Part shown: positions 1 to 64,000 of the stretch, one piece after another | Layout: every line of letters begins with the position of its first letter | Numbering within the stretch: the first letter of the stretch is position 1 | Origin: Variovorax paradoxus | Lineage (GTDB): Bacteria; Pseudomonadota; Gammaproteobacteria; Burkholderiales; Burkholderiaceae_C | DNA length: 64,000 nucleotides | Assembly (NCBI RefSeq): GCF_018614875.1 | Contig: NZ_JAGGNW010000031.1 | Location: 62,001 to 126,000 of the forward strand | Reading direction: 5' to 3' | The notes under the pieces: generated by a model | The model's input: only the letters and a program-made list of their open reading frames with translations | Databases searched by the model: none | Told to the model about the DNA's origin: nothing | Position numbers and translations under genes: made by a program

Positions 1-1131
1 CTTCGGGCCGCCGGCGAGAACCAGGTGCAGGCCGCCTTGCGGCGCCAGGGGGTTCTTGCATCCAAGGTCAAGAAGCGCCGCATGCGCTCGGGCAAGTCCA
101 TCAAGCCCAAGGACATCGCGATCTTCACGCGCCAGCTGGCAACGATGATGAAGGCCGGCGTCCCGCTGCTGCAGTCGTTCGACATCGTGGGCCGCGGCAA
201 TGCCAATCCGAGCGTTGCAAGGCTGCTGAACGACATCCGCAGCGACGTGGAAACCGGAACCTCGCTTTCGGCGGCCTTCCGCAAGTTTCCGAAGTATTTC
301 GACAATCTCTACTGCAACCTGGTGGAGGCCGGCGAAGCGGCCGGTATCCTGGAAGACCTGCTGGACCGCCTGGCCACCTACATGGAGAAGACCGAGGCGA
401 TCAAGTCGAAGATCAAGTCGGCGCTGATGTATCCCACATCCGTGGTGGTGGTGGCGTTCGTGGTGGTGGCCATCATCATGATCTTCGTGATTCCGGCCTT
501 CAAGCAGGTGTTCTCCTCCTTCGGCGCCGACCTGCCCGCGCCCACGCTGTTCGTGATGGCCATGAGCGAATTCTTCGTCTCCTACTGGTGGCTGATCTTC
601 GGCGTGATCGGCGGCGGCACCTACTTTTTCCTGCAGGCCTGGAAGCGCAACGAGCGTGTGCAGCGGGTCATGGACCGCGCGCTGCTGCGCGTGCCGATTT
701 TCGGCACGCTGATCGAGAAATCGTGTGTGGCGCGCTGGACCCGCACCCTGGCCACCATGTTTGCAGCCGGTGTCCCGCTGGTCGAGGCGCTCGACTCCGT
801 GGGCGGCGCGTCGGGCAACACCGTCTATGGCGACGCCACGGCCAAGATCCAGCAGGAAGTCTCGACCGGCACCAGCCTCACCACGGCCATGACCAACGTC
901 AACCTGTTCCCGTCGATGGTGATCCAGATGACGGCCATCGGTGAAGAGTCCGGCTCCATCGACCACATGCTCGGCAAGGCCGCCGACTTCTACGAGTCCG
1001 AAGTGGACGACATGGTGGCCGGCCTCTCGAGCCTGATGGAACCCATCATCATCGTGTTCCTGGGCGTGATCATCGGCGGCATCGTGGTGTCGATGTACCT
1101 GCCCATCTTCAAGTTGGGCCAGGTCGTTTGA
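1..1131 (+). CDS. pilC: Type IV pilus inner-membrane platform protein PilC (5' end missing)
   Basis: GspF/PilC family platform protein of the type IV pilus, placed in the inner membrane, where it links the assembly ATPases to the growing pilus. The frame is open from base 1, so the true start lies outside the window; an in-frame GTG at 25 is probably internal. Two copies of the family domain can be seen: 'IFTRQLATMMKAGVPLLQS' early and the matching 'WTRTLATMFAAGVPLVEAL' about 200 residues later. Each is followed by hydrophobic membrane segments, including VVVVAFVVVAIIMIFVI and IIIVFLGVIIGGIVV. About 376 residues are visible against roughly 405 in full-length family members. The stop overlaps the pilD start by one base (TGATG), which indicates translational coupling. 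Confidence 0.95.
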   Translation, partial: LRAAGENQVQAALRRQGVLASKVKKRRMRSGKSIKPKDIAIFTRQLATMMKAGVPLLQSFDIVGRGNANPSVARLLNDIRSDVETGTSLSAAFRKFPKYFDNLYCNLVEAGEAAGILEDLLDRLATYMEKTEAIKSKIKSALMYPTSVVVVAFVVVAIIMIFVIPAFKQVFSSFGADLPAPTLFVMAMSEFFVSYWWLIFGVIGGGTYFFLQAWKRNERVQRVMDRALLRVPIFGTLIEKSCVARWTRTLATMFAAGVPLVEALDSVGGASGNTVYGDATAKIQQEVSTGTSLTTAMTNVNLFPSMVIQMTAIGEESGSIDHMLGKAADFYESEVDDMVAGLSSLMEPIIIVFLGVIIGGIVVSMYLPIFKLGQVV

Positions 1132-2096
1132 TGCTGGTGTCGCAGGGGTTCGACGCCGCTTTCGCCGGCGTCCTGGGGTTGCTGGTCGGCAGTTTTCTCA
1201 ACGTGGTGATCTACCGCACCCCGGTCATGATGTACCGGAGCTGGCTGGCCGACGCGGTGGCCAACCTCATGTCGTCCAAGGACGTGCCCTCGCTCTGGAC
1301 GCTCGTGTTCGGGCCGAAGGCCGAGCCCCCGGCCGGACTCGAAGCCGCGGCGGACAAGGCGGCCGTGGCCATCGAGGCGCTGCCGCCCTTCGACCTGGCC
1401 CGGCCGGCCTCGCGCTGCGGCGCCTGCGGGCACGAGATCCGCTGGTACCAGAACATTCCGGTGCTCAGCTACCTGGTGCTGCGCGGCCGCTGTGCCGCCT
1501 GCAAGACGCCGATCAGCCCGCGCTATCCGCTGGTCGAACTGGTGACCGGCGCGCTCTTCGCCCTCTGCGCCTACCGCTTCGGCTTCACGCCCACCGGCGC
1601 GCTGTGGGCGGCGTTCGCGGCGCTCCTGGTGTGCCAGTTCCTGATCGATTTCGACACCCAGTTCCTGCCCGACGCGCTCAACTATCCGCTGCTCTGGCTC
1701 GGGCTCATCGGCGCGGCCATGGGCTGGACCGGCGTTGCGCTGAGTTCGGCGGTCTGGGGCGCCGTGTTCGGCTACCTGAGCCTCTGGCTTGTGTACCATG
1801 GCTACCGCCTGGTCACGGGCAAGGAAGGCATGGGGTATGGCGACTTCAAACTGCTGGCGGCACTGGGCGCATGGCTGGGGGCCGACTACCTCATTGCCAT
1901 CATCCTTGTGTCATCGCTGGTGGGTGCCGTGATCGGCCTGACACTGCGTTTTGTCGGGAAACTCGCGCATAAGGACATTCCCATGGCCTTCGGTCCCTTT
2001 CTTGCCGGTGCCGGCCTTGTCTGCCTGGTGGCGGGCCCGGAGCTTGTGCGGCAATGGATTCCCTTCGCCTTCCCGCTCGGCGCACTCGCCCGTTGA
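1131..2096 (+). CDS. pilD: Prepilin peptidase / N-methyltransferase PilD
   Basis: Bifunctional inner-membrane aspartyl protease that cleaves type IV prepilin leader peptides and N-methylates the new N-terminus. The cytoplasmic zinc-binding loop has CxxC pairs at about residues 96/99 and 121/124. The two catalytic aspartates are expected in '[11 protein letters not shown]' (about residue 170) and in the GxGD motif 'GYGDFK' (about 236). Several hydrophobic helices follow. At 321 residues it is somewhat longer than many homologues, because of a loop of about 60 residues between the first helix and the first CxxC. The ATG at 1131 overlaps the pilC stop. The next gene, coaE, follows closely, as in many beta- and gammaproteobacteria. 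Confidence 0.95.
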
Positions 2097-2106
2097 AGGG
2101 CGCGTG

Positions 2107-2712
2107 ATGCGGCGCATCGGCTTGACGGGTGGCATCGGAAGCGGCAAGAGCACCGTCGCCGCACTGCTGGCCGCCCAAGGTGCCGTGCTGGTCGATACCG
2201 ACGCCATCGCACGCCGCATTGCGCAGTCCGGGGGCATCGCCATGCCGGCCATCGAGGCCGCGTTCGGCCGCACCGTCCTCGCCTCGGATGGCGGGCTGGA
2301 TCGCGCGGCCATGCGGCAGCTGGTGTTCGCCGACAACAGCGCGAGGAAGCGCCTCGAATCGATCCTGCACCCGCTGATCGGTGTCGAGACGGAACGTCTG
2401 GCCTCGGACGCAGGCGCGCAGGCCGTGGTGGTCTTCGATGTACCGCTGCTGGTCGAATCCGGCCGCTGGCGGGCCATGGTCGACAGGGTGCTGGTGGTCG
2501 ATGCCACGGAGGAAACGCAGTTGCAGCGCGTCGTGGCGCGCTCCGGCTGGACGCCAGAGGCGGTGCAGGCGGTGATCGCCCAGCAGGCGGCGCGCAAGCT
2601 GCGCAGGGCGGCGGCGGATGCCGTCATCTTCAACGAGTCGCTCTCGCTGGAGGAACTCGCTGCGCAGGTCCGGAGTCTCTGGAAGCGGTGGGCTGCGCCC
2701 GGCACGCGATAA
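2107..2712 (+). CDS. coaE: Dephospho-CoA kinase
   Basis: Catalyses the last step of coenzyme A synthesis, ATP-dependent phosphorylation of the ribose 3'-hydroxyl of dephospho-CoA, in the cytosol. The P-loop GGIGSGKS lies at residues 8-15 directly after the start MRRIGLT, and 'DVPLLVESG' is the usual downstream family motif. Its 201 residues match the family length. The reading frame is open further upstream to 1951, but ATG 2107 puts the P-loop at its normal distance from the N-terminus and lies 10 bases after the pilD stop. Confidence 0.95.
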
Positions 2713-2790
2713 TCCGAGACTTGGCCGCGAGCGGCCGAATAACGACCAAGACAAAAAAAGGCGCTCGCCGGAGTGCCCTCCCCTCCCGCG

Positions 2791-4284
2791 ATGCTTTTCA
2801 ATTCGTATCCTTTCATTTTTGTCTTCTTCCCGCTGGTGCTGATCGGGTTCTTCCTGATCGGCAAGCGCAATGCCCGGTCCGCCGCAGGCTTTCTTGCGCT
2901 GGCCTCGCTGTTCTTCTACGGCTGGTGGAGCGTCAAGGCGCTTCCGCTGCTGGTGGCGTCGATCTGCATCAACTACTGGTTCGGCTTGCGCCTGTCGCCC
3001 GCGCCGGGCCGGGACGACCGCAAGCGCAAGTCGCTGCTGGTGCTGGCACTGGTGGTCAACCTCGGCGTGCTGGCCATCTTCAAGTACGCCAACTTCTTCG
3101 TTTCGAACGTGAACGACGGGCTCGCCGCGGCGGGCCTGTCGCAGATTCCGATGCTGCACATCGTGCTGCCGATCGGCATCTCGTTCTATACCTTCACCCA
3201 GATCGCCTTCCTGGTCGACTGCTGGCAGGGCAAGGTGCATGAGCGCAGCTTCATCCACTACGTGCTGTTCGTCACCTACTTTCCGCACCTGATCGCGGGC
3301 CCGGTGCTGCATCACGCGCAGATGATGCCGCAGTTCGCGAATCCGGCCACCTACCGGCTCGACCCCAACAAGGTGGCGCTCGGGGTGGCAATCTTCACCT
3401 TTGGCCTGGCGAAGAAGCTGCTGATCGCCGACCCGGTCGGCCAGTACGCCGACATGATGTTCAACGGCGTGCACAAGGGCATCGAGCCCACGCTCTACAC
3501 CGCGTGGTTCGGCGCGCTCGCCTATACGCTGCAGATCTATTTCGACTTCTCGGGCTATTCGGACATGGCCGTGGGCCTGTCAATGTGCCTGGGCGTGCAG
3601 CTTCCGCTCAATTTTCGTTCGCCCTACAAGTCGACCAACATCATCGAATTCTGGCGGCGCTGGCACATCTCGCTGTCGAACTTCCTGCGCGACTATCTCT
3701 ACGTGCCGCTGGGCGGCAATCGCAAGGGCCCGGCCCGGCGCTACCTGAACCTGTTCCTCACGATGCTGCTCGGCGGCCTCTGGCACGGCGCCGCGTGGAC
3801 CTTCGTGATCTGGGGCGCGCTGCATGGCGTGTTCCTGATGATCAACCATCTCTGGAACGCCAAGGTGCGGCGCGGCGTTGCGGCCGGCCCCATCGCCCAC
3901 GTGCTGGGCTGGTTCCTGACCTTCCTGTGCGTGGTGCTGGCCTGGGTCGTGTTCCGCGCCGACGGCGTCCACACGGCCATGGCCATCTACAAGGGCATGC
4001 TCGGCCTGCATGGCGCCCCGCCCTCCGCGTTCAGCGAGCTGGGACCGGTTCCGTTCCGCAAGCCCGAGTTTTTCCGGACCATGCTCGTGGGCATCGTCAT
4101 CTGCCTGGCATTGCCTCCGACGATCACGCTCGAGCGCTGGATTCCCCACCCGAAGGCGGTGGCCGGCCAGCCCGTCATGGCCTGGTGCTCCGCGGCCGTG
4201 CTGGCGATCGGCACCTTCGCGCTCTTCGCCTGGGGCGTCTCGAAGCTGGGCAACTACAGCCCGTTCCTCTACTTCCAATTCTGA
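2791..4284 (+). CDS. AlgI-like membrane-bound O-acyltransferase (MBOAT)
   Basis: Polytopic inner-membrane O-acyltransferase of the AlgI/DltB type, expected to move acetyl groups across the membrane onto a polysaccharide or another envelope polymer. It begins MLFNSYPFIF, the typical AlgI-family N-terminus. Two invariant histidines are visible, in WRRWHIS (about H292) and LWHGAAW (about H332). Its 497 residues fit the family. ATG 2791 is preferred over an in-frame GTG at 2773 because it restores this N-terminus. The next gene is an SGNH protein of the AlgJ/AlgX type, so the two probably act together. The acceptor polymer is unknown: no polymerase lies beside them, though an exopolysaccharide operon sits 38 kb away. 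Confidence 0.9.
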   Translation: MLFNSYPFIFVFFPLVLIGFFLIGKRNARSAAGFLALASLFFYGWWSVKALPLLVASICINYWFGLRLSPAPGRDDRKRKSLLVLALVVNLGVLAIFKYANFFVSNVNDGLAAAGLSQIPMLHIVLPIGISFYTFTQIAFLVDCWQGKVHERSFIHYVLFVTYFPHLIAGPVLHHAQMMPQFANPATYRLDPNKVALGVAIFTFGLAKKLLIADPVGQYADMMFNGVHKGIEPTLYTAWFGALAYTLQIYFDFSGYSDMAVGLSMCLGVQLPLNFRSPYKSTNIIEFWRRWHISLSNFLRDYLYVPLGGNRKGPARRYLNLFLTMLLGGLWHGAAWTFVIWGALHGVFLMINHLWNAKVRRGVAAGPIAHVLGWFLTFLCVVLAWVVFRADGVHTAMAIYKGMLGLHGAPPSAFSELGPVPFRKPEFFRTMLVGIVICLALPPTITLERWIPHPKAVAGQPVMAWCSAAVLAIGTFALFAWGVSKLGNYSPFLYFQF

Positions 4285-4291
4285 TTTCGAC

Positions 4292-5311
4292 ATGACGACG
4301 CCCGCGAAAGTCTGGCTGCGGTTCTTCCTGATCGGCTACATCGCCCTGCTGGCGCTGTGGGTCGTTTCGCTCACCAGCCCCGTGCCCTACGGCGATCTCA
4401 CGCGGATCGGCCGCCTGTCGGAGCGCGAATTCGGCTGGACCGCCCCGCCGCCCAAGGTGGACCCCGCCTACCTCAAGGGCACGCCGGTCGACCAGGCCGA
4501 CGTCCTGGTCATCGGCGACAGTTTCTCCATGACCTTCCGCTGGCAGTCCGCCCTCGTCAAGGCCGGCTACCGGGTCTCGACCACCTACTGGGGCCAGTAC
4601 GAGAACGCGCTGTGCGGCGACTTCGACCAATGGATCGAGCGCACGGGCTTCAAGGGCAAGCTGATCATCATCGAGAGCGTGGAACGCCTGCTCGGCGACC
4701 GTACCAAGGACAGCATGAAGTGCCAGAAGATGATCCGGCCCTTCGACGCCATGGACCATCCGCTGATCACGCCCGACGAAACCGTGCCGAGCCCCGCGCC
4801 CAACTGGAACGTGCAGTTCCTGACGGGCGTCACGACCTACTACAACACCTGGAAAGCGAAAAAGTCTGCAACAGAGGTCTACTTCGACTGGAACACCTGG
4901 GTCCGCCCGGTGCCCGATGGTTGCAAGCTCTTCTCCCATCGCTCCTGCGACAAGATGCCCTTTTTCGCGGAAGATGACGACAATGGACCGCTGACCCCTG
5001 CGCACCTCGACTGGATGAAGAATTTCACAAAGGCGCACAGCAAGCTCCCTATCATGTGGATGGTGATTCCCAACAAGTCCACCGTGTACCTGAGGCCCGA
5101 CTACTCGAAGGATTTCGAAGACGGGTTCCGGGCGTCCGGGCTGGCAGGACCGGATCTCTACGCGTTCACGCGCGAGAAACACACGCAGATTCGCGACTTC
5201 TATTTCTCGAACGACACCCACATGTCCATGCACGGCCAGCTCGAACTGGGAGAACGCATGCTCGCCGCCGTGCGCGAAGTGCTGCCGAAGCCCCCATCGA
5301 AATCACCCTGA
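4292..5311 (+). CDS. AlgJ/AlgX-like SGNH acetyltransferase, membrane-anchored
   Basis: A 339-residue protein with one N-terminal membrane anchor (about residues 8-28) and a periplasmic SGNH-hydrolase fold. The nucleophile block is VIGDSFSM (Ser about 77). A C-terminal NDTHMS supplies the Asp/His pair (about D308 and H310). Family knowledge says AlgJ/AlgX-type SGNH proteins take acetyl groups from an AlgI-type MBOAT and pass them to an exported polysaccharide. Its place 7 bases after the MBOAT gene supports that partnership. ATG 4292 is chosen because the anchor follows at once; the longer open frame overlaps the upstream gene. The acceptor is not known. Confidence 0.82.
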   Translation: MTTPAKVWLRFFLIGYIALLALWVVSLTSPVPYGDLTRIGRLSEREFGWTAPPPKVDPAYLKGTPVDQADVLVIGDSFSMTFRWQSALVKAGYRVSTTYWGQYENALCGDFDQWIERTGFKGKLIIIESVERLLGDRTKDSMKCQKMIRPFDAMDHPLITPDETVPSPAPNWNVQFLTGVTTYYNTWKAKKSATEVYFDWNTWVRPVPDGCKLFSHRSCDKMPFFAEDDDNGPLTPAHLDWMKNFTKAHSKLPIMWMVIPNKSTVYLRPDYSKDFEDGFRASGLAGPDLYAFTREKHTQIRDFYFSNDTHMSMHGQLELGERMLAAVREVLPKPPSKSP

Positions 5312-5347
5312 CGCTATGATTTCGCGACAGGAAAGCCATAGAACCGC

Positions 5348-6103
5348 GTGATCCTCTACGAATACCCCTTCAACGAGCGCATCCGCACCTACCTGCGGCT
5401 GGAGCATCTGTTTCGCCGCCTCGGGGAACTGGTGCCCTCGGAATCCGCGCTTTCGCATCACTACGCGCTGGTCACGATCTTCGAGATCATGGACGTTGCC
5501 GCGCGGGCCGACCTCAAGGCCGACGTGATGCGCGATCTCGACAAGCACAAGAACGTCTTCAACGGCTACCGGGGCAATCCGGCCATTGCCGAGGCCGTGC
5601 TCGACCAGGTGGTTGGCCAGCTCGAACGCAATTTCGCCACCCTCAATGCCGTCGCCGGCAAGGCCGGCCAGGCGCTGACCGAGAACGAATGGCTCATGAG
5701 CATTCGCAGCCGCGCGGGCATTCCGGGCGGCACCTGCGAATTCGATCTTCCCGCCTACTACGCATGGCAGCAGCGCAGCGCGGCAAGCCGCCGTGCCGAC
5801 CTCGAGCGGTGGTCGACCACGCTTTCGCCGCTGGCCGAATCCATCTACCTGCTGCTCAAGCTGCTGCGCGATGCCGATGTGCCGTACAAGGTCATTGCAA
5901 CGGGCGGGCAGTTCCAGCAGAACCTGCCGCAGGGGCGCAGCTTCCAGTTGCTGCGCCTGCGCATCGATCCGCAGCTGGGGCTGATTCCCGAAATCAGCGG
6001 CAACCGGCTCATGGTGTCGGTGCGAATGATGCGGCACGAAGCCGACGACCGCCTGCACCCGGGCACCGACGACGTCGCATTCGAACTCACCCTCTGTGCG
6101 TGA
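5348..6103 (+). CDS. zapD: Cell division protein ZapD
   Basis: Cytosolic Z-ring-associated protein (formerly YacF/DUF1342) that crosslinks FtsZ filaments. The 251-residue protein begins MILYEYPFNERIRTYLRLE, the characteristic start of the family, and 'PGGTCEFDLPAYYAWQQ' is a second conserved block. It starts with GTG at 5348, and no upstream alternative gives this N-terminus. The next gene, yacG, lies 33 bases downstream, which is the standard coaE-zapD-yacG order with two acylation genes inserted before zapD. Confidence 0.95.
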   Translation: MILYEYPFNERIRTYLRLEHLFRRLGELVPSESALSHHYALVTIFEIMDVAARADLKADVMRDLDKHKNVFNGYRGNPAIAEAVLDQVVGQLERNFATLNAVAGKAGQALTENEWLMSIRSRAGIPGGTCEFDLPAYYAWQQRSAASRRADLERWSTTLSPLAESIYLLLKLLRDADVPYKVIATGGQFQQNLPQGRSFQLLRLRIDPQLGLIPEISGNRLMVSVRMMRHEADDRLHPGTDDVAFELTLCA

Positions 6104-6136
6104 GCCGCAGGGCCAGGCACGAAGGTTATCCATCCA

Positions 6137-6349
6137 ATGAGCGACGTGAACAAGATCGGCGAGCGCATCGTCCGCTGCCCTGCGTGTGGCGGCGACAGCG
6201 TCTACGCCGAGCGCAACCCCTATCGCCCGTTCTGCAGCGCGCGATGCAAGGGCATCGACTTCGGCGCCTGGGCCAGCGAGGAGTTCCGCATGCCGGCGGA
6301 AGCACCGGCCGATGACGAGCCTTTCGGCGATCCGAAGAAGGTGCAGTAG
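6137..6349 (+). CDS. yacG: DNA gyrase inhibitor YacG (small zinc protein)
   Basis: A 70-residue zinc-finger protein of the YacG family. The four zinc ligands are C14 and C17 in CPAC and C33 and C37 in FCSARC. The signature [13 protein letters not shown] follows, then an acidic disordered tail. In E. coli YacG binds GyrB and blocks DNA binding. It closes the coaE-zapD-yacG group and is convergent with the acyltransferase gene that ends at 6362. Confidence 0.95.
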
Positions 6350-6361
6350 CCGCGCCCGGCG

Positions 6362-8314
6362 CTACGGCGCGAGCAGCACGCGGTCGAGATAGTCCGCGTA
6401 TCGGCGCACGTAGGTCGGGCGCAGATGCTCCCTGTCCTTGTAGACCGGCGCGTCGTCGGGCGTTGCCCGCAAGCACTGTCCATCGGCGCAAAGCCTCGCC
6501 ATCACATCGATGGGCTCCGCGCCGCTCGCCCGCGCCAGGGCTTTCAGCCGGTCGTTGAGCCGTACCTGTTCCGGCGGCACAGGCGCCGTGGGCGTGCTGT
6601 TCAGCGCGACCATGCGGCCCATGCGGCTGCCTTCGATGAGCCGCCGGGGCTCGAACTCGGGGCCGCTGGCGTTGTCCAGCAGCAGGTAGACCTTCTTCTT
6701 TTGCCGCACCAGCTCGGCCAGCAGCTTCTCGAGCGAGGCCAGCGAGCGGCCAAGGCCGTCGCCGCCGTTGTTGACGAGGTAGGCCGCATCGCCTTCGCGA
6801 AAGTAGAACGGCAGCGGGAAGTTGCCCGTGAAATAGCAGTTCCAGCAGGCCCCGACCACCACGGTGTCGATCCGCGGATCGAGCGCCAGCGCCAGCATCT
6901 CGCTGCGCGCCTGCTCGCAGCCGGGATTGCCTTCGGCGACCATGCCGGGCACCGGCGGGCAGGCGCCATAGGTCGAGAAATAGGTCGTCGCCATGCGCGC
7001 GGGCGCGCTGCGTGCGAGCTCCATGGCACGAGGCGCGTATTGCAGGATGTGGCTGTCGCCGATCAGCAAGACCGTGCGCGGCCCGCTGCCCACGCGCTTG
7101 ACCGGGTAGGCGCCGATCTTCTGCTGCTCGAACCCGGCGTAGTAGTTGTCGTCCACGGTGGCGTCGGTCAGCTTGCGCAGCAGGTCGCTGCCGTTTCGCG
7201 GCGGCATGCCGCCCAGCGCCAGCAGGCCGGCGACCACCATCGCCATGCTGCCCCCTGCGAGCGTACGCAGCATTCCCACGTTGCTTCGCGCCCGGGTGAA
7301 GCGCTCGACGAAGCGGTAGGTGAGCCAGGCCAGCGCCACGCTCGCGAGCACCAGGACCGCACGAATCCATGCCGCCGGCTCGCCCTCTCCCACGATGCGC
7401 GCATACGCCAGCAACGGCCAGTGCCACAGATAGAGCGGATAGCTGATGAGGCCGATCCACACCATCGGGCGGCTCGCGAGCAGGTACCTGTTGAGCACGC
7501 CCGCCGGTCCGGCCGCGATGCAGCTCGCTGCGCCCAGCGTAGGCAGCAGCGCCCACCAGCCCGGAAACGCCTTGTCGCTGCGGGTCATCACGAGCCCGAG
7601 CGCGATCAGCCCCAGGCCCAGGCACGACTGCAGGTGGGTGCGCCAGGCCGGCGCCGGCGGCGTCGCCTTCTTCGCGGACTGCAGGCGCATGCAGGCCAGG
7701 ATGCCGCCCACCATCAGCTCCCAGAAGCGCGAAGCGGGCGAGTAGAAGGCGGCCGTGCGATAGGGATGGATCGTCAGCACGTTGACGAGGAACGACGCCA
7801 CCGCGAGCACCCACAGCAGCCGAAGCACCGGCCAGCGCCGGCGCCAGGCCAGCGCCAGCAGCATGGGCCAGAAGATGTAGAACTGCTCCTCGATGCCCAG
7901 CGACCACAGGTGCAGCAGCGGCTTGGTCTCGGCGGCCGTGTCGAAATAGCCGGCCTCGCCCCAGAAGATGAAGTTGGCGACGAAAGCCGCGCCGCCGGCC
8001 GCCTGCTTGCCGAGTTCGGCGAACTCCCTGGGCAGCAGCGCATACCAGCCGAAGGCGAGCGTGGCCAGCAGCACCAGCGTCAGCGCCGGAAAGATCCGCC
8101 GGATGCGCCGGGCGTAGAAGTCGCGGTAGCTGAAGTCGCCCGCCACATGGCTCTGCCAGATGATCGTCGTGATCAGGAAGCCAGAGATCACGAAGAAGAT
8201 GTCGACCCCGACGAAGCCTCCCGGCAATGCATCGGGAAACGCATGGAAGGCCAGCACCGAGGCCACCGCCATCGCGCGCAGGCCGTCGATGTCGGGCCGG
8301 TACTTGGGGTGCAT
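6362..8314 (-). CDS. OafA-like acyltransferase with C-terminal SGNH domain
   Basis: A 650-residue two-part O-acetyltransferase. Residues 1 to about 350 form an acyltransferase-3 membrane domain that opens with YRPDIDGLRAMAV and carries the conserved His (about H24 in LAFHAF) and 'FFVISGFLIT'. The C-terminal periplasmic SGNH domain has LLIGDSHILQ (about residue 418) and KDREHLRPTY (about 627) for the Asp/His pair. Relatives acetylate LPS O-antigen or other surface glycans. It lies alone, convergent with yacG and 68 bases upstream of the nudix gene end. This is the third O-acylation gene within 6 kb. Confidence 0.9.
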   Translation of the reverse strand: MHPKYRPDIDGLRAMAVASVLAFHAFPDALPGGFVGVDIFFVISGFLITTIIWQSHVAGDFSYRDFYARRIRRIFPALTLVLLATLAFGWYALLPREFAELGKQAAGGAAFVANFIFWGEAGYFDTAAETKPLLHLWSLGIEEQFYIFWPMLLALAWRRRWPVLRLLWVLAVASFLVNVLTIHPYRTAAFYSPASRFWELMVGGILACMRLQSAKKATPPAPAWRTHLQSCLGLGLIALGLVMTRSDKAFPGWWALLPTLGAASCIAAGPAGVLNRYLLASRPMVWIGLISYPLYLWHWPLLAYARIVGEGEPAAWIRAVLVLASVALAWLTYRFVERFTRARSNVGMLRTLAGGSMAMVVAGLLALGGMPPRNGSDLLRKLTDATVDDNYYAGFEQQKIGAYPVKRVGSGPRTVLLIGDSHILQYAPRAMELARSAPARMATTYFSTYGACPPVPGMVAEGNPGCEQARSEMLALALDPRIDTVVVGACWNCYFTGNFPLPFYFREGDAAYLVNNGGDGLGRSLASLEKLLAELVRQKKKVYLLLDNASGPEFEPRRLIEGSRMGRMVALNSTPTAPVPPEQVRLNDRLKALARASGAEPIDVMARLCADGQCLRATPDDAPVYKDREHLRPTYVRRYADYLDRVLLAP

Positions 8315-8382
8315 CGTATCGTGCTTCGGTCAGGCTCGCGGCGTTCGCTGGACGCGCCCGCCCGCCTGCGCGGCCCTGTCCA

Positions 8383-8835
8383 TCAGGCCAGTGTCGAAAC
8401 CGCCAGCGCCGCCGAAGCCGGCAGGCCGCGCTCCTGCGTCAGCCATTCGAGCACCGGCAGGGCGCCCGGCAGCACCGGCGCCACGTCCAGCGGCAGTTGC
8501 TGCCAGCGCATGGCCTGCCCTTCGCGCATTTCGAACTCGCCGCTCCAGGCCGTGACCTTGCACCAGTGCAGCCGTACCAGTGCATGCGGGTAGTCGTGCT
8601 CGGTGATCTTCCAGACCTCGGCGCCCGCGATGGTGATGCCGAGTTCTTCGTGCAGCTCTCGGCGCAGCGCCTGCTCCACCGTTTCGCCGGCTTCGATCTT
8701 GCCGCCCGGAAATTCCCAGAAGCCCGCATAGGCCTTGCCTTCGGGGCGGGTGGACAGCAGCAGCGCGTCGTCGGCCGGGCGGATCAGCACGCCGACGGCC
8801 ACCTCGGTGTGCTTGCGGCTCGGCTGTGCGCTCAT
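8383..8835 (-). CDS. mutT: Nudix (MutT-like) hydrolase
   Basis: A 150-residue cytosolic Nudix hydrolase, probably of the oxidised-nucleotide-cleaning MutT group. The Nudix box Gx5Ex7REUxEExGU is complete at residues 45-67 (GKIEAGE...RELHEELGI). ATG 8835 overlaps the stop of the upstream ATPase gene as ATGA, so translation is coupled. The order secA-argJ-ATPase-mutT is common in betaproteobacteria, and MutT sits near secA in many bacteria. The exact substrate cannot be read from sequence. Confidence 0.88.
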   Translation of the reverse strand: MSAQPSRKHTEVAVGVLIRPADDALLLSTRPEGKAYAGFWEFPGGKIEAGETVEQALRRELHEELGITIAGAEVWKITEHDYPHALVRLHWCKVTAWSGEFEMREGQAMRWQQLPLDVAPVLPGALPVLEWLTQERGLPASAALAVSTLA

Positions 8836-9707
8836 GCCGTGGCCCGCCCGGCGTAGTCGCGCGCGAACTGGTAGGCCACGCGGCCGCTGCGCGAACCGCG
8901 CTCGAGCGCCCACACCAGCGCCTCGGCCCGCGCCGCCTCGATGGCCGCCTTGTCGACGCCGAACGACGACAGCCACTGCGCGACGATCACCAGATATTCG
9001 TTCTGGCTGAAGGGATAGAAGCTGACCCACAGGCCGAAGCGCTCGGACAGCGAGATCTTTTCCTCGATCACCTCGCCGGGATGGACTTCGCCATCGTCGG
9101 TGTGCGTGTACGTGAGGTTTTCCTTCATGTACTCGGGCAGCAAGTGGCGGCGGTTGCTGGTCGCGTAGATCAGCACGTTGGGCGTGGACGCGGCAATGGA
9201 GCCGTCGAGAATCGACTTGAGCGCCTTGTAGCCCGGCTCGCCCTCGTCGAAGCTCAGGTCGTCGCTGAACACGATGAACTTCTCGGGCCGCTGCGACACC
9301 ACCTCGACGATGTCGGGCAGGTCGACCAGCTCGGCCTTGTCGACCTCGATCAGCCGCAGCCCCTGCGGCGCGTAGGCCTGCAGGCAGGCACGGATGAGCG
9401 ACGACTTGCCCGTGCCGCGCGCGCCGGTCAAGAGCACGTTGTTGGCCGGCTTGCCTTCGACGAACTGGCGCGTGTTGCGCTCGATCTTTTCCTTCTGGAC
9501 GTCGATTTCCTTGAGCGAATCGAGCGCCATCGCGGCCACGTGCTTGACGGGTTCGAGCACGCCGTGGCCCGAGCTGCGGCGGCGGTAGCGCCATGCGATC
9601 GACGCGTTCCAGTCGGCCGGCGCCACCAGCGGCTGCGGCAGGATCGACTCGATGCGGCCGATCAGCTGTTCGGCGCGCTCGATCAGTCTCTGGAACTGTT
9701 CATTCAT
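8832..9707 (-). CDS. P-loop ATPase of the DUF815 family
   Basis: A 291-residue AAA-like ATPase of the uncharacterised DUF815 family. Walker A is GARGTGKSS (about residues 90-98). A Walker B-like [11 protein letters not shown] comes later, followed by a sensor-like [12 protein letters not shown]. The cellular role of the family is not established. Both ends are coupled by ATGA overlaps: its start at 9707 overlaps the argJ stop, and its stop at 8832 overlaps the nudix start. ATG 9707 is the only start that fits argJ. Confidence 0.88.
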
Positions 9708-10933
9708 GACCTGTAGTCGGCGTTGATGGTGACGTACTCGTGGCTGAAGTCGCAGGTCCACACGGTCTCGCTGGCCTTGCCGCGGCCCAGGCCGATGCGC
9801 ACCGTGATCTCGCTCTGCTTCATCACGCGCTGGCCGTCTTCCTCGCGGTACGACGGGTTGCGCCCGCCCTTGACGGCCACGTGCACGTCGTCGAGAAACA
9901 AGTCGATGCCGGTCTGGTCGAGGTCTTCGATGCCCGCGTAGCCCACGGCCGCAAGGATGCGGCCGAGGTTCGGGTCGCTGGCATAGAACGCCGTCTTGAC
10001 CAGCGGCGAATGCGCCACCGCATACGCCACCTGCCTGCATTCCGCCGCATCGCGGCCGCCTTCCACCTGGATGGTGATGAACTTGGTGGCGCCTTCGCCG
10101 TCGCGCACGATCGCCTGCGCCAGCTGGCGCGCGACGTTCTGCATGGCTTCGACCAGGGCCTTGCCTTCGGGCGAATCCAGCGAGGTGATGGTGGCGTGCG
10201 CGGCCTTCTGGGTGGCAATGACCACGAAGGAGTCGTTGGTCGAGGTGTCGCCGTCGATGGTCACGCGGTTGAACGAGGCGTCGGCCAGCAACCTGGCCAG
10301 CGGCTGGATCAGGGCCGGGTCGATCTTCGCGTCGGTGGCCATGAAGCCCAGCATGGTCGCCATGTTGGGGCGGATCATGCCGGCGCCCTTGCTGATGCCG
10401 GTGATGCTGACGGTGGCGCCGCCGATCTGAACCTGCTGGCTGAACGCCTTGGGGATCGTGTCGGTGGTCATGATGCCTTCGGCCGCACGTGCCCAGTGGT
10501 TCTCCGAAGCATCGGCCAGCGCGGCAGGCAGGCCGGCTTCGATGCGGTCCACGGGCAGCGGCTCCATGATCACGCCGGTGGAGAACGGCAGGATCTGCTC
10601 GGGCGCGATCTCCAGCTGGCGCGCGAGCGCAATGCAGGTGGAGCGCGTGCGCATCAGGCCGTCTTCGCCGGTGCCGGCGTTGGCGTTGCCCGTATTGATG
10701 ACCATCGCGCGAATGCCGTAGTTGGCCGCCAGGTGGTCGCGGCACACCTGCACCGGTGCCGCACAGAAGCGGTTCTGCGTGAACACGCCGCCGACCGCCG
10801 AGCCTTCGTCGATCAGCACGACGGTCAGGTCCTTGCGGTTGGCCTTGCGCACACCCGCTTCGGCCACGCCGATGCGGACGCCGGGCACCGCGAACAAGGC
10901 GGCAGGATCAGGAGCGGACAGGTTCACGGGCAT
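9704..10933 (-). CDS. argJ: Bifunctional glutamate N-acetyltransferase / ornithine acetyltransferase ArgJ
   Basis: ArgJ transfers acetyl from N-acetylornithine to glutamate, and often also makes N-acetylglutamate from acetyl-CoA, in the cyclic arginine pathway. The 409-residue protein carries the self-cleavage signature [16 protein letters not shown], with the nucleophilic Thr at about residue 193 that becomes the N-terminus of the beta chain. '[13 protein letters not shown]' is another family block. ATG 10933 gives the normal N-terminus. It lies 29 bases downstream of secA and is coupled to the next gene by ATGA. Confidence 0.95.
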
Positions 10934-10962
10934 GGCGGGTTCTCTTCTCGGGAGTTTCTGGG

Positions 10963-13755
10963 TCAGCTGAGCTTGCCGTGGCAGTGCTTGTACTTCTTGC
11001 CGCTGCCGCAGGGGCACGGGTCGTTGCGGCCGACGCGGGCAAAAGCCGCGGCTTCGGCGCCGAGCGAGCCGAGCCCCAGCCCCGCAGCCGCGATGCGGCG
11101 CTGGTTTTCCTCGTCGAGGCGCACCTCGACCTCGCCGGTTTCGGTGGGCGCGCTGTAGGTGATGTTCGAGACGTTCTCGCCGCGGCTCTCGAGTGCTTCG
11201 GCGGCTTCCTCGAGCTGCTCGCCCGACTGCACGCGCACCGTCATCAACTGGCGCGTGACTTCGTTCTTGACCGAGTCGAGCAGCTGGCCGAAGAGCTCGA
11301 AGGCCTCGCGCTTGTATTCCTGCTTGGGCTGCTTCTGCGCATAGCCGCGCAGGTGGATGCCCTGGCGCAGGTAGTCGAGCGAGGCCAGGTGCTCGCGCCA
11401 GTGCGTGTCGATGCTCTGCAGCAGCACCATGCGCTCGAACTGGGTGAAGTTTTCCTGGCCGATCAGCGCCACCTTGGCACCAAAGCTGTCGTTGGCGGCC
11501 TTGACCACCTTCTCGACGACGTCGTCGTCGCCCACGGCCTCGGCCGCCTCGATCTCCTTCTTCAGGGGCATGTCGATGCCCCACTCGTTGAAGAGGCTCT
11601 TCTCGAGGGCGTCCAGGTCCCACTGCTCTTCGACCGATTCGCTCGGCACGTACTGGCGCACGAGGTCGGTGAAGCAGCCTTCGCGCAATGCCGCGATCTG
11701 CGCCGTGAGGTCGGCCGCGTCGAGGATGTCGTTGCGCTGCTGGTAGATCACCTTGCGCTGGTCGTTCGACACGTCGTCGTATTCGAGCAGCTGCTTGCGG
11801 ATGTCGAAGTTGCGCGCCTCGACCTTGCGCTGCGCGCTCTCGATGCTGCGCGTGACGATACCGGCCTCGATGGCTTCGCCGTCGGGCATCTTGAGGCGGT
11901 CCATGATCGCCTTCACGCGGTCGCCCGCGAAGATGCGCATCAGCGGATCGTCCAGGCTCAGGTAGAAGCGCGAGGAGCCCGGGTCGCCCTGGCGGCCCGA
12001 GCGGCCGCGCAGCTGGTTGTCGATGCGGCGCGACTCATGGCGCTCGGTCGCGATGATGCGCAGGCCGCCGAGCGACTTGACGAATTCGTGGTCCTTGGTC
12101 CATTCGGCGCGCACGTGCGCGATGTCGGCCTCTTTGGCGGCAGCGTCGCGGCCTTCGTCGTTCTCGATTGCCTCGATCATCTTCTCGATGTTGCCGCCCA
12201 GCACGATGTCGGTGCCGCGGCCGGCCATGTTGGTCGCGATGGTGATCATCTTCGTGCGGCCGGCCTGCGCCACGATGTCGGCTTCGCGCGCATGCTGCTT
12301 GGCGTTGAGCACCTGGTGCGGCAGGTCCTCCTTGGTGAGCAGGCCGTCGATGATCTCGGAGTTCTCGATCGACGAGGTGCCCACCAGCACCGGCTGGCCG
12401 CGCTCGTAGCATTCGCGGATGTCCTGGATGGCCGCTTCGTATTTTTCGCGCGTGGTCTTGTAGACGCGGTCGAGCTGGTCGTCGCGCTTGCTGATGCGAT
12501 TCGGCGGAATGATGACCGTCTCGAGGCCGTAGATTTCCTGGAACTCGTAGGCCTCGGTGTCGGCGGTGCCGGTCATGCCGGCCAGCTTGCCGTACAGGCG
12601 GAAGTAGTTCTGGAAGGTGATGGAAGCGAGCGTCTGGTTCTCGGCCTGGATCTGCACGCCTTCCTTGGCTTCCACGGCCTGGTGCAGGCCGTCGCTCCAG
12701 CGCCGGCCCGTCATGAGGCGGCCGGTGAATTCGTCGACGATCACCACTTCGCCCTGCTGCACCACGTAGTGCTGGTCGCGGTGGTACAGGTGCCGCGCGC
12801 GCAGCGCGGCGTTCAGGTGGTGCATCAGCGTGATGTTGGCCGGGTCGTAGAGCGACGCGCCCTCGGGCAGCAGCTTGAATTCGCCCAGCAGCTGCTCGGC
12901 TTTCTCGTGGCCGTCTTCGGTCAGGAACACCTGATGGGTCTTCTCGTCGACCGTGAAGTCGCCGGGCACCGTGACGCCTTCGCCGGTGCGCGGATCGGCC
13001 TCGCCTTCCTGCTTGGTCAGCAGCGGCACCACCTTGTTGATGGCCAGGTAGAGGTCGGTGTGGTCTTCGGCCTGGCCGCTGATGATCAGCGGCGTGCGGG
13101 CCTCGTCGATCAGGATCGAGTCCACCTCGTCGACAATGGCGTAGTTCAGGCTGCGCTGAACCCGGTCGCCGGGCTCGTACACCATGTTGTCGCGCAGGTA
13201 GTCGAAGCCGTACTCGTTGTTGGTGCCGTAGGTGATGTCGCTGCCGTAGGCCTGCTGCTTTTCCTCGCGCGGCATCTGCGGCAGGTTGATGCCCACCGAC
13301 AGCCCCAGGAAGTTGTACAGGCGCCCCATCCACTGGGCGTCGCGGTTGGCGAGGTAGTCGTTCACCGTGACCACGTGCACGCCCTGGCCCGACAGCGCGT
13401 TCAGGTACACCGGCAGCGTGGCGGTCAGGGTCTTGCCCTCGCCGGTGCGCATTTCGGCGATCTTTCCGTTGTGCAGCGCCATGCCGCCGAGCAGCTGCAC
13501 GTCGAAATGGCGCATCTTCATGACGCGCTTGGAGCCTTCGCGCACAGTGGCGAACGCTTCCGGCAACAGGGCATCGAGGGTTTCGCCCTTGGCGATGCGG
13601 TCCTTGAACTCCTGGGTCTTGGCGCGCAGCCCATCGTCGCTGAGCTTCTCGAATTCGGGTTCGAGCGCATTGATGCGCTCCACCGTCTTGCGATACTGCT
13701 TGAGGAGCCGGTCGTTGCGACTGCCGAAAATCTGGGTCAGGAAGTTGGTTGCCAT
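10963..13755 (-). CDS. secA: Preprotein translocase ATPase SecA
   Basis: Motor ATPase of the Sec pathway, shuttling between cytosol and SecYEG. The 930 residues begin [16 protein letters not shown]. They contain Walker A in [13 protein letters not shown] (about residue 105), the DEAD-like [15 protein letters not shown], '[13 protein letters not shown]' and the C-terminal zinc tail [13 protein letters not shown] used for SecB contact. The length and all motifs look intact. It is transcribed leftward with argJ, and its 5' end faces the DUF721 gene across 194 bases. Confidence 0.97.
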
Positions 13756-13949
13756 TGGCGTGGAGATGGGCGGGCACCTGACACGACAGGCACTGCGACC
13801 GGATTCCCTAAGATATGGTGAAAGCAGTTGGGCGCACCTTCTTCGAATGCAAGCTCCGAAGAAAGCTAGCGGCTCCAGACCGGATCTGCCGGCGCAAGCG
13901 TCGGCAAACCGCGCATTTTAGCTGTCTTGTTCCCCCCTCCGGATTACCC

Positions 13950-14258
13950 ATGAATCGCCGCTCCGTCCCCCCTTTCACGTTGCAGCAGGCCGCCGAGGGC
14001 TCGCCCACCCTGGCGAGCCTGATTGCCCGCGCGCGCGACGCGAACGATCGGCTGCGGGCGGTCGAGGGACTGATCCCGCCGGCCATGCGCCCCGCCGTCC
14101 AGGCCGGCCCGGCCGAAGGGGACGTGTGGTGCCTGCTGGTCAACGGCAGCGCCGCGGCCGCCAAGCTGCGCCAGCTGTCGCCGATGCTGGTCACCCGGCT
14201 GCGCAACCAGGGTTGGGACGTGAACACGATCCGGATCAAGGTGCAATCCGGGCGCTGA
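13950..14258 (+). CDS. DUF721-family protein
   Basis: A 102-residue protein related to DUF721 proteins, which are often found next to secA in betaproteobacteria; the function is unproven. ATG 13950 (MNRRSVPPFTLQQA) is preferred over the longer frame from 13815 because the upstream part is Arg/Cys-rich and overlaps the secA promoter space. The C-terminal part (WCLLVNGSAAAAKLRQL...) corresponds to the family core. It is divergent from secA and convergent with the Bug receptor gene. Confidence 0.75.
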   Translation: MNRRSVPPFTLQQAAEGSPTLASLIARARDANDRLRAVEGLIPPAMRPAVQAGPAEGDVWCLLVNGSAAAAKLRQLSPMLVTRLRNQGWDVNTIRIKVQSGR

Positions 14259-14309
14259 ACGGGAAACGACGGCCGGCCCGCAAAACGGCCCGGTCCATCG
14301 GAGCCCGGC

Positions 14310-15296
14310 CTATTGCGGCTGCAGCCCGATGTCGTGCGCCACCTTCTGCCAGCGTTCGGCCTCCGAGCGCATGAAAGCCCGCAGCTCGCCCGTGGTGGAG
14401 CCCTTCAACTGCACGCCGAGCACCGCCATGCGCTCCTTCACCGACGGATGGCCGAGCGCCGCGATGGCCTCGCGCCGCAGCCGCTCGATCACCTCCAGCG
14501 GCGTGGTGGCGGGCGCCACCATGGCCCACCACTGGTCGATCTCCATGCCCTTGAGCCCGCTCTCCGCGAGGCCAGGCACATCCCCAAGGCCCGGAATGCC
14601 CACGCGCTGCGCGCTCGTCACCAGCAGCGGGCGGATCCGGCGGGCGCCCAGCAGGCTGGAACCGCTGGCCAGTGTCGCGAAGTGCCCTGCCACCGTGCCC
14701 GCCGCCACGTCGGTGAGCGCCGGCGCCGAGCCGCGATAGGGAACCATGTTGAAGCCGATCTTCGTGCGGCTCGCCAGCAGTTCGGCCGCCAGGTGGCTCA
14801 CCGTGCCGGCGCCGCTGTGCGCGATGGCCGGCGGCATCGGCCGAGCGGCCGCCGTCTTGATGAAGGTCTTGAAATCCCGGCTGTCGTCGTCCATGCCGGC
14901 AAAGAAGACCAGGGGCGAAGTGCCGATCATCGTCACCGGCGTGAAGTCGCGCAGCAGGTCGTAGGGCAAGCGCGCCGTCACCGCGGGCGCAATGGCATGC
15001 GGCAACTCGACGATGGCCAGCGTGTAGCCGTCTGGCGCGGCCTTGGCCGCCGCCTCGGTGCCGATCTGGCCGGCGGCGCCGGGCCGGTTGTCGACGATCA
15101 CCGAGCTGCCGATGGTCTGGCTCATGCGCTGCGCCATGGCGCGCGCAATGGCGTCGGTGCTTCCGCCGGCGGCCCACGGCACGATCAGCTTGATCGGCCT
15201 GTCGGGAAAGGCCGCCCAGGCGCGCTGCGCCGCGGTGGCGATGAGTGCGGCCGAACCGGCGGCCAGGAAGGCGCGGCGTTGCATTCTTGCTTGCAT
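14310..15296 (-). CDS. Bug-family (TctC-type) tripartite tricarboxylate-like periplasmic receptor
   Basis: Extracytoplasmic solute receptor of the Bug family, which is greatly expanded in Comamonadaceae. It is exported by an N-terminal signal (RRAFLAAGSAALIATAAQ...) with a Tat-like RR. The family entry motif 'RPIKLIVPWAAGGSTDAIAR' is followed by IVDNRPGAAGQIG. Its 328 residues match the family. No membrane partners (TctA/TctB) are nearby, as is usual for orphan Bug proteins. It follows the PLP-enzyme gene by 31 bases, so the pair is probably one transcript whose solute may relate to that enzyme. The start could also be Met at 15284. Confidence 0.9.
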   Translation of the reverse strand: MQARMQRRAFLAAGSAALIATAAQRAWAAFPDRPIKLIVPWAAGGSTDAIARAMAQRMSQTIGSSVIVDNRPGAAGQIGTEAAAKAAPDGYTLAIVELPHAIAPAVTARLPYDLLRDFTPVTMIGTSPLVFFAGMDDDSRDFKTFIKTAAARPMPPAIAHSGAGTVSHLAAELLASRTKIGFNMVPYRGSAPALTDVAAGTVAGHFATLASGSSLLGARRIRPLLVTSAQRVGIPGLGDVPGLAESGLKGMEIDQWWAMVAPATTPLEVIERLRREAIAALGHPSVKERMAVLGVQLKGSTTGELRAFMRSEAERWQKVAHDIGLQPQ

Positions 15297-15327
15297 GGTT
15301 TCGATTCCTTCTGGTGGGCTCGGGGGT

Positions 15328-16590
15328 TCAGGCGGCCTGCTGGTCGGGCCAGCTCGGGTCGCGCGAGGCGTTGGCGGTGAGCATCAGCACCACGTGGGCG
15401 TCGCCGGCAATGGCATTGCTTTCGCGCAGCTGGCGCAGCGCGTCCAGTCCGGCCGCCGCGCACAGTTCGGCGCTCACGCCGGCCGCCGTGAGCTTTCGCC
15501 GGGCCGCGCGGGCCTGGTCGTCGCCCACCACCACCGCGCCGCCGCCCGAGGCGACGGCGGCCTGCCACTGCAGCAAGGTCACGGTCGACCCGGCGGTGGA
15601 AAACTGCGCGGTGTGGCCGGGATAGGTGCCGTCGAGCGCGCCGCCCGCCAGCACGCGGGAGAGGCGCGCAAAAGGCTCCACCAGCCAGAGCCGCGGCAGG
15701 CGCGCAATGCGTCCGGCGGCCAGCAGGTCGCGAAAGCCGGCATAGATGCCCCAGGCCAGATCGCCGCGCGCCGTGGGAATCACGATGTGATCGGGCAGGC
15801 CGCCTTCGGCCAGGCACTCCAGGGCAATGGGCTTGTAGCCCTCGATCGCCAGCGGCGCGCTGCCCAAGGCTGGCAAGCGGTAGTTGGTCAGCGCGAAATA
15901 GCCTGGATGCTGCGAGCGCTCTCGCACGAAAGCCCAGCGGCCGGCGTTGTCGGCAAAGGTGTAGCGCCGGGCGCCGAGGGCGTCGAGCTGCCGCGCATAG
16001 GCGGCAGGCAGGCCTTCGTAGGTTGCCACCTCGCAGCCCAGGCCCGCGGCCCATGCATAGTGCGCCGCCGAGATCGCTGCATTGCCCGAAGAGGCCAGCA
16101 CCAACGTGTGGGCACCGAAATCCAGCGCCTGGGCCACGCCTACCGCGCTCATGCGGTCCTTGTGGGAGCCCGTGGGGTTGCACGATTCGTCCTTGAGCGC
16201 GAGGCGCGCCACGCCGAACTGGCGCGCCAGCTCCGGCATGTCCGCGAGCGGCGTGCGGCCCTCGCCCAGCGTGAAGCCGGGCGCGTAGGGCATGGGCAAG
16301 GGGCTGCCGCTGTCGGGCAGGTAGCTGGCGCACAAGCCGACGTGAATGCCCATGCCGCGGCAGGCGGGGCAGCCATCGTTGGCCAATGCGAGCGGATACG
16401 GGGCATCGCAGCGCAGGCACCGAAGGCCTTGCAGGCGAGGGTTTCTCGCCGGGTGCGGCGCGCGGACACGGGCAGTGCCCGGCGGATCGGCCGATGGGTC
16501 GGGAAGCGGGGCGAACTTGAAGTCCGGAACGGGCGCAGGTGTGTTCACAGGTGGTCTTGGCTGGGAAAGTCGTGCCCAAATCTTAGGCAT
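15328..16590 (-). CDS. PLP-dependent threonine synthase-like lyase
   Basis: A 420-residue fold-type II PLP enzyme related to threonine synthase and to serine/threonine dehydratases. An N-terminal zinc ribbon has CLRC and CPAC pairs. The cofactor lysine is in NPTGSHKDRM, and SSGNAAISAAHYA is the phosphate/substrate loop. A glycine-rich GGGAVVVGDD lies towards the end. Divergence from a LysR gene and cotranscription with a Bug receptor suggest use of an imported amino acid or related compound rather than housekeeping threonine synthesis. The reaction is not certain. The start at 16590 leaves 53 bases to the LysR gene. Confidence 0.78.
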   Translation of the reverse strand: MPKIWARLSQPRPPVNTPAPVPDFKFAPLPDPSADPPGTARVRAPHPARNPRLQGLRCLRCDAPYPLALANDGCPACRGMGIHVGLCASYLPDSGSPLPMPYAPGFTLGEGRTPLADMPELARQFGVARLALKDESCNPTGSHKDRMSAVGVAQALDFGAHTLVLASSGNAAISAAHYAWAAGLGCEVATYEGLPAAYARQLDALGARRYTFADNAGRWAFVRERSQHPGYFALTNYRLPALGSAPLAIEGYKPIALECLAEGGLPDHIVIPTARGDLAWGIYAGFRDLLAAGRIARLPRLWLVEPFARLSRVLAGGALDGTYPGHTAQFSTAGSTVTLLQWQAAVASGGGAVVVGDDQARAARRKLTAAGVSAELCAAAGLDALRQLRESNAIAGDAHVVLMLTANASRDPSWPDQQAA

Positions 16591-16610
16591 CCGGAAATAA
16601 AATCATCTGG

Positions 16611-16642
16611 CTTGAAATACTCAAGCGATAAGAAAACTTATC
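16611..16642. promoter_or_regulatory. Two palindromes in the LysR / PLP-enzyme intergenic region
   Basis: The 53-base gap between the divergent genes holds CTTGA-N5-TCAAG (16611-16625), which contains a T-N11-A LysR-type box, and GATAAG-AAAA-CTTATC (16627-16642) ending just before the LysR ATG. These are likely operator sites for the adjacent LysR protein, a prediction from position and symmetry only. Confidence 0.6.
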
Positions 16643-16643
16643 G

Positions 16644-17564
16644 ATGCGCTTCACCGAAATAGAGACGTTCCGGGCCCTGATGCGCGCCGGCTCCACCCGC
16701 AAGGCCGCGGCGCTGCTGCATGTGACGCAGCCCGCCATCAGCCAGTCGCTCAAGCGGCTCGAGGCGCAGGCCGGCCTGCTCCTGTTCCAGCGCACCGGCG
16801 GGCGGCTGGTGCCCACGCCCGAGGCGCGCGCGCTGTGGACCGAGGTGGAGCGCGTCTTCATCGGCATGGAAGCCATCGAGCACCGCATGCGCAGCCTGCG
16901 CGACTTCGGCACCAACCAGCTCGAGCTCAGCTGCTATCCGGCCTTCGGCCTCGGCTTCATGCCGCGGGCGCTGGAACGCCTGAAGGCGCAGCGCGGCGAC
17001 AGCCCCTGGCCGCAGGTGTCGCTGCAGGTGCTCAGCTCCAAGGACGTGCGCGACCGCGTGGCGAAGGGCGTCTCCGACTTCGGGCTGATGGCCGACGAAC
17101 TGCCGCTCGAAGGCATCGACCACTCGACCTTCGCGCGGTTTCCCGGCGTGGTGGTGATGCCGCAGGGCCATGCGCTGGCGCGCTTCAAGCGCGTGGAGCC
17201 GGAGCAGCTCGCACAAGTGCCGTTCCTGGCCCTGAATCCGGAGGACCCTTCGCACCGCGGGCTCGAAGCCGCACTCGCCGAGCGCGGCGCGGCGCTTCGG
17301 GTGATGGTGCAGACGCCCTACGCGGCCAGCGTGTGCGAAATGGCCGTGCGCGGCCTGGGCGTGGGGCTGGTCAATCCGATCACCGCGCTCGACTACGCGG
17401 AACGCGGCCTCGTGGTGCGCCGGCTCTCGGTCGATGTGTTCTTTTCGTGCGTGCTGGCCCTGCCCGCAGGCAAGGTGCTGTCCACCACCGCGCGCGACTT
17501 TCTTTCGCTCATGCGCCGGCAACTGGCGGAAGACGAAAAGCGCATTCAGCGCTACCTGCGCTGA
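16644..17564 (+). CDS. LysR-family transcriptional regulator
   Basis: A 306-residue LysR-type regulator. The N-terminal winged helix has the family pattern MRFTEIETFRALM...KAAALLHVTQPAISQSLKRLE, and the effector-binding domain occupies residues from about 90 to 295. It is divergent from the PLP-enzyme/Bug receptor pair with two palindromes in between, so it most likely controls that pair and itself. The inducer is unknown. Confidence 0.92.
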   Translation: MRFTEIETFRALMRAGSTRKAAALLHVTQPAISQSLKRLEAQAGLLLFQRTGGRLVPTPEARALWTEVERVFIGMEAIEHRMRSLRDFGTNQLELSCYPAFGLGFMPRALERLKAQRGDSPWPQVSLQVLSSKDVRDRVAKGVSDFGLMADELPLEGIDHSTFARFPGVVVMPQGHALARFKRVEPEQLAQVPFLALNPEDPSHRGLEAALAERGAALRVMVQTPYAASVCEMAVRGLGVGLVNPITALDYAERGLVVRRLSVDVFFSCVLALPAGKVLSTTARDFLSLMRRQLAEDEKRIQRYLR

Positions 17565-17576
17565 TTGCGCAGCGGC

Positions 17577-18290
17577 CTACTTCCAGGAGAACTCGTGGTT
17601 CAGGCCCACGACGAAGCCGCGCACGCCCTGCGGTCCCGTTCTCGAGGCGCTGACGTCCAAGCTGATCAGCGGCGTGAGGCTGAAACGGCCGCCGACGCGC
17701 GAGGTCCAGACACCCGACGCGCGGCTGCGCTCCGCGATGAGCGAAAGCTTGTCGTCGAGCGCCCACTCCGCCGCCAGCCCGCCGCGCGGCGTGCGAGCGC
17801 CCGTGCCGGTGGCCCAGTCGGCGCCGAGGTTGGCGTGAATCTGCAGGCTGCCCGCCGGGCGCCACGTGACCGGCAGCACGAACTGACCGCCCGCACGGCC
17901 GCCGCGCGTCAGGTCGAACACGGCACCGAGCGACAGCGCCGCGCTCAGCGGTGCATCGGCCGCCGGTCCGAAGAAGTTCCATTTGAGCTGCGGGCCCGCG
18001 ATGACCGAATGCGCGCCCTGCGCCGAAAGCCGGTCGATGTTGAGGCCCAGCTCGACCGGCCCGACACGGCAGGATGGGCCGAGGTGCAGCCCGGTGGTCG
18101 CCGGCTCGGCGCCGGTGCGCCCCCACCAGGCTTCGTACTGGCACTGCCCTGCATCGAGCATGCCGGCGTCGTCGATGTCGAAATGCCCTGCGGCCTGGGC
18201 GCCCGCACTCGCCAGAGCGCAGGCGGCCGCGGGCAGCCAGGCAGGTTGCGGCCATCGAATCGTTGTTGTTCTGCGTGTGTTCTTTTTCAT
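17577..18290 (-). CDS. Outer-membrane beta-barrel-like protein, unassigned
   Basis: A 237-residue secreted protein. ATG 18290 (MKKNTRR) is followed by a hydrophobic stretch ending ASAGAQAAG, a plausible signal peptide; another in-frame Met lies at 18299. The mature part alternates polar and hydrophobic residues (FDIDDAGMLDAGQCQYEAWW, LGLNIDRLSAQG) and ends in strand-like FVVGLNHEFSWK. This suggests a small outer-membrane barrel, as in proteins annotated loosely as 'transporter'. I do not recognise a specific family. It lies downstream of the permease-kinase and its response regulator on the same strand, so it may belong to that output. Confidence 0.6.
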   Translation of the reverse strand: MKKNTRRTTTIRWPQPAWLPAAACALASAGAQAAGHFDIDDAGMLDAGQCQYEAWWGRTGAEPATTGLHLGPSCRVGPVELGLNIDRLSAQGAHSVIAGPQLKWNFFGPAADAPLSAALSLGAVFDLTRGGRAGGQFVLPVTWRPAGSLQIHANLGADWATGTGARTPRGGLAAEWALDDKLSLIAERSRASGVWTSRVGGRFSLTPLISLDVSASRTGPQGVRGFVVGLNHEFSWK

Positions 18291-18367
18291 CGCCAGCATC
18301 CGAAGACACGGGCATTCTAGGGATGGCGAAAGTCGCCGCGGCGGCGCGGCGCCCGTGCGACAGATCC

Positions 18368-19372
<1,005 letters not shown>

Positions 19373-19378
19373 CTTTTG

Positions 19379-22300
19379 TCAGCCCGCACTCGTTGCGGCG
19401 GCCAGCGCCCGGCCCATGGCTTCGAATTGGAACTGCCGCGCGAGCACGCGCTGCGCCTCGGTCCAGGCCATGCATTCGGGTTGTTCGGTGTCGATCTCGT
19501 CGAGCTGGTTCATGATGCCGCGAAAGTAGCCCAGGCCCACCGCTTCGTCGAGTGCGCGCAGACGCGCCAGCGAAGGCGCCTGCATCGCGCGCGCCACGCC
19601 GGCGGGCGCGGGCCTGGCGGCGGTGTCGGTCCATCGCAGGCCGAGGCGGCGTTCGAGCCAGTCGAGCAGTTCCGTGTGGCGCACGGGCTTGACGAAGAAG
19701 TCTTCGGGCGCAATGCCCACGTCGTTCTCCAGGCCCTTGTCGAAGGCATTGGCCGAGACGATGGCCACGCTGGCATCGGCCAGGCCGAGCTTGCGCGCGC
19801 GGCGGATCGTCTCCCAGCCATCGATGCCGGGCATGGCAAGGTCGACGAACATCGCATCGGGCCGCAAGCCGGCCGCAATGAGGTCGAGTGCGTCGTGGCC
19901 GCTGGCGGCAGTGCGCAGGTCGAAGCCGAGCGGCGCCAGCAGATGGCCCAGCAGCTCGCGGTCGGCCTCCTCGTTGTCGACCACCAGCAGCCGCCGGCGC
20001 GGGCCTTCATAGCCGCGCCGCGCACGCTGCACCGGAACCGGCCGGCCCGCGGAGGCGCCTGCCGCGTCGTGCACGCGCGGCAGGAAGAGCCGCACGCAGA
20101 ACAGCGAGCCCGCCCCGGGCGTGCTGCGCACCTTCATCTCGCCGCCCATCAGGTCGGTCAGCATCTTGGCGATGGTGAGGCCGAGCCCCGCGCCGGGCGT
20201 GGATGCCGCGGCCGCGTCGCCGCGCGCAAAGGGCTCGAAGATGCGTTCGATGTCTTCGGCCGTCATGCCCGGCCCGGTGTCCTCGATCTCGACCGAGGCG
20301 AATTCGCGCGCATACGAAAGCCGCAGTGTCACCTCGCCCGCGGCCGTGAACTTGATGGCATTGCCCAGCAGGTTGATGAGGATCTGGCACACCCGCTTCT
20401 CGTCGGCGCGCACCACCTCGGGCAATGCGCCCGTGGCCTCGAAGCGGAACCGGAGGCCCTTCTCGGCCGCCTGCAGCTCGAACATGTCGGCCAGCTCGCG
20501 CAGCGTGTCGGCAAAGCGCATGGGCCTGGCGTGCAGCGTGAGCTTGCCGGCCTCGATGTGGGCAATGGCCAGCGTGCCTTCGATGAGCGACAGCAGATGC
20601 TCGCCGCCGCGCTTGATCACCGCCACCGCCTGCTGGCGGTGCGGCGGCACGGATTGATCCTCGCCCATCAGCTGCGCATAGCCCAGGATGCTGTTGAGCG
20701 GGGTGCGCAGCTCGTGGCTGATGGCGCTGATGTAGCGGCTCTTGGCCTGGTTGGCCTGATCGGCGGCGCGGCGCGCCTGCTCGGCCGCGAGCTTGGCCTG
20801 CTCGGCGACTTCGCGCGCTTCTTCCGCGGTCTGCTTGGCCGACTGCAGCGCGCGGTCGGTGGCGCGATGCAGTTCGATCTCCCGCATCAGCAGATGGGTC
20901 TGGCGGTTCGATTCCTCCTGCGCGACCTTGCGGCTCTGGTGCGCCAGCACCAGCCACCAGGCCACCACGCCTGCGATCACCAGCAGCGCCATGTAGGCCT
21001 TGAGAAAGCCCGAGCGCAACGACGACTGCTGCGCACTCGCCAGGGCTTCGGCCAACTCCGACTGCGAGGCCATCTGCAGCGCGCTTTCGCCCAACGCGCG
21101 CAGCTCCTGCTGGTAGAGCACGCCGAACACCACCGCCAGCACCGGCACGATGATCAGCATCAGCAGCAGGAAGTGCCCGAGCCCGGTGTCGAGATAGCGC
21201 CAGCTGAAGCGCGGCAGCAGCCAGCGCAGCACCGACGACCATTGCGCCGAGAGGCTCGCATGCGGCTTGCACAGGTCGCCGCAGCGCGCATCGAGCGTGC
21301 AGCACAGCGAGCAGATCGCGCCCTGGTAGGCCGGGCAATGGGCCATGTCGGGGCCCTCGTACTCGCGCTCGCAGATCACGCAGTGCTGCACCTTGAGGCG
21401 CTGATAGCTGCCCTGTGCGCCGCCTTCGTCCACGGCATGCTCGACCCGTGCCCAGCGAACCGCGCGCGGCCCCGTGGCCGGTTCGAAGGCGACCGCGCCA
21501 TGGTCGGCCGAGCCCCGCGCCAGGTAGTACTTGCCACCCGTGGCCCAGGCCAGCAGCGGCGAAACCACCAGCGCGGTGCCCAGCGCGATGAGCGCCGAGA
21601 AAGCCTGCGCCAGCGGACCGAACACCCCCAGGTGGGCCGTGATGGACAACACCGACGCCAGCGCCATTGCGCCGACGCCCACCGGGTTGATGTCCCACAG
21701 GTGCGCCCGCTTGAACTCGATGCCCGGCGGCGAAAGGCCCAGCGGCTTGTTGATGACGAGGTCGGCCACCACCGCCATCATCCAGGCGATGGCGATGTTG
21801 GCGAACAGGCCGAGCACGTCGCCCAGCGCTTCGAACACGTTCATCTCCATCAGCATGAAGGCGATGAGCGCGTTGAACACCACCCACACCACGCGCCCCG
21901 GATGGCTGTGCGCCACACGCGAGAAAAAATTGCTCCAGGCGAGCGAACCCGCATAGGCGTTGGTGACGTTGATCTTGAGCTGCGAAATCACCACGAACAG
22001 CGCGGTCGCTGCCACCGCCCAGCCGTAGTTCGGAAACACGTACTCGTAGGCCGCCAGGTACATCTGGTTGGGATCGACCGCGCGCTCGATCGGCACCATG
22101 TGCGTGATGGCCAGGTAGGCCAGCAGCGCGCCGCCCAGCATCTTGACCACGCCCAGCACCACCCACCCCGGCCCGCCGGCCAGGACGCCGGCCCACCAGC
22201 GCCGGGCGCTCACCGCCGTGCGCGCGGGCATGAAACGCAGGTAGTCGGCCTGCTCCCCCATTTGGGTGATCAATGCGATGCCGACCGTCAGGGCGGCGCC

Positions 22301-23023
22301 AAACAGGTGCAGATCGAAGCCGTTTGCACCCGTCTTCACACCGTTGTAGTGCACGATGCCCGCGAACGCACCAGGATCGCGCACCAGCACGAAGACAAAA
22401 GGCACCACAAGCATCACCAGCCACAGCGGCTGCGTCCACAGCTGCAGCCGGCTGATGGCCGACACGCCGTGGGTCACCAGCGGAATCACCACCAGCGCGC
22501 ACACCAGGTAGCCCCAGACCGGCGGCACTCCGAGCGCGAGTTCGAGCGCATAGGCCATCACCGCCGCCTCGAGCGCGAAGAAGATGAAGGTGAACGACGC
22601 GTAGATCAGCGATGTGAGCGTGGAGCCGATGTAGCCGAAGCCCGCGCCGCGCGTGAGCAGGTCCATGTCGACCCCGTAGCGCGCGGCATACACGCTGATC
22701 GGCAGGCCCGCCAGAAAGATGATGAGCCCCGTGGCCACGATGGCCCAGAACGCGTTGGCGAAGCCGTACTGCACCAGCAGCGTCGCGCCCACCGCCTCCA
22801 GCACCAGGAACGACGCCGCGCCGAAGGCCGTGTTGGCCACGCGCCATTCGGACCACTTGCGAAAGCGCTGGGGCGTGTAGCGCAGCGCGTAGTCCTCGAG
22901 CGTTTCGCTCGCCACCCAGCTGTTGTAGTCGCGCCGCACCTTGACGATGCGCTGCGGCGCGTCGTCGGGGCTGGTGGGCGTGGCGTTGGGGTTCACACCG
23001 TTTCGGTGCAGCTTTCGTGCCAT
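19379..23023 (-). CDS. NCS1 permease-like sensor hybrid histidine kinase
   Basis: A 1214-residue fusion. Residues 30 to about 500 form a complete nucleobase/cation symporter-1 (CodB-like) transporter domain with about twelve membrane helices (ARYGVDMDLLTRGAGFGYIG, NQMYLAAYEY). A cysteine cluster at about 545-586 follows (CVICE, CPAY, CSLCC, CGDLC). After two more membrane helices and an Ala/Gln-rich coiled coil come HisKA with the phosphoacceptor His in AISHELRTPL (about 770), HATPase with GAGLGLTIAKML, a receiver domain (D about 1059 in FVDLAMPG) and a short C-terminal tail. ATG 23023 is chosen because the upstream extension is not transporter-like. It is divergent from ureA. It probably senses or couples to uptake of a nitrogen compound such as a nucleobase, hydantoin or allantoin. 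Confidence 0.88.
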   Translation of the reverse strand: MARKLHRNGVNPNATPTSPDDAPQRIVKVRRDYNSWVASETLEDYALRYTPQRFRKWSEWRVANTAFGAASFLVLEAVGATLLVQYGFANAFWAIVATGLIIFLAGLPISVYAARYGVDMDLLTRGAGFGYIGSTLTSLIYASFTFIFFALEAAVMAYALELALGVPPVWGYLVCALVVIPLVTHGVSAISRLQLWTQPLWLVMLVVPFVFVLVRDPGAFAGIVHYNGVKTGANGFDLHLFGAALTVGIALITQMGEQADYLRFMPARTAVSARRWWAGVLAGGPGWVVLGVVKMLGGALLAYLAITHMVPIERAVDPNQMYLAAYEYVFPNYGWAVAATALFVVISQLKINVTNAYAGSLAWSNFFSRVAHSHPGRVVWVVFNALIAFMLMEMNVFEALGDVLGLFANIAIAWMMAVVADLVINKPLGLSPPGIEFKRAHLWDINPVGVGAMALASVLSITAHLGVFGPLAQAFSALIALGTALVVSPLLAWATGGKYYLARGSADHGAVAFEPATGPRAVRWARVEHAVDEGGAQGSYQRLKVQHCVICEREYEGPDMAHCPAYQGAICSLCCTLDARCGDLCKPHASLSAQWSSVLRWLLPRFSWRYLDTGLGHFLLLMLIIVPVLAVVFGVLYQQELRALGESALQMASQSELAEALASAQQSSLRSGFLKAYMALLVIAGVVAWWLVLAHQSRKVAQEESNRQTHLLMREIELHRATDRALQSAKQTAEEAREVAEQAKLAAEQARRAADQANQAKSRYISAISHELRTPLNSILGYAQLMGEDQSVPPHRQQAVAVIKRGGEHLLSLIEGTLAIAHIEAGKLTLHARPMRFADTLRELADMFELQAAEKGLRFRFEATGALPEVVRADEKRVCQILINLLGNAIKFTAAGEVTLRLSYAREFASVEIEDTGPGMTAEDIERIFEPFARGDAAAASTPGAGLGLTIAKMLTDLMGGEMKVRSTPGAGSLFCVRLFLPRVHDAAGASAGRPVPVQRARRGYEGPRRRLLVVDNEEADRELLGHLLAPLGFDLRTAASGHDALDLIAAGLRPDAMFVDLAMPGIDGWETIRRARKLGLADASVAIVSANAFDKGLENDVGIAPEDFFVKPVRHTELLDWLERRLGLRWTDTAARPAPAGVARAMQAPSLARLRALDEAVGLGYFRGIMNQLDEIDTEQPECMAWTEAQRVLARQFQFEAMGRALAAATSAG

Positions 23024-23044
23024 CCATACGTCTTTTGGCGAACA

Positions 23045-23062
23045 CCGGCACGACTGTTGCAA
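23045..23062 (+). promoter_or_regulatory. Candidate sigma54 (RpoN) promoter for the urease operon
   Basis: The sequence CCGGCACGACTGTTGCAA has GG at 23047-23048 and GC at 23059-23060, exactly ten bases apart. It matches the -24/-12 consensus GGCAC-N5-TTGC. It points to ureA (ATG 23116) and would start transcription near 23072. Sigma54 control fits the nitrogen-limitation control known for many urease operons. Confidence 0.62.
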
Positions 23063-23115
23063 AGACGAAGCCTGCCCAATAATGGCCGACCTCCACGCCA
23101 CCGACGCCGCCTCCC

Positions 23116-23418
<303 letters not shown>

Positions 23419-23450
23419 GCCGCCGAACAAACAAGAAAGAAGGACCTGCC

Positions 23451-24056
23451 ATGCGCCACAACGCCTCCAAGACCCTCGCCCTGCTCGCCGCCATGCTGCT
23501 GCCGCTCGCGGCCAGCGCCCACACCGGTGCCGACGCCGGCATGCACCACGGCTTCGCCACCGGCTTCCTGCACCCGTTGACCGGCGCCGATCATTTGGCG
23601 GCCATGGTCGCGGTCGGCCTCTGGAGCGCCCTGGCCGCGCGCCGCGCCTGGCCCGATCTGCTGTGGGCGCCGCTGGCCTTCGCGGGCATGCTGATCGTGG
23701 GCGCGTTGATGGGGCTGGCGGGCGTGCAACTGCCGGCGGTCGAACCGATGATCGCGGCCTCGCTGCTCGTGCTGGGCCTGCTGGTGGCCACTCGCATCCG
23801 CCTGCCGGCCGCAGTGGCCGCGGCGGTGGTCGGCGTGTTCGCCATCTTCCACGGCCTGGCGCACGGCCACGAACTCGCGGGCGAACAGGGCGCGGCGTTG
23901 ACGCTGGCCGGCATGGTCGGCGCCACCGTGCTGCTGCACCTTGCAGGCATCGCACTCGGCTGGACGCTGCGCCATGCCAACGCCTGGCTGCCGCGCGTGG
24001 CGGGCGCCGCCGTGGTGGCGCTGGGCGCAACGCTGCTCTCGCAGGCCCTCGTCTGA
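23451..24056 (+). CDS. ureJ: HupE/UreJ-family nickel permease
   Basis: A 201-residue membrane protein of the HupE/UreJ family, thought to bring nickel (or cobalt) to urease or hydrogenase. A signal-like N-terminus ([18 protein letters not shown]) precedes the metal-binding signature [21 protein letters not shown]. Further His residues occur in [10 protein letters not shown]. About six membrane helices follow. ATG 23451 is preceded by a purine-rich RBS (AAGAAAGAAGGA). Its place between ureA and ureB suggests dedicated nickel supply. Confidence 0.92.
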
Positions 24057-24070
24057 AAGGCGCCGCCACC

Positions 24071-24379
24071 ATGATCCCCGGCGAACTCATCACCGACGAC
24101 GAGGGCGAGCACACGCTCAACCCGGGCCGCCGTACGCTCACGCTGGTGGTGCAGAACACCGCCGATCGGCCGATCCAGGTCGGCTCGCACTACCACTTCG
24201 CCGAGACCAACGGTGCGCTCGGCTTCGACCGCGAAGCCGCGCGCGGCATGCGCCTGAACATCGCATCGGGCGCCGCCGTGCGCTTCGAGCCGGGCCAGCA
24301 GCGCACGGTCGAGCTGGTCGATTTTTCTGGCGATCGCATCGTCTACGGCTTTCGCGGCCTCGTTCAAGGAAAGCTCTAA
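24071..24379 (+). CDS. ureB: Urease beta subunit
   Basis: The 102-residue urease beta subunit. It begins [20 protein letters not shown] and contains [11 protein letters not shown] and '[17 protein letters not shown]', the family signatures. ATG 24071 is chosen by homology; the frame is open further upstream within ureJ. It lies 14 bases after ureJ and 3 bases before ureC. Confidence 0.97.
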
Positions 24380-24382
24380 GCC

Positions 24383-26125
<1,743 letters not shown>

Positions 26126-26128
26126 ATG

Positions 26129-26533
26129 TCAGGGGTTGTACGGCGCGAGGTGATCGCGAATCCACTGGGCAAAGGAAGCTTCGTCGATCTCCCCTGCAGC
26201 AAGGCCCAGCGTCTTCAGCACGCAGTCTTCGTCGGACGCAAAAATTTCGAACCCGTTGAGATCGAGGAAAGTTTCCATCGCGACGAACGCGGTCCTCTTG
26301 TTGCCGTCCACGAACGGGTGGTTGCGGGCGATGCCGAATGCGTAGCTCGCGGCCAGCGTCGCCACATCGGGAGACTCGTACATCGCCCGGTGCTGCGGCC
26401 GCCCCATCGCCGATGCAAGCATTCCCTCATCGCGCACGCCACCCGGACCTCCATGCTCGGCGAGCTGCTCTTCATGCACCAAGTGGATCACGCTCAGGCT
26501 CAGCCAGACCCAGCGCTGGTTGGCCGCGCTCAC
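26129..26533 (-). CDS. doc: Doc/Fic-family toxin of a type II toxin-antitoxin pair
   Basis: A 134-residue Doc-type death-on-curing protein. The catalytic loop NHPFVDGNKRTAF matches HxFx(D/N)xNKR, with Lys where AMPylating Fic proteins have Gly; P1 Doc phosphorylates EF-Tu. The first helix block (LSLSVIHLVHEEQLAEHGG) and 'GMLASAMGRPQHRAMYE' are typical. Its start at 26533 overlaps the antitoxin stop as ATGA. The pair sits on the strand opposite to urease, between ureC and ureE, an unusual insertion point. Confidence 0.93.
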   Translation of the reverse strand: MSAANQRWVWLSLSVIHLVHEEQLAEHGGPGGVRDEGMLASAMGRPQHRAMYESPDVATLAASYAFGIARNHPFVDGNKRTAFVAMETFLDLNGFEIFASDEDCVLKTLGLAAGEIDEASFAQWIRDHLAPYNP

Positions 26534-26757
26534 TTGGCGAGTTCGCGCAGGACGTTGCGCCGCTTCTTCATGACGCGCCGCGCCGCTTCCATCTGGCGCT
26601 CGAACTCATCGTCGTACGGCGTGATCGTGACACCGCCATTGGCAGCCTGCGTGAGGTAGACGGTGTCGCCTTTGCCCACATTCATGCTCGCCAGCACTTC
26701 CTTGGGCAGGATGACGCCGACGGAGTTGCCGATCTGAGTCAATTTGAGGGCGGACAT
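26530..26757 (-). CDS. AbrB/MazE-family antitoxin
   Basis: A 75-residue antitoxin. Residues 4-45 form the swapped-hairpin AbrB/SpoVT DNA-binding domain (KLTQIGNSVGVILPKEVL). The basic C-terminal part probably wraps the toxin. It precedes and overlaps the toxin gene by four bases, the standard antitoxin-first order. It would also repress its own promoter just upstream (26758-26828), which it shares as a divergent region with ureE. Confidence 0.92.
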   Translation of the reverse strand: MSALKLTQIGNSVGVILPKEVLASMNVGKGDTVYLTQAANGGVTITPYDDEFERQMEAARRVMKKRRNVLRELAK

Positions 26758-26778
26758 TGGACGCTCCGTTGAACAGAA

Positions 26779-26794
26779 GTTATAACAGACGTCA
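26779..26794 (-). promoter_or_regulatory. Palindromic AT-rich operator/promoter of the toxin-antitoxin pair
   Basis: The 71-base divergent region holds the palindromes GTTATAAC (26779-26786) and GACGTC (26789-26794) inside an AT-rich patch 22-37 bases before the antitoxin start. They are likely the -10 region and autorepressor site. Effects on ureE transcription in the other direction are possible. Confidence 0.4.
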
Positions 26795-26828
26795 TATTAG
26801 CCCGCCTCATTTGGAGCCGCAAGCCACC

Positions 26829-27425
26829 ATGCTCACCGCCAACAAACTCATGCCCCAGGGCCGCGGCCTTGCGCCCGTGCTGCTCAAGCGCGCCGCCACC
26901 ATCGAACTCGACTGGGACGTGCGCCAGAAGAGCCGCTTCGACGCCACCGACTCGCAGGGCCGCCAGATCGGCGTGTTCCTGCCGCGCGGCACCGCCGTGC
27001 GCGGCGGCGACGTGCTGGTGGCCGAAGATGGTTCGCTGATCCGCGTCATCGCGGCGCCGCAGCCCGTGCTGCGCATCACGCACTGCACGGCCCACGGCAC
27101 GCCGTTCGACCTGACGCGCGCGGCCTATCACCTGGGCAACCGGCATGTGCCGATCGAACTCAAGCCCGACCACCTGAAGATCGAACCCGACCATGTGCTG
27201 GCCGACATGCTGCGCTCGATGCACCTGATCGTCGTCGCGGTGGAGGAAGCCTTCGAGCCCGAAGGCGGCGCCTACGGGTCGCATGAGCATTCGCATGGCG
27301 GTAGCCACAGCCACGACCATGCGCACGACCACTCGCATGGCAGCAGCAAAGGCCCGAAGCCGCTCGTGCTCGCGCCGGAACTGCTCGATGCGCATGACCA
27401 TGGCGGCCACGGTCACTCTCACTGA
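26829..27425 (+). CDS. ureE: Urease accessory nickel chaperone UreE
   Basis: A 198-residue metallochaperone that delivers Ni2+ to the UreG-containing activation complex. The N-terminal peptide-binding and central metal-binding domains span residues 1 to about 145 (SRFDATDSQGRQIGVFLPRG). The C-terminal tail is extremely histidine-rich (HEHSHGGSHSHDHAHDHSHG, then HDHGGHGHSH), with about 17 His that could store several nickel ions. ATG 26829 is preferred over the upstream 26757 start, which would overlap the antitoxin promoter. The toxin-antitoxin pair separates it from ureC, so it may need its own promoter. Confidence 0.93.
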   Translation: MLTANKLMPQGRGLAPVLLKRAATIELDWDVRQKSRFDATDSQGRQIGVFLPRGTAVRGGDVLVAEDGSLIRVIAAPQPVLRITHCTAHGTPFDLTRAAYHLGNRHVPIELKPDHLKIEPDHVLADMLRSMHLIVVAVEEAFEPEGGAYGSHEHSHGGSHSHDHAHDHSHGSSKGPKPLVLAPELLDAHDHGGHGHSH

Positions 27426-27490
27426 AATGAGATCCCGCTTCCCGATTCGTCCCGTTGCACTTTGTTCGGGGTGCGATCCCGCCGACGGGG

Positions 27491-27562
27491 TACCTTGCTC
27501 CGCGAATGTCCCCCGGCCTGCGGCCTCCTCCTTGATTTCGCTGCGCAAGGCACCCCATCGAC
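27491..27562 (+). repeat. Left arm of an imperfect inverted repeat
   Basis: Reads TACCTTGCTCCGCGAATGTC and continues through a CCTCCTCC and ATTTCGCTGCG block. Its reverse complement closely matches 27622-27693, with most positions identical by eye (shared cores CTCCGCGAATGTCCCCCG and TTTCGCTGCG). Confidence 0.75.
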
Positions 27563-27621
27563 GGGATCGTTGCACAGAGCGGTCGTTGATCGGCCGCACA
27601 CCAGCAGAGTGCCCCAGTGCA

Positions 27622-27693
27622 CAGGGCATCGGGTGCTCCCCGCAGCGAAATAAAGGAGGAGCCGAAGGCGGGGGACATTCGCGGAGGGGAGTA
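27622..27693 (-). repeat. Right arm of an imperfect inverted repeat
   Basis: Reverse-complement partner of 27491-27562: CAGCGAAATAAAGGAGGA, GGGGGACATTCGCGGAG. Together the arms could form a stem of about 70 base pairs with interior mismatches and a loop of about 60 bases. There is no transposase, so a small non-autonomous or species-specific intergenic repeat is likely. Confidence 0.75.
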
Positions 27694-27775
27694 CCCGGTG
27701 GCCTGTGCACGCGCCCTGGACAACAGCGCCCCAAACACAAGCACCCCGCAAGCCAACGCGCGGCGCAAAGCTGAC

Positions 27776-28456
27776 ATGTCCGACGCGCCCGACGCCCAGA
27801 GCCTCCTGCAGCTCATCTGGCTCGCCTCGCCGGCCCTGCCCGTGGGCGGCTTTTCCTATTCGGAAGGCGTCGAGGCCGCGGTCGAATGGGCGGGCATCGA
27901 TTCGGAAACCAGGGCCATCGAGTGGCTCTCCGACCAGTTGCACCTGAGCTTCGCGCGCGGCGACCTCGCTGCCTTCGCGCAGGCCGTTGCAGCCTGGCGC
28001 ACCAACGACATGCCGCGCATCCGCGAACTCAACGGCTGGGTCATGGCCACGCGCGAATCAGCCGAATTCTTCCTGCAGACCGAGCAGATGGGCCGCTCCT
28101 TCGTCGAATGGCTCAAGCTGCACCATTCCGACACCGCCCAAGTTTTCGCCGGCCTGCCTGCGAGCTACCCCATCGCCTTTGCCTTTGCCGCGAGCCGCAC
28201 CGGCGCCACGGTGCATGACGGCTGCCTGGCCTTCGCCTTCGGCTGGGCCGAGAACATGGTGGCCGCCGCCGTCAAGGCCGTGCCGCTGGGCCAGAGCGCG
28301 GGCCAGCGCATCCTGGCGCGGCTGGCCAACGAGATTCCCGCCGCCGTCGAACGTGCCATGGCCCTTGGCGACGACGAGCGCCAGGCCTTTGCGCCCCTGC
28401 TGGCCGTGTTGTCGGCACGGCATGAAACACAATACTCGCGCCTCTTCAGAAGCTGA
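27776..28456 (+). CDS. ureF: Urease accessory protein UreF
   Basis: A 226-residue helical protein that gates UreG GTPase activity in the urease activation complex. Family motifs are [17 protein letters not shown] near the N-terminus and '[15 protein letters not shown]' in the middle. ATG 27776 ([15 protein letters not shown]) is chosen over the longer frame that runs through the upstream repeat. ureG follows 18 bases later. Confidence 0.95.
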
Positions 28457-28474
28457 CCGAACCGGACAACGCCC

Positions 28475-29125
28475 ATGACCTCCGCCCTGCACCACATTCC
28501 CCATCGCACCAAGAAACTGCCGCCACTGCGCGTGGGCATCGGCGGCCCGGTCGGCTCGGGCAAGACCACGCTGCTCGAGATGCTTTGCAAGGCCATGCGC
28601 GACAAGTACGACCTCGTCGCCATCACCAACGACATCTACACCAAGGAAGACCAGCGCCTGCTCACCGTGGCCGGCGCCCTGCCCGCCGAACGCATCATGG
28701 GCGTGGAAACCGGCGGCTGTCCCCACACCGCCATCCGGGAAGACGCCTCCATCAACCTCGAGGCCATCGACCGCATGCTCGAGGACTTTCCCGATGCCGA
28801 CGTGGTGTTCATCGAATCGGGCGGCGACAACCTCGCGGCCACCTTCAGCCCCGAGCTGTCGGACCTGACGATCTACGTGATCGACGTGGCGGCCGGCGAG
28901 AAGATTCCGCGCAAGGGCGGACCCGGCATCACCAAGAGCGACCTGTTCATCATCAACAAGACCGACCTCGCCCCCTACGTCGGCGCGAACCTCGACGTGA
29001 TGGAGCAGGACACGCAGCGCATGCGCCGGCAGCGGCCCTACGTGATGACCAACCTCAAGACCCACACCGGCGTGGCCGAAGTGGTGGCGTTCATCGAGAA
29101 GCGCGGCATGCTGGCCGCAGACTGA
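28475..29125 (+). CDS. ureG: Urease accessory GTPase UreG
   Basis: A 216-residue SIMIBI-class GTPase that drives nickel insertion into urease. The P-loop GGPVGSGKT lies at residues 23-31 and the metal-binding CPH motif in [13 protein letters not shown]. Other signatures are [10 protein letters not shown], '[18 protein letters not shown]' and [12 protein letters not shown] (the base-specificity NKxD). The sequence looks intact. It is the last urease gene seen; no ureD/ureH follows. Confidence 0.97.
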
Positions 29126-29147
29126 CGCGCGCGCGGCGCTTTGGGGG

Positions 29148-29771
29148 TCAGCCCGCCGACGATGTCGTCTGCCCCGGCAGCGGCAGGCGCAGCGTCAGGC
29201 CCAGCGCGCCGCCCGCGTGCGGCGCCGCATAGATGCGCCCGCCGTGGCGGCTGGCAATGCGCTCGCACACGCGCGCACTGGCATGGCCGACGGCCTGCGT
29301 CGCCTCGAGGAAGCGCGCCAGCGGCGGGCTCGCGTCGGAGGCATCGAGATCCCTCCAGTGGACGACGGCCTGGCCGCTTTCCACCCGCGCCGAGACCTGC
29401 AGCGTGGCCCCGGGAGACATGACCCTTGCCGCATACCGCGCGACCTTGGAAAGCAGTTCCTCCAGCTCGGTCTCGATGCCGAACACAGGCACCACCTCGT
29501 GCGGAACCCGGATGTCGAAGCGGATCGGCCAGTCGGACGCGCTCCCGGCACTTTCGAAACCCCGCAGCGATTCAACGAGCGGCCGGAGATCCTGCATGCG
29601 GCTCTCGCGCATCTTCTGCTGCGCCTCGCGCCCGGCTTGCGCAGCCATTTCGCGCGCTTGCGCGCCGGCCTTCAGGTTGGAAACGAGCAGGGAGCCGATG
29701 AAGGCAAGCACCGCGGCCAGGCCGAGTGCGACGACGATGGCAATGGTCAGGCCCAGATTGCTGGAATACAT
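29148..29771 (-). CDS. Membrane-anchored histidine-kinase-like ATPase domain protein
   Basis: A 207-residue protein: one N-terminal membrane helix (IAIVVALGLAAVLAFIGSLLV, about 9-30), a short charged helix (AQAREMAAQAGREAQQKMRE) and a GHKL/HATPase-like domain. The C-terminal G-box GGALGLTLRLPLP is visible. The expected N-box reads ELLSKVARYAARV, without the usual magnesium-binding Asn, and there is no HisKA phosphoacceptor domain. It could be a degenerate or ATP-binding-only regulator. ATG 29771 gives the membrane anchor; a longer frame exists but is Arg-rich and unlikely. It lies 13 bases downstream of a small lipoprotein gene. Confidence 0.65.
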   Translation of the reverse strand: MYSSNLGLTIAIVVALGLAAVLAFIGSLLVSNLKAGAQAREMAAQAGREAQQKMRESRMQDLRPLVESLRGFESAGSASDWPIRFDIRVPHEVVPVFGIETELEELLSKVARYAARVMSPGATLQVSARVESGQAVVHWRDLDASDASPPLARFLEATQAVGHASARVCERIASRHGGRIYAAPHAGGALGLTLRLPLPGQTTSSAG

Positions 29772-29784
29772 GGGTCGTGCTCCT

Positions 29785-30081
29785 TCAATGCCTCTGCGGC
29801 GGCTGGAACTCCAAGGCGCCGCCGGGGCCGCGCTGGCAAGTACCCGACAGGCTGTCGGCGCGAGGCCCCGGAAGCATGGGGCGCGCACCTTCGGCCTGAC
29901 CGTCGCACACGTCCCATGCGCCCATGGGCGGCGTGCGGCCGTCGAGCGGAAGCGGCGCTTCACCGCGAAAACTGGCGTGCCAGCCTGGCGGCGGGCCATA
30001 AGGCGGGGGTGGTGGAAGCATGATGCAGCCGGACAAGCCGGCAGCGACGAGCACGCCCGCCATGTGATGGATTCTGATCAT
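29785..30081 (-). CDS. Small proline-rich lipoprotein, unassigned
   Basis: A 98-residue protein with a lipoprotein signal: MIRIHHMAGVLVAAGLSGC has a lipobox LSGC at about residues 16-19, followed by a proline run (MLPPPPPYGPPPG). The rest has two Cys and no recognised domain. It precedes the kinase-like gene on the same strand and may be cotranscribed with it. It is separated from the porin gene end by 77 bases. Confidence 0.62.
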   Translation of the reverse strand: MIRIHHMAGVLVAAGLSGCIMLPPPPPYGPPPGWHASFRGEAPLPLDGRTPPMGAWDVCDGQAEGARPMLPGPRADSLSGTCQRGPGGALEFQPPQRH

Positions 30082-30158
30082 TTGGACCTCATGAACAAGT
30101 CACGGGCACATGCGGCGGAGCTGCGCACTGCGCCGCCCCGCCGCACACCGCCTGCGCG

Positions 30159-31316
30159 TCAGAACGCGTGGCGGATGCCGAAGTCGTAGCCCGTGGACGA
30201 GCGCGGCAGGCCCGTGTAGCTCACGCCCGCGCTGCCGTAGCCCGTGGTGCTGGCCGACACCAGGCTGCCCGTGTAGCTCGCGTCGTTGCGGTTGTTCACG
30301 CGCGCCACCGTCGCATACAGCGCGGTGCGCTTCGACAGGTTGTGCACGTAGCCGATCGCGAACTTGCGTGCCAGCGGGTCCTCGCCCGTGATGCCGGCGG
30401 CGCCTTCGTTGTAGCGGACCTGCGAGTACGACGCGCGGATCATGCCCGCGCCCACCGGCATGCTCGCGCCGATCAGGTAGCCGTTGTAGCTGTCGTGGCT
30501 GTTGCCCGCGGCAAGATCGAACTTGTTCTTCACGTTCGAGAGCTCGCCGTACAGCTTGACCGGACCGAAGTCGTACGACGCGCCGAGGTTGATGGTCTGT
30601 ACCTTGCGCTCCAGCGCGGTGGTGTCCACCGCAGTGCTCTGGCCCACGCCCAGTGCCACGTCCAGCGGGCCGTTGGCGTAGCCGAAACGCCCACCCACGT
30701 AGCGGCCAGCGGTGCTGCTGGTGGCGGCCGTGGTGCTGGTCGCGTCGGTGCTGGCGTTCTCGTGCAGGCTGTATTGCAGCTGGCCATAGAAGCCGCCGAG
30801 GTTCGGCGGCAGGAAGTAGCCCACCGAATTGCTGGCGCGCACGTAGTTGGCGTTGTTCAGGCCGGTGCTGCCGCTCACGGTGTTGATCACGCTGGAGCCC
30901 GAGCCGTTGGTGCCGAACGGATCGAACACGGTGTCGTTCCAGAAGGTGGGCGTGTAGTCGCGGCCCAGGCGCAGTTCACCGAAGCCGCCCGACAGGCTCA
31001 CGGTGGAGCGGCGGCTGAAGGTGGAGATGCCGGTGGCGCCGTCGTCGTTGGTGATGGGCGCTTCGAGCCAGAAGCTGGCAGCCAGGCCGCCGCCGAGGTC
31101 TTCGGTGCCACGGAAGCCGATACGGCTGGAGTTGTAGCCGGAGTTGGCGAGGCTCGTCTTGCTGGACTTGACCGACGCGCCGGTGGCCGTGTCGCGCGAG
31201 GTGGCCGATTGGTAGGTCACGCCGGCGTCGACGACGCCGAACAACGTGACGGACGATTGGGCAGAGGCCAGGCCGCAGGCGGCCAGGGCGGCGAATGCCG
31301 TGAGGGATTTCTTCAT
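30159..31316 (-). CDS. Gram-negative (OmpC-like) porin
   Basis: A 385-residue outer-membrane porin typical of Burkholderiales. The signal peptide MKKSLTAFAALAACGLASAQ is followed by SSVTLFGVVDAGVTYQS, the family opening. 'SRIGFRGTEDLGGGLAASFWLE' and GFGELRLGRDYTP are conserved strands and loop 3 lies beyond them. The protein ends in a terminal Phe (DFGIRHAF), as required for assembly by the BAM machine. It stands alone and is divergent from the NERD gene. Confidence 0.94.
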   Translation of the reverse strand: MKKSLTAFAALAACGLASAQSSVTLFGVVDAGVTYQSATSRDTATGASVKSSKTSLANSGYNSSRIGFRGTEDLGGGLAASFWLEAPITNDDGATGISTFSRRSTVSLSGGFGELRLGRDYTPTFWNDTVFDPFGTNGSGSSVINTVSGSTGLNNANYVRASNSVGYFLPPNLGGFYGQLQYSLHENASTDATSTTAATSSTAGRYVGGRFGYANGPLDVALGVGQSTAVDTTALERKVQTINLGASYDFGPVKLYGELSNVKNKFDLAAGNSHDSYNGYLIGASMPVGAGMIRASYSQVRYNEGAAGITGEDPLARKFAIGYVHNLSKRTALYATVARVNNRNDASYTGSLVSASTTGYGSAGVSYTGLPRSSTGYDFGIRHAF

Positions 31317-31517
31317 TCAGGTTTCTCCGGTTTTCAGCAGCTCTTCATCGAGCAGCTGGACGGATGGTCCTGTTCAAATTTGGAGGAATCTGGTCGATCC
31401 GGCCTGCTTTGCATCGACTGTTGTTTGTGTGCACGCACCAGACCCTGGAACGAGAGTGGCCACGTACCAGAAGTCTCCCAAAAGGCACGCAATGCTCGGC
31501 ATCCGAAGGAGCCCGAC

Positions 31518-32189
31518 ATGACCATTGCATTGCAGAACACCATCGCAGCCTCGCTGGGTGTGCAGCAGCTCGCCAGCGCATTCAGCCCGGCCTTTTCCCA
31601 CTTGCGCATTCTCCGCAACCTGATCATCCCGATGCCCGAGGGCAGCGCGGTGCGCACCGCCATGATCGATGCGGTGCTGGTGTGCGAAACCGGCGTCTAC
31701 CTGTTCGAGATCAAGGCCTGGCGCAATGCCTTCGTCTACCGCAAGAAATCGGACGCAGCGCCACCGCGCTGGTTCCTGCGCCTGCAGGGCTGCAGCCGGG
31801 CACGCGAAGTGAAAGACCCCGCGTGGCAGGGCGGCCGCAAGACCACGCAGCTTCGAAGCCTGCTGTGCGACGAGCTGCGGCTGCAGTACTTCGTGCTGCT
31901 GCCCTGCGAGGGCGTCGAGCTCGAAGGCGTGATGCCCGCCGCCGTGATCACGCAGCAGGATCTGCCCTACATTGCCCGCCTGGTGCGCAACAACGGCCGC
32001 ACCGCGCGCAGCTATCCGCTGCTCGATGCCGACGCCATCGACCGCACCGCGCAGCGACTGCTCGACATCCAGGGCGGCCTCTCGCTCGACGACCACATGC
32101 AGAACTGCCGCGATAGAAGCGAACAGATTTCCACGCGCTGGAACGGTGCGGGTGCCGCTGCGGCGGCAGGAGGCATCGCACTGCAGTAG
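31518..32189 (+). CDS. NERD-domain protein
   Basis: A 223-residue protein with an N-terminal nuclease-related domain (NERD). The DAVLVCETGVYLFEIKAW stretch carries the Asp and ExK expected of the PD-(D/E)xK-like core. No helicase or kinase domain is attached. The second half is unassigned. ATG 31518 is chosen because the domain starts about 35 residues in and because the upstream frame overlaps the porin antisense. NERD proteins are thought to act on DNA, but targets are unknown. It lies upstream of the bamA-like gene on the same strand. Confidence 0.8.
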   Translation: MTIALQNTIAASLGVQQLASAFSPAFSHLRILRNLIIPMPEGSAVRTAMIDAVLVCETGVYLFEIKAWRNAFVYRKKSDAAPPRWFLRLQGCSRAREVKDPAWQGGRKTTQLRSLLCDELRLQYFVLLPCEGVELEGVMPAAVITQQDLPYIARLVRNNGRTARSYPLLDADAIDRTAQRLLDIQGGLSLDDHMQNCRDRSEQISTRWNGAGAAAAAGGIALQ

Positions 32190-32263
32190 CGGCGCCTCGG
32201 GCACGCCCCCGCGGCACACACGGTGTCCCAGATTTCTCCGACTTTGGCGGGGACCATGCGGCG

Positions 32264-34666
32264 ATGAATTCTTCCAAGTCCATCGCGGCCCTGGCCGCAA
32301 TGTTCATCTCGACCGCATGCGCTTCCGCCTGGGCCGCCGAGCCGTTCACCGTCAGGGACATCCGGCTCGAGGGCCTGCAGCGCGTGGAGGCCGGAACGGT
32401 CTTCGCCACGCTCGGCATCAAGGCCGGAGACACCTACAGCGACGAGCGCGGCAGCGCGGCGATCCGCTCGCTGTTCGAGCTCGGCCTCTTCAAGGACGTG
32501 CGCATCGACGTCAACGGCAGCGTGCTGGTGGTGATCGTCGAGGAACGCCCTTCGATTGCCGACGTGGATTTTGTCGGCACCAAGGAGTTCGACAAGGCCG
32601 TGCTCCAGAAGGCACTGCGCGAAGTGGGCCTGGCCGAGGGCCGCCCCTACGACAAGGCGCTGGCCGACCGCGCGGAGCAGGAGCTCAAGCGGCAGTACAT
32701 CAGCCGCAGCCTCTACAACGCGCAGGTCATCACCACCGTGACGCCGCTGGAACGCAACCGCGTCAACCTCACCTTCACGGTGACCGAGGGCGAGTCCGCG
32801 CGCATCGAGGAAGTGCATGTGGTCGGCAACCGGGACTTCAGCGAGAGCACCCTGCTCGACCTGTTCGACCAGGACAGCGGCGGCTGGCTGAGCTGGTACA
32901 CCAAGTCGAACCAGTATTCGCGCAGCAAGCTCGACGGCGACCTGCAGACGCTGCGCTCCTTCTACATCACGCGCGGCTATCTCGAGTTCCGCATCGACTC
33001 CACGCAGGTGGCCATTTCGCCCGACCGGGAGGCGCTCACGCTCATGGTCAACATCACCGAAGGGCAGAAGTTCACGGTGGCCGGCGTCAAGCTCTCGGGC
33101 AACTACCTGGGCCGCGACGACGAGTTCAAGTCGCTCGTGACGATCCGTCCCGGCCAGCCCTACAACGGCGAAGACGTGAGCGCCACCACCAAAGCCTTCA
33201 CCGACTATTTCGGCACCTTCGGCTATGCCTTCGCACGCGTCAAGGCAGAACCGGAAATCGACCGCGAGAGCAACCGAGTCACGCTGGTGCTGCGGGCAGA
33301 GCCGTCGCGGCGCGCCTACGTGCGGCGCCTGAACATCGGAGGCAATGCAAGAACGCGCGACGAAGTCATCCGCCGCGAATTCCGGCAGTACGAGGGCGCC
33401 TGGTACGACGGCAACAAGATCAAGCTCTCGCGCGACCGCGTGGACCGCCTCGGCTTCTTCACCGACGTGAACGTCGAAACCGCCGAGGTGCCGGGTTCGC
33501 CCGACCTGGTCGACCTCGCGGTCAACGTGACCGAGAAGCCCACCGGTTCGCTGCAGCTCGGCGCGGGCTATTCCTCGACCGACAAGGTCTCGCTGAGCTT
33601 CGGCATCACGCAGGAGAACGTGTTCGGCACGGGCAACTACCTGGGCCTGCAGCTCAACACCAGCTCGTACAACCGCACCATTTCCCTCACCGCCACCGAC
33701 CCGTACTTCACGGCGGGCGGCATCTCGCGCACCTTCAACGTGTTCCACACCACCACCCGTCCCTACTACGCGGCGGACGGCAACTACAAACTCGCGAGCG
33801 ACGGCGGCTCGGTGCGCTTCGGGTTGCCGCTGGGGGAGCTGGACACGGTCTACCTCGGCATCGGCGTGGAGCGCTACAGCTTCACGCCGGGCACCAACGG
33901 CGCCTACACGCTGGTCGACGGCTCCTACGTGTACACCGGCACGCCGCAGGCCTACCTCGACTACTTCCAGTGCGCGGGCACGGCGCCGAGCGTGGTGTGC
34001 GCGTCGAAGAGCATGGTGGGCATTCCCGCGACCATCGGCTGGGCCCGCGACGACCGCGACAGCGCGCTGGTGCCCACCAAAGGCCGGCTGCAAAGCGCCA
34101 ATCTGGAAGTGGGCGTGGGCAGCGAGTTGCGCTACCTGAAGAGCACCTACCAGTACCAGCAGTACTTCCCGCTGTCCAAGCAGTACACGCTGGCCATCAA
34201 CGGCCAGCTCGGCTATGCCAAGGCGCTGGGCGGCACCGCGTATCCCATCTTCAAGAACTTCTATGCGGGCGGGCTCGGCTCGATCCGCGGCTTCGAGCAG
34301 AACTCGCTCGGGCCGGTCGATGCAGTCACGGGCGGTGCGCTCGGCGGCACGCGCAAGGCCATTTTCAACATGGAGTTCAGCACGCCCTTTCCGGGCGCGG
34401 GCAACGACCGGTCGCTGCGGCTCTATACCTTCCTGGATGCCGGCAACGTGTTCGCGGAGCGCACCGCGAGCATGACCGACGCGCAGTGGAAAGCGCAGAA
34501 CCGCCTGCGCGCATCGGCGGGGGTGGGCATCAGCTGGATCTCTCCGCTCGGCCCGCTGCGCCTGGCCTATGCGGTGCCGCTCGTGTACCAGAAGCTCGAC
34601 GAAGCCAATGGCATTGCGGCGGACCGGACGCAGCGCTTCCAGTTCCAGATCGGCACCTCGTTCTGA
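32264..34666 (+). CDS. bamA: BamA-family outer-membrane assembly factor (probable paralogue)
   Basis: An 800-residue Omp85 protein. A signal peptide (about 1-25, ending ASAWAA) is followed by five POTRA domains (about 26-430, beginning EPFTVRDIRLEGLQRVEAG) and a C-terminal 16-strand barrel. The key loop-6 motif appears as GSIRGFEQNSLGP. The C-terminus QFQIGTSF ends in Phe. All parts look complete, so it should be functional. However, the usual partners rseP, skp/ompH, lpxD and fabZ are not here, which suggests a second copy rather than the housekeeping gene. A response-regulator gene follows 16 bases later. Confidence 0.9.
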   Translation: MNSSKSIAALAAMFISTACASAWAAEPFTVRDIRLEGLQRVEAGTVFATLGIKAGDTYSDERGSAAIRSLFELGLFKDVRIDVNGSVLVVIVEERPSIADVDFVGTKEFDKAVLQKALREVGLAEGRPYDKALADRAEQELKRQYISRSLYNAQVITTVTPLERNRVNLTFTVTEGESARIEEVHVVGNRDFSESTLLDLFDQDSGGWLSWYTKSNQYSRSKLDGDLQTLRSFYITRGYLEFRIDSTQVAISPDREALTLMVNITEGQKFTVAGVKLSGNYLGRDDEFKSLVTIRPGQPYNGEDVSATTKAFTDYFGTFGYAFARVKAEPEIDRESNRVTLVLRAEPSRRAYVRRLNIGGNARTRDEVIRREFRQYEGAWYDGNKIKLSRDRVDRLGFFTDVNVETAEVPGSPDLVDLAVNVTEKPTGSLQLGAGYSSTDKVSLSFGITQENVFGTGNYLGLQLNTSSYNRTISLTATDPYFTAGGISRTFNVFHTTTRPYYAADGNYKLASDGGSVRFGLPLGELDTVYLGIGVERYSFTPGTNGAYTLVDGSYVYTGTPQAYLDYFQCAGTAPSVVCASKSMVGIPATIGWARDDRDSALVPTKGRLQSANLEVGVGSELRYLKSTYQYQQYFPLSKQYTLAINGQLGYAKALGGTAYPIFKNFYAGGLGSIRGFEQNSLGPVDAVTGGALGGTRKAIFNMEFSTPFPGAGNDRSLRLYTFLDAGNVFAERTASMTDAQWKAQNRLRASAGVGISWISPLGPLRLAYAVPLVYQKLDEANGIAADRTQRFQFQIGTSF

Positions 34667-34682
34667 AACGGAGCAACCACCC

Positions 34683-35363
34683 ATGAGCCGCATCCTGCTG
34701 GCGGAAAGAGGCCGCGAGATGGCCGCCGCGCTGCGCGAGGGGCTGCAGCGCGCCGGCCACCACGTGGAGCACATCGCCGATGGCGCGGCCGCGCTCGACC
34801 GCATCCTCACTTCACCACCCGCCCTCACGCTGCTCGACACGGCGCTGCCGCGCATCGGCGGCCTCCGGGTGCTCGAGAAGGTCCGCTCGCACAGCGACCA
34901 TCCGATCATCGTGCTGACGGCCCGCACGCGCGAAGCCGACCGCCTGCTCGGCCTCGACCTGGGCGCCGACGACTACGTGTGCAAGCCCTTCTCGCCGCGC
35001 GAGGTGGTGGCGCGCGTGAACACGGTGCTGCGCCGGCACGCGCAGCGCCAGCGCATCGCCATGCCTTCGCCGTCCGTGGCCTTCGGCGGCAGCGCTCGCA
35101 GCGTGAAGATCGAGGGGCGGCTGCTCGCGCTCACGGGCCGCGAGTTGAACCTGCTGCGGACACTCTCGCGCGAGCCGGGCCGGGTGTTTTCGCGCTCGGC
35201 GCTGCTCGAGGCCGCGTTCGCCGATGCGCTCGATGTCAACGAGCGCGCGGTCGACGGCCACATCAAGAACCTGCGCAAGAAGCTCGCCGCCGCATCGCCC
35301 TCGCACGACTGGATCCGCTCGATCTATGGCGTCGGCTTTGCCTTCGAGGAACGGCCGGCCTGA
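34683..35363 (+). CDS. OmpR-family response regulator with altered receiver
   Basis: A 226-residue regulator with a receiver domain and a winged-helix output domain (RELNLLRTLSREPGRVFSR, VDGHIKNLRKKLA). It is strikingly similar to the regulator at 37666. The phosphoacceptor D52 (TLLDTALPR) and the lysine in VCKPFSP remain. The acidic pocket is damaged: the usual E-D pair reads E8-R9 (ILLAERGREM). It could be a phosphorylation-independent regulator. It is 16 bases after the bamA-like gene with no kinase beside it, and its 3' end overlaps the antisense small ORF ending at 35324. Confidence 0.85.
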   Translation: MSRILLAERGREMAAALREGLQRAGHHVEHIADGAAALDRILTSPPALTLLDTALPRIGGLRVLEKVRSHSDHPIIVLTARTREADRLLGLDLGADDYVCKPFSPREVVARVNTVLRRHAQRQRIAMPSPSVAFGGSARSVKIEGRLLALTGRELNLLRTLSREPGRVFSRSALLEAAFADALDVNERAVDGHIKNLRKKLAAASPSHDWIRSIYGVGFAFEERPA

Positions 35364-35605
35364 GGCTGCGCGCAAGCGTCGCGCGGCGGCCGAGCGGCGC
35401 GGCTGCCGGTGGCCATGATCGGCGCCAGGGTGGAAAGACTCGAACTCCCCGCGCGGTCCTTGTCGGCCGCGACGCATCCGTCGCTCGCCGCCAGCAGGAC
35501 GCCGATCCCCAGGCCGCAGCAGGCAAGGAAGCCCGCGAGGTGCAGCGCCAGCATGGGCTGGTGCTCTTCCGCCGCTTCGGCGCGGATCTGCCAGACGGCG
35601 CTCAT
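35324..35605 (-). CDS. Small hypothetical protein, last of three coupled ORFs
   Basis: A 93-residue ORF starting at 35605 (MSAVWQIRAEAAEEH) whose ATG overlaps the stop of the 26-residue ORF as ATGA. A membrane segment (about LALHLAGFLACCGLGIGVLL) is followed by a polar Ser/Ala/Pro-rich tail. Codon third positions are GC-rich, as in genes of this genome. Its 3' end overlaps the response-regulator gene on the other strand by 40 bases, which is a point against the full length. No family recognised. Confidence 0.45.
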   Translation of the reverse strand: MSAVWQIRAEAAEEHQPMLALHLAGFLACCGLGIGVLLAASDGCVAADKDRAGSSSLSTLAPIMATGSRAARPPRDACAQPQAGRSSKAKPTP

Positions 35606-35682
35606 AAGGCAAGCTCTCCGTTGAAGGCCGCTGAATTGCCGCGGCGCCCGATGGCCTCCGGTTTGCCGTCCGGCGTGGTCAT
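35602..35682 (-). CDS. 26-residue ORF, middle of three coupled ORFs
   Basis: The tiny ORF MTTPDGKPEAIGRRGNSA... ends in GELAL. Its ATG (35682) overlaps the stop of the upstream ORF and its stop (35602) overlaps the start of the next, both as ATGA. The double overlap is the main support; the product is unknown and may serve only to couple translation. Confidence 0.4.
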   Translation of the reverse strand: MTTPDGKPEAIGRRGNSAAFNGELAL

Positions 35683-35933
35683 GGCTTCTCCTTTCCTGCC
35701 GTGGCGCCGACCCCGGCCGGTCGGGTGGCGCGTGCCTCCGCCCACACGACCAGCAGCGCCCAGACATGGGCCACCGCCCAGAAAAGCGCGGCCAGCAGCA
35801 GCAACAGCGTGTCGATGCCGGGGTCGGACCAGCGCTCTGCCCAGGACCACGGCGAAGGCGACGGCGCCGGCGCACAGTACGCCGGACACGCCCATGCGAG
35901 TGCGGGGGCGACAAGGGCCGAGAAGGTCTTCAT
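35679..35933 (-). CDS. Small membrane protein, first of three coupled ORFs
   Basis: An 84-residue ORF from ATG 35933 (MKTFSALVAPALAWACP...); an in-frame ATG at 35963 gives ten more residues. A signal-like N-terminus ending in CAPAPSPSP is followed by one clear membrane helix (DTLLLLLAALFWAVAHVWALL). The stop overlaps the next ORF by ATGA. No family recognised. It is divergent from the sensor kinase gene at 36116, with which it may share regulation. Confidence 0.5.
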   Translation of the reverse strand: MKTFSALVAPALAWACPAYCAPAPSPSPWSWAERWSDPGIDTLLLLLAALFWAVAHVWALLVVWAEARATRPAGVGATAGKEKP

Positions 35934-36115
35934 CTTTGGGCGTCGGTGCGTGAACGGGTTCATGGCGGGCATCGTGCGATCCGATTCGGGAGAAATGTGG
36001 GAGAAGCGGATCTCCCAATTTCCTCCTCGATTCGCGGCCACGATCAGCCGCTTCCCATGACGCCTCCCCGCCCCGAACGCATGCCGCAGAATGCGGCCAT
36101 GCATCCCCCGAGCCA

Positions 36116-37669
36116 ATGCCGCGCCTGACACTTTCCAGGAAGATCTTCCTGGCGCTGGCCGCCCTGCTGATCGTGCTCCTGCTGAGCTTCGCTGGGCTCT
36201 CCATCGTTGCGCTGCAGCGCGGCCTGGGCTCCTACGTGGCCGAGATCGAGATCCGGCGCATGGACTGGCTCTCGCAGCTGCTGCTGAAGCACTACGCGGC
36301 CAACGGCGACTGGAAGAAGCTGCAGGGCAACGACGACGCCTGGCACCGCCTGCAGATGGGCCGGCTCGCCGCCGTGCTCGACGGCGCCAGCAACGCCGAC
36401 GAAAGAAAGCTCCCGCCCTGGTACGAGAACCGCGGGCCGGGCGAAGGCGGCGCGCCCCCTCCTCCGCCCTCGCCCCAGCTCGACCTGCTGCCCAGGCGGC
36501 TTCCGCCGCCACCACCGCTGTGGTTCTTTCCCGATCCGCGCGAAGCCGCCGACTCGATCTACCAGCGCCTGGGCGTGGTGGACGCGCACGGCGCGCATGT
36601 GGTCGGCGCGAAGATCGATCAGGAGAACGCCGCGCGGCTGCCGATCCGGCATGGCCGCTCGGTCGTCGGCTATCTGGTGCTGGCGCCGATGCAGGGCCTG
36701 GAGAGCGAGGCCGACCGCGCCTTTCTCGCACGCCAGTCCGGCGTGATCGGCCTCACCGGCCTATGCGGGCTGGCCTTTGCGCTGATGCTGTCGTGGCTGC
36801 TGGCGCGCCGCTGGTTCAGGCCGATCGACGAACTCACGCAGGCGGCACAGGACGTGGCGCGCGGCCGGCTGTCCACGCGCGTGGCCGTGCATGGCTCGGA
36901 CGAACTCGCGCTGCTCGGCAAGACCTTCAACGACATGGCGCAGCGCCTCGACACGGTGGAAGCATCGCGCCGCGCCTGGCTGGCCGACGCGGCGCACGAG
37001 CTGCGCACGCCGCTGGCCGCCATGCGCGCGGAAATAGAGGCGCTGCAGGACGGCGTGCGCAGCTTCGACGAGCGCACCGCGCTGCGCCTTCATCGCCAGG
37101 TGATCCGGCTCGGCCAGCTGGTGGACGACCTGCGCAGCAGCATGCGCGAGCCGCAGAGCGATCTGCTCACGACGTCCGTGTTCCCGCTCTCGCTGCTGAA
37201 GGAAGCGCTCGACCACACGCGCGACCGCTTCGCCGCGCGCGGGATCACGGTCGACCGAAGCGCCATCGACCGCGTCTCGGCACGGGCCCAGCCGATGATC
37301 GAAGGCAACGCGCAGCGGCTGCACCAGGTCTTCATGAATCTGCTGGAGAACACGCTGGCCTACACCGAGGCCGGCGGCCATCTGCGCATCAGCGCCACGG
37401 TCGACGGCGCCTGGACGGGCAACTGCCTGACGCTGCATTTCGACGACAGCGCGCCGGGCGTTCCCGAGGCGGAGATGCCGCGCCTGTTCGACCGGCTGTT
37501 CCGCGGGGAGTCGTCGCGCAGCCGCGAGCTCGGCGGCTCCGGGCTCGGCCTGTCGATCTGCCGCGCGACCATCGAGGCCCACGGCGGCAGCATCGACGCC
37601 CAGGCGTCCGAACTCGGCGGACTGCGTTTGACCATCACCCTTCCGCTGTCGAGGACCGCATCGCCATGA
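36116..37669 (+). CDS. Sensor histidine kinase (BaeS-like)
   Basis: A 517-residue inner-membrane kinase. A first membrane helix (about 11-33) precedes a periplasmic loop with a long proline-rich stretch (APPPPPSPQL, PPPPPLWFF), then a second helix (about 206-228) and a HAMP domain. HisKA has the phosphoacceptor in ADAAHELRTPLAAM (about H294). HATPase has NLLENTLAYTEAGG and GGSGLGLSICRATIEAHGG. The stop overlaps the response-regulator start as ATGA. The proline-rich periplasmic segment resembles envelope-stress or metal sensors, but the signal is not known. Confidence 0.92.
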   Translation: MPRLTLSRKIFLALAALLIVLLLSFAGLSIVALQRGLGSYVAEIEIRRMDWLSQLLLKHYAANGDWKKLQGNDDAWHRLQMGRLAAVLDGASNADERKLPPWYENRGPGEGGAPPPPPSPQLDLLPRRLPPPPPLWFFPDPREAADSIYQRLGVVDAHGAHVVGAKIDQENAARLPIRHGRSVVGYLVLAPMQGLESEADRAFLARQSGVIGLTGLCGLAFALMLSWLLARRWFRPIDELTQAAQDVARGRLSTRVAVHGSDELALLGKTFNDMAQRLDTVEASRRAWLADAAHELRTPLAAMRAEIEALQDGVRSFDERTALRLHRQVIRLGQLVDDLRSSMREPQSDLLTTSVFPLSLLKEALDHTRDRFAARGITVDRSAIDRVSARAQPMIEGNAQRLHQVFMNLLENTLAYTEAGGHLRISATVDGAWTGNCLTLHFDDSAPGVPEAEMPRLFDRLFRGESSRSRELGGSGLGLSICRATIEAHGGSIDAQASELGGLRLTITLPLSRTASP

Positions 37670-38358
37670 CCCGCATCGTCATCGTCGAGGACGAGCTCGA
37701 CATCGCATCGGTGGTTCAGGACTACCTGCGCCACGCCGGCTACGAGACCACGCATTTCGCCGACGGCCAGAGCGCGCTCGACCACCTCATTGCGTCGCCG
37801 CCAGAGCTGACGCTGCTCGACATCATGCTGCCGCGGCTCGACGGCATCGAGGTGCTGCGCCGCGCGCGGGAGCACACCAGCCATCCCATCATCATGCTCA
37901 CCGCGCGCATCGAGGAGGTCGACCGCCTGCTCGGCCTGGAGCTGGGCGCCGACGACTACATCTGCAAGCCCTTCTCGCCGCGCGAACTGGTGGCGCGCGT
38001 GCGCGCCGTGCTGCGGCGCACCGCACCACCCGAGGAACGCGGCCAGGCTCGCCAGGGCATGCCCGGCCTGGTGCTGGACGACGTGCACTGGCGGGCGTCG
38101 CTCGAAGGCACGCCGCTCAACCTCACGCGCCGCGAGTTCGGCCTGCTGCAGGTGCTGTCGCGGCACCCGGGCCGCATCTTCTCGCGCGCCCGCCTGCTCG
38201 AGCTGGCCTACGACGACACCATGGACGTGACCGAGCGCGCCATCGACAGCCACGTCAAGAACCTTCGGCGCAAGCTCGGCGCCGTCACGCCTTCGCACGA
38301 CTGGATCCGCTCCGTCTACGGCGTGGGGTTTGCGTGGGAGGCGCCGGCCCAGGGCTGA
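37666..38358 (+). CDS. OmpR-family response regulator (BaeR-like)
   Basis: A 230-residue regulator with an intact receiver: E8/D9 acidic pocket (VIVEDELDI), phosphoacceptor D52 (TLLDIMLPRLDG) and lysine in ICKPFSP (about 103). The winged-helix DNA-binding domain follows (LTRREFGLLQVLSRHPGR, IDSHVKNLRRKLG). It is coupled to its kinase by a 4-base overlap. It is closely similar to the regulator at 34683, so one probably arose by duplication of the other. Confidence 0.94.
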   Translation: MTRIVIVEDELDIASVVQDYLRHAGYETTHFADGQSALDHLIASPPELTLLDIMLPRLDGIEVLRRAREHTSHPIIMLTARIEEVDRLLGLELGADDYICKPFSPRELVARVRAVLRRTAPPEERGQARQGMPGLVLDDVHWRASLEGTPLNLTRREFGLLQVLSRHPGRIFSRARLLELAYDDTMDVTERAIDSHVKNLRRKLGAVTPSHDWIRSVYGVGFAWEAPAQG

Positions 38359-38476
38359 GCAATTCCCTGGTTTGGATTAGAGCCCGAAGCCAAGCTTCTT
38401 TCCTTGCAAGGCCGAACCCCCAGAACTAGACTGAACTGCAAGGGCACCCGCAGTGCCGGGGGCCAAGGAGTCGGCC

Positions 38477-38923
38477 ATGTACAAGCGCATCCTCGTCGCC
38501 ACCGATGGCTCTTCGCTCTCCGAACAGGCGGTGGCCACCGCCATCGACCTTGCCTTGCTGGCCGGTGCCGAGCTGGTCAGCGTCACGGTCGCGCACCTCC
38601 AGCCTTATGGCTATTTCGAAGGTTCGATGGTGATGAACCAGCGCGAAATCGAAACCTCGCAAGAACAGGTGAACCTGGCCGCCCAGCGCCTGGTGGATGC
38701 GGTCAGGACCGCCGCGGTCGCCAGGGGCGTGCGCAGCGCGCAGGCCATCGTCATGAAGTCCAACCAGGTGGCCGAAGCCATCATTGCGACAGCCAAGAAC
38801 CAGCAGTGCGACCTGATCGTGATGGCCTCGCACGGCCGGCGCAGCCTTGCGCGGCTCTTGATGGGCAGCGAGACGCTGCATGTGCTGACCCACTCGCACA
38901 TTCCGGTGCTGGTGCTGCGGTAG
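38477..38923 (+). CDS. Universal stress protein (UspA family)
   Basis: A 148-residue single-domain Usp. It opens MYKRILVATDGSSLSEQAV and ends with the nucleotide-binding region LIVMASHGRRSLARLLMGSETLHVL. The G-2x-G-9x-G(S/T) pattern is incomplete at its second Gly (GRRS), so ATP binding may be weak. ATG 38477 has a good RBS (AAGGAG, about 38465). It lies 118 bases after the response-regulator gene; shared control with that system is possible. Confidence 0.9.
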   Translation: MYKRILVATDGSSLSEQAVATAIDLALLAGAELVSVTVAHLQPYGYFEGSMVMNQREIETSQEQVNLAAQRLVDAVRTAAVARGVRSAQAIVMKSNQVAEAIIATAKNQQCDLIVMASHGRRSLARLLMGSETLHVLTHSHIPVLVLR

Positions 38924-39136
38924 GCGCGGCGCCGGCTGCCTTCTTCTCGAGCGATGAAGCGCGCTCGAGGTGCACTATTTCACGATCTGGCGCCGGCTCT
39001 GACCGGCCTGCGTGAACGCGTCGCTCCCAGGTCGAATCACTCTCCCTTGCCGCCATCCGCAGTGCGCGAAGCGCTGCGGAAGGTACAGTCCGCGTCAATG
39101 GCTGCATTGCGCGAGCGCCGCCTCAAGGGAGTGAAA

Positions 39137-41140
39137 ATGAAATCATCGATGTTTCCCCGCGTGGCGGGCTGGGCCCTGCTTCTCGTGTCGGCCTTGGTGG
39201 CGCTGTGCTTCGCGGTCGTCTTGAACTTCGACTGGAACCGTGCCAGGCCGTGGATCAACCAGCGCGTCAGCGAAGCGACGGGCCGCCCGTTCGCCATCCG
39301 AGGCGACCTGGTCCTGCAGTGGGACAGCCCCGAGGCCGAAACAGGTTGGCGCCGCTGGGTGCCCTGGCCGAGGCTGAGCGCGCAAGACATTACCCTGGGC
39401 AATGCCGACTGGGGCAAGACCGGCCCGCACATGGCCGAGATCAGGCAGCTGACTTTCTCGCTGAACCCGTTGCCCCTGCTGAACCGCACGATCCGCATTC
39501 CCACGCTCGAACTCGCCGGCCCTGTTCTTTCTCTCGAACGCACCGCAGACGGCAAGAACAACTGGACGCTGGCATCCGGCAACGCGGAGCCCTCGAGCTG
39601 GAAGCTCGATCTGCAGCGGCTGGTGCTGAGCCAGGGCACGGTGAAGCTCGCCGATGCGACGGCAAAGCTCAACCTCAAGGTCGACATCGACAGCCTGCCC
39701 AAGGAAAGCGCCGAGGGCTATGGCATCGGCTGGAAACTCGGCGGCACGTTCCGCCAGACACCGGTGCAAGGAAGCGGCCGGGCCGGCGCCGTGCTCTCGC
39801 TGCAGCAGGACACCAAGCCCTACCCGTTGCAGGCGGGCGTGCAGATCGGCGCCACGCGCATCGACATCGCCGGCACGCTGACCAAGCCCGATGCCCTGGC
39901 GGCGCTGGATCTGCGGCTCAAGCTTTCGGGTGCCAGCATGGCGCACCTGTACCCGATCACGGGCATCACGCTGCCCAACACGCCCCCGTTCAGCACCGAA
40001 GGCCATCTGGTCGGCAAGCTCGACAAGGCCGGCGGTCGCTGGCTCTACGAAAACTTCAAGGGCCGCGTGGGTGCCAGCGATATTGCGGGCACGCTGGAAT
40101 ACATCTCCCAGCAGCCGCGGCCGCTGCTGCGCGGCCAGGTGCAATCCAACCAGCTGCGCCTGGAAGACCTGGCGCCGTTGATCGGTGCCGATTCGAACAC
40201 CAGCAAGGCCAAGCGGGGCGCCGCTGCCGTTCAGCCGGCGGGCAAGGTACTGCCGGTGGAGAAGTTCGACACGGCGAGCTGGGGCAGCATCGATGCGGAC
40301 GTGAAGTTTGCCGGCCGCAAGATCTTCCATGCCAAGGACCTGCCCATCGACAGCCTGGTGGCGGACCTTCATCTGAAGGACGGCGTGCTCTCGCTCACGC
40401 CATTGAGCTTCGGCGTTGCGGGCGGCACCCTGGCCGCAACGGTCAAGCTCGACGGCAGGCAAGACCCCATTCGCGCCAACCTGCAGCTCTCGGCGCGCCG
40501 CCTGAAGATCAAGGAACTCTTTCCCACGCTGGACACCCTGCAGGCCAGCCTGGGCCAGATCGGCGGCGACGCCGCGCTGTCCGCATCCGGCAACTCCGTC
40601 GCCGCCTTGCTGGGCACCTCCAATGGCGAGGTGAAGGCGCTGGTGAGCAAGGGCACCGTGAGCAAGTTTCTGCTCGAGGCCATGGGGTTGAACATCGGCA
40701 GCGTGGTCGCGACCCAGCTGTTCGGCGACAGGCAGGTCCAGTTGAACTGCCTGGCCAGCGACTTCAAGGTGACGCAGGGTGTCATGCAGGTGCGCTCCTT
40801 CGTTCTGGATACCGATGAGTCGGTCGTCAACGTGAGCGGGCTCGTCGACCTTTCCAAGGAACAACTCGCGCTGGAGATCCAGCCGCGGAACAAGGCGCTG
40901 CGCGTTCTTTCGCTGCGTTCGCCGCTGTACGTCAAGGGCACGTTCAAGAACCCCGATGTCGGCGTCGACAAGGGCGCCGTCGCGCTCAAGCTGGGTTCCG
41001 CGATTGCGCTGGGCGCGATGGCGCCCGCCGCCGCGCTGCTGCCGCTGCTGAACATGGGTTCGCAAGAGTTCGCGGAATGCGCGCCGCTGGAGGCTGCTGC
41101 GCGCCAGAAGCCGCAGGCTGGCAGGCCGAAGGCGCGTTAG
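39137..41140 (+). CDS. AsmA-family envelope protein
   Basis: A 667-residue protein of the AsmA/TamB-related group, which are inner-membrane-anchored bridge-like proteins implicated in lipid transfer to the outer membrane. One N-terminal membrane helix (VAGWALLLVSALVALCFAVV) is followed by the AsmA start (FDWNRARPWINQRVSEATGRPFAI) and long beta-rich repeats. The C-terminal AsmA_2 part ends near KAPGTFKNP-type 'YVKGTFKNPDVGVDKG' and a hydrophobic patch (IALGAMAPAAALLPLL). ATG 39137 is selected because an AAGGGAG RBS sits just upstream; the frame also opens at 38954. Confidence 0.88.
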   Translation: MKSSMFPRVAGWALLLVSALVALCFAVVLNFDWNRARPWINQRVSEATGRPFAIRGDLVLQWDSPEAETGWRRWVPWPRLSAQDITLGNADWGKTGPHMAEIRQLTFSLNPLPLLNRTIRIPTLELAGPVLSLERTADGKNNWTLASGNAEPSSWKLDLQRLVLSQGTVKLADATAKLNLKVDIDSLPKESAEGYGIGWKLGGTFRQTPVQGSGRAGAVLSLQQDTKPYPLQAGVQIGATRIDIAGTLTKPDALAALDLRLKLSGASMAHLYPITGITLPNTPPFSTEGHLVGKLDKAGGRWLYENFKGRVGASDIAGTLEYISQQPRPLLRGQVQSNQLRLEDLAPLIGADSNTSKAKRGAAAVQPAGKVLPVEKFDTASWGSIDADVKFAGRKIFHAKDLPIDSLVADLHLKDGVLSLTPLSFGVAGGTLAATVKLDGRQDPIRANLQLSARRLKIKELFPTLDTLQASLGQIGGDAALSASGNSVAALLGTSNGEVKALVSKGTVSKFLLEAMGLNIGSVVATQLFGDRQVQLNCLASDFKVTQGVMQVRSFVLDTDESVVNVSGLVDLSKEQLALEIQPRNKALRVLSLRSPLYVKGTFKNPDVGVDKGAVALKLGSAIALGAMAPAAALLPLLNMGSQEFAECAPLEAAARQKPQAGRPKAR

Positions 41141-41237
41141 CAGCGCAAGACTACCGGGGCAACTCCGTCAAGACCAGCCAGGGCGGCCGCAGCTGGGTGA
41201 AGGCGGCTCGTCCGGGCTCAGGTCGCCGAGGAACGGG

Positions 41238-41645
41238 CTAAGCACGGAATCCCTCCCCATGAAACACGGCGCGCAGGTCGGCATCGCTCGCGGGGGAAAG
41301 AATCATGTCCGGATGCAGGCCGTCGACGGACGAGCGGGAGAGCGCTTCCTGCGCATAGCTCAGCTCGGTCGGATGCGCCAGGAAGAACACGCGAACGCGC
41401 TGGCCAAGCGCTTCCCACACGTCGGAAATGAGCGCCACTTGCGGCGTTGCGTCCGCGTGCAGCCCAAGAAGAATGGCATCGAAGCGCCGCCCTTCGCGGG
41501 CGGCATGAATCAGTCCATGAAGATGCGCGAAGGAAACATGGTCGATGCCGACGGCTTTCAGAGAACTGCCCGTGCAGAGGCGTTGCAGGGCGTCCGAGTC
41601 CACGAGCGCGATCCGGTTCTGGCGAAGGTCGTCTGCAAAAATCAT
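41238..41645 (-). CDS. CheY-like receiver-fold protein lacking the phosphorylation site
   Basis: A 135-residue protein with an overall receiver-like layout: DNRIALVDSDALQRL-type first strand, a middle strand DAILLGLHADA and a late strand VFFLAHPTELS. The position of the phosphoacceptor Asp reads Gly/Leu and the conserved Lys is not evident, so phosphorylation is unlikely. There is no output domain. ATG 41645 gives MIFADDLRQNRIALV. It may be a stand-alone pseudo-receiver; this assignment is by pattern only. Confidence 0.5.
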   Translation of the reverse strand: MIFADDLRQNRIALVDSDALQRLCTGSSLKAVGIDHVSFAHLHGLIHAAREGRRFDAILLGLHADATPQVALISDVWEALGQRVRVFFLAHPTELSYAQEALSRSSVDGLHPDMILSPASDADLRAVFHGEGFRA

Positions 41646-41733
41646 GAGGTTGCGGCGCGCATCGTTGCCCAGATTGGGGCCGCCGGTTCAGGCGGCCTGG
41701 CGCGGCACCGCCGCCCGCGGGCAAGCTGCCGGA

Positions 41734-41880
41734 TCAGCAGTTGCCCTTCTTGGCTTGGCCAGGAGGGCAGAAGCCGCCCTTTCCTGGCCCCGGCCCGGGG
41801 TCCACCACGGGGTACACGCAGGCGCTCAGGAGCAAGGACATCGCAAAGGCGAACATGACGGTGGTGGTGGTTTTTTTCAT
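41734..41880 (-). CDS. 48-residue lipoprotein
   Basis: A short ORF from ATG 41880: MKKTTTTVMFAFAMSLLLSA followed by Cys, a clear lipobox (LLSAC, Cys at 21). The mature part is short, Gly/Pro-rich (VYPVVDPGPGPGKGG) with two further Cys, one of them the last residue. The signal sequence is textbook, so the gene is believable despite its size. It sits between the pseudo-receiver gene and the HU gene; function unknown. Confidence 0.6.
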   Translation of the reverse strand: MKKTTTTVMFAFAMSLLLSACVYPVVDPGPGPGKGGFCPPGQAKKGNC

Positions 41881-42083
41881 ACGGACTCCTGGTTGAAATT
41901 GTTCGGGCGCTGTTCAGCCACAAGATATGTGAATTACTAACATTTCGACAGGAAATGCGTCACGATCCACTTTGGTTGACATGAAGAACAGCAACCAGGC
42001 GGCAGTTCCGCCCAGTACGTCACGAATAATGCCGAAGCGGACATCCGTCACAGCAACGCAGATTTAGAAGCACATGTGCAGGC

Positions 42084-42101
42084 CGGCCGGGAATCCGGCC
42101 G
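42084..42101 (+). promoter_or_regulatory. Hairpin in the HU leader region
   Basis: CGGCCGG-GAAT-CCGGCCG forms a seven-base-pair GC stem with a four-base loop, about 72 bases before the HU start. No T-run follows, so it is not a standard terminator. A role in HU expression is only possible. Confidence 0.3.
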
Positions 42102-42172
42102 CCGCATTCAGTCAAACTCGGGTGCTACCCACCGTGGTTTCCACAACCGTTCTATCGAAAGGAATTCCTGTT

Positions 42173-42454
42173 TTGAACAAGACCGAACTCATCGCCGCCA
42201 TCGCGGAAGACACCAACCTCAGCAAGGCCGATGCCGGCCGCGCCTTCGACTCGGCGCTCGAGCAACTCTCGCGTGCCCTGGTGCGTGGGGACACTGTCCA
42301 ACTGATCGGCTTTGGCACCTTCACGGTTTCAAACCGTGCCGAACGCACCGGCCGCAATCCGTCGACCGGCGAGCAGATCACGATCAAGGCCAGCAAGAGC
42401 GCCAAGTTCGCGGCAGGAAAGGCACTGAAGGACGCCATCAACCAAGTGGGCTGA
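42173..42454 (+). CDS. hup: DNA-binding protein HU
   Basis: A 93-residue nucleoid protein of the HU/IHF family: NKTELIAAIAEDTNLSKADA at the start, the beta-arm signature GFGTFTVSNRAERTGRNPSTGE (Arg and Pro at the DNA-bending tip), then AAGKALKDAINQVG. The start is TTG 42173, following GAAAGGAATT as RBS. An upstream ATG at 42074 would add 33 non-homologous residues. It faces the exopolysaccharide operon end. Confidence 0.93.
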   Translation: MNKTELIAAIAEDTNLSKADAGRAFDSALEQLSRALVRGDTVQLIGFGTFTVSNRAERTGRNPSTGEQITIKASKSAKFAAGKALKDAINQVG

Positions 42455-42544
42455 TGCTGGAGGAGCCAGCGCCTCTGATGCAGTCGGCGCTGATGGGGGA
42501 GGACGGATCGCCGTACGCGATGGTGCCTCCTCCCGCCAGCGCGC

Positions 42545-45500
42545 TCAGGCCTGTGGTGCGCCTTGCCACCCGCCCCCCAGGGCCTTGTAGAGATTGACCA
42601 TGTTCACAGCCTCCTTGAGCTGCAGTTCGATCAGCTGCTGCTGCTCGGCATAAAGCTCGCGCTGGGCATCCTGGCTGGCAAAGTAGTCTTCCAGCCCGCT
42701 GCGAAAACGCGTGCGCGCAATGCTCGCCACCTTTTCCAGCGCCTGCACGCGAGCCTGCTGCGCCTCCAGCTGCGGGCGCAGGTGGTCGTCGGCGATCAGG
42801 GCATTGGCGGTCTCGCGAAACGCCATTTGCGCTGCGTGTTCGTAGGAGGCCATCGCCGCCGCCAGCCGCTCCTCGTTGGCCGTGATGTTGGCGGAGCGGC
42901 GGCCCCAGTCGAAGATCGGCAACGACACGCCCAGCACGCCGGCCCAGCTTCTGTTGCCGCTCGCCAGCAGCGTCGACAGCTCCCCGCTGACGCCGCCCGC
43001 GAGCGCCGTCAGCGAAATGGTCGGCAGCATCGCGGCCTTGGCCGCGCCGACGCCCGAGTTGGCGGCTTCGACGCGGGAATAGGCCGCCAGGAGATCAGGT
43101 CGCCGCTGCAGCAGGCTGGACGGCAGGCCCGCCGGCACCTGCGCCGTGGAGCGCTCCGGCCAGGGCCGGGCGCCGCCAGTGTCGGGTGACACCGGCTGGC
43201 CGACAAGCACGTTCAGCCACTGAATGTCCTGGGCGACGCGCATGCGGAATTCTTCCTGCTTCACGCGGGCGTTCTGCAGCAGCGACTGGGCGCGGTAGAC
43301 GTCGAGCTGCGCCGCGCCGCCAACCGCCTTGGCGCGGCCGACCATGTCGGCATTGGCAGCCAGGCTGGACTCGTTGGCATTGGCCAGGCCAAGCAAGGCA
43401 CGGTCGGCGCGCAGCGTGAGGTAGGCATTCGACACTTCTCCCACCAGGTTCATGCGCGCGGCCGCAAAGTCCTTGTCGCCCGCCTCGGCCAGGGAGCCGG
43501 TTTGCTGGGTCGCACTCTGTTGGCGGCCGAAGAAGTCGAGTTCGTACGAGGTCACGCCGGCCTGGATGTCGAAGCTGTTGGAAACCCGGCCGTCGGATGG
43601 CACGTTGCCGAGCGGGCTGAGCGACCCTTGCGTGGTGGTTTGCGCCCGCTGGGCATGGCCCGACAGGCCGAACTGCGGAAACAGCGAGGCGCGGCTGCCG
43701 GCATACACGGCCCGGGCTTCGCGGGCACGCGCGGCATAGGCGCGCAGGTCGCGGTTCTGCGTGAGAGCGGTTGCAATCAGCCCGCGCAGTTCGTCGTCCT
43801 GCACGAAGCCGCGCCAGTCCACGGGTTCCGCGTTGGACACCGTCTTGCCGGCCGGCCATTGCGCAGGCACCGTCAGATCGGGCTGCTTGAGCGGCGGCGT
43901 GAGATTGCATCCACTCACCACCAGCACGACGCATGTCGCCAGCACCAGCAGGAGCAGCCGCAGGAACAGGCGCACGAACCCCGCTCCCGGGGCGCCGAAG
44001 CCCGCACTCGCCAGCAACGCCGAAGCGGCCTGCCACGGCCGCACCTGAACCGCGACATGGCTCGGAGGCACATTGAACACGTGGCTCACCAGCTGCTCGC
44101 GCTGGGCCTCGGTGCCGGCGAACCGCAGTTCGGCACCGGCGGAGCTTCTGCCGGCCAGGCGGGCCGGGAGCCATCCCACGGGATCGACATAGACCTCCAG
44201 CGGCTGGCCCACGCGCAGGCGTTTGAGCGGGGCCTTGGCTTCCAGCAGCGCGCCGTCAACCGCGATGTTGACGAAGCGCGATTCGCTCTCGCCCGCCGCG
44301 GTGCGCACCCTGGTGCGCGCGCGCCACGGAAAGCGCTCTTCCTGCTCCGGCCGTGGCAGGTCGACGCAGGCGATGAGCGCGGCCAGGCAGAGGATGAGCG
44401 CAATGCCGGTCCACACGAGATTGAGCTCGTCGCCGGGTGTGAGCGCTTCGCCGCTCAGGGCAACCGATGCACCGCCGAACTGCAGCGCCACGAGCAGCCC
44501 GCCGAACACCGCGACCAGTTTCCAGTGCACGACGGTCTTGGTGCGGTCCAGCCCCTTGGCCGTGACCTTGAAGGGATGGCCGAAGGGGCGCACCATGGCG
44601 CTGACCAGCGTTCCGGTGACGGCCATGGCCGCCACCAGCTGGCTGACCTCGCTGAACACCGGCAGGCAGCGCCGCTGGCTGATCCAGTAGCTGTAGGCCC
44701 AGAACATCATGAGCGGCGGCAGCCCGAACGACGCAAAGGCCTGCGGCGTGGCATGGAACACCGAGACCCCGGCATACCAGTAGAGCGCGGGCGCCAGCAT
44801 GATCATGGCCATGAACGGCTTGCCGAGCCAGTGCAGCAGCCCGTGCAGGAAGTGCATCCGGGCCGAGAGGCTGTAGCCGCGGCCGCGCAGCGGGCCGTCG
44901 GGCAGCAGCGCGAGCTGCACCGTTCCCAGGCACCAGCGGCTGCGCTGGTTGATGTAGTCGATGATGCTCTCGGCCGACAAGCCGTTCGACAGCCGTTCGC
45001 CCAGCCAGCGGGTGATGTGGCCATGCCGCAGCAGCAGGTAGGTGGTGTGGATGTCTTCGCACACGCTGCCGACGGGGAAGCCGCCCGCGGCGGTGATCAG
45101 GTCGCGCCGCACGATGAAGGAAGTGCCCACGCAGAAAGCCGAGTCCGCGGCGTCCTTGGCGGGCTGCAGCACGTCGAAGAACACGCGCTGCTCGTCGACC
45201 CAGCTGCCGGTGGCGCGCAGGTTGTGCTGGATGGGGTCGGCGTTGTAATAGAACTGCGGCGTTTGCACCAGCCCCACCTTGCGGTCCGCGAACAGGCCCA
45301 GCATGCGGTAGACGATCTGCCGCTGCGGCGCAAAGTCGGCATCGAGCACCAGGATGTAGGGCGCATTGGTCACGCCCGCCGACAGCCGCAGGCCGTTGTT
45401 GAGGTTGCCGGCCTTGGCATGGCTGTTGTCGGGCCGGCGCGCATAGTGCACGCCCTTGCGCTCGCAATACTCGCGCAGCCAATCGCGCCGGGTGTCGTCA

Positions 45501-45955
45501 AGCACCCATACCTTCAGGTTCGGATAGTCGATGGCCTGCGCGGCGATGACGGTCTTTTCGAGCACGGCCAGTTCTTCGTTGTACGTGCAGATGAAGACGT
45601 CCACGGCCGGCACCTGCGTGCCGCGGCCGCGCAGCGCGGCTTCGCCCTGGTCGGCCAGCCGATGGTTGTCGCGGCGCCGCACCAGCATGTGGATGGACAT
45701 CAGCGTGTAGACGATGGCCGTCAGCTCGAAGCAGAGGAACACCCAGGCGAACAGGGTCTCGAAGCCGAGGTCCGAAGGCGGCATGGTGGCGACCACGCGC
45801 CAGACGGCATAGCGCATCAGCAGCAGCGCGGTCAGCGCGCCGAACAGCATGCGGTGGGACATGCGGTCGACCCGCCCCCATGTCATCAGGAGCAGCGCCA
45901 GGCCCGCAACAAGTGCGTTGAGCTGGAACTCCGGTGTGGCGATCAGGTGGGACAT
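42545..45955 (-). CDS. Fused BcsA-like polysaccharide synthase and TolC/NodT-type outer-membrane channel
   Basis: One uninterrupted 1136-residue frame. The N-terminal half is a membrane processive beta-glycosyltransferase (GT2): UDP-sugar Asp in DVFICTYNEE (about 118), DAD in LVLDADFAPQ (about 205), CED, and QRSRW (about 336), with membrane helices on both sides. A PilZ-like c-di-GMP domain follows (RFPWR, about 543; NIAVDGAL, with Ala where the motif usually has Ser). After a linker comes a membrane/lipobox segment (LLLLVLATCVVLVVSGC, Cys about 680) and a full OMF lipoprotein (about 455 residues, DWRGFVQDDELRGLIATAL, DFFGRQQSATQQ). This should make and export a glycan. A GTG at 43975 may start the channel separately. 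Confidence 0.88.
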   Translation of the reverse strand: MSHLIATPEFQLNALVAGLALLLMTWGRVDRMSHRMLFGALTALLLMRYAVWRVVATMPPSDLGFETLFAWVFLCFELTAIVYTLMSIHMLVRRRDNHRLADQGEAALRGRGTQVPAVDVFICTYNEELAVLEKTVIAAQAIDYPNLKVWVLDDTRRDWLREYCERKGVHYARRPDNSHAKAGNLNNGLRLSAGVTNAPYILVLDADFAPQRQIVYRMLGLFADRKVGLVQTPQFYYNADPIQHNLRATGSWVDEQRVFFDVLQPAKDAADSAFCVGTSFIVRRDLITAAGGFPVGSVCEDIHTTYLLLRHGHITRWLGERLSNGLSAESIIDYINQRSRWCLGTVQLALLPDGPLRGRGYSLSARMHFLHGLLHWLGKPFMAMIMLAPALYWYAGVSVFHATPQAFASFGLPPLMMFWAYSYWISQRRCLPVFSEVSQLVAAMAVTGTLVSAMVRPFGHPFKVTAKGLDRTKTVVHWKLVAVFGGLLVALQFGGASVALSGEALTPGDELNLVWTGIALILCLAALIACVDLPRPEQEERFPWRARTRVRTAAGESESRFVNIAVDGALLEAKAPLKRLRVGQPLEVYVDPVGWLPARLAGRSSAGAELRFAGTEAQREQLVSHVFNVPPSHVAVQVRPWQAASALLASAGFGAPGAGFVRLFLRLLLLVLATCVVLVVSGCNLTPPLKQPDLTVPAQWPAGKTVSNAEPVDWRGFVQDDELRGLIATALTQNRDLRAYAARAREARAVYAGSRASLFPQFGLSGHAQRAQTTTQGSLSPLGNVPSDGRVSNSFDIQAGVTSYELDFFGRQQSATQQTGSLAEAGDKDFAAARMNLVGEVSNAYLTLRADRALLGLANANESSLAANADMVGRAKAVGGAAQLDVYRAQSLLQNARVKQEEFRMRVAQDIQWLNVLVGQPVSPDTGGARPWPERSTAQVPAGLPSSLLQRRPDLLAAYSRVEAANSGVGAAKAAMLPTISLTALAGGVSGELSTLLASGNRSWAGVLGVSLPIFDWGRRSANITANEERLAAAMASYEHAAQMAFRETANALIADDHLRPQLEAQQARVQALEKVASIARTRFRSGLEDYFASQDAQRELYAEQQQLIELQLKEAVNMVNLYKALGGGWQGAPQA
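43973..43988 (-). promoter_or_regulatory. Possible internal ribosome binding site and GTG start for the channel half
   Basis: On the minus strand GGGAG (43988-43984) is followed by eight bases and GTG (43975-43973). Starting here gives a 476-residue protein opening (M)RLFLRLLLLVLATCVVL and then a perfect lipobox (VSGC), the normal architecture of a free OMF lipoprotein. Whether it is used in the cell is unknown. Confidence 0.45.
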
Positions 45956-47286
45956 GGTGACGTGGCTCCTGTTGCGGCGGTCTTGCCGGTGAAGGGGTTG
46001 AACCCCGTTGCGGCCAGCGCGATCCAGGCGGTTGCGCCCAAGTGTGGCCAGCGGTAGTAGTAAAAGTCGGCGCCGGTCGAGTCCGGGCCAATGGCGAGTC
46101 CGGTGGAAATGCGGGCGCTGGGCGTTGCGTAGTACAGGCCGTTGTCCGCGCGCTGCGAGGCCAGCAGCTGCCACAAGGCCTCGGGCGCCGCGCCCTTGCG
46201 CGCCACCAGGGTGGCGGCCGCCTGGGCGGTGCCCTCGGTCCATATGCCGTCCGGGCTGCGGGAGAAGCCGTAGCCTTCACCGAAGCGATGGTTCTTCTCC
46301 ACCCAATCGAGCCCCCGCATCCATGCGCAGGAACCCGCGGGCGCCGCCAGCAGCGGCCACAGCTGCGCATCCAGCCCCGAGCCATCCGTTGCAATGGTGG
46401 CGCCGTCTTCCTTGGTGCCGATGTTGAAGCGCTGCTGCGACGGGTTCCACATGCGGCCCACGAAGTCGAGCGCGGTGCGCGCCTGCTGGCGTTCCGCTTC
46501 GGCCTGCCCGCCGGCGCGCGCCGCCCAGGCGGCCGCCATGGCGATATCGATGTTGTGCTCGGTGGATTTCCAGGTCTGGGCGCGCTGCGCGTTGTCCCAG
46601 CCGTACCAGCCGCCGTTGTAGCCGTCGGGCGCGTTCCTGGCGCGCGTGCGCTGCTCGATCCAGCCGAGCAGCCTGCGCGCGCTTGCCAGATAGGCGGGCG
46701 ACGGCTCGGCCTCATTCAGGTTCAGCAGCAGCAAGGCGGCCCAGGCCACGTTGCCGGTGGCCGTGCTCACCTGGTACGCATCGGCGATCCATTGATTCTT
46801 GCCCGCATCCCAGCGCCCCGGCAGCGCGGCCTTTTCCTCGGTCATCGGGCCGGCGCGGTAGCCGTTGCGCACGCGCCCGTCGGCCACGTTCGGATCGCGT
46901 TCCACCGCGCGCACCACCGCGTCGCCGATGCGCCGGGCCGAGGCCGCGTCGCCGCAGGCCAGCAGCGCGATGCCGGCCAGTGCGTTGTCATAGGTGAAGG
47001 CGACGCCCGCGAGCGCGGGCTCCAGCGGCGTGCCCTGCCGGGGGTCGGCAAGGCGGTAGCTGGTGAGAAACAGCGGTCCGGAAGCCGCGCCCTTCTGGTC
47101 CTCCACAACCGCCCGCCGCAGCCCTTCGCAGCTTTGCCGGGCAAGCCCTTGTTGCGTGGCGCTGCCGGCTTGCGGGCCGGGTTGACGGCCAGACTGCTGG
47201 GCGACGGCCGCGGACATGGGCAAGGCCGAGGCCGCCAATGCGGCAACGCAGGACACCAGGGTCCGGGAAAAGGGGGAAACCGACAT
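45943..47286 (-). CDS. Secreted six-hairpin glycosidase-like protein of the exopolysaccharide operon
   Basis: A 447-residue exported protein. Its signal peptide (VSCVAALAASALPMSAAVAQ) is followed by an alpha-helical-barrel pattern typical of six-hairpin glycosidases: repeated helices with AYQVSTATGNVAWAALLLLN, GYNGGWYGWDN and GIWTEGTAQAAATL. I cannot assign a CAZy family. By analogy with BcsZ or alginate lyase in other operons it probably trims or clears the nascent polymer in the periplasm. Its stop overlaps the synthase gene start by 13 bases. Confidence 0.7.
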   Translation of the reverse strand: MSVSPFSRTLVSCVAALAASALPMSAAVAQQSGRQPGPQAGSATQQGLARQSCEGLRRAVVEDQKGAASGPLFLTSYRLADPRQGTPLEPALAGVAFTYDNALAGIALLACGDAASARRIGDAVVRAVERDPNVADGRVRNGYRAGPMTEEKAALPGRWDAGKNQWIADAYQVSTATGNVAWAALLLLNLNEAEPSPAYLASARRLLGWIEQRTRARNAPDGYNGGWYGWDNAQRAQTWKSTEHNIDIAMAAAWAARAGGQAEAERQQARTALDFVGRMWNPSQQRFNIGTKEDGATIATDGSGLDAQLWPLLAAPAGSCAWMRGLDWVEKNHRFGEGYGFSRSPDGIWTEGTAQAAATLVARKGAAPEALWQLLASQRADNGLYYATPSARISTGLAIGPDSTGADFYYYRWPHLGATAWIALAATGFNPFTGKTAATGATSPCPT

Positions 47287-47329
47287 GGCTCTGTTCCGAT
47301 GCGGGTGGTTGGTGCATTTCCGCCTGCGC

Positions 47330-48634
47330 TCAGGACCGGAGGCTGGCCGACACCACCTTACCGGGCGCGCACATGTTGGCGCCGCCATCCGGCGGAGCTT
47401 CCTGCGGCTCCTTGCCTTCGATGCGTGCCACTGCATAGATGGAGCCCTGCTCGGCATACGGGAACGGTACGCTGTAGGTACTCTGCAGGGCGTCCGAGGC
47501 CACGGGCAGCAACTGCTCCACGCGCGCCGGCACCGACTTGGCGGATTCACCGACCTTCACGTCGAGCACGGAACCAATCCCCAGGCGCTTGGCCACCCGC
47601 GCCGGAAACACCGCCACCACGCCGAGCCGGCTGCAGTCGGTCACCCGCACCAGCGAGGCACCCGCCGTGACGTATGCGCCTTCGGGTGCCAGCACGGAAT
47701 GAACCTGCCCCGCCTGGGACGCCTTGATTTCGTAGAAGGACAGCTTTTCCACCCGGCGGCGTTCCTCCTCCTCGAGATCCCTGACTTCCTTGAGCTGCTT
47801 GAAGATGGCGGTGGCGTCCTGCTGGGCGCGGCCGACGCTGTTGCGCAGCGCCTCGCGGCGGCTCGAGAGCGTCTGGAACAGGTTGCTGCCCCCGGTGCCC
47901 ACGAAGGCCCCCTGGCCGGCACTGGCCACCGTCTGGGCCTGCCCGGCAAACGACTGTTCCGCCACCGAGGCATTGGCGCGCGCCGTGTTCAGCTGCGCCA
48001 TGGATGCGTTCATGACCTGCTCGCTGATCGCTCCCTGTTCCAGCAAGGCCTGGTTGGTCCGCACCTTGGCCTCCTGCTCTTCCACCACGCTGTGCGCCAC
48101 GTCGCGCTGCCGCCGCGCGATCTGCCAGGCCTCCCAGGCCTGCGCCAGCGACGCCTCGCGGTGAACGCCCGCTTCCTGCCCGACAGACCTCATCTCCTGG
48201 TTGTCGGACTTGTACTGATTACCCAGCTGGGCCAACTGGCTTTGCAGTGCGAGGTGCTGGGACCTCAGGGTGGTGAGGATCTCCTGGCTGACGGTCGGGT
48301 TGCGCACCGTGGCCACGATGGTGCCGGGCTCCACCTTGTCGCGCGCATGCACCACCATCTGCGACACCACCCCGTTGATCGGCGAGGTGATCAGCCCCAC
48401 TGGCGCCTGCAGCACCGCGCGGGTGGCTTCCGATGACAGCAGCGGCTGGACCAGCGTCGCGACCATCAGCCACAGCACGAAGGCCAGCAGCGCATAGGCC
48501 GCCAGCTTGGGAATGAAGGCACCCGACTGCCGGCGCCGACAGCCACCACCGGAAACTCGACGGGCGCCCAAGGCACCCGCGACGCGCCGCTGGCTGTGGG
48601 AAAAGAAAACTGAAATCGGTTTTGACGCACGCAT
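47330..48634 (-). CDS. HlyD/BgsB-type membrane-fusion protein of the exopolysaccharide operon
   Basis: A 434-residue inner-membrane adaptor. A membrane helix (AAYALLAFVLWLMVATLVQPLL) is followed by a lipoyl/barrel-sandwich half (LQAPVGLITSPINGVVSQMVV), a long coiled coil (about 140-300) and the second sandwich half (YEIKASQAGQVHSVLAPEGAYV). Family knowledge: BgsB beside BgsA in Sinorhizobium mixed-linkage beta-glucan synthesis has this design. Together with the synthase and outer-membrane channel it would span the envelope. ATG 48634 is used; an upstream extension is Cys/Arg-rich and unlikely. Confidence 0.85.
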   Translation of the reverse strand: MRASKPISVFFSHSQRRVAGALGARRVSGGGCRRRQSGAFIPKLAAYALLAFVLWLMVATLVQPLLSSEATRAVLQAPVGLITSPINGVVSQMVVHARDKVEPGTIVATVRNPTVSQEILTTLRSQHLALQSQLAQLGNQYKSDNQEMRSVGQEAGVHREASLAQAWEAWQIARRQRDVAHSVVEEQEAKVRTNQALLEQGAISEQVMNASMAQLNTARANASVAEQSFAGQAQTVASAGQGAFVGTGGSNLFQTLSSRREALRNSVGRAQQDATAIFKQLKEVRDLEEEERRRVEKLSFYEIKASQAGQVHSVLAPEGAYVTAGASLVRVTDCSRLGVVAVFPARVAKRLGIGSVLDVKVGESAKSVPARVEQLLPVASDALQSTYSVPFPYAEQGSIYAVARIEGKEPQEAPPDGGANMCAPGKVVSASLRS

Positions 48635-49077
48635 AGCCACCTCTCGTGAGACCACGTAGCGCCGGAACAAACGGCGCGACCAATGAAGGATTCGCCCGCA
48701 GCAACGAACGCAAAGCCGGAGGCTCGCGGCCGCATGCTGCAGTGCAATATGAAGGTACGTCGAAACCCGGATCGAGGCTGCTTCGGAGCGAAACAAGGTG
48801 TGCCGAATTCACATTTCCGCAACACCAAGGGTCGAGGCAAAGTCCTACATTGCTGTCAGATTGCGCGCAATTGACGACAAAAGGCTTCACCGGGCATGCA
48901 GGCTGACGCAAAACCCCAGCGCCCCCTGGGGAGTTCAGGGGTGCACGGCGCCCCAGGCTCGACACGCCGGGCGCCTCGGCATTTTGAACCCGCGGCCGCG
49001 GGGATGGGGTACGGAGAAGATTTCAGTAACGATACCGATCGTGTCCCGGGCCGGTTCAGCCCACCCGGGAGTGGCTG
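48635..49077. other. 443-base gap before the exopolysaccharide operon
   Basis: No gene is supported; the short frames here on the plus strand are not convincing. The region holds the presumed promoter of the exopolysaccharide operon (minus strand) and the 3' side of the methyltransferase gene. A perfect 14-base palindrome CCCGCGGCCGCGGG lies at 48989-49002 and a CCCCAG/CTGGGG hairpin near 48910-48930; either could end the methyltransferase transcript, though neither has a T-run. Confidence 0.5.
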
Positions 49078-49989
49078 CTATCCCGGCATTCGCCGTTCTG
49101 ACGCTGCCGGCGCAGCCGATACGGGATCGCCGCGACGCTTGGCCACGCACATCAGCGACAGCGCGCTCGCAGGCGACGAAGGCCGCCGGCCGGACAGTAC
49201 ATTGCCCAGCCGGTATTTCCATTGCGCCGGCCCCACCACGCCGCGCAGCGCCTCGGCGCCGATCTGGTGGTTGTGCGGGTAGACGCGGACCTCGAAGCCC
49301 AGCGGTTCCAGTGTCGAATGGAAGAACTCCTTCGTGACCCCGTCGCCGGGCTGGTGATGGACCTCGGTTCTCAAGCCCCACGATTGCTGGTTGCCTGTCT
49401 TGTGAAAACCATGCCCGATCGCCCGATAGATCCACAGCCGTGCATCCCACATCAGCTTGGCAAGGCCCTTGTAGTCCCAGGCGGTGAGTTGCGGATCGTG
49501 ATCGGTGACCAGGAGGCCGTGAGGCTTCACCAGCCGGGCCCCCTCGCGCAACACTGCGGCCATGTCGTCGCAATGATGCAGCGACGCATTGATGGCGACG
49601 ATGTCCGCCACCTGCGAGCGAAAAGGCGTGTAGGCCGCATCGGCCAGCACCGCCGTATAGCCCAGCTTCGCCGCCAGCTCCAGCGAACCGGGCGCAACAT
49701 CCACGCCGATCAACAGCCGTGGCTTTCCCCCCAGAGTGGCAAAGATATTGCCCGGCCCGCAGCCGAGATCGATGACGACCTTGTCCGTCCAGTCGCCGGC
49801 AGCCGCAAGCCACCGGCTTTTGAAATGCGCGTCGCGGTGGCAAAAATCCAGGTATTCCTGGGCCCATTGCGCATTTCCAAAATAGGTGGCATTGGCAGTA
49901 ATGGCGTCGGTTTTCCGATGAAGCTTCGATTCGAAATAATTCCCGGAACGCTTCAAGTTCACATGCGGCAATAAGATGTCCCGGATCAT
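49078..49989 (-). CDS. Class I SAM-dependent methyltransferase
   Basis: A 303-residue methyltransferase. Motif I is VVIDLGCGPGNIF (about 74-86), the acidic strand-2 end is LIGVDVAPGS, and motif IV-like VADIVAINASLHHCDD follows. The C-terminal part is of unknown specificity. It could modify a small molecule or a polysaccharide, but nothing nearby names the substrate. The 5' end faces an AT-rich 194-base gap. Confidence 0.82.
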   Translation of the reverse strand: MIRDILLPHVNLKRSGNYFESKLHRKTDAITANATYFGNAQWAQEYLDFCHRDAHFKSRWLAAAGDWTDKVVIDLGCGPGNIFATLGGKPRLLIGVDVAPGSLELAAKLGYTAVLADAAYTPFRSQVADIVAINASLHHCDDMAAVLREGARLVKPHGLLVTDHDPQLTAWDYKGLAKLMWDARLWIYRAIGHGFHKTGNQQSWGLRTEVHHQPGDGVTKEFFHSTLEPLGFEVRVYPHNHQIGAEALRGVVGPAQWKYRLGNVLSGRRPSSPASALSLMCVAKRRGDPVSAAPAASERRMPG

Positions 49990-50183
49990 TTTTTATCCCT
50001 CAAGATCTGGCGCGACATTGCGTGAGACAAGTTATTCCTGAGAATTACATGGCTTTCGATCTTGTGGTCAATATTTTTAATACATTTACAAGCCAAGCTA
50101 TTTGATAACTGCCCTATTGGCTACCTCATTCAGGCGATATCCGGCGTCGATATCCCGGGCATCCACTGCGCGCGCAAGCAGCG

Positions 50184-50942
50184 TCATCGGCCAATGAAAG
50201 CGGTCACCCCGTCGCGAAACGCCTGGCTGCCATACACCTCCCCGATCAGGTCATCGTCGTCCAGCCGCTGCTCGACGACGATGCGGCGGATGCTCTCCTT
50301 GACGGCCTTGTGCGTGACCGGTGACAGCGCCATGAGCCGCTGCGCCAGCGCATGGGCGGCGGCATCCAGCTCGCCCGGGGCACAGGCGGCATGCACATAG
50401 CCGCAGGCGAGCGCTTCCTGTGCCGACAGGCAGTCGGCAAGCAGCAGCATCCTCTTGACACGCGGCACGCCCAGGGCGGCCTGCAGCCGCGCGATGTTGC
50501 GCGACGACAAGGTGTTGGACAGCGTCCTGGCAATGGGCGCGCCGAAGCGCGATGCCTCGCTGCAGACCCGGAAATCGCAGGCCGTCGCCAGGGCCAGGCC
50601 GCCGCCGACGGCCCAGCCGTCGATCACGGCCACAGTGGGTACGGCGATGCGCTCGACCGCATCGATGACGCGCTCCACGAAGGCCTCGTAGGCAACGCCG
50701 TCGCGGCCTTCGCGGAAGTCCTTGAAGTGGGCGATGTCCGTGCCCGAGACGAAGGACTTGCCGCCCGCCCCCCTGAACAGCACGCTGCGCACCGCGGGAT
50801 CGCGCGCGCACGCGCCGATGTGTTCCAGCAGCGCCTCGTACATCTCCAGCGTCATCGCGTTGTGGCGTTCGGGGCGATCGATCACGATCTCGGCCACGCC
50901 CGACGCATGGATGCCTAGTTGCACGCATTCAGCTGAACTCAT
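50184..50942 (-). CDS. Enoyl-CoA hydratase/isomerase family protein
   Basis: A 252-residue crotonase-fold enzyme acting on an acyl-CoA. It opens VAEIVIDRPERHNAMTL, has the oxyanion block GGKSFVSGTDI and AVIDGWAVGGGLALATACDFR. Its start overlaps the CoA-transferase stop as ATGA. In this cluster it probably hydrates an unsaturated acyl-CoA made from an imported carboxylic acid. Exact activity (hydratase, isomerase or hydrolase) is undetermined. Confidence 0.88.
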   Translation of the reverse strand: MSSAECVQLGIHASGVAEIVIDRPERHNAMTLEMYEALLEHIGACARDPAVRSVLFRGAGGKSFVSGTDIAHFKDFREGRDGVAYEAFVERVIDAVERIAVPTVAVIDGWAVGGGLALATACDFRVCSEASRFGAPIARTLSNTLSSRNIARLQAALGVPRVKRMLLLADCLSAQEALACGYVHAACAPGELDAAAHALAQRLMALSPVTHKAVKESIRRIVVEQRLDDDDLIGEVYGSQAFRDGVTAFIGR

Positions 50943-52123
50943 GAGGCCACCGCCGCGCCGGCCAGCGCATTGATCTCGGCCATGATCTCTTCGTTGTGTT
51001 CGCCCAGCAATGGCGGATGCCGGCGCACCTGCTGTGGGGTACCCAGCAGCTTGACGGGAAAGCCGATGTTCTTGACCTTGCCCTCGATCGGATGGTCGAT
51101 CTCCATGCACATGCGGCGGTGCGTGCCGTGCTCGCCTTCGAAGGCGTCCGGATAGGACAGGATGGGTCCGGCCGGGATGCCGGCGGCCAGCATGGCGTCG
51201 ATCCAGTCGGCGCTGTTCCGTTGGCCGAACTCCCGTTCCAGCGCCTCGATCAGCGCCTCGCGGTTCTTCAGGCGCAGCGAGACGCTGGCGTAGTCCGCGT
51301 GTTCGACGAGGTCCGGCCGCTGCAGCAGTTCGCACAGCCGGGTCCAGAGCTTCTGGTTGGTCGCGCCCATCACGAAATAGCCGTCGCGCGCCTTGACCGC
51401 CTGGTAGGGCGCACTCATCTTGTTGCTGGTGCCCAGCGGCGCCGGCCGCACGCCCGTGCCCCAGTACTCCGACATGTCCCAGACCGAAAAGGCCATGGCC
51501 GCGTCGAACAGCGAGGCGTCGATGTGCTGGCCCACGCCCGACTTCTGCGCGCCGATGTAGGCCGCGAGCAGCGCGTAGGTGGCAAACAGCGCGCAGCCGA
51601 TGTCGGCCACGGGCACACCGGCCTTGACCGGCTTCTCGCCAGCGTAGCCGGTCACGCTCATCACGCCGGACATGGCCTGCGCCATCAGGTCGAACCCCGG
51701 CCGGTCGGCCCACGGACCGCTCTGGCCGAAGCCGGAGATGCTCACGTACACGATCTTCGGGTGGATCTTCCTGATCGACTCGTAGTCGATGCCCAGGCGC
51801 TGCACCGCGCCGGGCCGGTAGTTCTCGACGATCACGTCGGCGGTCCGGGCCAGCTTGTAGAAGGACGCGCGGTCCTCCTCGCTCTTGAGATCCAGCGTCA
51901 GCGAGCGCTTGTTGCGGTTCATGTTCAGGAAGCCCATGCTGTCCGGCCCCTTCATCTTGAAGCCCATGGCGCCGCGGGTCTGGTCCCCGCTCGGCGGCTC
52001 GACCTTGATCACGTCGGCCCCCAGGTCGGCCAGCAGCATGCAGGCGAACGGCCCGGCCATGACCTGGCTCACGTCCAGAACCCGGATGCCCTGCAGCGGC
52101 AGTTGTCGTGCTTGGTGATTCAT
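50939..52123 (-). CDS. CaiB/BaiF (family III) CoA-transferase
   Basis: A 394-residue family III CoA-transferase: GIRVLDVSQVMAGPFACMLLADLGADVIKVEPPSGDQTRG at the N-terminus (in short segments characteristic of FRC/CaiB), with a probable catalytic Asp further on (QHIDASLFDAAMAF). It activates a carboxylic acid by CoA transfer. ATG 52123 is chosen for that N-terminus. It lies one base after the Bug receptor stop and is coupled to the enoyl-CoA hydratase. Confidence 0.9.
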   Translation of the reverse strand: MNHQARQLPLQGIRVLDVSQVMAGPFACMLLADLGADVIKVEPPSGDQTRGAMGFKMKGPDSMGFLNMNRNKRSLTLDLKSEEDRASFYKLARTADVIVENYRPGAVQRLGIDYESIRKIHPKIVYVSISGFGQSGPWADRPGFDLMAQAMSGVMSVTGYAGEKPVKAGVPVADIGCALFATYALLAAYIGAQKSGVGQHIDASLFDAAMAFSVWDMSEYWGTGVRPAPLGTSNKMSAPYQAVKARDGYFVMGATNQKLWTRLCELLQRPDLVEHADYASVSLRLKNREALIEALEREFGQRNSADWIDAMLAAGIPAGPILSYPDAFEGEHGTHRRMCMEIDHPIEGKVKNIGFPVKLLGTPQQVRRHPPLLGEHNEEIMAEINALAGAAVAS

Positions 52124-52124
52124 T

Positions 52125-53099
52125 TCAGCCCTCCTCGGTGATCCTGGCGGTGCGCACCACCTCGCCCCATTTCTTGAACTCGGCGGCCATGAAGACGGCG
52201 AACTTGTCGACGGAACCGCCGCCGTCCTCCACGCCATAGCCATCGAAGCGCGTGATCACATCCGGCAACGCCAGCACCTTGTTGATGTCGGCGTTGATCT
52301 GCACGGCCAGGTCCCTGGACATGTCCCTGGGGCCGACCACGCCATACCAGCTGGAGACGTCGAAGCCCTTGAAGCCCTGCTCGTCCATGGTCGGCAGTTC
52401 AGGAAAACCCTTGGCCCGCTGCAGGCGGGTCTGGACGATGCCCGTCATCCTCCCGGCCTTGACCTGCGCCGTGGCCGCCGTCATGGTGTCGAAGCTGTAG
52501 TCGATCTGCCCGCCGATCAGGTCCGTCTGCATCGGGCCCGACCCCTTGTAGGGCACGTGGATGCTCTTGACGCCGGCGGCGATGTTGAACATCGCGGCCG
52601 CCAGGTGCTGCACCGATCCCGTGCCGGAGGAGCCGAAGCTGATCTTTCCCGGGCTCTTCCTGCACTGCTCGACCACCTCCTTGATCGATCCGGTGGAGTT
52701 CTTCGCGCTGGTCACCAGCATGTGCGGCGTGGCGCCGACCATGACGACGGGCGCGAAGTCCTTCAGCGGGTCGTAGGTGATGCTCTTGAAGATGTGCGGC
52801 GAGATGGCATGCGTGTTGACGTGAGCCATCAGCAGGTTCACGCCCTCGGTGAACCGGGTCCGCGCAAAGAAGTCCGCTGCCAGCGCGCCGGTGGCACCGG
52901 GCTTGTTCTCGACGACCACCGAGCGGCCCCACAGTTCCGAGAGCTTCTGGCCCACGATGCGGGCGAACACGTCGGTGCCGCCGCCGGGCGCCCAGCCCAC
53001 GTAGATCTTGACGATGCCCTTGGGCAATTCGGTGGCTCCCAGAGCCCAGGGCGCGGCCAGCGCGCCGGCGCTGGCCGCAATGAAGTCTCGGCGTCTCAT
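52125..53099 (-). CDS. Bug-family (TctC-type) periplasmic receptor
   Basis: A 324-residue periplasmic binding protein. A Tat-like signal (MRRRDFIAASAGALAAPWALG) leads into GIVKIYVGWAPGGGTDVFAR and VENKPGATGALAA, the Bug signatures. It is the first gene after the LysR regulator in the same direction and immediately before the CoA-transferase, so its ligand is probably the carboxylate the cluster degrades. ATG 53099 is preferred over a longer frame. No dedicated membrane transporter is present. Confidence 0.9.
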   Translation of the reverse strand: MRRRDFIAASAGALAAPWALGATELPKGIVKIYVGWAPGGGTDVFARIVGQKLSELWGRSVVVENKPGATGALAADFFARTRFTEGVNLLMAHVNTHAISPHIFKSITYDPLKDFAPVVMVGATPHMLVTSAKNSTGSIKEVVEQCRKSPGKISFGSSGTGSVQHLAAAMFNIAAGVKSIHVPYKGSGPMQTDLIGGQIDYSFDTMTAATAQVKAGRMTGIVQTRLQRAKGFPELPTMDEQGFKGFDVSSWYGVVGPRDMSRDLAVQINADINKVLALPDVITRFDGYGVEDGGGSVDKFAVFMAAEFKKWGEVVRTARITEEG

Positions 53100-53219
53100 G
53101 TGATGCGTCCTTGGTGGTTGTGCCGCTACTCTCCCGTAGCGCCCAAGGTGCGGCAAGAACGTGAAACGCATGCCTGGCTTCGTGATCCGCGAAGCCAAAG
53201 GCCGCGGGAACGCCGCTTC

Positions 53220-54110
53220 CTAGGCGCTGCTGCCGATCAGCTGGGCCACCACGTTGCGCAGCGTCTGCTCCTGCGCGTGGCCTTCGACACACGACAGCAC
53301 ATAGGCGCGCCGGTGCCAGTCGCCGTGGATCTCGGCCGAGCCCAGCTCGTCCTCGGGGTGGAAGCTGCGCAGCACGTCAGGCGGCATCAGGCCCACGCCC
53401 AGGCCGTGGCGCACCAGCGCCAGCATGGTGTCGAAACCGCTGGTCGAGAAGTTGTTCGGGAACGATCGGCCGCGGCTGCGGTAGGCCCCCTGCAAGGCGG
53501 ACAAAATCGCCGAGCCCTTGCCAAGGCTCACGACCGGCAGGTCCAGAAAGTCGTCGATGCCCACGGGCCCATCCGAGAACCGGAAATGCCGGCGGCTGTA
53601 CACGAGGACCAGCCTGTCCTGCCGGTAGTCGAACTTCTCCAGGTCCAGGAACCCACTCTTCTTTTCGTAGATGCCGACGTCGATCACCTTGTCGCGCAGC
53701 AATTGCTGCACGATCTTGCTGTTCTCCTCGAGGATCTTCAGCGTGATCTGCGGATAGGCGTCGCGCAGCCGGGCGATGTCCCTCGCGAGGAACTGGATGA
53801 TGGCCGCCTTCGGCGCGCCGATGAGGATGCGCCCATCCTGCCCGTGGCTCAGCACCTGGGCGTCGCCTTCGAGCCGGCCGATGAGGTTGTCGATCTGCCG
53901 GATGTGCGCCATCAGCCGGCTGCCGGCCTCGGTGATCAGGACGCCGTGGGGCACGCGCTTGAACAGCCTGGCGCCCAGTTGCGACTCCAGGTCGCTCACG
54001 CGCTTCGACGCAGCGGCCACGGCCAGGTTCAGCCTGTCGGCGGCCCGCGAGATGCTGCCTTCCTCGGCGATGCACAGGACCAGTTGGACGGTGGTGGAGT
54101 CGAGCTTCAT
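53220..54110 (-). CDS. LysR-family transcriptional regulator
   Basis: A 296-residue LysR regulator with an N-terminal winged helix (LVLCIAEEGSISRAADRLNLAVAAASKRVSDLE) and an effector domain. It reads in the same direction as the Bug/CoA-transferase/hydratase genes (120 bases upstream), so it may be cotranscribed with them or act on a promoter in that gap. The inducer is unknown, presumably a CoA-activated carboxylate precursor. Confidence 0.9.
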   Translation of the reverse strand: MKLDSTTVQLVLCIAEEGSISRAADRLNLAVAAASKRVSDLESQLGARLFKRVPHGVLITEAGSRLMAHIRQIDNLIGRLEGDAQVLSHGQDGRILIGAPKAAIIQFLARDIARLRDAYPQITLKILEENSKIVQQLLRDKVIDVGIYEKKSGFLDLEKFDYRQDRLVLVYSRRHFRFSDGPVGIDDFLDLPVVSLGKGSAILSALQGAYRSRGRSFPNNFSTSGFDTMLALVRHGLGVGLMPPDVLRSFHPEDELGSAEIHGDWHRRAYVLSCVEGHAQEQTLRNVVAQLIGSSA

Positions 54111-54655
54111 GAGGGTGGGCAGTCCAGCGGCATATGCCGGGCATTGTGATGAAGCCAGCAGCAGTTGAAGGCCAACGCTCGCGTTGCGCAGTTAGTTATG
54201 AGCGATATGTACTACCAAATGTGTGCAACTTTGCGCCATGCCGCCCTCCAATCCACCAATCACAGAGGGCGAGTTCTCCACCATTGCGGTGGATAAGACG
54301 GTGGAAAAGCCTGTGCGCATCGTCGGGAGAGCGTTGCCACGCCTGTGTCGCGACACTGCGCCTGTAAAAGCGGCACCGCATCCCGGAAGTTCGGGACGCA
54401 CGCCTTGGCGAGTGCGTCGCCATAGTTGGCGCGCAGATATTTTTGCGCGCATGGCTCATCGACTGGTGGCTGCGGTCTGGAGCCTCAGCTGGCGGAGAGT
54501 GTGAGAGCGATAAGTCCTTTTCAATCAATGACTTATCCATCCGATACCATCAAGAATGCCACGGAAACATTGCTATTGGCGCGACGGCGCGGCCAATGGA
54601 ACCTCGCACTGGACGAGAGAATCGTCCGATGCAACTTTCCACAGCGATCAAGGGT
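54111..54655. other. 545-base AT-richer gap without a supported gene
   Basis: No convincing gene. Several overlapping short frames exist on both strands, rich in Arg/His/Cys, with no shared family pattern. Base composition is clearly less GC-rich than the neighbours and matches the RHS region, so the acquired DNA may begin about here. It may hold remnants of older sequence. No tRNA was recognised. Confidence 0.55.
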
Positions 54656-55189
54656 TCAGTCATTAGCCTCAAGCCATCTGGCTGCGTGGCCGACTGCTCT
54701 CAAGTACCGCGTTTCGAACTCGACTTTCGTAATCTCGTCCATCTTTACTTCCAATGGTTGGGAGATACGCAGACCGCGCGCGGAGATTTTGTCGAGCAGC
54801 AAGCCGGCCGAGGTTACATCGCGCGGGACACCGATGAAACAGACATCCGGGTCATCGATTTCCATGTGGATAGCAACCGTCGCTCCCTTGCGGGCGAGCA
54901 TCTGTAGGTCCAACACCATGTTGCAAGAGAACTCTTTTAGAAGCTCGGCGTCGTCCACCGTCTTCCATGCGCCTAAAGCAGCTTGATAGAACTCAGCCTT
55001 ATCGAAAGCTCGGTCAAAGTAGCGAATCGTTTTCGTCGGAAGAATGCAGAAGCCGTCGAGGTCAAGCGAATCTGAAAGCTCGGATGCGATAACGCTGTCC
55101 GTGCTTGATTGGCGGATATGGCAGACCAAGGCTTCCAGATCATCGATACGCGCAATACGCACGAGGTCAGGCAGATTGTCGGAGTTCAT
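54656..55189 (-). CDS. Candidate immunity protein for the RHS toxin
   Basis: A 177-residue acidic cytosolic-looking protein (no signal, no membrane segment) of no recognised family. Its ATG overlaps the RHS stop by one base (TGATG), the typical position for an immunity gene following a polymorphic toxin. Codon use is less GC-biased than in the housekeeping genes, as often in acquired toxin tips. The immunity role is inferred from position and size only. Confidence 0.65.
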   Translation of the reverse strand: MNSDNLPDLVRIARIDDLEALVCHIRQSSTDSVIASELSDSLDLDGFCILPTKTIRYFDRAFDKAEFYQAALGAWKTVDDAELLKEFSCNMVLDLQMLARKGATVAIHMEIDDPDVCFIGVPRDVTSAGLLLDKISARGLRISQPLEVKMDEITKVEFETRYLRAVGHAARWLEAND

Positions 55190-58100
55190 CAGTATTTCAT
55201 CCTTGCGTCTTTTTTCTCGCCACCCTTGTCTCTCAACCGTCGCTCATCGCCCTTCTCGTGCTTGTCTTTCGTACTCTGCCTCTTTCCCTTTGTATGCCCA
55301 CTCTCTTCCTCTTCTGCATTGTCGCGATCCGAGGGCTTCTTTTTGCCCTTAGCCATCTGCATGATGAGATCGCTTGCTGACGTAACGATTGCTTTGCAGC
55401 CGTTCATCACCATTCCGGGTAACCCTGCGTCTGAAAGCAGTGGCTTCGGGATGCTTGGCATCGGAATGAGTGGTCGATCTTCCCCAGGGGACTCGGGATC
55501 GACCCAGGGCGAAGGTCCGTACTCGCATGCCATCGCCGCCCCACCGGCAATGGGTCGGCATCCGTAGAGCCCCTTCGGGTCGCTGTAGCTCAACGGATTG
55601 CCACCGACATATCCGAAGCGATTCCACCCTCCATCAAGCCCTATAGGGTCGCCTTGCGTATAACGACCGACTCTCGGGTCGTAGGTTCGGAATCCGTTGT
55701 AGAACAACCCCGACTCCTCATCCGCATACTGCCCCGGATAGCGCAGGTTGAACTTCACCTCGGCTATGTTGGTCGTGCCCGGGCTCGGTGTCGTCTCCGT
55801 GTTGGCAAACCGGTTCTTCGCAATCGTCGGCTTGTCCTCCCCGAAGGCGCTGTAGCTCCACTGCCAGACGGCTTGGCCGCTGTCGTTGCTCAGGCGCCTC
55901 GGCGTGTTCAGGTGGTCGCTGTGCACCGCATAGGTGGCCCCGTTGATCATGGCTGCGATCGGCATCGGTCCGTTCGCCGTCGGCAGGTAGATGTAGCTGG
56001 CCTGCCCGGCGCTGTTCGCGCCGCCGCTGCCCGTCTCCGAGATCAGCGTGCCGTTGTCGTCGTAGACATAGGCATAGCCCAGCTGCTCGGCCTGGTTGGT
56101 TGTCGGATTCCACAATTTGGTGAAGAACGCGATCAGGCTCTGCATGAAGCCCGGATCGGCTTCATCGCCTTGGCCCGGCGGGTACAGCGGCTCAGTCTTG
56201 AACACGCGCTGGCCCAGCGCGTTGTGCGCGTAGCGCGTGGTCGGGCTCACATCGGTGGCGCCGGTGGTGGCCGCGGCCAGGCGGCCCTCGGCGTCGTAGG
56301 TATAGCTCCTGAGGCCATCGCTCACGAGGTCGCCGTTGGCGTTGTAGCCGTAGGTGACGCTGGTGCTGCTGGCGCCGTTGATGCTCTGGATGAAGCCGGT
56401 CAGCTGGTTGCTACTGGCGCCCACGCTGTAGGTACGGCTGGTGCTCTGGCCGTTGAGGTCTCTTGTGCTGCTGCTTCGGTTGCCGTTGGCGTCGTAGCCG
56501 AAGCCGGCGGTGCTGCCGGTGGCATTGAAGCCGGTGATGCGCCCCACGGCGTTGTAGCCGACGGTCCAAGTAATGTCGCTGGCGGCGATGGTGCTGTGCG
56601 TGGGATCGGCGTCGCCCGGTACGTAGAGGTTCTGCGTCAGGCTGGTGATGCGACCGGCCGCGTTGTAGACATAGCTGCTGAACTCGGTGGCGGTCATGCG
56701 GCCGGCGGTGTCGTAGCTGCGGCTGGCTGCAAGCGCTGGGCTGGCGAAGGCCCAGGTCCAGGCGGTGGGCTGGCCCAGCGGGTTCCAGGCGATGCCTGTG
56801 ACCAGCGGGGTACCGTTCCAGTTCAGCCCCGAGAGGCGGCCCGTGCTGTCGTACAGGTGCGCGAGGGTGGCGCCGCTCGGATAGCCGATGCTCGCGAGGG
56901 TCCCGTTCGGGTTGTAGCTGTAGCTGACCTGCTGGACGCTGCCATTGGCCAGGGTCTGCTTCTTCAGGGTCACACGACCGAAGCCGTCGCGGGTGTACTC
57001 GGTGGTGCCGCTGCGGTCGACGATCTCCGAGAGGTAGCCTCGGCTGTTGGCCGTGAGGTCGTAGCGCAGGGTGGTGGTCTTGCCGTCGGCGAAGACCAGA
57101 CTGGTGGGGCGGCTCAGGGCATCGCGGGTGATGGTGGTGGCCTGGCCGAGAGCGTCGGTGATCTGGCTCGGAAGGCCCAGGGCGTCGTACTGGGTGCTGG
57201 TGCCGCCGGTGTCGGCACTGGTCTCGGCGGCGGCGTTCCCCTGGGCATCGCGCGCGTAGGTGGTGGCCACGCCCTTGAAGTCCTTGGCTTCGGTGACGGC
57301 ATCGAGGGCGTTGTACTTGAGGGTGGCGGTGGCGTTGGCCGCATCGGTCACGGCCTTGACGCGGCGCAGCCCGTCCAGGCCGTACTGGGTGCTCTGGTTC
57401 AGGCCGTTGGTCTGGGTGATCAGTTCGCCGTTGGCGTCATAGCCGAAGGAGCTGGTCTGGTTGGGGCCTTCGGTCTGGGCGGACAGCCGGTTGATGGCGT
57501 TGATGGTGCGCGCGGCGTTCCAGGCGACGCTGCCGGCGCTGTCCTTGATCTGCTCGGCAGTGCGGTTGCCCATGCCGTCCAGGGTGTAGCTACCAGACTC
57601 GCCGCGGTTGTTGCTCCAGCCGGTCAGGCGGTGGGCGGCGTCGTAGCTGTAGGTGAGGACCAGGCCGGTGGGCAAGGACACCGTCTCGACCGTGCCGTAG
57701 GGCTTGTAGGTCAGGACCGTGGTCTGGCCGCCGACGGTCTGGGTCAAGAGGCGGTCGCGCGGGTCGTAGGTGTAGGTGGTGACGAGGCCGTTGGGGGCGG
57801 TCGAACTCGCGACGCGGTTGGCGTTGTCGTAGGTGTAGCTGGTGACATGGCCCAGGGCGTTGATCGAAGTCAGGACGTTGCCCCGGAGGTCGTAGGTGTA
57901 GCTGGTGACGGCGCCATTGGGGTCGGTGGCGGTGGCTACCAGCTGCTGGGTGTTGTAGGTCCACTGCCAGAGCTGGGCCTGGTTGGTGGCGGTGTCGGTG
58001 ACGGTCTTGGTCAGTGTGTTGCCCAAGGCGTCGTAGGCGTAGGCGGTGGTGCGGCCAGCTTCGGTCACCAATGCGGGCAGCGAGAAGGTCGGGTGCCATT

Positions 58101-59754
58101 GGGTGGTCACCGTGCGGGCATCAGGAGTGCCGGAGGCGTGGACCACGGTGGTGGGCAGGCGGCGGGCCACGTCCCAGGTCGTTGTGGTGACCACGCCCTT
58201 GAAATCGGTCTCCGAAGTGATCAGGCCGTTGGCATCCTGTACGCGGCTGGCGGCATCGCTCTTACCTTCGCCCGAGGGCAGCGAGCCGCCAGTGACGGCG
58301 AGCTTGCCCAGCGTGGTGCCATAGCTGTAGCTGCGGGTCGTGCCCAACGGATCGACCACCGTGGCGGAGCTTAAAGACGGGTAGCTGACTTGATAGCTGT
58401 CCACGGAGCCCGCGAGCTGAGTGCTGATCGCGCGGCCCGTGGTGTCGTAGGCGAACGTGCCCCAGCGGACACCGGCTTCATCGAAGATGCCGGTCAGTGC
58501 CTGGGGGAACGAAGCGTTCTCGTAGACGAAGCTGCGGGCCTTGCCGTCGGGGTACAGGACCGAGACCAAGCGGCCGGAACCGTCGTAGGCGTAGGAAATG
58601 ACGCGCGCATCCGGCGTCGTGACGGTGGTCAGTTGGCCTGCGCCGTTGTATGCAAACGCCAAGGTACGGCCGAAGCTGTTCGTGACGGAGGCCAGTTGGC
58701 CAGCGCTGTTGTAGGTGTACGCAGCGACCCAGCCGTTGCGATCCGCTTCGGTCTGCAGTTTGCCGGAGCCGTCGAAGGTCAGTGTGGTGTCGTCATCGGC
58801 GCGGTGGTAGGTCCAGGCGCCAGAGGAGAGTTGTGTCAGCGTATCTGTGCCGTTACCGGTGCTCCAGGTGGTACCGCTGGCAGCCTTGCCAAAAGTCCGC
58901 ACATAGCCTTCGCCGGCGGTAATGGCCGCGATCGAGGGAGCCGTGCTGGGCGTGGCGACGAGCCTAGTGCCGAAGTTGTGCGACCAGACTTGACCAAGTG
59001 GATTGCCAACCCGGGTCGAATCGCCCGCCCAACTGCTGCGGTAGCTGCGGGTGAAAGACAAGGCACCGGGGCCCGAATCTGACCAGTCGGTTTCGCTGCG
59101 GTATTTCTCTGCGGTCGCTGGCGAGATGGGATAGGGTGTGCTTTCACCGTCACGCGGACGCTGGCACATAGGTGGCTGCTCGGGGCGAAGGCAGTAGGAA
59201 CTGGTTGAGTCTTCCTGGAAGTTCCGACTGCACAGGCAGTTTCCGCTACCCGTCAGCGTACTGTCGGCGGGGCATATCTTGTCATAGGCAGTACGCAAAC
59301 TGCCTGCCCCCCCTGATGTGGTTCCATCCTTCCAGACGTAATGGAACGGGCAGTACGAATTGCCAACAGAACCTGCTGGAGGGCCGGAACTGGTAACAGT
59401 TGCAGGGTATGAGCTGTAGAACTGTTGATAGAGCGCGAGGGCATCTGCGCATGCCTCCTCCCTGGTATAGCGAAATGCGTCATTCGGGTAGTAACCGGTG
59501 GGGGAGGTTCCCGCCCACTTGGGAACAGCTGTCGACCAAATCGTTGCGCCGGCAGCATGAGCAACACATAAGAGTAGCAGTGCGATACACAAATGGAAGA
59601 GAGATGCGAGACCAGTCTTGGAAGGTGGGCGAGCGGGGTGATTGCTCGAGTCCTCGCAGGTCCTTTTTGAGCATCGAACCGAACAGTTAGCTACCCACTC
59701 CCACAGCGTAGTGAACAGAATTAGACCTTCACAGGCCTTTCTCGCCTCGCTCAT
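55189..59754 (-). CDS. RHS-repeat polymorphic toxin with Sec signal
   Basis: A 1521-residue RHS protein. ATG 59754 has an AGGGAG RBS six bases upstream; an in-frame ATG at 59769 is weaker. A hydrophobic signal-like stretch (ASLFHLCIALLLLCVAHAAG, about 50-70) implies Sec export, and no PAAR or VgrG part exists. Then come a DUF6531-like region (SFTRSYRSSWAGDS), about twenty YD/RHS repeats, the core-associated block GLFYNGFRTYDPRVGRY and the boundary motif SDPKGL. The variable tail of about 120 residues ends highly charged (KGKRQSTKDKHEKGDERR) and is the presumed toxin; I do not recognise it. It is followed by a candidate immunity gene. Confidence 0.85.
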   Translation of the reverse strand: MSEARKACEGLILFTTLWEWVANCSVRCSKRTCEDSSNHPARPPSKTGLASLFHLCIALLLLCVAHAAGATIWSTAVPKWAGTSPTGYYPNDAFRYTREEACADALALYQQFYSSYPATVTSSGPPAGSVGNSYCPFHYVWKDGTTSGGAGSLRTAYDKICPADSTLTGSGNCLCSRNFQEDSTSSYCLRPEQPPMCQRPRDGESTPYPISPATAEKYRSETDWSDSGPGALSFTRSYRSSWAGDSTRVGNPLGQVWSHNFGTRLVATPSTAPSIAAITAGEGYVRTFGKAASGTTWSTGNGTDTLTQLSSGAWTYHRADDDTTLTFDGSGKLQTEADRNGWVAAYTYNSAGQLASVTNSFGRTLAFAYNGAGQLTTVTTPDARVISYAYDGSGRLVSVLYPDGKARSFVYENASFPQALTGIFDEAGVRWGTFAYDTTGRAISTQLAGSVDSYQVSYPSLSSATVVDPLGTTRSYSYGTTLGKLAVTGGSLPSGEGKSDAASRVQDANGLITSETDFKGVVTTTTWDVARRLPTTVVHASGTPDARTVTTQWHPTFSLPALVTEAGRTTAYAYDALGNTLTKTVTDTATNQAQLWQWTYNTQQLVATATDPNGAVTSYTYDLRGNVLTSINALGHVTSYTYDNANRVASSTAPNGLVTTYTYDPRDRLLTQTVGGQTTVLTYKPYGTVETVSLPTGLVLTYSYDAAHRLTGWSNNRGESGSYTLDGMGNRTAEQIKDSAGSVAWNAARTINAINRLSAQTEGPNQTSSFGYDANGELITQTNGLNQSTQYGLDGLRRVKAVTDAANATATLKYNALDAVTEAKDFKGVATTYARDAQGNAAAETSADTGGTSTQYDALGLPSQITDALGQATTITRDALSRPTSLVFADGKTTTLRYDLTANSRGYLSEIVDRSGTTEYTRDGFGRVTLKKQTLANGSVQQVSYSYNPNGTLASIGYPSGATLAHLYDSTGRLSGLNWNGTPLVTGIAWNPLGQPTAWTWAFASPALAASRSYDTAGRMTATEFSSYVYNAAGRITSLTQNLYVPGDADPTHSTIAASDITWTVGYNAVGRITGFNATGSTAGFGYDANGNRSSSTRDLNGQSTSRTYSVGASSNQLTGFIQSINGASSTSVTYGYNANGDLVSDGLRSYTYDAEGRLAAATTGATDVSPTTRYAHNALGQRVFKTEPLYPPGQGDEADPGFMQSLIAFFTKLWNPTTNQAEQLGYAYVYDDNGTLISETGSGGANSAGQASYIYLPTANGPMPIAAMINGATYAVHSDHLNTPRRLSNDSGQAVWQWSYSAFGEDKPTIAKNRFANTETTPSPGTTNIAEVKFNLRYPGQYADEESGLFYNGFRTYDPRVGRYTQGDPIGLDGGWNRFGYVGGNPLSYSDPKGLYGCRPIAGGAAMACEYGPSPWVDPESPGEDRPLIPMPSIPKPLLSDAGLPGMVMNGCKAIVTSASDLIMQMAKGKKKPSDRDNAEEEESGHTKGKRQSTKDKHEKGDERRLRDKGGEKKDARMKY

Positions 59755-60025
59755 CGCACTCTCCCTCATGTCTTTCCGTTTGCGTGTCTGAACATCCACG
59801 CCCACTCTTTGCGGCCAGAGTGATTATTTTTTGACCGGCCGACCCCCTCGGTGACGCGCACCGTGACGTGGCACTTTGTACAACTTGTTTCAGATTAGTC
59901 GAAAGACAGCAGTCCGCCAACGACAGTTCAACTGGATCGCACTTCCAAGCCCAAAATGAATATGAAAGTTCGCCAGCGTTGTTGTCGCGGCACGACTGGC
60001 CGGCCGGCCTTCGCTATACGACTGA

Positions 60026-60601
60026 CTAATGGGGCCGGGGGCTGGGGGTGTCGTCAGGCATTCCAAGCAACAATCGATCGTTCTTCACGGTGCCCAGCAG
60101 AAGCTGCACTTCGTTGTCTCGCCCTTCAACAACGAGTCGACCTCGCTCAAGTAGCTCTCGACCTCGAGCAGCCATGCCCGCGAGGACTGCGGATCGATCC
60201 GCGACACGCTGGCAGGCAACGGGGTCGCCTGCGGCTTGCTCCCGATCACGGGCGGCGAAGGCGGCGTATTGCTTGCGCACCCGCTCAGCATCGCCAGCAG
60301 CAGCGCGGCGGCGGCCATCGAGCACGGCCATTTTCTTTTCGTAGGCATTGACGTTCTCCTGTTGAGCTTTGGCATGGGCGGCCTGCATCGCGAGCACACG
60401 CTGCAGGTCCTCGAGTGCGGCAAGCGCGCGGCGGGTGTTCTCGGCTTGGCGGTCGAGCTTTTGGTCGGAGACGGCTTTCTGTGCCCTGGACACGTCGGCC
60501 TTCGCCTTCAGCACCTGTGTGCGCTCGATGCCTGCCACGGCGAGCGCAAGCGCCAGCAACAGCGCCCAGAGCCACGAAGGCACGATGTCGAGGAACTTCA
60601 T
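60026..60601 (-). CDS. Rz: Phage inner-membrane spanin (Rz-like)
   Basis: A 191-residue Rz-type protein: an N-terminal anchor (WLWALLLALALAVAGI, about 10-27) and a long coiled coil (VLKAKADVSRAQKAVSDQKL onward to about 120). It would span the periplasm with Rz1 to fuse the membranes at lysis. ATG 60601 overlaps the endolysin stop as ATGA. A second lipoprotein frame is nested within it. The coiled coil and position after endolysin are the evidence; the family name (DUF2514-like) is tentative. Confidence 0.8.
   Translation of the reverse strand: MKFLDIVPSWLWALLLALALAVAGIERTQVLKAKADVSRAQKAVSDQKLDRQAENTRRALAALEDLQRVLAMQAAHAKAQQENVNAYEKKMAVLDGRRRAAAGDAERVRKQYAAFAARDREQAAGDPVACQRVADRSAVLAGMAARGRELLERGRLVVEGRDNEVQLLLGTVKNDRLLLGMPDDTPSPRPH
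60085..60348 (-). CDS. Rz1: Nested Rz1-like spanin lipoprotein
   Basis: An 87-residue ORF lying wholly inside the Rz gene in another frame. ATG 60348 has a strong RBS (AGGAG, seven bases upstream). The signal MPTKRKWPCSMAAAALLLAM leads to a lipobox (LSGC). The mature part begins proline-rich (ASNTPPSPPVIGSKP), as in Rz1. This nested arrangement is the lambda-type spanin organisation. The remaining tail (SSRAWLLEVESYLSEVDSLL) is longer than in many Rz1 proteins. Confidence 0.82.
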   Translation of the reverse strand: MPTKRKWPCSMAAAALLLAMLSGCASNTPPSPPVIGSKPQATPLPASVSRIDPQSSRAWLLEVESYLSEVDSLLKGETTKCSFCWAP

Positions 60602-61182
60602 TGGCTCAGCTCCCTGTACGCACGCGCGGTGATCGCCTCGCGCTCCGCAAGCTTCAGGCGCGCCGGGCCGTTCACGCGACCGGTCACGTCGTAGACATCG
60701 CCCCGCTCGGCCGCCGGCAAACAGCCCTTGAACACCGCGAAAAACCAGCACGCCGACTGCGCCGCATATTGCGGCTGCAGCAGCAGTTCGGGATTGCGGC
60801 GGAAGTCAGCGCCGAGCGCATGGCCCGCGGCGATGTAGGCGTCTTCCCAGGTGAGCTGGATGAGGCCGCGCCCATGGAAGCCCTTGTAGCGAAGCATGCT
60901 CAGCCCTCGGGGGTTGCGCACGTACTCTTCAGCCCGGTAGCCGCCCTTGACGAACAGGCTCGGGAAGATCTCCCGCAGCCGTGCTGGCGTCGTGTAGTTG
61001 AGGTTTTCTTCGACCTTCTGCAGCGCATCGGATTCGACGGCGAGCTGCCCGAGGAAGACTGCCATCGCGTTGACAGAATGAATGCCGAAGCGGTTCATGC
61101 CGTCCGCCAGGTGCAGGGTGTAGCGCTCGGCGTCGGCGCGTGCAGCGCCGGTGCAGTCGATGAGGGTTTGCGTGTCGATCAT
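60598..61182 (-). CDS. GH19-type phage endolysin
   Basis: A 194-residue chitinase-19-like muramidase acting on peptidoglycan. The catalytic pattern AVESDALQKVEENLNYT holds Glu at about 50 and 59; GRGLIQLTWEDAY and 'NPELLLQPQYAAQSACWFF' are further family blocks. No signal peptide is seen, so a holin is expected. Its start (61182) and stop (60598) both overlap neighbours as ATGA, so the lysis genes are tightly coupled. Confidence 0.92.
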   Translation of the reverse strand: MIDTQTLIDCTGAARADAERYTLHLADGMNRFGIHSVNAMAVFLGQLAVESDALQKVEENLNYTTPARLREIFPSLFVKGGYRAEEYVRNPRGLSMLRYKGFHGRGLIQLTWEDAYIAAGHALGADFRRNPELLLQPQYAAQSACWFFAVFKGCLPAAERGDVYDVTGRVNGPARLKLAEREAITARAYRELSQ

Positions 61183-61571
61183 GGTTTCTTCATTTCCTTC
61201 GCCGCGGTCTTCGCGGCCTGGTTGGCGGTTTGTGCAGCGGTCTGCGCCGTGCTTGCGGCTTCGCCCGCGGTCTGCGCAGCGCTCGCCGCGGTGTCGGCCG
61301 CTCGGTTGACGCGGCCCGTCAGCGAAGAGAGACGGTCGCCGAAGGCCTCGCGCAGCCGGGCAATCTCCGCGAGGTGGTCCTCGCGCTGGCGCGTCATCTG
61401 CGCTTCGGCCGTGCGGGTGGCCCAGAAGTAGCCCGAGCCGAAGCCGCCGAGGAACAGGCTTCCGACGACGCCCACGGTTTCGAAGAACCGGCGCCACTGG
61501 CGTGGCGGGCGCACGCGCGGCAAGACTTCGAGCGCCGCGCGATCCGAATCGATGTGCGAATCACTGTGCAT
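61179..61571 (-). CDS. Membrane protein with Ala/Gln/Thr-rich helical repeats (holin candidate)
   Basis: A 130-residue phage protein. One membrane helix (VGVVGSLFLGGFGSGYFW, about 33-51) precedes a charged coiled coil and a low-complexity helix made of AAxTA units (AADTAASAAQTAGEAASTA..., about 91-125). Position just before the endolysin, with an ATGA overlap, suggests a holin-like or lysis-timing role. No family is certain. Confidence 0.6.
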   Translation of the reverse strand: MHSDSHIDSDRAALEVLPRVRPPRQWRRFFETVGVVGSLFLGGFGSGYFWATRTAEAQMTRQREDHLAEIARLREAFGDRLSSLTGRVNRAADTAASAAQTAGEAASTAQTAAQTANQAAKTAAKEMKKP

Positions 61572-61929
61572 GCAGTTGCTCCTTCAGTTGGCGGACCTGA
61601 TCGCGCAAAGAACTCAGCTCGGCCGTCTGCGCGGCAAGCGTGTCGTTCATGGCCTTGATCTGCCCCTTCATCTCCCACAGCTCTTTCAATGCTTCGTTGC
61701 GCTCGGCCGCGAACTTGTCGGCCCGCTCTTCGGCCTTCACGCGCGCCGCGCGCTCGCCTTCGAGCAGTTCCTTCCACGTCCCAAGGGCCGCAATCTGGCC
61801 CTCGCTGTCGGCTCGCTCCTTGGCATCGGTCGGCTGCTGCTTGCGCCACACCTGATAGCCGCCGGCGGCCGAGAGAATGAGGAATGCAAGCTGTGCAATC
61901 GGATTGCCGGCGATGTCGCCCATGTCCAT
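61561..61929 (-). CDS. Small phage membrane/coiled-coil protein
   Basis: A 122-residue protein with one N-terminal membrane helix (IAQLAFLILSAAGGYQVW, about 11-28) and a continuous coiled coil to the end (LLEGERAARVKAEERADK, LSSLRDQVRQLKEQL). Its stop region overlaps the next gene by 11 bases. With the following gene it may form a two-component holin/anchor set. No family named. Confidence 0.6.
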   Translation of the reverse strand: MDMGDIAGNPIAQLAFLILSAAGGYQVWRKQQPTDAKERADSEGQIAALGTWKELLEGERAARVKAEERADKFAAERNEALKELWEMKGQIKAMNDTLAAQTAELSSLRDQVRQLKEQLHAQ

Positions 61930-61947
61930 GAATGGCCTCTTCTCTCT

Positions 61948-62181
61948 TCAGATTTGGAATTGCACGAGCGGCATGTCGGCGGGCGCGTCGCCTTCGATCA
62001 CGCCATCGCGGACGAACACCTCGGCACCGATGGCGCGGCCGCCGGCGCCGCGCGCCGTGAGCACGCCGCCGCCTGGAAGCACGAGCCGCGCGATGTCGCC
62101 ATCGACGGCCGTCACGGTCGCGATCTGTAGCGGCTTGGCCGGCAGCAGCTCAAGGAATGCGGTGTAGAGGTTGCGTGCCAT
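61948..62181 (-). CDS. Small phage protein, unassigned
   Basis: A 77-residue beta-rich protein (IATVTAVDGDIARLVLPGGGVLTARG) directly following the tail-protein gene, with ATG 62181 two bases before the tail stop codon ends. Placement and small size suggest a head-tail or tail accessory part, but there is no recognised family. Confidence 0.55.
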   Translation of the reverse strand: MARNLYTAFLELLPAKPLQIATVTAVDGDIARLVLPGGGVLTARGAGGRAIGAEVFVRDGVIEGDAPADMPLVQFQI

Positions 62182-62183
62182 GC

Positions 62184-64000
62184 TCAGACCTCCACATGGG
62201 TTTCGACGGTGAGCGTCTGGCGCAGCGTCGGCCATGACTCATCGAGCGCAATGCTGCGCACGAGGCCGAGGCGCACCGCGTCGCCGCCGTCGTAGCTGAC
62301 CAGCGAGCCGGGCAGGATCAAGCCCGTTTCCTGCAGCACTGGCATGCGCAGGCTCACATGCGTCTGCCGGCCCGTGTTGCTCAGCTCGGCAATGCCGCGC
62401 TGCATGACGGCATCACCGTGCGTCATCAACGGATGGGTGACCATGGGCGCGTCGTAGTCGCCAGCCGTCCCGCTGCGGGTGATGTCGCCGCGCACGCCGC
62501 CGCTCGTGGTGCCATAGATGAAGGCGCGGTTGTAGGCCGGCCGCCGGACCCACTCGATGCCTTCGACCGAAACAACATCGGCCGGCAACACGTAGTCTGG
62601 CGTGAGCGTGTGCCACATCCACGGCGCGGCCGGGTAGCGCGGAAGGATGCGCAGCGTCTGCTCGGTGTTGTGCGGCTGCACGATGGCGCCGGCGGCCGTC
62701 GCAATGTCCAGCACCGCCGCAATCGGCGTGCCCTGAAAGGCCCACGTTCCGCCAGGCACAAACCAATCGCCGATGCGGTAGTCGACGGCCCAGCCGTTAT
62801 TAACGCCATTAATAGTCATGGCAAGCGCCATGAGCTGCGCAGCCGTGCGCCCCGATGCAGACGCAAAGTTTTGCTCCGAAACATAGGGCTTGTCGAGCAG
62901 CGCGGCGCGGCCCTTGCCCCTCACCCGCACCTCTGCGCGCGCAAAGCGCCGATCACGCGCAGGGTTGTCCGCCACGAGCCGATAGGGCACGCCGTTGACC
63001 ATTGCCAGCAGCTCTGCCGGATCGCCGTTGCCGTCTTCCTGCACGAGTGGCAGCGCCGAGCCCGGCAGCGTCGCGCTCCACTGCCATGTCCACGAATCGG
63101 CATCGAGCGACATCGAGAAGCCTCGGGCCTCGATGACTTCGCCGCCATCCACGCGCATGAGCGCGATGCTGTTTTCCACGGAATAGACCTCCAAGACTGG
63201 CACCACGACGGTCTGTCCGGTGCCGGGCGGCGGCGAGTGCCGCTCGCAAAAGAAAATGAGCGTCGTGCTGTGCTTTTGCTTCTCGCGAAACACCAACGTG
63301 GTGTCGGGCACATAGCAGGGGTCAACCCCGGGCGGCACGATGACCGAGCGCCCCGGCAGCGGCGCCATGGCCGCCTGCCAATGTGCGAGCCACCCGCGCT
63401 CGACGAGCTGCGCGCCGCCGAAGCCCTCGCCATGCCGGTGCACGAGGCTCCCGGCCTCCTGCCAGCCAGAACGCGCGGCGCGGCGCACCCGGCCGGCCTC
63501 TTGGTACCGGACAGCCAGCGCCGCCGGCGTGAGCTGCTGCGCCGCCTGCCACTGCACGCGCGCCGCATTGCGAGCGCGGCCCGCCTCCTGCCAGCGCAGC
63601 GCGGCCGAGGTCCAAACCGAGCCGGCCGCCTGGTGCCGCACCGCCGCCGCGTTGCGCGCCCGGCCGGCCTCTTGCCACACCGGCGCCGTGACGCCCGCCC
63701 GGACCTCGGCACGCTGCCAGCGCGACACACGGCCAGCACTCCCGCGCGCGGCGCTCTGGTGCCGCGCCAGGGTCGCGGCGCTCGCCGGCACCGCGACTTG
63801 CCACCCGGACGAGACCTTGCCCACGAGCGGGCGCTGCGTGGCGCTGTTGTAGCGCGCAGTGCCGCCCAGCATGAACGCGGGCAATGGGATGCCGCCGGCG
63901 GCCGTCGCAAGGGGCGGCATCGTGACCATGGCCGCACCGGACACGAAGAAGCTCGGCAGCGGAATGCGCCCGAGCGCATAAGCCGCGCGGCTCGCTTCCT
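62184..64000 (-). CDS. Phage tail protein with 14-residue repeats (5' end outside the window)
   Basis: A frame open to the right edge, so the start is missing; an in-frame GTG at 63944 gives 586 residues but is probably internal, because similar GIPLPSFFVSG/GGIPLPAFMLGG units lie on both sides. The first part is low complexity with a 14-residue repeat (see separate entry). The rest (from about VPGVDPCYVPDTTLVF) resembles central tail-tip proteins of siphophages: GDWFVPGGTWAF, 'ILPRYPAAPWMWHTL' and a C-terminal LTVETHVEV. A tail-tip or tail-hub role is inferred from position upstream of the lysis genes. Confidence 0.7.
   Translation of the reverse strand, partial: EASRAAYALGRIPLPSFFVSGAAMVTMPPLATAAGGIPLPAFMLGGTARYNSATQRPLVGKVSSGWQVAVPASAATLARHQSAARGSAGRVSRWQRAEVRAGVTAPVWQEAGRARNAAAVRHQAAGSVWTSAALRWQEAGRARNAARVQWQAAQQLTPAALAVRYQEAGRVRRAARSGWQEAGSLVHRHGEGFGGAQLVERGWLAHWQAAMAPLPGRSVIVPPGVDPCYVPDTTLVFREKQKHSTTLIFFCERHSPPPGTGQTVVVPVLEVYSVENSIALMRVDGGEVIEARGFSMSLDADSWTWQWSATLPGSALPLVQEDGNGDPAELLAMVNGVPYRLVADNPARDRRFARAEVRVRGKGRAALLDKPYVSEQNFASASGRTAAQLMALAMTINGVNNGWAVDYRIGDWFVPGGTWAFQGTPIAAVLDIATAAGAIVQPHNTEQTLRILPRYPAAPWMWHTLTPDYVLPADVVSVEGIEWVRRPAYNRAFIYGTTSGGVRGDITRSGTAGDYDAPMVTHPLMTHGDAVMQRGIAELSNTGRQTHVSLRMPVLQETGLILPGSLVSYDGGDAVRLGLVRSIALDESWPTLRQTLTVETHVEV
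63425..63806 (-). repeat. Tandem 14-residue repeat inside the tail protein
   Basis: About nine units each opening with an aromatic-Gln pair: GWQ, RHQ, RWQ, VWQ, RHQ, RWQ, QWQ, RYQ, GWQ, spaced 14 residues apart except one spacing of 15. Typical units are VWQEAGRARNAAAV and RWQEAGRARNAARV. The amphipathic Ala/Arg pattern suggests a helical or coiled rod. Confidence 0.75.

Follow-up and report, generated by a model that had tools for sequence, protein, structure and literature searches.

How does one reading frame come to hold both a polysaccharide synthase and an outer-membrane channel, and is its product used as a single chain or as two proteins? The question is raised by a locus in the window (the whole stretch of 64,000 nucleotides of Variovorax paradoxus DNA analysed here), in which three genes follow one another on the minus strand. 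The gene for an HlyD-type periplasmic adaptor of 434 aa (47330..48634, ATG at 48634) is followed by that of a predicted periplasmic (alpha/alpha)6-barrel glycosidase-like protein of 447 aa (45943..47286, ATG at 47286), and then, downstream, by a fusion gene of 1136 codons plus stop (42545..45955, ATG at 45955), which encodes a synthase, a PilZ-type domain, an internal signal and an outer-membrane factor, and which begins within the last bases of the glycosidase-like gene (45955 versus 45943). The uninterrupted frame described in the first-pass annotation holds at these coordinates, with matches to Glycos_transf_2, PilZ, OEP and TIGR01845, and all four parts of the exporter that it envisaged (HlyD_3 adaptor, barrel protein, synthase and channel) were recovered by Pfam/NCBIfam or predicted fold. 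We consider it fairly probable, from the sequence comparisons given below, that these parts form a four-part exporter in which the fusion is a polyprotein, predicted to be cut by signal peptidase II into a synthase and an outer-membrane lipoprotein.

Parts of the putative exporter

The GT2 catalytic core (about aa 116-345; 44921..45610, minus strand; Pfam Glycos_transf_2, E 1.8e-18) carries the motifs DD, DAD, ED and QRSRW. The D,D,D,QxxRW motifs and the gating loop, which reads FKVTAKG in the window, are conserved across the 40 synthase rows of alignment A2, which also has 38 channel rows and which, like the 59-row alignment A1, was picked from the 79 loci described below together with the window. 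The PilZ-type domain (aa 538-627; 44075..44344, minus strand; Pfam) is a weak match, at 23.8 bits against a cut-off of 22.5, in which RxxxR is present and NIAVDG stands where the [DN]xSxxG signature is expected. In A2 this signature has lost its serine in every one of the 12 Variovorax rows and is present in the 28 others, which makes regulation by c-di-GMP doubtful in Variovorax; RxxxR is patchy in Variovorax and non-Variovorax rows alike.

The synthase scored 344.6 bits against TIGR03030 (CelA), below the curated cut-off of 699.1, and a Foldseek search with the synthase half of the fusion led to BcsA. In sequence, this half is 34-35% identical to two rhizobial BgsA-assigned proteins (so assigned from their replicon and gene pair rather than from the record name) versus 24-29% to two BcsA proteins, and a kinship tree that includes these rows has long branches that meet. 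The polymer is probably a linear, cellulose-like beta-glucan; the synthase is nearer to the rhizobial mixed-linkage synthases, whose product has beta-1,3 and beta-1,4 links, than to BcsA. No match to BcsB (PF03170) was found in the window genome, which is 89.6% complete, in a search whose control found E. coli BcsB.

The channel half (aa 683-1136; 42548..43909, minus strand) is a NodT/OprM-type outer-membrane factor, as judged from outer_NodT TIGR01845 (298.6 bits, cut-off 210.05), Pfam OEP (138 bits, cut-off 22) and Foldseek against OprM 1wp1 (E 4.6e-24), and these matches bear out the TolC-like exit suggested in the earlier reading. The adaptor matches Pfam HlyD_3 (44.6 bits, cut-off 22.2) and has a single N-terminal membrane helix at aa 44-62 by hydropathy.

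The glycosidase-like protein begins with a signal-like stretch and has no family match in Pfam or NCBIfam. Its AlphaFold2 model (pLDDT 89.1) is predicted to be an (alpha/alpha)6 barrel of the kind found in glycosidases and sugar epimerases, an assignment at superfamily level only: dextran dextrinase 9ju0 (Z 30.7, rmsd 2.8, 330 aligned), MmpH 7qsj (Z 30.5, rmsd 2.9, 309 aligned) and cellobiose 2-epimerase 4z4l (Z 29.2, rmsd 3.4, 334 aligned) were tied within about 1 in the VIA comparison, which speaks only for the families on the VIA list. The P. putida endo-1,4-glucanase 4q2b, whose fold is broadly similar, ranked 21st in Foldseek (TM 0.47/0.59). Glyco_hydro_8 (GH8/BcsZ) gave no match in the window protein and one among 59 relatives (E 0.075), while Pfam searches over the same 59 relatives gave scattered weak matches to GH127 in 16 (best 2.1e-4) and to C5-epimerase in 12 (best 0.0068). 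A profile of the glycosidase-like protein found nothing firm among PDB sequences (best E 0.023).

Distribution and origin of the fusion

Relatives were searched for gene order and for fused versus split versions, a comparison proposed in the first-pass annotation. It yielded 79 loci, 60 of them split and 19 fused (17 in Variovorax, 2 in Pseudomonas), the split ones belonging to Pseudomonas, Cupriavidus, Burkholderia, Pandoraea, Ralstonia, Dyella, Rhodanobacter and Frateuria. A channel gene or channel half comes after the synthase in 79/79 loci, a homologue of the glycosidase-like protein is present in all of them, and an adaptor homologue lies upstream in 77, the two misses (L107 and L109) sitting on short contigs. 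The tree of the synthases has three changes between the split and the fused state, best read as three fusions, and such an apparently threefold origin provides good genetic evidence for joint action of the two proteins.

At the threshold used, 67 of 101 Variovorax genomes had no match, and the presence counts are lower bounds since seven candidates were scored per genome. With two candidates scored per genome, a family-wide sample gave at least 3 of 399 genomes, all of them Variovorax, a count on which nothing is built here, since the system also occurs in other genera that presumably belong to the same family.

In each of the 35 matches, drawn from 34 Variovorax genomes with the window's among them, the frame runs across the junction uninterrupted by a stop. 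The split relatives outside Variovorax do carry a stop at that place, as would be expected if a sequencing or assembly error had erased it here; yet the 34 other Variovorax matches are all open and the junctions comprise 33 distinct sequences, so that an error is ruled out for practical purposes, and with it falls the objection foreseen in the first-pass annotation, a stop conserved in all relatives and lost here through an assembly error. The substitutions are also of the codon type. Over 16 codons of the junction in 19 sequences, 8, 4 and 16 sites vary at codon positions 1, 2 and 3, and over 400 codons of the channel half the corresponding numbers are 129, 85 and 325; these counts used 19 of 37 sequences, those left out including a distant Variovorax group and sequences cut by contig ends. 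The recurrence of the open frame together with this codon-position bias likewise rules out a chance open frame in GC-rich DNA.

A predicted lipoprotein signal is kept at the junction

Between the two halves lies an internal hydrophobic helix, a predicted lipoprotein signal (aa 659-682; 43910..43981, minus strand; from the model and hydropathy), whose hydropathy of 2.76 is the highest in the fusion protein, the runner-up segment having 2.69. It is directly followed by the lipobox cysteine C683 (43907..43909, minus strand), just before which signal peptidase II is predicted to cut and which, in the alignment, takes the place of residue 1 of mature OprM (1wp1); PDB entry 4y1k is, by its title, palmitoylated OprM. 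Outer-membrane lipoproteins have a hydrophobic stretch followed by a lipobox, with no aspartate after its cysteine. The hydrophobic stretch and a lipobox of the form [LVT][STG]GC, with no Asp after the Cys, were found, in a check of both strands, in 49/49 Variovorax loci, which comprise the window's own and repeats of single genomes from two collections, with 33 distinct junctions; the residue that follows is Asn or Ser. The cysteine is also present in all 14 fusions of alignment A2, and the single channel row of 38 in which it is missing (L112) lacks it owing to the chosen start, LAAC being present there.

By eye, the fused signal exceeds those of separate channels in length and hydrophobicity and may therefore have turned into a plain anchor. 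The Variovorax junction lies, also by eye, close to the C-terminal ends of the Frateuria and Dyella synthases, which speaks against a long insertion. L058, one of the Pseudomonas fusions, has lost the synthase tail, the stop, the channel start and the beginning of the signal by deletion, but retains the last part of the hydrophobic stretch, with the lipobox.

One chain or two

If the fusion stayed uncut, one chain would join the inner-membrane synthase to the outer-membrane exit, and polysaccharide synthesis and export would be covalently coupled across the whole envelope, as in the single-chain machine of the first-pass annotation. The frame is open in all 35 Variovorax matches and the internal segment (2.76) is hydrophobic enough to anchor stably, but the lipobox cysteine is kept in every one of the 49 Variovorax loci, and the approximately 38 residues from this cysteine to the channel helix (aa 721 in the model) seem insufficient to reach from the inner membrane to an OprM-like body. 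An OprM-like trimer would, moreover, tie three synthases to each channel. We regard this reading as unlikely, and that part of the earlier proposal is not sustained, given the lipoprotein signal and cysteine kept in the fusions and the 60 of 79 loci with four separate genes. The same two observations, a conserved lipoprotein signal with its cysteine and the prevalence of separate genes, make a precursor that is cut apart the simpler reading.

Two proteins could also arise by separate initiation, if translation of the channel began within the gene, near 43975; the full fusion would then be a minor or extra product. The window has a possible GTG start at 43973..43975 (minus strand) with GGAG at 43984-43987, 8 bases upstream, and of the 33 distinct Variovorax junctions 10, the window's among them, have a start with a Shine-Dalgarno-like motif. 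This is about the frequency seen for real separate channel genes in a like test (19 of 60), to be compared with a background of 34 among 680 in-frame start codons within the synthase core; the Pseudomonas fusion L059 also has a Met shortly before the signal. However, the position of the start varies (codon 661 is GTG in 12, ATG in 4, GCG in 2 and GTA in 1 of 19 sequences), in L018 no start codon would yield a signal of 14-36 aa, and L058 has lost the original channel start by deletion, so that we hold separate initiation to be possible and rather doubtful. It is quite improbable that the fused channel is a decaying passenger and that another outer-membrane factor of the genome is the true exit. 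Nine more OMF-like matches exist in the window genome, and among Variovorax genomes the frame of the channel half is broken in G024, while in G095 the channel is reduced to a remnant; yet 34 of 35 Variovorax matches are unbroken where matched (G065 ends at a contig end and G004 at aa 1084), the channel half shows the third-position bias given above, and no locus among the 79 lacks a channel gene or half behind the synthase.

In the polyprotein reading that we favour, the channel's lipoprotein signal, behind the cytoplasmic PilZ domain, would enter the inner membrane, C683 would be lipidated and signal peptidase II would cut before it. The freed channel, with Asn or Ser and not Asp after the cysteine, would move to the outer membrane, and the cut signal would stay on the synthase as an additional membrane helix. 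Adaptor, channel, synthase and glycosidase-like protein would then assemble into a complex, in which the synthase half would polymerise the chain and push it through the inner membrane, the adaptor would reach the NodT/OprM-type channel across the periplasm, and trimming or proofreading of the chain may fall to the glycosidase-like protein. This reading predicts an unusual bacterial polyprotein, in that the lipoprotein signal is internal and lies behind a cytoplasmic domain, and C683 and globomycin together offer a simple genetic handle on it in the soil genus Variovorax.

Comparison with known systems

Cellulose export by the Bcs operon involves BcsA, BcsB, BcsC and BcsZ. The Variovorax system has in common with it the GT2 core, the gating loop, a PilZ-type domain and a periplasmic (alpha/alpha)6-barrel protein, and differs in the low synthase identity (24-29%) and in a NodT-type channel instead of BcsC. 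With the OprM/NodT factors of drug efflux the channel half shares the fold and the N-terminus, C683 corresponding to OprM residue 1, whereas the Variovorax channel sits in a polysaccharide operon, fused behind a synthase. In Bradyrhizobium, fbcH encodes a cytochrome b-c1 precursor that is cut by signal peptidase I into inner-membrane and periplasmic products; there, too, a single precursor containing an internal signal peptide yields two envelope proteins, but in Variovorax the predicted signal is a type II lipoprotein signal. Among the open-licence PMC papers listed in our searches, titles and abstract openings showed neither this precedent nor a description of the operon or of the synthase-channel fusion.

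The BgsA/BgsB systems of Sinorhizobium and Rhizobium have, as here, a gene for an HlyD-like protein followed by one for a BcsA-like GT2 synthase, according to the available parts of the reports (PMC9495663, PMC5567048), and the adaptors are 21% identical, compared with 34-35% for the synthases. BgsA is described there as lacking a PilZ domain and as having a short C-terminal tail that binds c-di-GMP (PMC9495663, PMC5567048), and PilZ was indeed not found in the R. etli BgsA-assigned protein but was found in the Variovorax synthase. The annotation of the two BgsA loci seen shows neither a glycosidase-like gene nor a channel gene beside BgsA, although the plasmid gene table is incomplete.

By analogy of parts, the closest published model is the cyanobacterial XcsA/XcsB/XcsC/TolC cellulose export. 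As set out in the available part of that report, it comprises a PilZ cellulose-synthase-like enzyme, an HlyD-like protein, an endoglucanase and a TolC-like channel, without BcsB; the TolC gene lies outside the operon and the model is experimentally unconfirmed (PMC12430437). The same types of part (PilZ synthase, HlyD, glycosidase, TolC-like channel) are present here, as far as domain and fold content goes; the differences are that the Variovorax glycosidase-like protein has no curated family match and that no fusion is mentioned for Xcs in that part of the report (PMC12430437). The fusion bears on the TolC-type exit proposed for XcsA-like synthases, an exit that lacks the support of a shared operon in cyanobacteria (PMC12430437).

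Organization of the operon and its products

Three genes lie in close succession on the minus strand of the window: an HlyD-type adaptor gene (48634-47330), a gene for a glycosidase-like periplasmic protein (47286-45943) and a long frame (45955-42545) that begins within the final bases of the glycosidase-like gene. As the first-pass annotation had claimed from the sequence, this one frame joins a synthase, a PilZ-like domain and an outer-membrane channel: Pfam and NCBIfam searches and motifs identified a GT2 synthase that carries the gating loop and motifs of the cellulose-synthase type, followed by a PilZ-type domain and a complete NodT/OprM-type outer-membrane factor. The modelling proposed in that annotation (pLDDT 79.5, pTM 0.57) gave halves whose best Foldseek matches are BcsA structures and OprM-type channels. 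The glycosidase-like protein matched no family in Pfam or NCBIfam and is predicted to form an (alpha/alpha)6 barrel (pLDDT 89.1); its nearest structures, with nearly tied Z scores, are dextran dextrinase (Z 30.7, rmsd 2.8, 330 aligned) and the MmpH hydrolase (Z 30.5, rmsd 2.9, 309 aligned), with cellobiose 2-epimerase among further matches (Z 29.2, rmsd 3.4, 334 aligned). The window also holds a gene for a 1538-aa RHS-repeat protein (55189-59805), in which nine RHS repeat stretches were matched in Pfam.

Distribution of the fusion

The synthase-channel fusion is genuine and of long standing in Variovorax. Relatives from Variovorax beijingensis and V. paradoxus (best 95% identity) place the window in a genome of this genus, and a strong match to the fusion was found in at least 34 of 101 Variovorax genomes, the window's own counted (a lower bound, with seven candidates scored per genome). 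No stop between the two halves was found in the 35 matches obtained altogether, which bears out the uninterrupted frame reported earlier. All 49 fetched Variovorax loci (33 distinct junctions, since a genome held in two collections could be counted twice) are fused and carry the lipobox when checked on both strands. Across 16 linker codons compared in 19 sequences, 8, 4 and 16 sites vary at codon positions 1, 2 and 3, respectively, as expected of translated DNA. One Variovorax locus (L181, G024:C2:528000-538000) has a frame break in the channel half, around aa 800, and no break was seen in its synthase, glycosidase-like and adaptor matches. Another (L180, G095:C66:54000-66000) retains a channel remnant only (C-terminal aa 883-1133), and the 12 kb examined there contained no match to the adaptor, the glycosidase-like protein or the synthase.

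The search of relatives that the annotation had called for showed that the order adaptor, glycosidase-like protein, synthase, channel is preserved across 79 related loci, of which 19 are fused (all 17 from Variovorax and two from Pseudomonas, L058 and L059) and 60 split; the glycosidase-like homologue is present in 79/79 and the adaptor in 77/79, both misses being on short contigs. In a tree of 80 synthase halves (79 loci plus the window) the fused state requires three changes, which we read as three fusions because both Pseudomonas fusions are placed among split relatives. A sample of 398 genomes of L058's genus contained at least 18 in which both synthase and channel were matched; of the 18 found, 17 are split and one, L058's own, is fused. 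Compared with its neighbours, L058 lacks about 70-75 bases, comprising the synthase end and stop, the channel start and the beginning of the signal; the lipobox and the final portion of the hydrophobic stretch are still in place. In a split copy from Pseudomonas sp. TH10 (L114, 3819-7396) the synthase frame stops early, at 486 aa.

The PilZ signature [DN]xSxxG is present in all 28 aligned synthases from outside Variovorax and absent from the 12 Variovorax rows, so that regulation by c-di-GMP may have disappeared or taken another form in this lineage. The signature serine of the Variovorax PilZ domain (window 44075-44344) is gone in the 12 synthases examined.

The junction and the fate of the channel

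The segment of highest hydropathy in the fusion (aa 663-681; 2.76, runner-up 2.69) lies between the PilZ domain and the channel, terminates in V-S-G-C and is modelled as a helix (659-682). C683, the lipobox Cys, falls in the alignment on the first residue of mature OprM, and the residue that follows C683 is Asn or Ser in 14 of 14 aligned fusions. By eye, the Variovorax synthase tail extends to about the length at which the Frateuria and Dyella synthases stop, so the fusion consists of an entire synthase with an entire channel precursor, signal included, behind it. By analogy with other lipoproteins, lipidation and cutting ahead of C683 by signal peptidase II would be expected; once cut free, the channel would proceed to the outer membrane as its relatives do, and the synthase would keep the signal as an additional helix. 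The first-pass annotation had pictured a single trans-envelope synthesis and export machine; the fusion itself stands, but a covalent machine of this kind, though possible, is less probable than a cleaved precursor.

Alternatively, translation of the channel could begin internally. In the window a GTG at 43975 has GGAG upstream, and the Pseudomonas fusion L059 retains a Met shortly ahead of the signal; however, the position of the start codon is not conserved across Variovorax junctions, and the Variovorax junction L018 has no start codon within range. A start codon accompanied by a Shine-Dalgarno-like motif was seen at 10 of 33 distinct Variovorax junctions, compared with 19 of 60 channel genes that stand separately and 34 of 680 in-frame starts inside the synthase core, counts that neither prove nor exclude internal initiation.

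Synthase kinship and comparison with known systems

The polymer is likely beta-glucan. Two rhizobial synthases taken as BgsA (unnamed in their records and identified by pSymB or an R. etli plasmid plus an HlyD-GT2 pair) share 34-35% identity with the synthase half, against 24-29% for two BcsA proteins; the corresponding tree warns of long branches. The synthase half falls below the curated CelA cut-off, and the window's genome (89.6% complete) yielded no BcsB and no other strong CelA match, with a single one at 29.5 bits. In the tree it clusters with copies carried on plasmids of Agrobacterium and Nitrobacter (44-45% identity), where glycosidase-like and HlyD-type genes adjoin the related synthase (L170 and L173) and no adjacent channel gene is annotated in the incomplete plasmid gene table. 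The glycosidase-like genes at these loci are annotated merely as hypothetical protein. A further glycosidase-like homologue lies on an Azospirillum sp. B510 plasmid (L174, 6860-8158), where the annotation of the surrounding 15 kb shows neither a synthase nor an HlyD gene.

The fusion is conserved in Variovorax and unusual, yet assembled from known parts; titles and abstract openings in the open-licence PMC literature yielded no description of the operon or fusion. The closest published scheme is the cyanobacterial XcsA-XcsB-XcsC-TolC model, which a review describes as lacking experimental proof and in which the Xcs proteins, TolC included, share no common operon (PMC12430437). Rhizobial BgsA is described as having no PilZ domain (PMC9495663, PMC5567048), and at the two BgsA loci seen no channel gene is annotated beside the synthase in an incomplete gene table. 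The window operon unites all four parts, with its synthase and channel ends tied by fusion.
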